A DNA stretch of 39,124 nucleotides from Cyanobium sp. PLM2.Bin73 (lineage in GTDB: Bacteria; Cyanobacteriota; Cyanobacteriia; PCC-6307; Cyanobiaceae), in NCBI GenBank assembly GCA_007694915.1, contig REEV01000060.1, positions 1 through 39,124 of the forward strand, written 5' to 3'. A program made the translations under genes and the position numbers. The notes beneath the pieces are model-generated. The model was not told the DNA's origin. It worked only from the letters and a program-made list of their open reading frames with translations, and searched no databases. Below are positions 1 through 39,124 of this stretch, one piece after another. Numbering within the stretch: position 1 is the stretch's first letter; the number at the start of each line of letters is the position of its first letter.

Positions 1-25
1 TCACGGTCTGCTGACGGTCGCCGCA

Positions 26-90
26 CCAGGCAAGACCGCGAACCTGTCTCTCCCACCCAGCCAGGCCGCGAACCTGCCTCTCCCACGCAG
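26..90. repeat. Imperfect tandem repeat, two units of about 30-35 bp
   Basis: Positions 26-60 and 61-90 are two copies of one unit, differing by a 5-bp gap and two substitutions. They lie upstream of the rRNA methyltransferase in a frame that stays open to the left edge. They are either non-coding spacer DNA or part of an N-terminal extension of that gene; the sequence does not decide. Confidence 0.6.
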
Positions 91-186
91 TCCGTCTCCC
101 GCACGCACCCCTCCCGTACGCACCACGTCGGTCCCACGTCTTCTTCCGGCTCGCCCGAGCTGATCACCAGTCGCCGCAACCCCCTG

Positions 187-987
187 GTGAGCCGGCTCCG
201 CGCCCTGCATGACCCACGGGGCCGGCGCGACCAGGGCCTGCGGCTGCTCGAAGGCACCCACCTGCTGCAGGAGGTCCTGCGCCTGGGCCTCAGGCCCGTG
301 CATCTGCTGGCCACCGAGGACTGGGCGGCGGCCCATGGTCAACTGCTCGAACGGCTGCCTGGCGGTTGCCGGCTCCAGCCGGTGAGTGCGGAGGTGCTGG
401 AGGCCGTGGCCACCACCCGCCATCCCGATGGCGTGGTGCTGACCCTGCCGCTGCCCGAGGAACCTCAGGCCTCGGGCCCCTCCACCGGCAGCGAGGGCCT
501 GGTGCTGGCCCTGGACACGATTCAGGACCCCGGCAACCTCGGCACGCTGATGCGCACCGCCCTGGCGGCCGGGGTCGACGCCCTGTGGCTGGCCGACGGG
601 GCCGATCCCCACCAGCCCAAGGTGCTGCGCGCCTCAGCCGGCGCCGCCCTCGGCCTGCCTCTGTGGCGTGCGTCCCGACCGGCGTTGGCGGCCCAGCTGG
701 AGCGCTCGCGTGCCGCTGGGGTGCAGCTGGTGGCCACCCAGCCCCCCCACAGCGGCGCCCCGCCCTACTGGAGCCTCGACTGGTGCCGCCCCACCGTGCT
801 GCTGCTGGGCAGCGAGGGTGCGGGCCTGGCGCCGGAGCTGCTGGCGCTGGCCAGCCATCGGGTCACCATTCCCCACCACCCCGCAGTGGAGTCGCTGAAC
901 GTGGCGGTGGCGGCGGCGCCGCTGCTGCTGGAGCGCCAGCGCCAGCAGTTGTTCCGGCAACAGTTGGGCCAGCAACCGGGCCGCTGA
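187..987 (+). CDS. SpoU/TrmH-family RNA 2'-O-methyltransferase
   Basis: A SAM-dependent methyltransferase of the SpoU (SPOUT, knotted) superfamily, expected to methylate a ribose in rRNA or tRNA in the cytoplasm. The three family motifs are present in order: DTIQDPGNLGTLMRTA, LLLGSEGAGLAPELL and VTIPHHPAVESLNVAVAAAP, which form the SAM-binding knot. The N-terminal substrate-binding region is also recognisable (LLEGTHLLQE). The position given is the first conventional start, a GTG. The conserved family opening (ITSRRNPLV) is encoded just upstream, from 163, so translation probably starts earlier: at a CTG at 160, or beyond the left edge, since the frame has no stop back to base 1. The target nucleotide cannot be told from sequence. 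lpdA follows after a 60-bp gap. Confidence 0.9.
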   Translation: MSRLRALHDPRGRRDQGLRLLEGTHLLQEVLRLGLRPVHLLATEDWAAAHGQLLERLPGGCRLQPVSAEVLEAVATTRHPDGVVLTLPLPEEPQASGPSTGSEGLVLALDTIQDPGNLGTLMRTALAAGVDALWLADGADPHQPKVLRASAGAALGLPLWRASRPALAAQLERSRAAGVQLVATQPPHSGAPPYWSLDWCRPTVLLLGSEGAGLAPELLALASHRVTIPHHPAVESLNVAVAAAPLLLERQRQQLFRQQLGQQPGR

Positions 988-1047
988 GGCACCGCTGGTT
1001 CTCTCCCCCCCGGCGGGGGAGAATGCCTGCCAGCAGATCCCGGCCCC

Positions 1048-2502
1048 GTGAGCGACGCCATTTCCCGCGACAGCTTCGATTTCGACGTGATCGTGATCGG
1101 TGCCGGCTATGGCGGCTTCGACGCGGCCAAGCACGCTGCTGAGCATGGATTGCGGGTCGCCATCGTCGAATCGCGCGACATGGGCGGCACCTGCGTCAAC
1201 CGCGGCTGCGTGCCCTCCAAGGCCCTGCTGGCGGCCAGCGGCCGGGTGCGGGAGCTGGCCGACGCCGAGCACCTGGCCGGCTTCGGCATCCATGCCGCCC
1301 CGGTGCGCTTCGAGCGCCAGAAGATCGCCGACCACGCCAACCAGCTGGTGGCCACGATCCGCGCCAACCTCACCAAGACCCTGGAGCGGGCCGGCGCCAC
1401 GATCCTGCGCGGCACCGGCCGGTTGGCGGGCCACCAGCAGGTGACCGTGCGCGAGAGCGGCAGCGGCGTGGAGCGCACCTATTCCGCCGGCGACGTGATC
1501 CTGGCCACCGGCTCGGAGCCCTTTGTGCCCCGCGGCATCGAAACCGACGGCCGCACCGTGTTCACCAGCGACGAGGCGGTGAATTTGGAGTGGCTGCCGC
1601 GCTGGCTGGCGATCATCGGCAGCGGCTACATCGGCCTGGAGTTCGCCGATGTCTACACCGCCCTGGGCTGTGAGGTCACGATGATCGAGGCCCTCGATCG
1701 GGTGATGCCCACCTTCGATCCCGACATCGCCAAGATCGCCGCCCGCCACCTCATCGATGGCCGCGACATCGACGCCCGCGCCGGCGTGCTGGCCCGCAAG
1801 GTGACCCCCGGCTGCCCGGTGACGATCGAGCTGGCCGACATGGCCACCAAGGAGCTGGTGGACACCCTGGAGGTGGATGCGGTGCTGGTGGCCACGGGCC
1901 GGGTGCCGAGCAGCGCCGCCCTCAACCTGGCGGCCGTGGGGGTGGACACCGAGCGCGGTTTCATCCCGGTGGACGACCACATGCGGGTGCTGGCGGGCGG
2001 CGAACCCGTGCCGCACCTGTGGGCCGTGGGCGACGTGACCGGCAAGATGATGCTGGCCCACACGGCTGCTGCCCAGGGCACCGTGGCGATCGACAACATC
2101 CTGGGCCACTCCCGCCAGATCGACTACCGTTCGATCCCGGCCGCCACCTTCACCCACCCGGAGATCAGTTCGGTGGGCCTGAGCGAGGCCGACGCCAAGG
2201 CCCTCGCCGCCCAGGACGGCTTTGAGCTGGGGTCGGTGCGCAGCTATTTCAAGGCCAACTCCAAGGCCCTGGCCGAGCTGGAGAGCGACGGCCTGATGAA
2301 GCTGCTGTTCAACAAGAGCAGCGGTGAGGTGCTCGGCGCCCACATCTACGGCCTGCACGCGGCCGACCTGATCCAGGAGATCGCCAACGCCGTGGCCCGC
2401 CGCCAGAGCGTGGTGCAGCTGGCCAGCGAGGTGCACACCCACCCCACCCTCAGCGAGGTGGTGGAAGTGGCCTACAAGCAGGCCGCCACAGCTGTTGCGT
2501 AA
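1048..2502 (+). CDS. lpdA: Dihydrolipoyl dehydrogenase (E3)
   Basis: This flavoprotein reoxidises dihydrolipoamide with NAD+ and serves as E3 of the pyruvate dehydrogenase complex and of glycine cleavage. It has 484 residues, the normal family length. The N-terminal FAD fold has VIGAGYGGFDAAKHA, followed by the redox-active disulfide GGTCVNRGCVPSK (Cys49 and Cys54). A second nucleotide-binding glycine motif, IIGSGYIGLEFA, marks the NAD domain. WAVGDVTG contacts FAD, and the C-terminal interface domain ends with the catalytic His-Glu pair in HTHPTLSE. Start is GTG; no strong ribosome-binding site is seen, which is common in this group. The stop codon lies inside the first unit of a 20-bp triple repeat. 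Confidence 0.96.
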   Translation: MSDAISRDSFDFDVIVIGAGYGGFDAAKHAAEHGLRVAIVESRDMGGTCVNRGCVPSKALLAASGRVRELADAEHLAGFGIHAAPVRFERQKIADHANQLVATIRANLTKTLERAGATILRGTGRLAGHQQVTVRESGSGVERTYSAGDVILATGSEPFVPRGIETDGRTVFTSDEAVNLEWLPRWLAIIGSGYIGLEFADVYTALGCEVTMIEALDRVMPTFDPDIAKIAARHLIDGRDIDARAGVLARKVTPGCPVTIELADMATKELVDTLEVDAVLVATGRVPSSAALNLAAVGVDTERGFIPVDDHMRVLAGGEPVPHLWAVGDVTGKMMLAHTAAAQGTVAIDNILGHSRQIDYRSIPAATFTHPEISSVGLSEADAKALAAQDGFELGSVRSYFKANSKALAELESDGLMKLLFNKSSGEVLGAHIYGLHAADLIQEIANAVARRQSVVQLASEVHTHPTLSEVVEVAYKQAATAVA

Positions 2503-2550
2503 CGCACACGGCTGTTGCATAACGCACACGGCTGTTGCGTAACGCACTCA
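2491..2550. repeat. Three exact-length tandem 20-bp units over the lpdA stop
   Basis: Units at 2491-2510, 2511-2530 and 2531-2550 begin gctgttgcgtaacgcac and differ at one central base and at the last few bases. The first unit encodes the last residues and the TAA of lpdA. Units 1 and 3 contain TGCGT-A-ACGCA, an inverted repeat, so the array could act as a protein-binding site or a weak RNA structure ahead of trpC. It may equally be replication slippage with no function. Confidence 0.85.
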
Positions 2551-2589
2551 GCCGGCACCCCTACCATCGACTCCTGACGCACTGCCCTG

Positions 2590-3474
2590 TTGGAGATCCG
2601 CCGCCGGCCCCCCAATCCCTCGGTGCGGGTGGCTCACCTGGAATACGGGATTCCCCATGAGGAGGGGGAACCCCGCTCCATCCTCGAGAAGATCGTTTGG
2701 GAGAAAGACCGGGAGGTGGCCAGCGCCCGCGAGCGGGTGAGTCTGGAGAAACTGCGCGCCCAGGTGGCCGACCTGCCCCCCACCCGCGACTTCATCGCCG
2801 CCCTGCGGGCCAGCTGCCGCAAGCCGGCGGTGATCGCCGAAGTGAAGAAGGCCAGCCCCAGCAAGGGCGTGATCCGCGAACACTTCGAGCCGGAGGCCAT
2901 CGCCCGGGGCTACGCCGAAGGCGGTGCCAGCTGCCTGTCGGTGCTCACCGACAAGGCCTTCTTCCAGGGGGGCTTCGAGGTGCTGGTGCAGGTGCGCCAG
3001 GTGGTGGAGCTGCCCCTGCTGTGCAAGGACTTCATCCTCAGCCCCTACCAGCTGTTCCAGGCCCGGGCGGCGGGCGCCGACGCGGCCCTGCTGATCGCCG
3101 CCATCCTCAGAGACACCGACCTGGCCTACCTGCTCAAGGCCGCCCGTGGCCTGGGGCTCACCCCCCTGGTGGAGGTGCATGACGCCGCCGAGATGGAGCG
3201 GGCCCTGGCCCTCGATGGGGTGCAGCTGATCGGCATCAACAACCGCGATCTGGCCAGCTTCCACACCGACCTGGCCACCACCGAGCAGCTCATGGCCCGC
3301 TACGGCGAATCCCTGCGCGCCAAGGGCTGCCTGCTGGTGAGCGAATCGGGGCTGTTCAGCCGCGCCGATCTCGACCGCGCGCTCGACGCCGGCGCTGACG
3401 CGGTGCTGGTTGGGGAGGCGCTGATGCGCCAGAGCGATGTCACCAGCGCCCTGCAAACCCTGATCGAGGGGTGA
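2590..3474 (+). CDS. trpC: Indole-3-glycerol-phosphate synthase
   Basis: This enzyme closes the indole ring in tryptophan biosynthesis, converting carboxyphenylamino-deoxyribulose phosphate to indole-3-glycerol phosphate. It is a monofunctional TIM barrel of 294 residues. Visible family signatures are [13 protein letters not shown] (catalytic lysine and phosphate loop), [15 protein letters not shown] and VSESGLF. The N-terminal extension before the barrel, beginning [10 protein letters not shown], is typical of cyanobacterial TrpC and supports the TTG start; the next in-frame ATG would remove it. The stop overlaps the start of the following flavoprotein by 4 bp (GTGA), which implies translational coupling. 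No other trp gene is nearby, so the pathway is dispersed here as in other cyanobacteria. Confidence 0.95.
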
Positions 3475-4745
3475 TGACGATGGTCGACCTGGTGGTGGTG
3501 GGCGCCGGGCCCGCTGGGGCGATGGCCGCGGCCACCGCCGCCCGCGCCGGTCTGGAGGTCGTGCTGCTGGAGAAGCGCCGGCTGCCGCGCCACAAACCCT
3601 GCGGCGGCGGCCTGCCGGTGCCGGTGCAGACGGAGCTGCTGGATCTGGTGCCCGAGGCGGTGGTGGACACCCGGGTGCGGCACATGCGCCACAGCTGGCG
3701 GTTCGCTGAGGCGGTGGAGGCGGCGATCGATCCGCCCGGCACCGCCCCTGAGCGATCGCGGGGGCTGTGGATGGTGCAGCGGCCCCGCTTTGATCAGGCC
3801 CTGGTGCGGCGGGCCGCCGCCGCCGGCGCCCGGGTACTCGAGGGCAACAGCTTCTGCGCCCTGGAGCCCACCAGCGCCGGCGTGGAGCTGCGGGTGCTGC
3901 AGCGCGATCCGGATGGGGGCCCTGCCCACGAGCGCCGGCTGCGGGCCCGCCACGTGGTCGGCGCCGACGGTGCCGCCGGTGCCGTGGCCGCCAGCGTGGG
4001 CCTGCGGCCCGACCCCCGCGTGGCCCTGGCCATCGAACTGGAGGTGCCCCACCAGTGGGATCCGGCCGATCCGCTGCTGCGGCCCGATCTGCTCCATCTC
4101 GACTACGGCGTGCTGCGCCGCGGCTATGGCTGGGTGTTCCCCAAGGCCGACCACCTCAACATCGGCGCCGGGGTGTTCCACGGCCGCGTGCGCGATGTGC
4201 GTCGCGATCCCGGGGCGCGGGCCCGCATCCGGGCGGCCATCGATGGCTACGCCGCCGCCCTGGGGGTGGATCCGGCCCGGCTGACGGGGCTGCGGGCCCA
4301 CGCCCACCCGCTGCCGTTCTGGGATGGCCCCGAGCCCCTGCACAGCCCCGATGGCCGGGTGCTGCTGGTGGGAGATGCGGCCGGGCTGATCAACCCCCTG
4401 TTCGGCGACGGGCTGTTTCATGCCATCCGCAGCGGCCGGCTGGCCGCCGAGGCGCTGCTGGCCGGCGATCCCCTCAGCCACACCGCCCGGGTGCACGACC
4501 TGCTGGCCGGCGACTTCGAAGCCGCCCGGCGCCTGGCCCGGCTGTTCTACGGCCTGCCCGGCCTCACCTACCGCTACGGCATCCGCCAGCCCCGCGCCAC
4601 GGCCCTGGCGGTGCGCCTGCTGGGCGGGGAGATCCCCTTCCAGGGTCTGGGCCGCCGGGCCCTGCGCCGCATCGCCGAGGGCCTGCTGGCCGACCTTCTC
4701 CCCGGCGCAAAAAAAACGCCCCGCAGGATCTGCGGGGCGCCGTAG
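3471..4745 (+). CDS. Geranylgeranyl-reductase-family FAD oxidoreductase
   Basis: A 424-residue flavoprotein with the Rossmann FAD motif at the N-terminus ([20 protein letters not shown]), the family KPCGGGLP segment around residue 45, and the second FAD motif [14 protein letters not shown] towards the C-terminus. The family includes ChlP, which reduces geranylgeranyl chains of chlorophyll and tocopherol precursors, but it also holds paralogues of unknown substrate. The divergence from typical ChlP makes a paralogue more likely. Start is GTG at 3471, with in-frame ATGs at 3474 and 3480; it overlaps trpC by 4 bp. The last dozen codons run through the A-tract and hairpin that serve as terminator for the convergent rpsD, so the C-terminal residues [11 protein letters not shown] are set by an RNA structure on the other strand. 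Confidence 0.85.
4709..4739 (-). terminator. Rho-independent terminator of rpsD
   Basis: On the minus strand a perfect 10-bp GC stem (arms 4717-4726 and 4730-4739, loop of 3 nt) is followed by eight T (4709-4716). It lies 59 bp past the rpsD stop and inside the 3' end of the opposing flavoprotein gene. A second inverted repeat, 4757-4763 with 4772-4778, precedes it in the direction of transcription. Confidence 0.9.
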
Positions 4746-4797
4746 CTGGGGGCGTGGAGCTGGGACCGGGACCAGCTCTGGGGGTGAAGCGGAGGCC

Positions 4798-5406
4798 TCA
4801 GACCTTGCGGGAGTAGAACTCCACCACCAGCAATTCGTTGATCTCCAGGGCGACCCACTCGCGTTCGCACTTGCCGATCACCTTGGCGCTGAACTTGGCC
4901 TTGTCGAATTCCAGGTGCGGCGGCACGTTGGCCAGACCCGGGAACTCCAGGTTGGTCTCGGCCAGTTTCTTGCTCTGCTTGCGCTCGCGGATGGCCACCA
5001 CATCACCGGGTTTGCACTGGTAGCTGGCGATGTCCACGGGCCGGCCGTTCACGGTCACATGGCCGTGGTTCACGAGCTGACGGGCGCCGGGCACGGTGGG
5101 GCCGAAGCCGAGGCGGAAGCAGATGTTGTCGAGACGGTTCTCGAGCAGTTTGAGCAGGTTGGTTCCGCTGGAACCTCCCTGGGCGCGGGCTTTCTTGACG
5201 TAGCGGACGAGTTGCCGCTCGGAGATGCCGTAGTTGAAGCGAAGCTTCTGCTTCTCTTCCAGGCGGATGGCGTATTCGGAGCGCTTGCGACGGGCTTGGC
5301 CGTGCTGACCGGGGGGATAAGACCGCTTGGCGGACTTACGGGTGAGACCGGGAAGGTCTCCCAAGCGCCGCGTGATCCTCAGGCGAGGGCCGCGGTAGCG
5401 AGACAT
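4798..5406 (-). CDS. rpsD: 30S ribosomal protein S4
   Basis: A primary 16S rRNA-binding protein needed for early assembly of the small subunit and for decoding accuracy. It has 202 residues, normal length. The start at 5406 gives the family N-terminus [20 protein letters not shown]; the open frame upstream of it is not conserved protein. The N-terminal domain lacks the four-cysteine zinc site found in some bacteria, as is usual for cyanobacteria and plastids. The S4 RNA-binding domain follows ([18 protein letters not shown], then [15 protein letters not shown]). The gene stands alone, outside any ribosomal protein operon, with its own terminator downstream. Its start codon overlaps an opposing ATG (5405) in the yidD frame. 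Confidence 0.98.
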
Positions 5407-5482
5407 GAAGACGGTTCGAAGGACAGGGTCGCTGACGCCGCCGGGCATCGGCCATGCTGGGGACAGCCCCGCCGGCCGTGCG

Positions 5483-5821
5483 TTGCAACGCCAACGATCG
5501 ATTCTATCCGTCGGCCCCCGCTCCCTCGGTCTGCCCTCAGAGCCCGGGCTGGGCGCGCTGGCCGGCTCCACGGCCCAGAGCGCCGGTCCGAGTCCGGCCA
5601 CCCGCCTGGTGGCGCTGCTGCTGCTGGGCCTGATCCAGTTCTACCGGCGCTGGATCTCGCCCCTGATCGGGCCGCGCTGCCGCTTCATCCCCAGCTGCAG
5701 CGCCTATGGCCTGGAGGCCATCAGCCGCCATGGACCCTGGCGTGGGGGCTGGCTCACCCTGCGCCGTCTGCTGCGCTGCCATCCCTTCAGCCGCTGCGGC
5801 TGTGACCCGGTGCCGGACTGA
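5483..5821 (+). CDS. yidD: YidD-family membrane protein insertion factor
   Basis: A small membrane-associated protein that assists YidC-dependent insertion of inner or thylakoid membrane proteins. The hallmark core is present: [16 protein letters not shown], then [12 protein letters not shown] with conserved cysteine, and [18 protein letters not shown] short hydrophobic stretch ([12 protein letters not shown]) precedes it. The start is unsettled: ATG 5405 gives 138 aa but overlaps the rpsD start region; TTG 5483 gives 112 aa; GTG 5609 gives 70 aa, closest to the usual family length of 70-90. The stop overlaps the next ATG by 1 bp, so it is probably co-translated with the glutaredoxin-like gene. 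yidC itself lies about 12 kb away in the rpmH-rnpA cluster. Confidence 0.9.
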
Positions 5822-6108
5822 TGGACGCCCCGCTGCCCCCCCTGCTGCTCTACAGCCGCCAGGGCTGTTGCCTGTGTGAGGGGCTGGAGCAGAAACTGCG
5901 GGCCCTCGTGCCGGCCCCATCGCTCACGGTGGTGGATGTGGACGACGATCCCGCCCTGCAGGCGCGCTTCGGCCTGGAGGTGCCGGTGCTGCTGCTGCTC
6001 AACGAGGGCGGTGCACCCCGCCAGCTGCCCCGGGTGCCTCCCCGGCTGCAGGGAGCGCAGCTGCGGCACTGGCTGACGCGCCACGCCGTGGAGCCTCCCC
6101 GCGCCTAG
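5821..6108 (+). CDS. Glutaredoxin-like (DUF836) thiol protein
   Basis: A 95-residue protein with a thioredoxin-fold layout: an N-terminal strand [15 protein letters not shown] carrying a CxxC pair (CCLC, near residues 16-20), a central strand [12 protein letters not shown], and a cis-proline strand VPVLLLL. This pattern matches the DUF836 glutaredoxin-like family common in cyanobacteria, of uncertain redox partner. The ATG overlaps the yidD stop by 1 bp, and murE follows after 26 bp, so the three may form one transcript. No signal peptide is seen, so it should be cytoplasmic. Confidence 0.85.
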
Positions 6109-6134
6109 AAAGGCCCATCGCCATCCGGTCGGTC

Positions 6135-7640
6135 ATGACCTGCCCGCTCCACTCCCTTCTCCACCAGGTGGGTCTGGAGGCCCCGGCCGAGCTGGCCGGG
6201 GCCGAGGTGCAGCGGTTGAGCTGTGATTCCCGCCGCGCCGGCCCCGGCACCGTGTTCATCGGCCTGCCCGGCACCCAGGTGGATGGGGGCCGCTTCTGGC
6301 GCCAGGCCCTGGCCGACGGGGCCGTCGCTGCGGTGATCAGCCCGGCAGCGGCCGCCGCGGAGCCGCCGGCGGCCCACGACCCGGTGCTGGTGGTGAGCGA
6401 ACCGGTGGCCCGCTGGGCCGGCCTGCTGGCCGCCGCCTTCTGGGGGCTACCCAGCCGGCGCCTCAGCCTGATCGGGGTGACCGGCACCAACGGCAAAACC
6501 ACCACCACCCATCTGATCGAGCACCTGGCGGCGGCCAGTGGCCAGCCAGCGGCGCTGTTCGGCACGCTGGTGAACCGCTGGCCCGGCCACAGCGTCACCG
6601 CCCAGCACACCACCGCCTTCGCCGACCTGCTGCAGATGCAGCTGGCCCAGGCGGCCGACAGTGGCGCCCGGCTGGCGGCCATGGAGGTGAGCTCCCACGC
6701 CCTCGACCAGCAGCGGGTGGCGGGCTGCCGCTTCGCCGGCGCGGCCTTCACCAACCTCACCCAGGACCACCTCGACTACCACCCGTCGATGGAGGCCTAC
6801 TTCGAAGCCAAGGCCCTGCTGTTCGCCGAGCCCCTGCTCAGTACTGACGGCCGCCCCCGGGCGGTGGTGAACAGCGACGACAGCTGGGGGGCGCGGCTGG
6901 CCGAGCGGCTGGGTCCCGCCTGCTGGCGCAGTTCGCTGCAGGATCCCGGCGCCGAGCTGTTCATCGATGAGCTGGTAATGGAGAGCCAGGGGGTGAGCGG
7001 CCGCCTGCGCACTCCCCTGGGCGAGGGGCGCTTCCACTCGCCCCTGGTGGGCCGCTTCAACCTCATGAATCTGCTTCAGGCGGTGGGGGTGCTGCAGCAG
7101 CAGGAGCTGCCTCTTGAGGGCCTGCTCGAGGGCCTGGCCAGCTTCCGGGGGGTGCCTGGTCGGATGGAGCGGGTGCAAGCGGGCAGCGGTGAGGGGCAGC
7201 CGGCTGTGCTGGTGGATTACGCCCACACCCCCGACGGTCTGGAGAACGCCCTGCAGGCCTGCCGGCCGTTCACCCGCGGGCGGCTGATCTGCGTGTTCGG
7301 CTGCGGCGGCGACCGCGACCGCAGCAAGCGACCGCAGATGGGCGGCATCGCCGCCCGCCTCGCCGACCGGGTGGTGGTGACCTCCGACAATCCCCGCACC
7401 GAAGACCCCAGCCGGATCCTCGATGACGTGGTGGCCGGTATCCCTGCTGACACCGACCTGCAGGTGGAGGGCGACCGGGCCGCCTCGATCGCCACCGCGA
7501 TCGCCAGCGCCGGGCCCGACGACCTGGTGCTGATCGCCGGCAAGGGCCATGAAGACTACCAGATCCTCGGCACCACCAAGATCCACTTCGACGATCGCGA
7601 GCAGGCGGAAAAGGCCCTGCGACAGCGGCGATCCGCTTGA
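6135..7640 (+). CDS. murE: UDP-MurNAc-L-Ala-D-Glu:meso-DAP ligase
   Basis: This enzyme adds the third residue, meso-diaminopimelate, to the peptidoglycan stem peptide in the cytoplasm, using ATP. It has 501 residues with the three Mur ligase domains: an N-terminal UDP-binding domain, a central ATPase domain with P-loop [12 protein letters not shown] (about 114-125), and a C-terminal domain. The tetrad DNPR at about residues 418-421 (DNPRTEDP) is the signature for meso-DAP rather than lysine. The late AGKGHEDYQ motif also fits. The start is an ATG 26 bp after the glutaredoxin-like gene. A 13-bp tandem duplication spans its stop codon. Confidence 0.97.
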
Positions 7641-7658
7641 TCTACCCGCTTGATCTAC
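7633..7658. repeat. 13-bp exact tandem duplication over the murE stop
   Basis: The unit ccgcttgatctac occurs at 7633-7645 and again directly at 7646-7658. The first copy contains the murE TGA. Because 13 is not a multiple of three, the second copy is out of frame and does not extend the protein. An inverted repeat (cagggccc 7658-7665 with gggccctg 7683-7690) follows between the convergent genes and may help termination, though it lacks a T-run. Confidence 0.85.
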
Positions 7659-7691
7659 AGGGCCCTGAAGGAATTGGCCGCTGGGCCCTGC

Positions 7692-8456
7692 TCAGGGCTT
7701 GCGGACTGAGACGAACGAGCTGCTCTGGCGCAGGTTCAGATCGCTCTCCCGCACCCAGCCGCCACCGTCAACCTCCAGCCAGCCGTTGGCGCTCCGTCCG
7801 GTGAGGGAGACCATCTGGCCATTGCTCACCCGGCGGCGCACCAGAGAGTGCTGGTCGGCCAGTTCGTGGATTTCGGCCTGGCCATTCTGACCCTTGGCTG
7901 CAGCGATGAACGACTCCGCCGAGCGGCTGCCGATCGGTGGCCCATCAGCCCGGTACTGGAAGTCATCTGCATCACGGCCCCGCAGGACAGCCCAGCTCAG
8001 GCCGGCCAGGCCGATAGGCAGCAACAGCCACCAGCCCCGGCCCCGGTTGACGGCCTGAGCTGAATCTGCAGCGGTAGCCCTCGAGCGGGAGAAGTCCTGG
8101 CCGAAGTCGGTGCGCTCCGCACCCTGCTTCAGCTGGTCGGCCACTGCACCCAATTGACCCACCACGCCGCTTCTCGCGCTGAAGGGGCAGGTGAGCCGGG
8201 CCTGGTTGACACCGTCCTTGGTGAGGTCGAGGACGATTTCAACACGATCGGAGTCGATGGCCCGGCGGGAGACCACACTGGCTTGGTCGGTGAGCCAGCC
8301 CTGGCTGGCTGCTTGTTCGAGGCAGGCGGTTTCAGCCGTTTGGAGCATTTCAGCCGGGGTGCTGGCCCGTGCGCTGCCGCATGCGGCGACCAGCACGACG
8401 CCGGTGGCTGCGGTGAGCAACTGCCGGCGCAGTACCTGAGAGGTGACCGGGTTCAT
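7692..8456 (-). CDS. Probable lipoprotein with C-terminal SH3-like domain
   Basis: A 254-residue envelope protein of unknown function. The N-terminus is a signal peptide with a lipobox ending LVAAC (Cys26), so it is probably lipid-anchored. The middle part contains a cysteine pair region (about 45 and 90), then a hydrophobic segment GWWLLLPIGLAGLSWAVL near residue 145, which looks like a membrane helix. The C-terminal 70 residues (HSLVRRRVSNGQMVSLTGR, then GWLEVDGGGWVRESDL) resemble a bacterial SH3 domain, often a wall-binding module. It is convergent with murE. A lipid anchor plus a later transmembrane helix is unusual, so the topology is uncertain. Confidence 0.75.
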   Translation of the reverse strand: MNPVTSQVLRRQLLTAATGVVLVAACGSARASTPAEMLQTAETACLEQAASQGWLTDQASVVSRRAIDSDRVEIVLDLTKDGVNQARLTCPFSARSGVVGQLGAVADQLKQGAERTDFGQDFSRSRATAADSAQAVNRGRGWWLLLPIGLAGLSWAVLRGRDADDFQYRADGPPIGSRSAESFIAAAKGQNGQAEIHELADQHSLVRRRVSNGQMVSLTGRSANGWLEVDGGGWVRESDLNLRQSSSFVSVRKP

Positions 8457-8839
8457 GATCAGGGGGGAGGGAATAGGCGTGGGTTACGAGAATTGAATCC
8501 TTCAGCAGCCTGAGGGCTCATGCAGGTTCTCCTCATCAGGACCGGCCGCTGTGCCGCGACGGCCCACCCACGGCTTCACCGTATTCCTGTCTGTACGAAT
8601 GGCAACACAATTGCGGGATCGGCCGCCGCCACTGTCCGGCAGGGGCCTTACCGCCCAGATCCGTTGGCCGAGAAGCGATCTGCTTGCCAAAACCTGCTGC
8701 TTCCGGGGCTGACCCTGCAGGCCAAGGCGCCGAAAATCCCACGCATTTTGCACAGTTCTGCGTTTGTTGTGTTAATGAGGCCTGACAGGGTCCCGCTCGG
8801 CCCCACCCGTTGGCTGGCAAACTTGCTACGTCATCGCAT
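8457..8839. other. Gene-free stretch between divergent genes
   Basis: These 383 bp separate the SH3 lipoprotein (minus) from aqpZ copy A (plus). They must carry promoters for both. A TTGCAC element occurs about 85 bp before the aqpZ ATG (ttttgcacagtt) and matches the -35-like element of copy B, but no good -10 follows at normal spacing. No RNA gene, repeat or convincing protein is seen. Confidence 0.5.
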
Positions 8840-9583
8840 ATGCCCATGGCATCCACTCCCTCGCTATCAAAAAAGTTTCTGGCTGAGTTGTTCGGCACCT
8901 TCTGGCTTGTGCTCGGTGGTTGCGGCAGTGCTGTTCTGGCCGCCGCCTTCCCCTACAACGAGGCTGCGGCAAATCCCTTCGGCCTCGGGTTCCTTGGGGT
9001 TTCGCTCGCTTTCGGTCTCACCCTGCTCACCATGGCCTATGCCATCGGCCATATTTCCGGGTGTCACATCAACCCGGCGGTGAGCTTCGGCCTCTGGGCA
9101 AGCGGCCGGTTCCCAGGCTCCCAGCTGCTCTCCTACGTGGTGGCCCAAGTGCTCGGCGCCATCATTGCCGGTGGGTTCATCTACCTGGTGGCCAGCGGCC
9201 GCGAAGGTTTTGCCCTCACAGGCAGCAACCCCCTGGCAACCAATGGTTTTCTCGCCCACTCCCCCGGTGGCTACGGCTTCTTCTCAGCCCTGGCGATCGA
9301 AATCGTGCTCACCTTCTTTTTCCTGATTGTGATCCTTGGGGCCACTGATCGCCTGGCCCCTGGCGGGTTCGCCGGCGTGCCCATCGGTCTGGCGCTCACC
9401 CTGATCCACCTGATCAGCATTCCTGTCACGAACACCTCAGTGAACCCGGCCCGCAGCACCGGGGTGGCCGTGTGGGTGGGTGGCGACTCCATGGCGCAGC
9501 TGTGGCTGTTCTGGGTGGCGCCGATCGTCGGCGCCCTGATCGCCGGCTGGGTGTACACCAACCTGCTCAGCGACAAGGCCTGA
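8840..9583 (+). CDS. aqpZ: Aquaporin Z, copy A
   Basis: A six-helix water channel of the inner membrane. Both pore signatures are present: NPA at residues 78-80 ([10 protein letters not shown]) and 202-204 ([10 protein letters not shown]). The selectivity-filter residues expected for AqpZ are all seen (Phe59, His190, Thr199, Arg205), so it should pass water rather than glycerol. ATG 8840 gives 247 residues; ATG 8846 is an alternative, and an upstream TTG at 8810 is less likely by comparison with copy B. It is the first gene of module A. Its last part (9368-9567) is identical base for base to copy B while its first half differs clearly, which suggests gene conversion. Confidence 0.96.
9368..9567 (+). 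repeat. 200-bp tract identical to 12426-12625
   Basis: Within the 3' part of aqpZ copy A, all 200 bases match copy B, whereas the first roughly 500 bp of the two genes differ at many synonymous and some replacement sites. Identity ends abruptly a few codons before the stop. The pattern fits recent gene conversion between the two paralogues. Confidence 0.9.
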
Positions 9584-9587
9584 TCGC

Positions 9588-9625
9588 TGCCAAGCCACGC
9601 AGCCTCCAGGCTGCGTGGCTTGGCA
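9588..9625. other. Perfect 17-bp hairpin after aqpZ copy A
   Basis: Arms 9588-9604 and 9609-9625 are exact reverse complements with a 4-base loop (tcca). It starts four bases after the aqpZ stop and has no T-run, so it is not a classical terminator; it may protect the mRNA 3' end. The real terminator follows 40 bp later. Confidence 0.8.
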
Positions 9626-9667
9626 ACCGTCACGGCAGGATGAACCGCACGACTCGCCGACATCCTC

Positions 9668-9694
9668 AAAGAGGGGCATTAGCCCCTCTTTTTT
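9668..9694 (+). terminator. Rho-independent terminator of aqpZ copy A
   Basis: A stem aaagaggggc / gcccctcttt with a 4-nt loop (atta) ends in a run of six or more T. It lies 85 bp after the aqpZ stop and before the convergent lyase gene. Confidence 0.88.
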
Positions 9695-9727
9695 GTTGCC
9701 CACCATCATCGGTTGCCCGGAGGTTCA

Positions 9728-10954
9728 TCAGGGTTGAGTGGTCAGCTCTGCCAGGGTCGCCGTCAGCTGATCCAGCTCGGCGTTGGTGGTGGTGATGTGG
9801 GTGCAGGCACGCAGGCAGTGGGGATCATCGAGGCTGCGCAGCCAGATGCCTCGTGCCCCCAGGGCCTGCACCAGCGCCTCCGGGGTGGGCCCATCCACCG
9901 TGAAGCTCACCAGCCCCGCCGGCGGCGGCACCTGCAGCAGGGGCTCCACCCCCGGCAGCTCCTGGAGCTGCCCCCACAGCCGGCCGGCCAGGGCACCGAT
10001 CCGCTTCAGCCGTTGGCGGGCATCGCCCTCGGCCTCCAGCAGCTGCAGGGAGCGGTGCAGCCCCGCGAACAGGGGCAGACAGGAGGTGGCCACCTCGAAG
10101 CGGCGGCCATCGGCGTGGAAGCCGCTCTGGGCTGAGCCCTCGTGGCCGAGGCTGCGCCAGCCGATCAGTGTGGGCTGGGCCTGGCTGAGCAGCCGCTGGG
10201 ACAGCGCCACCACCCCCAGCCCCTCAGGGCCACAGCACCACTTGTGGCCGGTGCAGGCATAGATGTCGGCCGCCGCGGCCGCCTCCGCCACGGGGATCGA
10301 GCCGAGACACTGGGCCGCATCCACCAGCAGCCAGGGCTGGCCTGGATGGCGTTGCAGCCGCTGGGCCACCTTGGCGATGGGCATCAGCTGGCCGGTGTTC
10401 CAGAGCAGGTGGGAGAGCACCACCAGCCGGGTGCGCGGCTGCAGGGCTCCCTCCAGGCGCTCCAGCAGCGCGGCCTCGGTGGCCTCGGGCCCCGTCGCCA
10501 GATCGCGCACCACCAGGGTGTGCAGCTCCAGCCGGTGGCGGCGGGCCAGTTCCCGGCAGGCCGCCACCACGCCGGGATGTTCACAGTCGCTGAGCAGCAG
10601 CTGATCCCCTTCCCGCCAGGGCAGCCCCCAGAGGGGCAGCACGCAGCCGCTGGTCACGTTCTCGGTGAAGGCCAGCCGGGCGGGGCTCACCCCCATCCAG
10701 CCGGCCAGGCGCTGGCGCAGGGCCCCCATGGTGTGCTCCACCAGCGGCCACACCTCAGAGGTGAACGGACCCAGCTCCTGGATCTGTCGCCAACAGGCGG
10801 TGATCGCCTCCAGGCTCGGGCTGGGCAGTGGCCCCTGACCGCCGTAGTTGAAATAGGTCTTGTTGGCCAGGGCGGGCATGGCCGCTCGCAGGGCCTCGCC
10901 GATCTCCCCTCCAGGGGACTGATTACGCTGCCCGCTGCCGGGCTGGGTGCTCAT
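9728..10954 (-). CDS. PLP-dependent cysteine/cystine C-S lyase (class V aminotransferase fold)
   Basis: A 408-residue fold-type I PLP enzyme. The N-terminal block NKTYFNYGGQGPLPSPSLEAI matches cyanobacterial L-cysteine/cystine C-S lyases (C-DES), which release persulfide sulfur for iron-sulfur assembly. The PLP Schiff-base lysine is Lys238 in TGHKWCCGPEGLG, and the cofactor aspartate lies in LLVDAAQCLG. The likely start is ATG 10954 (MSTQPGSG); an upstream in-frame Met at 10978 and a longer frame exist. The ATG overlaps the ATG of the divergent metzincin (catg), so no separate promoter space exists between the two coding regions. A shrunken second copy lies at 12728-13122. The enzyme could instead be a different class V member; C-DES is the best match from memory. 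Confidence 0.85.
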   Translation of the reverse strand: MSTQPGSGQRNQSPGGEIGEALRAAMPALANKTYFNYGGQGPLPSPSLEAITACWRQIQELGPFTSEVWPLVEHTMGALRQRLAGWMGVSPARLAFTENVTSGCVLPLWGLPWREGDQLLLSDCEHPGVVAACRELARRHRLELHTLVVRDLATGPEATEAALLERLEGALQPRTRLVVLSHLLWNTGQLMPIAKVAQRLQRHPGQPWLLVDAAQCLGSIPVAEAAAAADIYACTGHKWCCGPEGLGVVALSQRLLSQAQPTLIGWRSLGHEGSAQSGFHADGRRFEVATSCLPLFAGLHRSLQLLEAEGDARQRLKRIGALAGRLWGQLQELPGVEPLLQVPPPAGLVSFTVDGPTPEALVQALGARGIWLRSLDDPHCLRACTHITTTNAELDQLTATLAELTTQP

Positions 10955-11495
10955 GGCGCTGTCGGTGGAGGCCATCATCGATCGCCGCTGGGCTCGCAGT
11001 CTGCGCCGCTTTGCCGGCGGCACCAAGGTGCGCTACTGGATCAATGGTCGATCCCGCCGACTCGGCGATGACACCAAGGCCGAGGCGATCTCGAGCCGAG
11101 AGGCCCGCTTCATTCGATCCACCTTCGCCGAGGTGGATCGGCTGACCGGATTGCGCTTCGTGGAGAAAGGCAGCCCCGCCCGCATGGAGATCGATCTCTA
11201 TCGCGTTGGCATTTTCGGCGAGCGGGGCTGCTCGGTCAGGCCACCCGCAACCCCGGTTGGTTTGAGATCGCGTGGGAGAACCGGGGCGGCAACCGGCTCA
11301 CCCGCTCGGAGCGCATCAACAATCACCCATGAGATCGGCCATACCCAGGGCCTCAACCATCCCAACGGCAAGCCCTTTCCACCCCGCTACGACACCGGCG
11401 ACACGGTGATGTCCTACAACCGGATTTCCGGTGGTGGCGTGGGGTTCACGTCAACCGACATCGCCGCCCAGCAATCGCTCTGGGGCGTGGGCTGA
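10953..11495 (+). CDS. Small metzincin-type zinc metalloprotease with an out-of-frame middle segment
   Basis: A 180-residue protease. The zinc site HEIGHTQGLNH (bases 11328-11360) fits HExxHxxGxxH of metzincins, and a Met-turn-like VMSYN follows about 18 residues later, as in matrixins and serralysins. The N-terminal half (FAGGTKVRYWIN, FAEVDRLTGLRF) has the look of the catalytic domain start. No signal peptide is seen. Between about 11227 and 11321 the annotated frame reads an unconvincing sequence, while the neighbouring frame reads GQATRNPGWFEIAWENRGGN, a plausible protease segment. A one-base loss in the GGGG run at 11224-11227 and a one-base gain near 11318-11324 (aacaatc) would explain this. 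The frame therefore remains open, but about 31 residues are replaced. Activity is doubtful unless these are sequencing errors. Confidence 0.7.
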   Translation: MALSVEAIIDRRWARSLRRFAGGTKVRYWINGRSRRLGDDTKAEAISSREARFIRSTFAEVDRLTGLRFVEKGSPARMEIDLYRVGIFGERGCSVRPPATPVGLRSRGRTGAATGSPARSASTITHEIGHTQGLNHPNGKPFPPRYDTGDTVMSYNRISGGGVGFTSTDIAAQQSLWGVG

Positions 11496-11510
11496 GCCCG
11501 GGAGCCTGAT

Positions 11511-11844
11511 TCAGATGCTGCCGAAGGCCACCTGACAGGCGGCGTTGATCAGCTCAGCTTCGGCCAGGCTGGTGGGCACCTCACCATCCAGCAGCCCGTC
11601 GGCGCAGTCGGCTTCCAGCCGGTAGGAGTTGCCGTTGTTGTTCTCCACGAACGAGATGGCGGTGTCGTCGATGGGCTGCACCGAGCCGTAGCACAGCTGC
11701 ATGCCGCTGTTGGGCACCACCACCGTGGGCTGGCGCTCGCGGAGGGCGCTGTTCGCGGCGCTGTTGTCGATCAGAGCCGTGGTGAGAGAGTTGCGGGGCC
11801 ACCAGGGCGGGGATACCGGGTTTTCGGGAGTGTATGTTTGACAA
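11511..11844 (-). pseudogene. 3' remnant of the Lys-rich secreted protein gene, module A
   Basis: The last 75 or so codons (ending AACQVAFGSI) match the gene at 14807-15864 almost base for base, and a shorter stretch upstream (WWPRNSLTTALIDNS) aligns to its WWGGQALGWGVNALSTSLIVNS with codons missing. The signal peptide, lysine-rich part and KG repeats are absent: the sequence runs straight into the promoter region of aqpZ copy B at about 11845. Here the frame across the RQPTVVVPNS region is intact, unlike copy B. No start codon with sense is seen, so this is a relic. Confidence 0.8.
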
Positions 11845-11851
11845 CCCAGCA

Positions 11852-11879
11852 TTGCACGACGGCAGGGCTGGGGTAAATT
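11852..11879 (+). promoter_or_regulatory. Putative sigma-70 promoter of aqpZ copy B
   Basis: TTGCAC at 11852-11857 and TAAATT at 11874-11879 are separated by 16 bp, placing a start site about 20 bp before the ATG. The hexamers match consensus only in part. A matching TTGCAC precedes aqpZ copy A. Confidence 0.4.
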
Positions 11880-11903
11880 CCGCCCGCTGTATCCGTTGAT
11901 GCC

Positions 11904-12641
11904 ATGGCTCAACCGGTCCCTATGCCCAAAAAATTCCTCGCCGAGCTCTTCGGTACCTTCTGGCTCGTGCTGGGTGGATGTGGCAGTGCCGTTCTGGCCG
12001 CCAATTTCCCCTACGACAACGCCACCGCCAACCCCCTGGGGCTCGGCTTTCTCGGCGTTTCCCTCGCCTTCGGTCTCACCCTGCTCACGATGGTGTACGC
12101 CATCGGGCATATCTCCGGCTGCCACATCAACCCGGCGGTGAGCTTCGGGCTCTGGGCCGGTGGCCGCTTCAAGGGTGGTGAACTCCTGCCCTACATCGTG
12201 GCTCAAGTGATCGGCGCCGTGATCGCCGGCGGTGTGATCAAGCTGGTGGCCAGTGGCCGTCCAGGCTTCGTGATTGAGGGGGCCAACGCCCTGGCCACCA
12301 ATGGTTTCGGGGCCAATTCCCCCGGTGGCTATGGCTTCTGGTCAGCTCTGGTGATCGAGGTGGTGCTCACCTTCTTCTTTCTGCTGGTGATCCTCGGTGC
12401 CACCGACAAGCTCGCCCCCGGCGGCTTCGCCGGCGTGCCCATCGGTCTGGCGCTCACCCTGATCCACCTGATCAGCATTCCTGTCACGAACACCTCAGTG
12501 AACCCGGCCCGCAGCACCGGGGTGGCCGTGTGGGTGGGTGGCGACTCCATGGCGCAGCTGTGGCTGTTCTGGGTGGCGCCGATCGTCGGCGCCCTGATCG
12601 CCGGCTGGGTGTACACCAACCTGCTGAGCGACGAGGCCTGA
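11904..12641 (+). CDS. aqpZ: Aquaporin Z, copy B
   Basis: A 245-residue water channel, paralogue of the gene at 8840. It keeps both NPA boxes ([10 protein letters not shown] and [10 protein letters not shown]) and the Phe/His/Thr/Arg selectivity set, so it should also conduct water. The start ATG opens [17 protein letters not shown]; the alternative at the second Met would lose only six residues. Differences from copy A cluster in the first two thirds, in the loops ([11 protein letters not shown] against [11 protein letters not shown]). It has its own probable promoter and a terminator with a UUCG loop, so the two copies can be regulated apart. Confidence 0.96.
12426..12625 (+). repeat. 200-bp tract identical to 9368-9567
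   Basis: This is the module B partner of the identical aqpZ tract. It begins in codons for [10 protein letters not shown] and stops at NLL near the C-terminus, where the copies diverge again (SDEA here, SDKA in copy A). Confidence 0.9.
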
Positions 12642-12700
12642 TTGCTGCCAACCCGGCACACCCCCAGGCCATCGAGGGGCCGACACCCCTCGTTATTCAT

Positions 12701-12725
12701 GGAGGGGCTTCGGCCCCTCTTTTTT
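12701..12725 (+). terminator. Rho-independent terminator of aqpZ copy B
   Basis: Stem gaggggc (12702-12708) / gcccctc (12713-12719) with the extra-stable loop ttcg, followed by six T (12720-12725). A second hairpin, cgagggg / cccctcg at 12673-12692, lies just before it. Confidence 0.9.
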
Positions 12726-12727
12726 CA

Positions 12728-13122
12728 TGGGTCAGGGTTGGGGGGATCAGCTCCGCCAGGGCGCTGGCCAGTTGATCCAGTTCGCCGGCTGTGGTGGTGA
12801 TGTGGGTGCAGGCCCTGGGCCGCATCCGCCAGCAGCCAGGGCTGGTTGGCGTGGCGCTGCAGCTCCTGGGCCACCCGGGCGATGGGCATCAGCTGGCCGG
12901 TGTTCCAGAGCAGGCGCGAGAGCACCACCAGGGAGCGCAGCTCCAGCTGGTGGCGCCGGACAGCCGGGCCAGCTCCTGGATCTGCCGCAAGCAGTCTGTG
13001 ATCGCCTCCAGGCTGGGGCTGGGCAGGCGATCCCGGCCGCCGTAGGTGAAGTAAGTCTTGTTGGCCAGGGCCGGCATCAGCGATCGCAAGGGTGATGGCT
13101 TGGTGCTGTGTGTGCTGCTCAT
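12728..13122 (-). pseudogene. Shrunken cysteine lyase copy, module B
   Basis: This is a remnant of the gene at 9728-10954. The start (MSSTHST) and the block NKTYFTYGGRDRLPSPSLEAI are kept, then sequence is missing at three places: after IQEL, within the LVVLSHLLWN approach, and from the aspartate motif DAAQ to the C-terminal ACTHITTT. The PLP lysine motif is among the lost parts, so no enzyme can be made. One gap removes exactly 90 bp between two copies of caccaccag in the intact gene (10418-10426 and 10508-10516). The original stop is also lost by a one-base gain. Confidence 0.88.
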
Positions 13123-13201
13123 GGCCTTGCCCGTTGAGGTCATCATCGATCCCAGCTCAGCGCGCCGTGGCTCCTTCCTGCACGTCTTGCCGTCGGTTTA
13201 A
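13121..13201 (+). pseudogene. 5' relic of the metzincin gene, module B
   Basis: Starting at an ATG that again overlaps the lyase start, it reads MALPVEVIIDPSSARR, matching MALSVEAIIDRRWARS of the intact metzincin at 10953, and then stops at a TAA after 26 codons. Only the first ten or so codons are homologous; the catalytic domain is absent. Low-GC DNA begins right after it. Confidence 0.7.
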
Positions 13202-13290
13202 CAACCCGTCCAATTGCTTCTTAGGGAGCTCCATGGGCGGGATTTCCATATGCCAGAATCGAATGGTGTCCGGCTGCACAATTTCCTACC

Positions 13291-13296
13291 TATAAT
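13291..13296 (+). promoter_or_regulatory. Possible -10 element for the trypsin-like gene
   Basis: A perfect TATAAT lies 122 bp before the GTG start, in the low-GC island. No good -35 hexamer is present at 16-18 bp, so this could be chance in AT-richer DNA. Confidence 0.3.
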
Positions 13297-13417
13297 CACC
13301 GCTTTGGAAGGGGATGCCAACGGCCGCATTGGCGGACGAAGACCTGATTACAAATCTAAAAACTTCTCTCCTGTCACCATTGAACGGATAAGCTGAATGC
13401 CTGCATAGGGGCTTTCA

Positions 13418-14665
13418 GTGGGCACAAGAGTAAATCCACGCAATCTTAATCCTTCCAACGTAAAACCTGGGGACTTCCCCGCCGTCGCGCTCATCACAGC
13501 AACAGGACGAGGCGGCAATGGGTTGACTGGGAGTGGATTCGCAATCGGCAGACGATGGCTGCTGACCGCATCACACGTGGTTTACAATAAGGCTGTGCTG
13601 GGCGGCCTGGCAAGAAATCTCGCCGTCTACCCATCGTACAATCCTAACAGAAAAAAGAATAATGTTACCTTTGCCGATAAACTATATTATTTCTCTCAGG
13701 TGGATCCAGATGGAGATGGTTTCATTGCATCTGGCGATGGAAAGAAGCGTACGCTTTCCGGAGCCGAGATTGACATAGCGCTAATTCGCACTAAACGACC
13801 AATACTAAACTCCGGAGAATCTGGCTTTGAGTTGAAGTCGCCATTTCAAGGAAAATCCAGGGCTGGTGTCCTTGGATATGGATATGAAGCGACAAGACAT
13901 GGCCCACGGCTAATTGGGAGCACAGGGCGAGCCATTAAGTCGTCAGTTGACAACACGGTCTTCTATAAGAATCTCAATATCAAATCTGGAATGTCTGGCG
14001 GGCCAGTTTTTACGCGGGACGGAGTTGTTTCTCCCGTTTCAACAGCTTCTTTTGGTGCCAGCCTAGATGCGCATATTCCTTGGATCGAAAAAGCAATCAA
14101 AGGCGGTGGACGCAGGAGGGGCCGCTCGATAGATTCCCAAACTCGTTCGGAATCCTTTCAAGATACGGATCAAGGCCAGAAGGGCGATGACAGAATAACA
14201 CTCAATGCACGAAACCAGAGGGTAAATATCGGCAATCTTGCTAGACGCCGATCACTTGCAGACCTGAAAGCTTTTCGTTCGCGCGATGATATTGTAGACC
14301 AGCTCACTGGATTGCCACTAATTCAGCGCAGCCTACCTGATGACACTGGATTTGCGGGGCGAGGGGAGTTTCCAAGGATTCAGTATACGATTAACCAGTT
14401 CGAAAGCGACAACATCACCTTGCTATCCGCCAAGCGTAAGCATGTTTCGAGACTTGTAGGTGATATGGGTGTATTTCAGAATGAGGGTGTCCATATATTT
14501 GCCAAGCAGCAGCTTTCCGGTGTCACGAATGGAAAAGCGCTAATCATTATCTCGGATGCCACTCCAGGCTACCAGCGATCCGCCGACCGTGTGTTTCTTC
14601 ACAGGGGTCGATTATCCTTGGGTTTAGAGATGCTTTCTCCAGATTCGATCTCCTCTCTTGTCTAA
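13418..14665 (+). CDS. Trypsin-like serine protease with unknown C-terminal domain
   Basis: A 415-residue protein. The first 220 residues are a chymotrypsin-fold peptidase with all three catalytic residues in order: His53 (LLTASHVV), Asp119 (AEIDIALI) and Ser193 (SGMSGGPVF). An inserted loop DPDGDGFIASGD (96-107) has the DxDxDG pattern of an EF-hand-like calcium site. A basic linker (GGGRRRGRS, about 230) leads to a C-terminal domain of about 170 residues that I do not recognise; its end (KALIIISDATPGYQ, then FLHRGRLSLGLEMLS) recalls C-terminal tail domains of cyanobacterial surface proteins. No N-terminal signal peptide is seen, so export, if any, would depend on the C-terminus. The GTG start is the first in frame after two stops; an alternative is not evident. 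The gene sits on a low-GC island between relics of a duplicated module and was probably acquired by transfer. Confidence 0.85.
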   Translation: MGTRVNPRNLNPSNVKPGDFPAVALITATGRGGNGLTGSGFAIGRRWLLTASHVVYNKAVLGGLARNLAVYPSYNPNRKKNNVTFADKLYYFSQVDPDGDGFIASGDGKKRTLSGAEIDIALIRTKRPILNSGESGFELKSPFQGKSRAGVLGYGYEATRHGPRLIGSTGRAIKSSVDNTVFYKNLNIKSGMSGGPVFTRDGVVSPVSTASFGASLDAHIPWIEKAIKGGGRRRGRSIDSQTRSESFQDTDQGQKGDDRITLNARNQRVNIGNLARRRSLADLKAFRSRDDIVDQLTGLPLIQRSLPDDTGFAGRGEFPRIQYTINQFESDNITLLSAKRKHVSRLVGDMGVFQNEGVHIFAKQQLSGVTNGKALIIISDATPGYQRSADRVFLHRGRLSLGLEMLSPDSISSLV

Positions 14666-14727
14666 ATTTTAGCAAAGCCTCTTTTCGAAGCCTCTGAGTT
14701 CATGGTTGTTGATGGCTTGCCTGGTTA

Positions 14728-14790
14728 ATTACGCAGGCCGTCTTGCCCATAGCGTTGTCGGTTGAGGCCATCGTCGGTCGCTACTGCTTC
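14728..14790 (+). pseudogene. Third relic of the lyase/metzincin start junction
   Basis: The sequence around 14752-14776 (gcgttgtcggttgaggccat) closely matches the metzincin start region at 10956, and the bases before it (attacgcaggccg) match the lyase codons at 10922. The ATG has become ATA. It runs directly into the end of the secreted-protein gene copy, with nothing of the protease body left. Confidence 0.6.
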
Positions 14791-14806
14791 GGCAGCTGGC
14801 CCCAGC

Positions 14807-15864
14807 TCAGATGCTGCCGAAGGCCACCTGACAGGCGGCGTTGATCAGCTCCGCTTCGGCCAGGCTGGTGGGCACTTCACCATCCAGCAGCCCGTCGGCG
14901 CAGTCGGCTTCCAGCCGGTAGGAGTTGCCGTTGTTGTTCACCACGAACGAGATGTCGGTGTCGTCGATGGGCTCCACCGAGCCGTAGTACAGCTGCATGC
15001 TGCTGTTCGGCACCACCACCGTGGGTTGGCCGATCACGGATGGCGTTGTTCACGGCGCTGTTGACGATCAGGGACGTGCTGAGGGCATTGACTCCCCAGC
15101 CCAGGGCCTGGCCGCCCCACCAGCTCCAGGAGGGGCTGTTGTTGTAGCTGTACCAGTTGTTGTTGCCCCAGGGGCGGTTGGGTCCCCAGTTGGTGTTCCG
15201 AGCCCAGGAGGGATTGCTGTAGTAGCCGCGGTTGTAGCCCACCGGTGCGACCCAGATGTTGCGACGGCTCTTGTTGTAACGACGCCTGTCGTCATTGTTC
15301 CAGGCTTTCCATTGTTTGCGCTGCGCCTCGCGATAACCCTTGTCCTTCCCTTTCTTCTTGCCCTGGGTGAAGCCTTTGTCGTAGCCGGCTTCACGACCCT
15401 TCTCGTAGCCCTTTTCCCTGCCTTTTTCCTTGCCTTTTTTCAGCCCATCCTGGCGGCCTTCTTCGTAGATTTTTTCGCGCTGCTTATCACTGACTTTCTT
15501 TTTGTCCGACTTCTGGTCGGCAGCTTTCTTCGTCTTTTCGGAGGGCTTTGCCTTGGGTGCTGCCGCCGCTGCCCTTGGTTTTTGTGGGCTCAGCTTTCTT
15601 TTGTATTTCCTTTTGGTGCTGTTGGTTCTGCTGCTGTTTGTGCTTGTTCTGCTGGTCTTGTTTCTTCTTTTTCTTGTTCTTCTCGTCCTTGTCGTCCTTG
15701 TCTTTCTCGGCGATCAGCAGCCCATGGGTGGCCCTGAGCTCAGGGGGCTGGGCTCGGCCCGCCAGGGGGGCTGCGGCCAGGGCCGGCACCCCGCTGGTGG
15801 TGGCCATCAGCAAAGAGAGGCCAAGGGCCTGGGCGGAGCGCAGGCCGCGGCGTGGCGACGGCAT
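14807..15864 (-). pseudogene. Frameshifted gene for a secreted, lysine-rich KG-repeat protein
   Basis: Read on the minus strand, this begins with a signal peptide (LGLSLLMATTSGVPALAAAP) from ATG 15864. A highly charged tract follows (KDKDDKDEKNKKKKK, then Gln/His-rich), next a repeat region of KG(x)EKG(x)EKGY type (KKGKEKGREKGYEKGREAGY), then an Asn/Trp/Tyr/Gly-rich part (NPSWARNTNWGPNRPWGNNN), and a C-terminal domain ending AACQVAFGSI. Two one-base gains break it: one in the AAAAA run around 15574-15578, and one near 15023-15027, where the module A copy reads RQPTVVV in frame. If repaired it would be about 350 residues. It is not a family I can name. Cell-surface location follows from the signal peptide; function is unknown. 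Confidence 0.75.
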
Positions 15865-15881
15865 CGGCGATGGGCTGGTGC

Positions 15882-16082
15882 TCAGAGCAGCTGGCCGGCC
15901 ATCACGGCCGCCACAGCCGAAAAGACGGTGATGCCAAGGGCCGTGAGCGGGTTCTGGCCCTGGGCCACGGCCACGCTGGTGACCACACCGGCGCCGAGGC
16001 AGGCCACCGCCAGTTGGTTGAAGAGCTCGCTGCGGTCGCGGGGGCTGGGGCTTGGGGTCACGGCGGGGCCGGCGATTGCCAA
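15882..16082 (-). CDS. Small two-helix membrane protein
   Basis: A 66-residue protein with a short polar start (TPSPSPRDRSELFNQ) and two hydrophobic segments (LAVACLGAGVVTSVAVA and ALGITVFSAVAAVMAGQLL) joined by a short GQNPL turn. The start is a TTG. It follows ycf46 on the same strand after 48 bp and could share its transcript. No family is recognised, but the regular two-helix design and lack of frame breaks suggest a real gene. Confidence 0.6.
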   Translation of the reverse strand: MAIAGPAVTPSPSPRDRSELFNQLAVACLGAGVVTSVAVAQGQNPLTALGITVFSAVAAVMAGQLL

Positions 16083-16130
16083 GACCGTAGAAGCGCCAAT
16101 GGGTCCGGCCCAGGGCAGGGCTGAGCCTTG

Positions 16131-17632
<1,502 letters not shown>

Positions 17633-17636
<4 letters not shown>

Positions 17637-18226
17637 GGGTGCTGGGGCTCGTCCGGGGGCGCCTCGGCCTGGGGCGGCCGCAGGGCCGCCAGGGCCGACC
17701 AGCGCGGATCACCGGCCGGGGCCCCGTGCCCCCAGCTGGCCGGTCCGGGGCAGTCGGCCCCGCAGCGGTTGACCAGGGGCAGCCGCAGGCTGAGCTGCTC
17801 GAAGGTCCAGTGCCCGGGATCGAAGCTGCCGGCCGGATCGATGCCCTCGCCCAGGTCCTCGGGCAGCTTGTCCCCGGCAAGGGCCAGCACCGCCTCGCCC
17901 TCGTTGTCGAGGCCGGCCTGGCCGCCGGCGCTGGCGGGCTCGCCCAGCCACAGCACCTCCCGGGTGCGGAAGCCCAGGGGGTGGTTGTACTGCTGCAGGC
18001 AGCGGTCGCAGCAGAGGGTCACGATCGTGTCCGCTTCCCCCTCCAGCTCCAGCACGCTTCCGCGGTGTACCGCCCGCACCCGCCCGATCACCGGCGTCAG
18101 GCTGCTGAGGCCGCTGAGGTGCTGATCCACGGTCCAGGAGCGACCCTCGGCCAGGGGGCGCAGCTCCTGGATCGGCACCGGCCGCAGCGCCTCGCCACTG
18201 GTGGAGCCCTCGGGGCCGGGGATCAT
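17633..18226 (-). CDS. YceD/DUF177-family protein
   Basis: A 197-residue protein with the family's cysteine pattern: CCDRC at the end of a strand (VTLCCDRCLQQYNHPL) and CGADC near residue 165, probably a metal site. Members of DUF177 are linked to 23S rRNA accumulation in bacteria and plastids; the exact role is not established. The start ATG 18226 lies 4 bp from the yidC stop, and the stop overlaps ycf46 by 4 bp. Tight coupling between yidC and ycf46 suggests a shared function in ribosome and membrane protein biogenesis. Confidence 0.85.
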
Positions 18227-18230
18227 GGTC

Positions 18231-19379
18231 CTACTTGCGGCTCTTGGGTTCGAACGGCAGCCGGCCCGAGGAGGAGCCGCCGGCAGCGGCTCCGGCCGTG
18301 ACGGTGACCGCCTGCTGGGCCAGTTGCTGGTCGAGGATCTTCTGCAGGTTGTCCGGCAGCGCTTCGCGGGTGAGCAGGAAGGTCTGCAGGGCCTGGAAGA
18401 TGTTGGCCACCACCATGTAGAGCAGCACGCCGGCCGGCAGCGGGAAGAACAGGAACATGGCCGTGATCATCACCGGGGTGATCTTGTTGGCCGTGGCCTG
18501 CTGGGGGTTGGGCGGCATGCCCCTCCCCGAGAGGATCTGGGAGAGAAACAGGGTGGCCCCGAACCCGGCCACCAGGATGGCGATGTCCCAGTTGACGCCG
18601 CCGTCACCCATGAAGCCCACCTGGCCCAGGGCCTGGATGAACAGGAAACCGGTGCGGGCGGCCAGGCCGGGGATCCTGGCCTCCACCGTGGCGTCACCCG
18701 GGGCCAGGGCGGTGATCGTGCCGTCGGCGTCCACGCTCACCACCTCCTCGCCCTTGGTCACCGCCCAGTCGGGCCGGAAGCGGCTGCCGTTGTCCGCGTC
18801 GGCCAACAGGGCGCTGAAGCTGTCCCCGTCCTTGGTGTGCAGGCGCACCGTCTGGCGGTCGCCCACGCCCAGCTTGGTGCCGCTCTCCAGGGTGCCGATC
18901 ACCGGCACGTGGTTGCTGGAGGAGAGGAAGATCGAGTGGCTGGCGGTGTTGAAGGGCTTGGCCTCCACCGTGGCGATCTGGTCGGCCGGCAGCACCTTGA
19001 GGTTGAAGGTGTAGGGCACGTCGGCGAACGGTGAGCCCCGCAGGGTGGCGAACAGAGCGAACAGGATCGGCATCTGCACCAGCAGGGGCAGGCAGCCCGC
19101 CAGCGGACTGCCGAACTCCTTCATCAGCTTGCCCAGCTCCTCCTGCTGCTTCTGGGGGTTGTTGGCATGCTTGCTGCGGATCTCGGCCTGGCGCTGCTGC
19201 ATCACCGGCTGGGCGATGCGCATGCGGCGGGCGTTGCGGATCGAGCCGGCGCTCAGGGGGAACAGGGCCAGGCGGATCACCACCGTGAGGGAGATGATCG
19301 CCAGGCCGTAGCTGGGCACCAATCCGTAGAAGAAATCGAGGATCGGAATCAGCAGGTTGTCGGAGATGTAGCCGATCAC
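18231..19379 (-). CDS. yidC: Membrane protein insertase YidC/Alb3 with an Ig-like insert
   Basis: A 382-residue insertase for inner and thylakoid membrane proteins. The groove arginine is present in the first core helix ([10 protein letters not shown], Arg36), followed by the cytoplasmic hairpin (about 47-92), the segment [16 protein letters not shown], and late helices [16 protein letters not shown] and [20 protein letters not shown]. Between helix two and helix three an exported loop of about 120 residues (about 120-243) contains [20 protein letters not shown], a pattern typical of bacterial Ig-like (BIG2) domains. The N-terminal P1 domain of E. coli YidC is absent. It lies in the classic rpmH-rnpA-yidC order. 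Confidence 0.96.
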
Positions 19380-19464
19380 GGCGTGGGGAGCTGGGGGGCA
19401 GGGGGTCAGCGTGGCTCAGTGTGCCTGAGCGCTGTGGGGGGTGCGGGGTGCGGAAGCCCCGGCC

Positions 19465-19902
19465 TCAGGCGGCCATGCCCCTGGGACGGGCCGGGGCGGC
19501 GCTGGCGGCACGGCGCTCCTCGATGTAGGCCTCCAGCTCGCGGAAGCGGGGCACCGAACGCATCTCGAGCTTGGCGCCGTCGTTGAGCACCAGCACCATG
19601 TCGCCCCAGGCGCCGAAGCCGCGGGGCACGCTGCGTACCTCCCGGATCTGGCTGTACACCACCTGGCTGCGGTCGCGGCCCATCCAGCCACCGTTGACCT
19701 CAATGCGGCGGCTGGTGATGCGGAAGCGCAGCCACAGCGCCCGCACGATCGCCCCAACGGCGAAGGGAATGCCGATCACGGTGAGTCCGAACAGGAGGTT
19801 GATCAGCAGATCGCCGCGGGCCGGCCCGCCCACGTAGAACTCCGTTTCCTGCACTGCGCTCTGGACCGTTGGCCGGCTGTCGCCGCTGCTCGGCTGGTTC
19901 AT
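19465..19902 (-). CDS. PH-domain membrane protein
   Basis: A 145-residue protein with an N-terminal hydrophobic pair (LLINLLFGLTVIGIPFAVGAI) followed by a bacterial PH-like domain (LWLRFRITSRRIEVNGGWMG, QVVYSQIREVRSVPRGFGAW, DMVLVLNDGAKLEM). The layout resembles the small PH-domain proteins found next to yidC in cyanobacteria. The ATG overlaps the rnpA stop by 4 bp, and yidC follows after an 85-bp gap. Its role is unknown; the position suggests a link to membrane biogenesis. Confidence 0.85.
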   Translation of the reverse strand: MNQPSSGDSRPTVQSAVQETEFYVGGPARGDLLINLLFGLTVIGIPFAVGAIVRALWLRFRITSRRIEVNGGWMGRDRSQVVYSQIREVRSVPRGFGAWGDMVLVLNDGAKLEMRSVPRFRELEAYIEERRAASAAPARPRGMAA

Positions 19903-20282
19903 GGTGTCAGCCCTGCCCGTTGCAGTAGGTGCTGGCATTCTCCCAGCAGGAGGTGGCTGTCGCGTTCGGCGCTGCCGGGCTTGAGCCCGATCAGCAGCCA
20001 CACCGGACCATTCGGGTGGGCGATCGGCAGTCGCTGTAACTGCTGGTGCAGCAGGCGTCGCAGGCGGTTGCGGCGCACGGCGCGCTTGTGCACCTTGGTG
20101 CTCACCACCACGCCGGCCCGCCAGGGGCTGGGGGGATGGCGCCGCTGGCTGGGGGGCAGCAGCTCAGGCCGGGCCGGCAGCCAGCGGAGCACCAAAAAAG
20201 GGCCGTGGCAGGCACGGCCCTTGCGGTAGATCGTGCTGAAGGGGCGTTGGCCGCAGAGCCGGTGCCGCTGGGGCAGGGCCAT
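19899..20282 (-). CDS. rnpA: Ribonuclease P protein component
   Basis: The protein subunit of RNase P, which assists the catalytic RNA in 5' maturation of tRNAs. It has 127 residues. The RNR box is clear: KVHKRAVRRNRLRRLLHQ (about 63-80), and the N-terminus begins with LCGQRPFSTIYRKG, the usual leader-binding face. Start ATG 20282 lies 37 bp after rpmH. The stop overlaps the PH-protein start. Confidence 0.95.
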   Translation of the reverse strand: MALPQRHRLCGQRPFSTIYRKGRACHGPFLVLRWLPARPELLPPSQRRHPPSPWRAGVVVSTKVHKRAVRRNRLRRLLHQQLQRLPIAHPNGPVWLLIGLKPGSAERDSHLLLGECQHLLQRAGLTP

Positions 20283-20319
20283 CGACGCGCCCGCTCACGG
20301 GAACTGGATCACCGGGGGA

Positions 20320-20457
20320 TCAGACCGCCAGTCGGGAGCGGCCGCGGCGGCGGCGGGACCGGATCACGCGGCGGCCGGTGTGGGTGCGCATGCGCACCCG
20401 GAAGCCGGACACCCGCTTACGCTTGCGGCTGGTTCCTTCGAGTGTGCGCTTGGTCAT
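20320..20457 (-). CDS. rpmH: 50S ribosomal protein L34
   Basis: A 45-residue, strongly basic protein ([19 protein letters not shown] at the N-terminus, ending GRSRLAV) of the large subunit. The family core [15 protein letters not shown] is intact. It leads the rpmH-rnpA-PH-yidC-yceD-ycf46 run. In the 94-bp gap upstream no clear promoter is seen, but transcription must start there or in the DUF2808 gene. Confidence 0.97.
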
Positions 20458-20551
20458 GGCTCCGTGGTTGCCCCCTCTGCCCGTCTGAAAATTTCGCGAG
20501 ATCTAACCTATCAGGCAGGGCTCAGCCCCTGGCTGGCCGGGTCGCCGCGGG

Positions 20552-21190
20552 TTAGGGATCGATCTGAATCACCCAACTGCCCAGATAGCCCGACACCGGC
20601 ACGTCACCCGGGGCCTGGGCCAGGGCATTGAACTGGAACATGCCGGCATTGGAGGGGTTGAACAGGCGCATGTTCACGCCGATGGTCTCGTTGTCGGCCA
20701 CCGGGGTGTCGGGGAAGATGTCGATCGCACGGCCGTTCTCGCTGATCTCGATCGTGGCCGGGATGGTGTCCAGGCAGCGGGTGCGGGCCAGCATGCCCCC
20801 CTCGCGCATGGTGCAGAGGCGCACCCGGTCGTTGTCGATCCTGGCGTTGAAGTGTTCTGGAACCGTGACCGTGAGCTTGAGGATGGCGTTGTTGCGATCC
20901 CGGGGCCGCAGGATCAGGAAATACTCCGCTCGCCGGCTGCGCTCGGTGCTGGACACGAAGAAGAACAGCCGGCGGAAGTCACGGTTGTTCTCCCAGCGGA
21001 ACTCCAGCAGGCTCGGGGTGCCCTGGGCCAGGACGGCGGGCAGGGGGGCGGCGAGGCCGGCCACGCCCAGCCCCAGGCTGGCGGCCAGCAGGGCCAGAAG
21101 GCGCCGACGGCGGTCACGCCCATGGCCTCTCGGCGGGCTGGCCTGGGCGGACCTCAGGTGCAGGGGCCAGAGCGATGCGGGAAAACCCAT
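20552..21190 (-). CDS. DUF2808 secreted protein
   Basis: A 212-residue exported protein. A basic run (RDRRRR) and hydrophobic core LLALLAASLGLGVAGLAAP form a signal peptide, with likely cleavage after VLA near residue 55. The mature part (FFFVSSTERSRRAEYFLILR, LKLTVTVPEHFNARI, NMRLFNPSNAGMFQFNALAQ) has the pattern of DUF2808, a beta-rich family seen mainly in cyanobacteria, of unknown function. The long polar leader before the signal suggests the true start may be later than ATG 21190, but no better codon is obvious. Confidence 0.85.
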   Translation of the reverse strand: MGFPASLWPLHLRSAQASPPRGHGRDRRRRLLALLAASLGLGVAGLAAPLPAVLAQGTPSLLEFRWENNRDFRRLFFFVSSTERSRRAEYFLILRPRDRNNAILKLTVTVPEHFNARIDNDRVRLCTMREGGMLARTRCLDTIPATIEISENGRAIDIFPDTPVADNETIGVNMRLFNPSNAGMFQFNALAQAPGDVPVSGYLGSWVIQIDP

Positions 21191-21270
21191 GGGCTGGCTG
21201 GTCGGCGGGCGAAAGAGACTTCAATTCTCAGCAGACCCCAGGGGCCACGGCGGGGCGGGTGGCCGGCCCG

Positions 21271-21645
21271 CTAGCTGGCGCGGTCGGGACGCAGCCGGCT
21301 GGCCTTGCGCAGATAGGGGTGACAGGCCGGCCGCTGGGGCTCCATCCAGGCATGGGCCAGCAGACGGATGCAGCGCGGCAGATCCCCCGCCACGGCCATC
21401 TGTTGACAGTCGAGCAGGGCCACCTGCTCCCAGCCCGGCCGGCGGCGGGCGATCGCGGCCGGGAAGCAGGCGTCGAGGTCGGCGGTGACCGAGAACGTCA
21501 CCGACACCACCCGCTCGCCCTGGAGGCCGTTGCGCTCCACCAGCTCCGCCACCAGCTCCGCCACTGCCGCGTCGATCGCCTCGCAGGTGTTGGCGGTGGC
21601 GGTGGTGGCACCGCGCAGGGCACGCAGCTGCAGGGGGCCGCTCAT
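21271..21645 (-). CDS. aroH: AroH-type chorismate mutase
   Basis: This enzyme rearranges chorismate to prephenate, the first step towards phenylalanine and tyrosine. It has 124 residues, typical for the trimeric AroH class. Family blocks are present: LRGATTATANTCEAI, SVTFSVTADLDACFPAAIAR, and GDLPRCIRLL. By comparison with the Bacillus subtilis enzyme as I remember it, Arg7, Arg63, Arg90 and Tyr108 have counterparts, but the catalytic Glu78 is Gln and Cys75 is Asp (segment LLDCQQMAV). ATG 21645 overlaps the sppA stop by 4 bp. An upstream open frame exists but is a shadow of sppA. Confidence 0.9.
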   Translation of the reverse strand: MSGPLQLRALRGATTATANTCEAIDAAVAELVAELVERNGLQGERVVSVTFSVTADLDACFPAAIARRRPGWEQVALLDCQQMAVAGDLPRCIRLLAHAWMEPQRPACHPYLRKASRLRPDRAS

Positions 21646-22454
21646 GGGCGCCAGAGCCAGAGGGGCTGGCCGCTCCAGCTCAGCTCCAGGCTGAGGGCCT
21701 GGGCCAGGGCCCGCAGGCTGGCGCGGCCGGGGATCAGGCCGGCGAAGCGTTTCGGGGGTGTGCCGAACTCGGTGGGGCGGGTGCGCTCGGGATCGAGGCC
21801 GGCTAGTTCGGCGGCCAGGCACCGGGCCCGCTCCTCATCGCCCAGCTCATCCACCAGGCCGTGCTCCAGGGCCTGGGCACCGCTGAACACGCGCCCGTCG
21901 GCGAAGGCGCGCACCTTCTTCTCCGCTAGGGAGCGGCCCTCGGCCACCGCCGCCACGAACTGGCCATAGCTGGAGTCGATCAGACCCTGCAGCAGCTCCC
22001 GTTCGGCCTCGGTGAGGGCGCGGTCGGGGGAGAGGATGTCCTTGTAAAGGCCGCTCTTCACGGTTTCAAAGCTCACCCCCAGACGCTTGAGCAGCTTGGA
22101 GAGGTTGTTGCCGCGCAGGATCACGCCGATCGAGCCGGTGATTGTGCCCGGGTTGGCCACCACCTTCTCGGCCGCCACGCCGATGTACACCCCGCCGGAG
22201 GCGGAGATGTTGCCGAAGCTCGCCACCACCCGGCAGCCTTTGCGGCGCAGCCGCAGCAGGGCGGCATGGATCTCCTGGCTGTCGCCCACGGTGCCGCCGG
22301 GGCTGTCGATCCGCAGCAGCAGGGCCGGGCACTCCCGCTGCTCTACCTGGCGGATGGCCTTGAGCACGCGCTTGCGGGTGCCGCCGGCGATCGGTCCCTC
22401 GATGGCAATCCGGGCCAGGGTGCGGCGGGTCTTGCGGCGCCAGGGCCAGGCCAT
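21642..22454 (-). CDS. sppA: Signal peptide peptidase SppA, short form
   Basis: A 270-residue serine protease of the S49 family that degrades cleaved signal peptides in or at the membrane. The catalytic Ser86 lies in NISASGGVYIG, and the general-base lysine is probably Lys138 in KSGLYKDI. LLRIDSPGGTVGDSQ marks the substrate-binding strand. The protein lacks an obvious N-terminal transmembrane anchor (WPWRRKTRRTLARIAIEG), so it may be peripheral. It is divergent from the EamA transporter, with 67 bp between them, and is coupled to aroH. Confidence 0.94.
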   Translation of the reverse strand: MAWPWRRKTRRTLARIAIEGPIAGGTRKRVLKAIRQVEQRECPALLLRIDSPGGTVGDSQEIHAALLRLRRKGCRVVASFGNISASGGVYIGVAAEKVVANPGTITGSIGVILRGNNLSKLLKRLGVSFETVKSGLYKDILSPDRALTEAERELLQGLIDSSYGQFVAAVAEGRSLAEKKVRAFADGRVFSGAQALEHGLVDELGDEERARCLAAELAGLDPERTRPTEFGTPPKRFAGLIPGRASLRALAQALSLELSWSGQPLWLWRP

Positions 22455-22521
22455 GCGCTGTGATGTCGGAGTGGCTGGATCTTAAAAACAGGCCACCGAT
22501 CTGCCCTCTGCCCGTCCCCTG

Positions 22522-23481
22522 TTGCCTTCCCCGTTGCGGCCCCTGGCGATGCTGCTGCCCTTCGCCCTCTGGGGCACGGCGATGGCGGCGATGCGGCCCC
22601 TGCTCGATGGCGGCAGCCCCCTGCAGGTGGCCTGCCTGCGGCTGCTGCCTGCCGGGGCCGTGGTGCTGCTGGCGGCACTGCTGCTGCGCCGCCCCCTGGC
22701 TGTGGACCGTCGCGACTGGCCCTGGCTGCTGGCCTTCACCCTGGTGGACGCCAGCCTGTTTCAGGGCCTGCTGGCCCGCGGCCTGGGCCAGACCGGCGCG
22801 GGCCTGGGGTCGGTGCTGATCGATTCCCAGCCTCTGCTCGTGGCCCTGCTGGCCCGCAGCCTGTTCGGCGAGGCGATCAATCCCGTGGGCTGGCTGGGGC
22901 TGTTGCTGGGGTTGCTGGGGATCGTCTGTCTGGGTCTGCCGGCGGCGCTGCTGCGCCACTGGTGGCTGGAGGGACCGGTCGCCACCGGCGTGCGCCCCTG
23001 GAGTCACGGTGAGCTCTGGATGCTGGGGGCCGCTGCGGCGATGGCGGTGGGCACCGTGCTCTGCCGCTACGCCACCCGCCACAGCGATCCGGTGGCGGTC
23101 ACCGGCTGGCACCTGCTGCTCGGCGGCCTGCCGCTGCTGGTGCTGGCCGAGCTGCCGGTGCTCCACGGTGGCGCCTGGCTGCCCCAGTGGTCGGCCGGCC
23201 AGTGGGGGCTGATGGCCTACGCCGCCCTGTTCGGCAGCGCCCTGGCCTACGGGCTGTTCTTCTGGTTCGCCAGCAGCGGCGACCTCACCGGGTTCACCGC
23301 CCTCACCTTTCTCACCCCCGTGTTCGCCCTGCTCTGCGGCGTGCTCTGGCTGGATGAACAACTGCAGCCCTTGCAGTGGCTGGGGGCGGTGCTGGCCCTG
23401 GGCTCGGTGCTGCTGATCAACCGCCGCCAGGTGCTGTGGCGGGCGCTGCCGGTGGCGGCGGCCGGCGGCGAGGGGGCCTGA
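22522..23481 (+). CDS. EamA/DMT-family transporter
   Basis: A 319-residue integral membrane protein with about ten hydrophobic segments in two EamA repeats, the second starting near residue 170 (ELWMLGAAAAMAVGTVLCRY). Substrates of this family include amino acids, nucleotide sugars and metabolites; none can be chosen here. A TTG at 22522 gives the length stated; ATG 22549 (MLLPFALWG) is an equally reasonable start and would leave the first helix intact. The stop overlaps the GT4 start by 1 bp, so it is co-transcribed with two glycosyltransferases, perhaps moving a glycan or lipid precursor. Confidence 0.88.
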   Translation: MPSPLRPLAMLLPFALWGTAMAAMRPLLDGGSPLQVACLRLLPAGAVVLLAALLLRRPLAVDRRDWPWLLAFTLVDASLFQGLLARGLGQTGAGLGSVLIDSQPLLVALLARSLFGEAINPVGWLGLLLGLLGIVCLGLPAALLRHWWLEGPVATGVRPWSHGELWMLGAAAAMAVGTVLCRYATRHSDPVAVTGWHLLLGGLPLLVLAELPVLHGGAWLPQWSAGQWGLMAYAALFGSALAYGLFFWFASSGDLTGFTALTFLTPVFALLCGVLWLDEQLQPLQWLGAVLALGSVLLINRRQVLWRALPVAAAGGEGA

Positions 23482-24566
23482 TGCGCCTGCTGGTGGTGAG
23501 CACCCCGGTGGGGGCCCTGGGCAGCGGCCGCGGCGGTGGCGTGGAGATCACCGCGCTGGCCCTGGTGGCCGGGTTGCTCGAGCGGGGCCACCAGCTCACC
23601 GTCCTGGCTGCCGAGGGTTCCACGCTGCCGGCCTCCTGCGCTGCGGCCGCGCTCTGGGCCGAGCCCGGCGTGGACCAGCCCAGCTGGCAGCACCGGCCGC
23701 GCGGCGCGGCGGTGGAACTGCCCGCCGACGCCCTGCTGGGCCACCTCTGGCGCCGTGCCCTGCTGCGGCAGGCCGAGTTCGACGTGATCCTCAACCTGGC
23801 CTACGACTGGCTGCCCCTCTGGCTCACGCCGCACACCGCCACTCCCCTGGCCCATCTGGTGAGCATGGGCTCGGTGGCGGACGTGATGGATGGGCTGATC
23901 GCCGAGATCGCCCGCAGTCACCCCCGGCACCTGGCCTTTCACACCGCCGCCCAGGCGGCCGACTTCGACCTGACCCAGCCGCCGCGGCTGGTGGGCAACG
24001 GCTTCGACCTCAGCCGCTACAGCTTTCAGGCCGAGCCCGCCGAGCTGCTGGGCTGGGCCGGCCGCATCGCCCCGGAGAAGGGTCTGGAGGACGCGGCGGC
24101 GGCGGCGGCCCGGCTGGGGTTGCCCCTGGCGGTGTGGGGCCTGCAGGAGGATCCCGCCTACGCCCGCCGTGTGGAGGCCTCGGTGCCGCCGGGCACGCTG
24201 CAGTGGCGGGGCTTCCTGCCCACCGACCAGCTGCAGGCGGAGCTGGGCCGCTGCGCCGTGCTGCTCAACACGCCGAAGTGGAACGAGGCCTTCGGCAACG
24301 TGGTGGTGGAGGCCCTGGCCTGCGGCGTGCCGGTGGCGGCCTATGCCCGGGGCGGGCCGGCGGAGCTGGTGCAGGAGGGACACACCGGCGCTCTGGCGGC
24401 GCCCGACGACGTGGCGGCCCTGGTGGCAGCGGTGCGGCGGGCCCGTGGCATCGAGCGGCGGCACTGCCGTGCCTGGGCGGAGCAGCGCTGCTCCCAGCAG
24501 GCCTTCGCCGCCCGCATCGAAGCCTGGCTGGAGGCCATGGCCGGGCCAACCCTCGCCCACCGATAG
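23481..24566 (+). CDS. GT4-family glycosyltransferase
   Basis: A 361-residue retaining glycosyltransferase with the GT-B double Rossmann fold. The N-terminus has the glycine-rich acceptor region (LGSGRGGGVEITALALVAGL). The C-terminal half carries the nucleotide-sugar site: LLGWAGRIAPEKGLEDA, then LNTPKWNEAFGNVVVEALAC with the conserved EAFGxxxxEA motif, and ARGGPAELV. The donor and acceptor are unknown. ATG 23481 overlaps the transporter stop, and the GT39 gene follows after 18 bp. Confidence 0.92.
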   Translation: MRLLVVSTPVGALGSGRGGGVEITALALVAGLLERGHQLTVLAAEGSTLPASCAAAALWAEPGVDQPSWQHRPRGAAVELPADALLGHLWRRALLRQAEFDVILNLAYDWLPLWLTPHTATPLAHLVSMGSVADVMDGLIAEIARSHPRHLAFHTAAQAADFDLTQPPRLVGNGFDLSRYSFQAEPAELLGWAGRIAPEKGLEDAAAAAARLGLPLAVWGLQEDPAYARRVEASVPPGTLQWRGFLPTDQLQAELGRCAVLLNTPKWNEAFGNVVVEALACGVPVAAYARGGPAELVQEGHTGALAAPDDVAALVAAVRRARGIERRHCRAWAEQRCSQQAFAARIEAWLEAMAGPTLAHR

Positions 24567-24584
24567 GGTCGGGCCCGGTCCCCG

Positions 24585-26402
24585 TTGTCGCCGTTCGTGC
24601 CTCGCCCCGCCGGGTTCCGTGCCTCCAAGGCCGCCGCGGCTGCCCCCCGGGGCCGTGGGCTGTTGCTCGCCAGCCTGGCGCTCGGGCTGCTGCTGTTCTT
24701 GTGGCAGCTGGGGGCCACCGGCCTGGTGGATGAAACGCCGCCCCTGTTCGCGGCCTCGGCCCGGGCGATGGCCGAGAGCGGCGACTGGCTGATTCCCCGC
24801 GTCAACGGCCTGCCGCGCTACGACAAGCCGCCCCTGGTGTACTGGGCGATGGGCGTGATCTACGCCCTGCCCGGCCAGAGCCAGTGGGATCCGCTGGGCA
24901 CCTGGGCTGCCCGGCTGCCGTCGGCCCTGGCCACGGTGGTGGCGATGCAGGCCCTGGTGCTCACCCTGCTGCGCTGGCCCCAGGGCCGTCGCCAGCCGTC
25001 GCGCACCGCCCTCGCCGCCGGCCTGGCCTTCGCCCTCTCGCCGCTGGTGCTGCTCTGGGGGCGGATCGCCGTGAGTGATGCCCTGCTCACCGGCACGCTG
25101 GCGCTGAGTCTGCTGCTGATCTGGCAGAGCTACGCCAGCGCCGGCCAGCGCTGGTGGGCCGGCTGGCTGGTGCTGGGGCTGGCCGTGCTCACCAAGGGCC
25201 CCGTGGCGGTGGTGCTGCTGGGCCTCACCCTGCTGCTGTTCGCCGCCCTGCAGGCCGACTGGCGGGGCCTGGTGGGCAGCCTGCGTCCCCTGCGGGGGTT
25301 GTTGCTCACCGCCCTGGTGGCCCTGCCCTGGTATGGGGCGGCTCTGGTGGTGGAGGGTGGGCCTTTCTGGCGCAGCTTCTTCGGCTACCACAACCTGCAG
25401 CGCTTCACCAGCGTGGTGAACGACCACCAGGCGCCCTGGTGGTTCTTCGGCCTGGTGCTGGTGCTGGCCAGCCTGCCGCTCACCCCCCTGCTGCTGCTGG
25501 GCCTGGTGCGTGGCCTGCGGGGGCCGGCTCCAGCGCCGCCGCTGTCGCTGCAGCGCTTTGCCGCCTGCTGGCTGCTGGCGGTGCTGCTGTTCTTCAGCGC
25601 CGCCGCCACCAAGCTGCCCAGCTACTGGCTGCCTGCCACCCCGGCGGCCGGCCTGCTGATCGCCCTGGCCGCCCAGCGCCGGCCGCGGCTGGTCTGGCGT
25701 CTGTGCGCGCTGCTGGCCCTGCTGCTGGCGGTGGCCTTCGCCGCCGCTCCCCGCTGGGTGCCCCTGATCGTCAGCCCCGAGATGCCTGGACTGCCGGAGG
25801 CCCTGCTGGCCAGCGGCCGGCCGGCGCTGGCGGCGGTGTGCTTTGCTCTGGCCGCCGTGCTGGCTCTGGTGGGCTGGCGGCGGGGCTCGGCGGGGGTGCT
25901 GCTGGCTCTGCAGTTGCCCCTGGTGCTGTTCGTGCCCCTGGTGCTGCTGCCGCTCTGGCAGCTGGGCGACCAGCTGCGCGGTGAGCCGGTGCGGCGCCTG
26001 GCGGCGGCGGTGGTGGAGCGCCAGGCGGCCAGGGCAACCCCTGAACCCCTGGCGATGGTGGGCATGCTCAAGCCCTCCCTGCACTTCTATGGGCGGCAGG
26101 TGGTGATCTACGAGGGGGCGGAGCCGGCCGGCCTGGTGAACCTGGCCGAGCGGCTGGCCAGCGAGGAGCGCCAGGGCCAGGTGCCCAGCAGCGTGGAGCA
26201 GCAACCCCAGCTGCTGCTGGTGATCGACGCCGACACCGCCGAGCGCGACCACTGGCGCGGACTGGATCCGCAGGTGCTCGATCAGGCCGGTATCTACCGG
26301 CTCTGGCGTCTCGATCGCCGCCGCCTGGAGCAGCGGGCTGCTGAGCTGGCGCTCAGCGGGGTGCGGGCCGACTGGCGGGACCCCAGGCCCGAGCGCTACT
26401 GA
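24585..26402 (+). CDS. GT39/ArnT-like membrane glycosyltransferase
   Basis: A 605-residue protein with about a dozen membrane helices. The first external loop has the catalytic aspartate region VDETPPLFAASARAMAESGD and YDKPPLVYWAMGVIYAL, the signature of ArnT/PMT enzymes that use lipid-phosphate sugars. LAVLTKGPVAVVLLGL and a soluble C-terminal part of about 130 residues follow. It probably glycosylates lipid A-like or surface glycans; the substrate is unknown. Start options are TTG 24585 or GTG 24597. The stop lies inside a 10-bp tandem duplication shared with the end of the opposing DUF721 gene. Confidence 0.9.
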   Translation: MSPFVPRPAGFRASKAAAAAPRGRGLLLASLALGLLLFLWQLGATGLVDETPPLFAASARAMAESGDWLIPRVNGLPRYDKPPLVYWAMGVIYALPGQSQWDPLGTWAARLPSALATVVAMQALVLTLLRWPQGRRQPSRTALAAGLAFALSPLVLLWGRIAVSDALLTGTLALSLLLIWQSYASAGQRWWAGWLVLGLAVLTKGPVAVVLLGLTLLLFAALQADWRGLVGSLRPLRGLLLTALVALPWYGAALVVEGGPFWRSFFGYHNLQRFTSVVNDHQAPWWFFGLVLVLASLPLTPLLLLGLVRGLRGPAPAPPLSLQRFAACWLLAVLLFFSAAATKLPSYWLPATPAAGLLIALAAQRRPRLVWRLCALLALLLAVAFAAAPRWVPLIVSPEMPGLPEALLASGRPALAAVCFALAAVLALVGWRRGSAGVLLALQLPLVLFVPLVLLPLWQLGDQLRGEPVRRLAAAVVERQAARATPEPLAMVGMLKPSLHFYGRQVVIYEGAEPAGLVNLAERLASEERQGQVPSSVEQQPQLLLVIDADTAERDHWRGLDPQVLDQAGIYRLWRLDRRRLEQRAAELALSGVRADWRDPRPERY

Positions 26403-26410
26403 GCGCTACT
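26391..26410. repeat. 10-bp exact tandem duplication at two convergent stops
   Basis: gagcgctact at 26391-26400 is repeated at 26401-26410. The TGA of the GT39 gene spans the junction, and the TAG of the opposing DUF721 gene lies in the first copy, so the two genes overlap by 7 bp. Confidence 0.85.
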
Positions 26411-27025
26411 GCGGCGTGGAAGCGCCGCGGCCTCGGCGGCCAGCTGCCGGCGGCGGCAGAAGCTGCAGTGCCCCCAGCGGGCCATCTCCCCGGCCGGCGC
26501 CGGGCAGCCGCAGCGCGGACAGCTGGCCATGCCGTGCACATCCGCCCGGCTGGGGTGGCGGGCCCACACCAGGGCCTCCTCCTCCAGGCCCGGCGTAGCC
26601 AGGGGCGTGGGATGGTGCTGCTCGATGCGCAGATCGCGCAGGGCAAACCCCGCCGCCCGCAGGCTCCCGAGCAACTGGTGGCGGTGGTACTGCAGGGCCT
26701 GCAGCCAGGGACCGGGTGCCGCCCCCACCGTGAGCCGGGAGCCCTGCAGCCGCAGGGGCCGGCAGTGGGGAGCCAGCTGGGGGCCGGCCAGCTCGGGCCA
26801 GCGCTGCCAGAGGGCCGCCAGGTGGCCCTGCCGCTGCCAGTCCTGCTGCAGGTTGTCCAGGCAGCGGACCAGGGCGGTGGCCGGCGGCCGCGGCGGCGGC
26901 AGCAGCAGCGAGAGGTTGCCGATGCGGCGCGTAGCGGCGGCGGCCTCAGCGGCTCTGGCGGGGCGCCGGTTGGCCGCCGGGTCGGCGCGCCGCCTGCCGC
27001 GGCGCTGGGGGGTCGGTTCTGCCAT
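26396..27025 (-). CDS. DUF721 (DciA-like) protein with C-terminal zinc ribbon
   Basis: A 209-residue protein. The middle part (LAALWQRWPELAGPQLAPHC, then RLQGSRLTVGAAPGPWLQAL and YHRHQLLGSLRAAG) fits DUF721, the fold of the DnaA/DnaB-linked helicase loader DciA. The C-terminus adds a zinc ribbon with CPRCGC and CSFC pairs. The N-terminus is basic and disordered (TPQRRGRRRADPAANRR). ATG 27025 is chosen because the open frame further upstream is antisense to vipp1. A DciA-like role in loading the replicative helicase is an inference from the fold. Confidence 0.85.
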   Translation of the reverse strand: MAEPTPQRRGRRRADPAANRRPARAAEAAAATRRIGNLSLLLPPPRPPATALVRCLDNLQQDWQRQGHLAALWQRWPELAGPQLAPHCRPLRLQGSRLTVGAAPGPWLQALQYHRHQLLGSLRAAGFALRDLRIEQHHPTPLATPGLEEEALVWARHPSRADVHGMASCPRCGCPAPAGEMARWGHCSFCRRRQLAAEAAALPRRSSAQ

Positions 27026-27104
27026 GGGCTGGGCCGGGCGGTGCGACGGAGCAATCATGATTAAGGTCAAGCATCGCCCCATCCCGATCGCCCCGTCCCG
27101 TTCT

Positions 27105-27881
27105 ATGGGCTTCTTCGACCGCCTCAGCCGCCTGTTCCGCGCTAACGCCAACGCGGCGATCAGCAGCATGGAGGATCCCGCCAAGATCCTCGACCAGTCG
27201 GTGGATGACATGCAGCGCGACCTGGTGAAGCTGCGCCAGGCCGTGGCCACGGCGATCGCCAGCCAGAAGCGCATCCAGAACCAGGCCGAACAGGCCGAGG
27301 CCCAGAGCAAAACCTGGTATGAGCGCGCCGAACTGGCGTTGAAAAAGAGCGAGGAGGACCTGGCCCGTGAAGCGCTGTCGCGGCGAAAGACCTACCAGGA
27401 CACCGCCACGGCCCTCAACACCCAGCTCCAGAGCCAGTCGGCCCAGGTGGAGGGGCTGAAGAAGAGCCTGGTGGCCCTGGAGGCCAAGATCGCCGAGGCC
27501 AAGACCAAGAAGGACATGCTCAAGGCCCGGGCCCAGGCGGCCAAGGCCCAGGAGCAGCTGCAGAGCGCCGTGAGTGGGCTGGGCACCGACAACGCCATGG
27601 CCGCCTTCGAGCGCATGGAGGAGAAGGTGCAGACCCTCGAGGCCCGCAGCCAGGCCGCCGCGGAACTGGCAGGGGCCGATCTGGAGAGCCAGTTCGCCGC
27701 TCTCCAGGGCAGTGATGTGGACGACGAGCTGGCGGCCCTCAAGAACCGGCTGGCCGGTGTGCCAGAGGAGCCCATCCCGCTGCCTGCCGAGGACGCCCCG
27801 TTGCCCCAGCTCGAGCCCGCCCAGGTGGCTGAGGTGGACGCCGAACTTCAGGACCTCAAGCGCTCCATCGACCAGCTCTGA
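27105..27881 (+). CDS. vipp1: Vipp1/IM30, PspA-family membrane-remodelling protein
   Basis: A 258-residue, almost wholly helical ESCRT-III-like protein that forms rings and rods on thylakoid and plasma membranes and supports thylakoid biogenesis and membrane repair. The amphipathic first helix is MGFFDRLSRLFRANANAAI, followed by the conserved EDPAKILDQSVDDMQRDLVK. A long coiled-coil hairpin (about 50-145) and FERMEEKVQTLEARSQA follow. The tail after about residue 215 is acidic and proline-rich and ends in an extra helix (DAELQDLKRSIDQL), the C-terminal extension that separates Vipp1 from PspA. An upstream in-frame ATG at 27057 would add 16 unconserved residues and is rejected. Confidence 0.95.
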   Translation: MGFFDRLSRLFRANANAAISSMEDPAKILDQSVDDMQRDLVKLRQAVATAIASQKRIQNQAEQAEAQSKTWYERAELALKKSEEDLAREALSRRKTYQDTATALNTQLQSQSAQVEGLKKSLVALEAKIAEAKTKKDMLKARAQAAKAQEQLQSAVSGLGTDNAMAAFERMEEKVQTLEARSQAAAELAGADLESQFAALQGSDVDDELAALKNRLAGVPEEPIPLPAEDAPLPQLEPAQVAEVDAELQDLKRSIDQL

Positions 27882-27935
27882 GCTCCGGCGTCTGGGCGGC
27901 GGAGTCTGGGCTGCGGAGCCAGTGGGCCGGCTCCA

Positions 27936-27941
27936 TACAAT
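27936..27941 (+). promoter_or_regulatory. Possible -10 element of the thioredoxin gene
   Basis: TACAAT, 30 bp before the GTG start, stands out in GC-rich DNA. The same hexamer precedes the M23 gene (30272-30277). No -35 is recognisable at either site. Confidence 0.3.
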
Positions 27942-27970
27942 CCAGCCACACCGTTCCCTCCTCCGTCCCC

Positions 27971-28291
27971 GTGCCCGCAGCCCAGCTCACCGACGCCAGC
28001 TTCGAGACCGAGGTGCTGCGGTCCTCCGTGCCCTATCTGGTGGATGTGTGGGCCCAGTGGTGCGGCCCCTGCCGGTTGATGGCCCCGCTGATGGACTGGG
28101 CCGCCGCCGAGTACGCCGGCCGCCTGACGGTGGGCAAGCTGGAGGCCGATCCCAATCCCGCCAGCCGCGACCGGCTGCAGGTCCAGGGCCTGCCCACCCT
28201 GGTGTTGTTCAAGGGTGGAGCGGAGGTGGCGCGCCATGAGGGCGCCATGGCCCAGGCCCAGCTCAAGGCCTTCCTGGATGCCCATCTCTGA
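27971..28291 (+). CDS. Thioredoxin
   Basis: A 106-residue thiol-disulfide reductase with the classic active site WCGPC (about 33-37) and the cis-proline strand GLPTLVLFKGG. It is a soluble protein with no signal peptide. The GTG start gives PAAQLTDASF. Its last 14 bases overlap the start of the aminotransferase gene. Which thioredoxin type (m, x, y) it is cannot be settled; the short sequence EVARHEGAM replaces the usual RxxGxxxK pattern near the C-terminus. Confidence 0.94.
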   Translation: MPAAQLTDASFETEVLRSSVPYLVDVWAQWCGPCRLMAPLMDWAAAEYAGRLTVGKLEADPNPASRDRLQVQGLPTLVLFKGGAEVARHEGAMAQAQLKAFLDAHL

Positions 28292-29471
28292 GCGCCTGAG
28301 CAAGCTGGGCAGCGGCGTCTTCGCCCGCAACGACCGTCGCAAGGCGGCCTATACGAGCCGCGCGGCCGACCCCGGCTCCGGCCTGCCGCCCCTGCTCGAC
28401 CTCTCCCTGGGTTCCACCGATCTTCAGCCGCCGCGGGTGGCCCTTGAGGCCATCGCCGCCCAGCTGCAGCGGCCCGCCAGCGCCTCCTACTGCCTGCATG
28501 CCGCCACCCTGCCGTTCCGCCAGGCCGCGGCCGGCTGGGCCCTGCGGCGCTTCGGTGTGGCGGTCGATCCCGAGCGCGAGGTGCTGCTGCTGGTGGGTTC
28601 CCAGGAGGGCACGGCCCACCTGCCCCTGGCGGTGCTCAACCCCGGCGACGCAGCCCTGCTGCTCGACCCCTATTACCCGTCGCACATGGGTGGGCTGCAT
28701 CTAGCCTCGGCCCGGCCGGTGCAGCTGCCCCTTGATCCCGCCGCCGGTTGGCGGCCCGATTTCGAGCGTCTCACGGCCGCCCAGTGGGACGACCTGCGGC
28801 TGATGGTGCTGGGCTTCCCCCACAACCCCACCGCCACCACCGGCGAGCAGGCCTGGCTGGATGCGGCGGTGGAGAAGGCTCTGGCTCACAACATCGTGCT
28901 CGCCCACGACAACCCCTACGTGGACCTGGCCCTGGAGGGGGAAGCCCCGGCCCTGCTGCGCCATCCCGCCTGGCGCCAGTGCGGCATCGAGTTCTTCTCC
29001 CTCTCCAAGAGCTGGTGCCTGGGGGGCTACCGGCTGGCCTTCGCCATCGGCGCCGAGTGGCTGATCACCGCCCTGCGCCAGCTCAAGGGGGTGGTCGACT
29101 TCAACCAGTCGCTGGCGCTGCAGGCCGGGGCGATCGCGGCCATCGAGCAGGCGCCCGAGTGGCCGGAGAAGTTGCGGGCGGTGTACCGCCAGCGCCGCGA
29201 TGCCATGGCCGCCGCACTGGAGGCGGGCGGCTGGCCGGTGCGCCGCCCCTCGATGGCCCTCTACCTCTGGTTGGCCCTGCCCCCCCAGGCGCGAGGACTG
29301 GATTCGGAGGCCTTCTGCGCCGCCTTGCTGGAGGCCACGGGGGTGGCGCTCACCCCCGGCAACGGCTTCGGGCCCGCGGGTGAGGGCTGGGCCCGGCTGG
29401 CTCTGGTGCATCCCCAGGCCGAGCTGGAAGCCGGCGCCGAGCGCATCCGCCAGTGGCTCGCCCGCCGCTGA
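28278..29471 (+). CDS. Class I/II PLP aminotransferase
   Basis: A 397-residue fold-type I enzyme. The PLP lysine is Lys244 in FFSLSKSWCLGGYR, the substrate-pocket asparagine lies in GFPHNPTATTG, and AHDNPYVDLAL contains the aspartate that pairs with the cofactor nitrogen. The overall pattern resembles LL-diaminopimelate aminotransferase (DapL) relatives. Whether it is the DapL of lysine and peptidoglycan synthesis or a paralogue is not decided by sequence reading. ATG 28278 overlaps the thioredoxin gene by 14 bp, and birA overlaps its end by 19 bp. Confidence 0.88.
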   Translation: MPISERLSKLGSGVFARNDRRKAAYTSRAADPGSGLPPLLDLSLGSTDLQPPRVALEAIAAQLQRPASASYCLHAATLPFRQAAAGWALRRFGVAVDPEREVLLLVGSQEGTAHLPLAVLNPGDAALLLDPYYPSHMGGLHLASARPVQLPLDPAAGWRPDFERLTAAQWDDLRLMVLGFPHNPTATTGEQAWLDAAVEKALAHNIVLAHDNPYVDLALEGEAPALLRHPAWRQCGIEFFSLSKSWCLGGYRLAFAIGAEWLITALRQLKGVVDFNQSLALQAGAIAAIEQAPEWPEKLRAVYRQRRDAMAAALEAGGWPVRRPSMALYLWLALPPQARGLDSEAFCAALLEATGVALTPGNGFGPAGEGWARLALVHPQAELEAGAERIRQWLARR

Positions 29472-30244
29472 GTCGGCCCTGGCGCGGTGCGGAGCCGGGG
29501 CCCTGGCAGCTGCGCCGCCTGCCGGTATGCGCCAGCACCGAGATCGAGCTGGAGCGCTGGCTGCGGCGGCGCGGCGGCGGGCCCGTGGCCGGCCAGGTGC
29601 CCCTGGCGGTGGTGGCCCGGCGCCAGCGCCACGGCGTGGGGCAGCGGGGGCGGCCCTGGCAGTCGCCCCCCGGGGGGGTGTGGCTCAGCGCGGCCCTGCC
29701 CTGGCCGCCACGCCCTGCCGTGGCCCTGGGCCTGGCGGTGGTGGTGGGGCTGGCTCTGGAACTGGAGGCCCTCGGCCTGCAGCCCCGCATCAAGTGGCCC
29801 AACGACCTGCTGCTGCAGGGGCGCAAGCTGGCCGGGGTGCTGCCGCGCCTGCGCCTGCGGGGCGATCGGGTGCGCTGGGCTCAGGTGGGCGTGGGCGTGA
29901 ACGGCACCAACCGCGTGCCGCCCGGCGCCATCGCCCTCGGCGAGGTGCTGGCCCAGATGCGGGGCAGCCGTGACCGTCGCCCCGGTTGCCCCCAGGCCCG
30001 GCCCCGGGTCCTGGAGTGGCGGGTGCTGGCGGCTCTGGCCTGGGCCCGGGACCAGGCCGCCGATGGGGGCGGCGATGGCGGGCCGGGCGAAACCATCCGA
30101 CGCCTGGCGGAATCTCGCCTGCAGCCCTGCCCCGATGGCCTGCTCCATGGCGGCTTGCGCTGGCAGGTGGAGGGGCTGGCGGCGGATGGCGCCCTGCGCC
30201 TGCGGCGGGGCACCCTCACCACCCGCCTGCAGCGCCGGTTCTGA
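29453..30244 (+). CDS. birA: Biotin-[acetyl-CoA-carboxylase] ligase
   Basis: This enzyme activates biotin with ATP and attaches it to the carrier protein of acetyl-CoA carboxylase. It has 263 residues with only the catalytic and C-terminal domains, and no DNA-binding domain, so it is not a repressor. The biotinyl-AMP loop is present as RHGVGQRGRPW, followed by the strand GVWLSAALPWP, and IKWPNDLLLQGRKLAGVL holds the ATP and biotin contacts. The GTG start overlaps the aminotransferase end by 19 bp; no closer good start is seen. Confidence 0.9.
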   Translation: MARPPLSRPWRGAEPGPWQLRRLPVCASTEIELERWLRRRGGGPVAGQVPLAVVARRQRHGVGQRGRPWQSPPGGVWLSAALPWPPRPAVALGLAVVVGLALELEALGLQPRIKWPNDLLLQGRKLAGVLPRLRLRGDRVRWAQVGVGVNGTNRVPPGAIALGEVLAQMRGSRDRRPGCPQARPRVLEWRVLAALAWARDQAADGGGDGGPGETIRRLAESRLQPCPDGLLHGGLRWQVEGLAADGALRLRRGTLTTRLQRRF

Positions 30245-30284
30245 GCCAGGGACGGCGCCGTTGAGTTTGACTACAATCCCGCCC

Positions 30285-31655
30285 ATGGCCACACTCTTTT
30301 TCCGCCGACAGGTTCTCCGCCAACAGGCCCGCGTGCGCCGAGGCTCAGCCTCCGTGGCCCTGCTGGCCTCCCTGGCAGGCCTCTCCAGCGTCGGAGCCCT
30401 GGGTCTGGCCCTGGCCCAGGAACCGGCCCCCGAATCACCCCGGCCGCAACCGCCGGCCGCGGCGGCTCCGCCCAGTCCTTCAGCTCCCGCGGCCCCTGCC
30501 GCAAGCCTGGGCAGCGAGCCCATCACGCTGCCGTCGGATCGGCCCCGGCCCACCCCCGCCGCACCGTCGGTCAGCCCCCGGCCCGAGCCCGCCGCGCCCC
30601 CGGTTGCCACCCCTCCGGCACCCCGGCCGCCGGTGGCCGCTCCCCAGCCCCGGCCCCTGAGGCCCGATCCCGCCAGCCTGGCCACTCCTGAGCCGCGGCG
30701 ATTCGACCGCTCCCTCGATGAGTTGGTGCGCGATGGGGTGGTGACCCAGGCCGAGCGCGACCGCATCCGCAGCGGTGCCATGGCCTCGCCGGTGCAGGCC
30801 CCGGCCCACCGCCAGGCCTGCCGCAGTGGTGCCCTCTCCGAGCAGGAATGCAACACCGGGGTGGTGGTGCGCTGGCGTGGTCGCTCGGAGGGCTCGAGCT
30901 GGCCCCTCGATCCCAGCGATCCCGCCGCCCTGGAGGCGGCCCGGGACCAGCTGAAGGCCGGCAGCAGCGGCTGGAGCGGCGCCATGGGTGAGGTGTTCAC
31001 CACCCCCACGAGCACGCCGCTCACCGTTCCGGTGGCCTCCCTGCTGGCCGGCGACGGCAGCAGCCTGCGGCTTGCCGATGTGTTCGCGATCACCCCCCGG
31101 CCGGCGCCGGTGGCCGGCAACGGCAACCGCAGCCTGCTGTTCCCCCTGATCGGTGCCGGGGTCAACACCAGTGGCTTCGGCTTCCGCCTGCACCCGATCC
31201 TGGGCAGCTGGCTGATGCACACTGGCATCGATCTGGCGGCCCCAACGGGCACCCCGGTGGTGGCGGCCCTTGGCGGCACGGTGGTGAGCAGCGGTGAGGC
31301 CGGCGGCTATGGCCTGGTGGTGGAACTGGAGCACGACAATCCCCGCCGCCGCACCCTCTACGCCCACCTCAGCGAGCTGTATGTGAAGCCGGGCGAGCGG
31401 GTGCGCCAGGGCGAGGTGATCGGCCGCGTCGGCAGCACCGGTCTGAGCACCGGGCCGCACCTGCACTTCGAGCTGCGCCTGCCCAGCGACGGTGGCTGGG
31501 TGGCTGTGGACCCCGGTGGTTTCACCCCCGGCGGCGGGAGCGATCTGCTCAATCCCCTCGGCAGCGACGTGATCGCCCAGATGATGGGCCAGCTGCTGCA
31601 GCGCCTCGAGCGGCCGGACGCGATCGCCACCGAAGCCGGCCCGCTCGGGGGCTGA
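30285..31655 (+). CDS. M23 (LytM-type) peptidase
   Basis: A 456-residue exported protein. The signal peptide ends at about residue 44 (GALGLALAQ). A long proline/alanine-rich linker (about 45-130) follows, then a middle region with a cysteine pair (RQACRSGALSEQECNTG). The C-terminal M23 domain has zinc ligands His312 and Asp316 (HTGIDLAAP) and the HLHFEL motif (His392, His394). All expected metal ligands are present, so it should be an active peptidoglycan endopeptidase in the periplasm. A -10-like TACAAT lies 8 bp before the ATG. It is convergent with the ABC ATPase gene. Confidence 0.93.
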   Translation: MATLFFRRQVLRQQARVRRGSASVALLASLAGLSSVGALGLALAQEPAPESPRPQPPAAAAPPSPSAPAAPAASLGSEPITLPSDRPRPTPAAPSVSPRPEPAAPPVATPPAPRPPVAAPQPRPLRPDPASLATPEPRRFDRSLDELVRDGVVTQAERDRIRSGAMASPVQAPAHRQACRSGALSEQECNTGVVVRWRGRSEGSSWPLDPSDPAALEAARDQLKAGSSGWSGAMGEVFTTPTSTPLTVPVASLLAGDGSSLRLADVFAITPRPAPVAGNGNRSLLFPLIGAGVNTSGFGFRLHPILGSWLMHTGIDLAAPTGTPVVAALGGTVVSSGEAGGYGLVVELEHDNPRRRTLYAHLSELYVKPGERVRQGEVIGRVGSTGLSTGPHLHFELRLPSDGGWVAVDPGGFTPGGGSDLLNPLGSDVIAQMMGQLLQRLERPDAIATEAGPLGG

Positions 31656-31681
31656 CGGCCAGGCTCCTTCAGCAGGCCCCT

Positions 31682-32422
31682 TCAGCGGGTGACGCGGCCG
31701 TCGGTGAAGTGCACCACATGCTCGGCCCGTTTGGCAACGTCGTCCTCGTGGGTCACCATCACCACGGTGATGCCACCACGGTGCAGTTCATCGACGATGT
31801 CCAGCACCTCTTCGGTGGTGTGGGAATCGAGGGCCCCCGTGGGCTCATCGGCCAGCAGCAGGGCCGGTTCGTTGATGATCGCCCGCGCGATCGCCACCCG
31901 CTGCTGCTGGCCGCCGGAGAGCTGGTTGGGCTTGTTGTGCAGGCGCTGGCCCAGGCCCACCCGCTCGAGGGCCCGTTGGGCCCGCTGGCGCCGTTCGCTG
32001 GCCGGAACCCCGGCATAGATCATCGGCAGGATCACATTCTCCAGGGCCGTGAGCTGGGGCAGCAGGTGAAACTGCTGAAACACAAAGCCCAGCTCCCGGT
32101 TGCGCAGGTCGGCCAGCTGGTCGTCGTTGAGGGTCTCCACCGGCACGCCGTTGAGCCGGTAGCTGCCGGCCGTGGGCCGGTCGAGGCAGCCGAGGATGTT
32201 CATCGCCGTGCTCTTGCCCGACCCTGAGGCCCCCATCACCGCCAGATAGTCGCCCTGGTTCACCCGCAGATCGAGGCCGTCGAGGGCCCGCACCTCGGCA
32301 TCGCCGCTGCCGTACACCTTCTCCACGCCCACCAGCTCCGCCACCGGCAGAGCCGGTTGACGGACAGGCTCCTGGGGGCGTGAGCCGTTCCGTTGGGATG
32401 GCGAGAGCAGCGATTCAGCCAA
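31682..32422 (-). CDS. ABC transporter ATPase, MacB/LolD/DevA type
   Basis: A nucleotide-binding subunit of about 246 residues. Walker A is GASGSGKST, the signature is [15 protein letters not shown], Walker B is [12 protein letters not shown], and the H-loop is VTHEDD. The segment [17 protein letters not shown] is typical of the MacB/LolD/DevA class, which works with FtsX-like permeases in lipoprotein or glycolipid handling. No permease is adjacent. The start is uncertain: TTG 32422 overlaps the ndhB stop by 8 bp, while GTG 32455 would add 11 residues; both make it the distal gene of an ndhB transcript. Confidence 0.9.
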
Positions 32423-34007
32423 GGGTGGCCTGAAGGATCGGCGTTCCGGCCACACTCTGGCTCGCCCAGGTGAACAGTGGGCTGGAGAGGATGCCGCCCA
32501 CGGCCGTGACGATCACACAGCTCACCAGGGCGGTGCGCAGCGAGGACAGTCCGGGCAGCGACCAGCTGATCTCTGGATAGGCCTTCACCACCTCGGAGGC
32601 CTCCTGGGGTTCCTTCACCACCATCATCTTGATCACCGAGATGTAGTAGTAGATCGACACCACCGAGGTGAGCAGACCCACCACCACCAGCAGGTACTGG
32701 CCGTCGGCCCAGCCGGCGAAGAACAGGTAGATCTTGCCGAAGAAGCCCAGCATCGGCGGGATTCCCCCCAGCGACAGCAGGCAGAGGCTGAGGCCCAGGG
32801 TGATCAGGGGATCCTTCTGGTAAAGCCCGGCATAGTCGGCAATCCGGTCGCTGCCGGTGCGCAGCGAAAACAGAATGATGCAGGCGAAGGCCCCCAGGTT
32901 CATGAACAGGTAGGCCGCCATGTAGAGCACCATGGCTGCGTAGCCGTCCTCGGTGCCGCACACCAGCCCGATCATCACGAAGCCGGCCTGGCCGATCGAG
33001 CTGTAGGCCAGCATCCGCTTCATCGAGGTCTGGGCCAGGGCCACCACGTTGCCCAGCACCATGCTCAGCACCGCCAGCACGGTGAACAGCAGCTTCCACT
33101 GGGTGTCGAAGCTGCCGAAGCAGCCCACCAGGATGCGCAGGGCCAGGGCGAAGCCGGCGGCCTTGGAGCCCACCGAGAGGAAGGCCACCACCGGGGTGGG
33201 CGAGCCCTCGTACACATCGGGAGTCCACTGGTGGAAGGGCACGGCGGCGATCTTGAACGCCACTGTCGCCAGCACGAACACCAGGGCCAGGGCGGCGATC
33301 GGGCTGGCGCTGGTCTCCAGGGCCAGAGCCACGGCCTCCAGGCTGGTGGACCCACCCGTGAGCCCGTAGAGCAGGGAGGCGCCGTAGAGGAAGACGGCGG
33401 CGGCGGCCGATCCCACCAACAGATATTTGAGCGCCGCCTCGGAGCTGCGGGCATCCCGCTTCATGTAGCCCGCGAGCAGGTAACTGGCCACCGAGAGGGT
33501 CTCCAGCGACACGAAGATGCTCACCAGGTCGGTGGATCCACACAGGAACATCGCCCCCAGGGTGGCGGCCAGCAGGATCGCGGCGTACTCCCCCACCGGC
33601 GTGCCGCTGCGCTCCACGTAACGCCAGCTCAGCATCAGGGTGATCAGGGTGGAGGCGGCCACCACTGATCGAAAGGCGATGGCCAGGTTGTCGGCCAGGA
33701 AACTGCCCAGGAAGGAGGGCTCCAGGTCTGCCGTGTTCCACTGCAGAGCCAGCAGCAGCAGGGCGGCCCCGAGGCCGGCGTAGCAGAAGGGCGGCACCCA
33801 GCGGCTGGCGACCTTCTCGCCTGCCAAATCCACCAGCAGGCAGGCCAGCAGGGCCACCAAGACCGCGGCCTCCGGGGCGATTGCCCCGGCGTTGAGCTGC
33901 AGGGCCAGGCCGGGAATGCCGGCGCCACTGCCGATGGCTTCGCTGGCGTCCATTGCTGCGAGAAGTGAGGGAAGCGCCGCCGTGGCCAGGGCGCTGGGCA
34001 GAGTCAT
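32415..34007 (-). CDS. ndhB: NAD(P)H-quinone oxidoreductase subunit 2 (NdhB)
   Basis: A core proton-pumping membrane subunit of cyanobacterial NDH-1, used in respiration, cyclic electron flow and CO2 uptake. About 14 hydrophobic segments are visible. Conserved pump residues occur in [17 protein letters not shown] (glutamate) and [20 protein letters not shown] (lysine). [20 protein letters not shown] is the discontinuous-helix region. ATG 34007 gives 530 residues, close to the usual length; ATG 34055 (546 aa) and ATG 33953 (512 aa) are alternatives. It is divergent from topA. Confidence 0.95.
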
Positions 34008-34158
34008 CAGGCCAGGATCGATCACGCCGGACAGGAGCATCACCAGGGGCATCACGGTGGCTGCGGGACCGGGGTTTGTGGGGCTGACTGTAACTGTGTT
34101 GGCTTCGTCGACCGGGGCCGCCGGTGCGATAAAGAGGGATGCGGTCGTCCACCTGTCT

Positions 34159-36878
<2,720 letters not shown>

Positions 36879-36879
<1 letters not shown>

Positions 36880-37352
36880 TGCGGGGTGTGCGGTGCTCCA
36901 GCCCGAACCACCGCCGGCGCCGGCCCTTGGCGCTGGTGCTGCCCCTGGCTCTCCTGTTGGCGGGCTGCAGCGGCACCCCCCTGGGTGATCAGCTCAGTGA
37001 CAGCTTCCCCGATGGTCAGGCTGCGGAGGAGCCGTCTCCAGCCCCCGGGACCGATCCCGAGCCGGCCGCCACTGCCCCCGCCGCCGCTGGGCCGCCCGCT
37101 CCAGCCCAGCCTGGGCCCGCTGCTCCCCAGGGCCCGGCCGCCCCTGCCGCCGCCCCCGCGCCCTACCGGCTCACCCTGCGGCTGAGCGGGGCCGATCCGG
37201 CCGCCCCGGCGGAGGCGGTGACCCAGGCCCTGCGGGCCGCGGGCCTGAGTTTTGAGGTGGAGGTGATCGAGCGCATTCCCGAGGCCGCCGCACCGCCGCC
37301 GCCGCTCACCACGCCGGCCCCAGAACCGGCGCCCGCCCCGGCCAACCGCTGA
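36879..37352 (+). CDS. Proline/alanine-rich lipoprotein
   Basis: A 157-residue protein with a signal peptide and lipobox (LALLLAGCSG, Cys30), so it is lipid-anchored. A disordered Pro/Ala linker (about 45-95) leads to a small folded part (YRLTLRLSGADPAAPAEAV, AAGLSFEVEVIERI) and another Pro/Ala tail. It is not a recognised family. It overlaps topA and the DUF2232 gene by 1 bp on each side, implying one transcript. Confidence 0.8.
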
Positions 37353-38008
37353 TGGCCTCTCCCCCCGGCGGCCAGCTCAGCCCCCGCCAGGCCCGTCAGC
37401 TGATGGACACCGCCTATCTGGCCGCCGCCACCGCCCTGCTCTGGGTTGCCCTCTACTACCTGCCAGTCGGCAGTCCCCTGTTCCGGCTGGCCCTGCCCCT
37501 GCCGCTCACCCTGCTGCAGCTGCGCCACGGCTGGCGTTGCGCCTGGGACGGCCTGGTGGTGACCACCCTGCTGCTGGTGGCCCTGATGGGCCCGATCCGC
37601 GGCCCCCTGGTGGTGTTCCCCTACGGCCTGCTGGCCCTGTGGCTGGGCTGGTGCTGGCGGCGGCGCTGCAGCTGGTGGCTGAGCTGGGGTGTGGGCAGTG
37701 TGATCGGGGCAGCCGGCTTCCTGGTGCGGGTCGCGGTGCTCTCGCTGCTGGTGGGCGAGAACCTCTGGGTGGTGATCACCACGGCCGCCGCGGGCCTGGT
37801 GGAGCGGCTGGCCGGCCTGGTGGGGCTGGCGGCCGCCGTGCAGCTTGAGCAGGTGCAGGTGGCCGCCGTGCTGCTGGTATGGGTGCAGAACGGGGTGATC
37901 GTGCTCACCCTGCACGCCGTGGCCTACTGGATCTTCCCGCGGCTGCAGGCCCCGATCAGCGAGCCGCCCCCCGCCCTGCGGGCCCTGGTGGCGGTGGATC
38001 CCCTCTGA
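37352..38008 (+). CDS. DUF2232 membrane protein
   Basis: A 218-residue protein with about six membrane helices (AYLAAATALLWVALYYLP, LALPLPLTLLQL, VFPYGLLALWLGW, VGSVIGAAGFLVRVAVLSLL and two more). The pattern resembles DUF2232, a family related in shape to energy-coupling substrate-binding proteins; the substrate is unknown. It lies between the lipoprotein and the CobT-like gene with overlaps or a 4-bp gap. The context hints at a cofactor-related role, which is only an inference. Confidence 0.8.
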   Translation: MASPPGGQLSPRQARQLMDTAYLAAATALLWVALYYLPVGSPLFRLALPLPLTLLQLRHGWRCAWDGLVVTTLLLVALMGPIRGPLVVFPYGLLALWLGWCWRRRCSWWLSWGVGSVIGAAGFLVRVAVLSLLVGENLWVVITTAAAGLVERLAGLVGLAAAVQLEQVQVAAVLLVWVQNGVIVLTLHAVAYWIFPRLQAPISEPPPALRALVAVDPL

Positions 38009-38012
38009 GCCG

Positions 38013-39124
38013 ATGGCGCCCGGGTCTGCGTTGATGGCGCCCGGGGCCCCGGGGCACGGACCGGCCTGGCGCCGCAGCCGGGTGCTGCTGCTGCTGGCCG
38101 CCACCGCCACGGCGGCCGTTCCCGGCATCTCCGCGGCCGGCTCCACCCCCCAGGCCCGCCGGGCCACCGCCGCCGCCGATGCCGAACTGCTGGTGTGGGG
38201 CCCCGCCCGCCCGCCGGTGCATGCCCTGCCGCCCCTGCCGGCGGGGGTGAGCCCGGCCTTGATCAGCCATGTGGTGCTGGCCGAGCTGGGGCTGCTGCCC
38301 CGCCTCACGGTGGTGGATCTGGGCTGCGCCGTGGCTCCCGCGGTGCCCCACCTGCGCCTGAGCGGCGCTGAGGGGCAGGGTCCAGCGGCCTGCCTGAGCG
38401 GCGGCCGGGCCCTGCCGCCGGAGCGGGTGGAGGCCCTGCTGCGGCGGGGACGCCGCTGGGGTCAGCGGCTCGATCCCCGCCAGCCCCTGGTGCTGGCCGA
38501 GTGCGTGCCGGGGGGCACCAGCACGGCCCTGGCTGTGCTGCGGGGTCTGGGGCTGGCCGCCGACGGGCTGGTGAGCGGCAGCCTGCGCCACAGTGCCCAT
38601 GGGCTCAAGGCCGCCCTGGTGGACCAGGGCCTGGCCGCCGCTGGCCTGGAGCCGGCCACGGCCGCGCCCGAGGCCGTGCTGGCGGGGCTGGGGGATCCGA
38701 TGCAGGCCCTGGCGGCGGGGCTGGTGGCGGCGGCGGCCGGGCGGGGCGTGCCGCTGCTGCTGGCGGGCGGCAGCCAGATGGCGGCGGTGCTGGCCCTGGC
38801 CCTGGCCCTCACGCCGGCCGGCCGGCGCCCGGCGCTGGCCACCCAGGTGACCCTGGCCACCACGGCCTGGGTGGCGGAGGAGAAGGGCAGTGATCTGCGG
38901 CGGTTGCTGGTCCTGATCGGCGAGCGCTGGCAGGTGAGTCCGCGCCTGGAGGTGGCGGCCCTGCGTTTTCACCACTGCCGCAGCGCCGCCCTGCGCGACT
39001 ACGAGCGCGGCTATGTCAAGGAGGGGGTGGGGGCGGGAGGTCTGGCCTGGCTGTGGCAGGCCGGGGGCCGGGAGCCCGGCGAGCTGGCCAGGCTGTGCGA
39101 TCGGGCCTGCGGCCGGCTTCTAGG
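38013..39124 (+). CDS. CobT-family phosphoribosyltransferase (TIGR00303 type), partial
   Basis: The frame is open from ATG 38013 to the right edge (370 complete codons), so the stop lies outside. It resembles the cyanobacterial branch of nicotinate-nucleotide:dimethylbenzimidazole phosphoribosyltransferases, which activate the lower ligand of cobamides. Family-like segments are LAATATAAVPGISAAGSTP, VVDLGCAVAPAVPHLRL, AECVPGGTSTALAVLRGLG and VPLLLAGGSQMAAVLALALA. The bases atggcgcccggg occur at 38013 and again 21 bp later at 38034, both in frame, giving two possible starts (Met1 or Met8). The gap to the DUF2232 gene is 4 bp. Confidence 0.85.
   Translation, partial: MAPGSALMAPGAPGHGPAWRRSRVLLLLAATATAAVPGISAAGSTPQARRATAAADAELLVWGPARPPVHALPPLPAGVSPALISHVVLAELGLLPRLTVVDLGCAVAPAVPHLRLSGAEGQGPAACLSGGRALPPERVEALLRRGRRWGQRLDPRQPLVLAECVPGGTSTALAVLRGLGLAADGLVSGSLRHSAHGLKAALVDQGLAAAGLEPATAAPEAVLAGLGDPMQALAAGLVAAAAGRGVPLLLAGGSQMAAVLALALALTPAGRRPALATQVTLATTAWVAEEKGSDLRRLLVLIGERWQVSPRLEVAALRFHHCRSAALRDYERGYVKEGVGAGGLAWLWQAGGREPGELARLCDRACGRLL

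What the first reader, a model, noticed from the sequence alone, without database searches (positions are those of the whole stretch)
13200..14726. Low-GC island with a trypsin-like protease of novel architecture
The protease has an intact His53-Asp119-Ser193 triad, a calcium-type DxDxDG loop inserted in the catalytic domain, a basic linker and an unrecognised 170-residue C-terminal domain, but no signal peptide. Composition and codon use differ sharply from every neighbour. The C-terminal end may be an export or surface-attachment tail.
Basis: partly seen in the sequence, partly recalled or inferred. Interest (0 to 1): 0.58.

Follow-up and report, generated by a model that had tools for sequence, protein, structure and literature searches.

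The report
Strain-specific trypsin with an export-like tail
A cyanobacterium carries a recently arrived gene for a trypsin-like enzyme whose relatives carry tails typical of one-step secretion, so it is probably exported too, although its own tail is an unrecognised, unusually basic one.

Summary
Window 13418-14665 (+) encodes a 415-residue trypsin-like protein with His53, Asp119 and Ser193, a DPDGDG loop, a GGGRRRGR linker and a tail without any Pfam or NCBIfam match. GC is 49% against 70% for the window. The low-GC DNA (about 13169-14743) is absent from ten syntenic congener loci, including one about 95% identical alongside. It lies in a duplication-scarred locus, between two relics of an aminotransferase gene's 5' end.

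The 'novel architecture' is only partly new. Of 22 relatives (Azospirillum and other proteobacteria, picocyanobacteria), 21 share a 12-residue EF-hand-type loop, so the loop belongs to the family. None has an obvious signal peptide. Recognisable tails are of the type I secretion kind (RTX, DUF4214, bluetail). The nearest same-family tail passes the bluetail cut-off; the window's own tail resembles it only weakly.

Best reading: a horizontally acquired, calcium-stabilised trypsin, probably exported by type I secretion. Against it: no RTX, a basic tail (pI 10.3), Asn at an S1-pocket position where 22 of 22 relatives have Glu, and a very long branch. Export is inferred, not shown.

The parts
13169..14743 (.). 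low-GC foreign segment (bounds set by native relics on both sides)
   Evidence: composition; no match in ten syntenic congener loci; flanking relics
13418..14665 (+). trypsin-like protease gene, 415 aa, GTG start; AGGGG at 13407-13411 could be a ribosome-binding site (by eye)
13475..14101 (+). chymotrypsin-fold protease domain, residues 20-228
   Evidence: Pfam; AlphaFold2 pLDDT mostly 70-89, lower in the loop region; Foldseek hits to V8 protease and chymase at E about 1e-9
13574..13576 (+). catalytic His53
   Evidence: invariant in alignments A3, A4 and A6
13703..13738 (+). EF-hand-type 12-residue loop DPDGDGFIASGD, residues 96-107
   Evidence: loop present in 22 of 23 members including this one
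13772..13774 (+). catalytic Asp119
   Evidence: invariant
13994..13996 (+). catalytic Ser193, in GMSGGP
   Evidence: invariant
14099..14128 (+). basic linker KGGGRRRGRS, residues 228-237
14129..14662 (+). orphan C-terminal region, residues 238-415; proposed export tail
   Evidence: no family; own genome only; weak matches in 386 phylum genomes judged chance; no confident fold
14537..14602 (+). ALIIISDATPGYQRSADRVFLH, residues 374-395, bluetail-like stretch aligned with TLLIVNDGNEGFDMSTDSIIQL of the G281 relative
   Evidence: weak
12732..13168 (-). remnants of a second copy of the class V aminotransferase gene, left of the island
14744..14781 (.). second relic of the aminotransferase 5' end, right of the island (84% to window 10948-10985; the left relic at 13116-13168 matches 10948-11000 at 77%)
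8870..9596 (+). aquaporin copy 1 (81-82% to the G012 and G004 orthologues, 86% to G007)
11928..12654 (+). aquaporin copy 2 (91-92% to the G012 and G004 orthologues)

Best explanation
The gene is a horizontally acquired, strain-specific member of a small, scattered family of trypsin-fold proteases that begin directly with the catalytic domain and carry an EF-hand-type loop between the catalytic His and Asp. Most likely the protein leaves the cell in one step through a type I secretion channel (an ABC transporter and HlyD pair of the host with its TolC-type outer-membrane protein), recognised by its C-terminal region, and folds into an active protease only outside, where calcium fills the loop. 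Shown: family membership of the protease domain, conserved loop, intact triad, absence of an obvious signal peptide, foreign composition, absence from close relatives, candidate type I secretion genes in the genome. Inferred: export route, role of the tail, calcium dependence, catalytic activity and any extracellular substrate.
For: Homologues of the protease domain: 6 plasmid records at 29-40% identity and 15 loci of one genome-contig scan. In cyanobacteria, 7 of 400 genomes of the same family match at E below 1e-50, own genome included. Tails of the 22 relatives compared: 9 Azospirillum/Roseomonas proteins share one RTX-type tail (read; of the two run through Pfam one matched PF00353 at its cut-off of 23 bits and one below it; the Sp7 plasmid copy scored 23.9); Roseibium, Methylobacterium, one Desulfohalobiaceae and one picocyanobacterium have DUF4214 above cut-off, the last with RTX as well; three other picocyanobacterial proteins end in the same kind of sequence by eye and a fourth is cut by its contig end; G281 has bluetail 25.7 bits against cut-off 21. 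Three (L006, L019, L020) have no tail, and RTX-type genes lie beside L006 (two annotated calcium-binding proteins) and L020. L018 has a tail that matched no family. Triad, fold and loop. Own genome: ABC-HlyD pairs on C12 and C88 and one protein with two OEP domains. The window tail scores 12.1 bits against a 110-residue bluetail-tail profile: 0 of 5000 shuffles and 1 of 767 real ORF ends score as high, the one being a Methylobacterium protein that itself ends in a bluetail-like sequence.
Against: The tail matches neither RTX nor bluetail by curated models, and the own genome has no other RTX or bluetail protein, so there is no known co-substrate. With other profile lengths the tail resemblance is weaker: at 90, 130 and 150 residues 3, 9 and 23 of 767 controls and 8, 1 and 2 of 5000 shuffles reach it; with a 75-residue core profile 3 of 707 controls and 4 of 3000 shuffles; with the Azospirillum tail profile 16 of 5000 shuffles and 1 of 320 controls. 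The profiles were chosen after I saw the resemblance. Tail pI is 10.3 and whole-protein pI 10.3, whereas 21 of 22 relatives are acidic (4.1-4.5); only G281 is not, pI 7.7. The position six before the catalytic Ser is Asn, whereas 22 of 22 relatives have Glu. The terminal branch is 2.0 changes per column. HlyD hits in the own genome lie below the curated cut-off. AlphaFold2 gives no structure for the tail.
Confidence: 0.5

Rival explanations
1. A decaying acquisition: the protease domain came from an RTX-type ancestor, the repeats have eroded to an unstructured basic tail, and the gene is no longer selected.
For: Very long branch and deviating amino-acid make-up; loss of the conserved Glu before the Ser; no RTX; tail not foldable; the neighbouring duplicated aminotransferase copy is itself a wreck; no congener has the gene.
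Against: 415 codons stay open, triad and the metal-ligand positions of the loop pattern are intact, and codon positions differ in GC (0.557, 0.470, 0.453).
Confidence: 0.25
2. An intracellular trypsin-like protease, for instance a stand-alone defence or housekeeping enzyme whose basic tail binds nucleic acid or membranes.
For: No signal peptide and a basic tail; weak PADLOC hits over the trypsin part only (RT-Protease_XI 25.1 bits).
Against: PADLOC hits cover only the common trypsin domain; no partner gene lies inside the island; relatives with identifiable C-terminal parts have secretion-type ones.
Confidence: 0.13
3. Secreted and then held on the cell surface: the basic linker and tail bind the acidic outer surface.
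For: pI 10.3; the only other basic-tailed relative carries a bluetail domain, which NCBIfam calls a putative surface protein domain.
Against: No known anchoring motif; not testable here. It is a variant of the best explanation rather than its opposite.
Confidence: 0.12

Closest known systems
RTX-tailed trypsin-like proteases of Azospirillum (e.g. strain Sp7 plasmid ABSP7_p1, locus L003)
   Same: protease domain 38-39% identical, triad, EF-hand-type loop, no obvious signal peptide, similar length (431 or 412 aa depending on the start codon, against 415)
   Different: acidic (pI 4.4-4.5 in the rows), RTX-type tail, Glu six before the Ser
Picocyanobacterial trypsins with DUF4214-type endings (G642, G508, G706, G520; G630 runs off its contig)
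   Same: same protease domain, start at the domain, loop present in 4 of 5
   Different: tails of about 510-850 residues in the four complete ones, with cadherin-like or RTX parts; acidic
G281 trypsin with bluetail domain (locus L061/L101, same taxonomic family)
   Same: size 395 aa, loop (one position changed), basic tail, C-terminal end aligns in register with the window tail
   Different: passes NCBIfam bluetail (25.7 against cut-off 21), the window protein does not; 31% identical over the protease domain
Glutamyl endopeptidases (V8 protease, Esp)
   Same: chymotrypsin fold; among the best solved structures
   Different: as recalled, V8 and Esp are Sec-exported zymogens; about 18-19% identity; no tail of this kind

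Membership tests
S1 chymotrypsin/trypsin-fold serine peptidases | profile match above curated cut-off | tested here: met
   Trypsin_2 36.3 (27.6), Trypsin 34.2 (20.6)
S1 chymotrypsin/trypsin-fold serine peptidases | His-Asp-Ser triad in order | tested here: met
   H53, D119, S193 invariant in the alignments
S1 chymotrypsin/trypsin-fold serine peptidases | double beta-barrel fold | tested here: met
   AF2 model plus Foldseek
S1 chymotrypsin/trypsin-fold serine peptidases | proteolytic activity | not testable with these tools
   needs an assay
EF-loop trypsin family described here | 12-residue EF-hand-type loop before the catalytic Asp | tested here: met
   22 of 23 members including this one
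EF-loop trypsin family described here | Glu six residues before the catalytic Ser | tested here: not met
   Asn here, Glu in 22 of 22 others; a conserved trait that I noticed, not a published criterion
RTX proteins | glycine/aspartate nonapeptide repeats | tested here: not met
   no PF00353 in the protein or in the own genome
RTX proteins | no N-terminal Sec signal | tested here: met
   (hydropathy only)
RTX proteins | acidic protein (recalled trait) | tested here: not met
   pI 10.3
bluetail-domain proteins (NF041519) | profile match above cut-off | tested here: not met
   not listed at E up to 10 or, tail alone, up to 1; own profiles give weak scores
type I secretion substrates | exporter genes in the genome | tested here: inconclusive
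   ABC-HlyD pairs on C12 and C88 and an OEP protein exist; HlyD below the curated cut-off
type I secretion substrates | export depends on the C-terminus | not testable with these tools
   needs an experiment

The most novel reading that the evidence does not exclude
The family is a class of zymogen-free, calcium-licensed trypsins: the chain passes unfolded through a type I channel, and an EF-hand loop next to the catalytic Asp locks the active site only in calcium-rich surroundings, which would replace the propeptide as the safety catch. The window protein would then carry a repeat-free, basic export tail of a kind not yet described.
Probability: 0.2. Interest if true: 0.6.

Novelty: new variant of a known kind. 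Interest (0 to 1): 0.36.

Why it matters
It joins an orphan protein to a recognisable but scattered family with interchangeable secretion-type tails, and offers a test case for two questions: what the minimal type I export signal is when RTX repeats are absent, and how a protease made without a propeptide is kept harmless inside the cell. It also shows a recent gene gain in a picocyanobacterium-like genome together with the recombination scar.

Tried and rejected
Tail as a known domain: no hit in Pfam or NCBIfam; PHROGs and PADLOC hit only the protease part; the PDB sequence search gave only chance-level matches for the tail (RSV fusion glycoprotein, E 0.07 at best). Phage or plasmid cargo: no relative in viral contigs in two scans, one weak hit (E 0.8) in phage records, and only Azospirillum replicons among plasmids. 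Weak tail matches in 386 phylum genomes turned out, as far as their sequences could be read by eye, to be helicases, a kinase, a recombinase, a restriction-modification protein and other unrelated proteins. Five weaker profile hits of genus g6 (E 4e-15 to 2e-22) were set aside: their trypsin domain follows a long N-terminal part and my loop pattern did not match, although two contain a similar DGDGFI stretch by eye. G211 (L062), trypsin plus RTX, lacks the loop and was used as outgroup. Structure search with the tail alone was not run because its model has pLDDT 32. The promoter and terminator scan of the island gave nothing above chance on the gene's strand.

My own errors, corrected: one search read the wrong frame for five loci (mended); read minus-strand matches on the wrong strand (mended); the loop list is wrong (mended). 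Rows dropped: bluetail loci L036, L039 and L044, and L056 too, because no full tail could be read; from the controls the bluetail loci and the loci that hold the window gene or the G281 gene were left out, and one search used only part of the loci (L062-L089 and L102 onwards, plus the window).

Literature: searches. 'Bluetail domain' and 'DUF4214' with 'cyanobacteri' gave no paper; 'DUF4214' with 'type I secretion' gave one, on type VI secretion in Serratia, seen in the listing only. I noticed no paper on this family in the listings; that is no proof of absence from print. Passages only were seen of PMC3034196, PMC11594277, PMC4949707 and PMC4390845.

Full report
What is there. Window 13418-14665 (+) is an open frame of 415 codons beginning with GTG. 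It matches Pfam Trypsin_2 and Trypsin above their cut-offs, has H53, D119 and S193, and its first 230 residues fold in AlphaFold2 to a chymotrypsin fold, with V8 protease, Esp and chymases among the nearest solved structures. Residues 238-415 match no family and get no confident model (pLDDT below 50 throughout). Composition differs strongly from the window: CDS GC 0.492 and GC3 0.452 against window GC 0.70.

Foreign and recent. The protein was found in 1 of 99 genomes (own plus 98 relatives), and none of the 12 congeners had a profile match. Of 12 congeners with the neighbouring AAA gene I fetched ten syntenic loci (G008 and G003 were left out because their matches were partial or on short contigs). 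None contains DNA similar to 13169-14743, not even G012, which is 95% identical over window 14807-19511. The locus is a scar: the window has two aquaporin genes (8870-9596 and 11928-12654, 83% identical) where each of the ten loci gives one; copy 2 is 91-92% identical to G012 and G004 and copy 1 only 81-82%, but 86% to G007. A complete aminotransferase gene (9728-11026) is followed by a wrecked second copy (pieces at 12732-13168), and the same 38-53 bases of its 5' end appear on both sides of the low-GC stretch, at 13116-13168 and 14744-14781. My inference: recombination with DNA of another strain made a tandem duplication, and the low-GC segment came in with it or was trapped in the redundant copy.

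Family. tblastn found six Azospirillum plasmid records; a scan of genome contigs with a four-row profile gave 15 loci from Azospirillum, Roseomonas, Roseibium, Methylobacterium and Desulfohalobiaceae. Profiles then found one further strong member in 386 phylum genomes (G281; 106 of the 386 had some match at E up to 0.001, nearly all weak and partial) and seven strong ones (E below 1e-50, own included; 12 at E up to 1e-6) in 400 genomes of the same family: own, G281 and five of one genus. I compared 23 proteins: the window's, 15, one plasmid copy (L006), and six cyanobacterial ones. The other plasmid copies (L002-L005) were not in this count because they are close to the Azospirillum rows.

Shared traits. 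A D-x-[DN]-x-[DN] loop of 12 residues, ending in D, E or N, precedes the catalytic Asp in 22 of 23 (all but G630). That it is an EF-hand-type calcium loop is my reading of the pattern; binding was not tested. All 23 start within about 20 residues of the first strand, without a hydrophobic leader. The position six before the catalytic Ser, which I recall as the bottom of the S1 pocket, is Glu in 22 of 22 relatives and Asn in the window protein.

Tails. RTX-type in the nine Azospirillum/Roseomonas rows (sequence read; PF00353 at its 23-bit cut-off in one of two tested); Ig plus DUF4214 in Roseibium, DUF4214 in Methylobacterium and one Desulfohalobiaceae protein; RTX plus DUF4214 in G642 and the same kind of ending by eye in three more of that genus, the fifth being cut by its contig end; bluetail in G281. 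L018 has an unassigned tail, and L006, L019 and L020 have none. RTX-type genes lie near L006, L017 and L020 and, less closely, L019 and L021. That DUF4214 and bluetail mark type I secretion is recalled or taken from NCBIfam's wording ('putative surface protein'), not tested here; for RTX it is stated in PMC3034196 (passages).

The window's own tail. MAFFT puts ALIIISDATPGYQRSADRVF opposite TLLIVNDGNEGFDMSTDSII of G281. Tests: profile of 26 bluetail ends, 110 residues: 12.1 bits, 0 of 5000 shuffles, 1 of 767 ORF ends as high; 90, 130 and 150 residues: 3, 9 and 23 of 767 and 8, 1 and 2 of 5000. Several of the higher controls are themselves RTX or family proteins (L006, L062, L008 and others), but not all were identified. 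With 75-residue cores: 3 of 707 and 4 of 3000. A first run with 27 rows gave 13.4 bits and 0 of 2000 shuffles. An Azospirillum-tail profile: 1 of 320 (the RTX protein L062) and 16 of 5000. So there is a faint, repeated resemblance to type I tails, chosen after the fact and below every curated threshold. I treat it as suggestive only. The tail is basic (pI 10.3), unlike all relatives except G281, whose last 120 residues have pI 9.7.

Export machinery. Own genome: a 980-residue ABC transporter with a cyclic-nucleotide-binding domain next to a 387-residue HlyD-type protein (contig C12), a C39-peptidase ABC next to a 413-residue HlyD-type protein (C88), and one protein with two OEP domains (C4). 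HlyD scores are below the NCBIfam cut-off, as in the congeners searched (over the cut-off in 3 of 13 genomes, none of the genus). In Synechocystis the ABC protein Sll1180, the HlyD-type Sll1181 and the TolC-type Slr1270 form a type I channel for S-layer protein (PMC11594277, passage). Marine Synechococcus exoproteomes contain protease-like and haemolysin-like proteins (PMC4949707, passages). No RTX or bluetail protein was found elsewhere in the own genome, so the protein would be an unusual lone client.

Tree. With 24 rows the window protein falls inside a supported group (100/97) of Azospirillum, Roseomonas, Roseibium and picocyanobacterial proteins, and nearer the alphaproteobacterial side with weak support (86/79); its branch is 2.0 and its composition deviates, so the exact place is unsure. 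Donor unknown: Azospirillum genomes are GC-rich (recalled), the segment is not.

Verdict. Ordinary in fold and partly ordinary in architecture; unusual in its orphan basic tail, its changed pocket residue and its recent arrival.

Noticed in passing
window 7622-15083: Tandem merodiploid scar: two diverged aquaporin alleles, an intact and a wrecked aminotransferase copy, and a 276-base duplicate (11511-11786 and 14807-15083, 93%) of the end of the next gene; each of ten syntenic congener loci shows one aquaporin.
   Followed up: partly
window 14807-15864 (-): The gene right of the island appears as several short overlapping minus-strand frames (14807-15037, 14877-15242, 15068-15394, 15487-15864), as if frameshifted by mutation or sequencing error.
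   Followed up: no
window 13214-13396 (+): A 60-residue open stretch in the same frame as the protease lies just upstream, separated by a TGA and a TAG; probably chance, since relatives start at the protease domain.
   Followed up: no
L107-L111 (five genomes of genus g6): A second group of trypsin-like proteins with a long N-terminal part and, in two, a DGDGFI stretch before the catalytic Asp; relation to the family unclear.
   Followed up: no
L006, L020 (Azospirillum): Tail-less family trypsins with small RTX-type proteins on both sides, as if protease and repeats were encoded separately.
   Followed up: partly
L124 2945-7050, L125 190-3587: Two ABC-HlyD pairs of the own genome, one ABC with a cyclic-nucleotide-binding domain, the other with a C39 peptidase domain.
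   Followed up: partly
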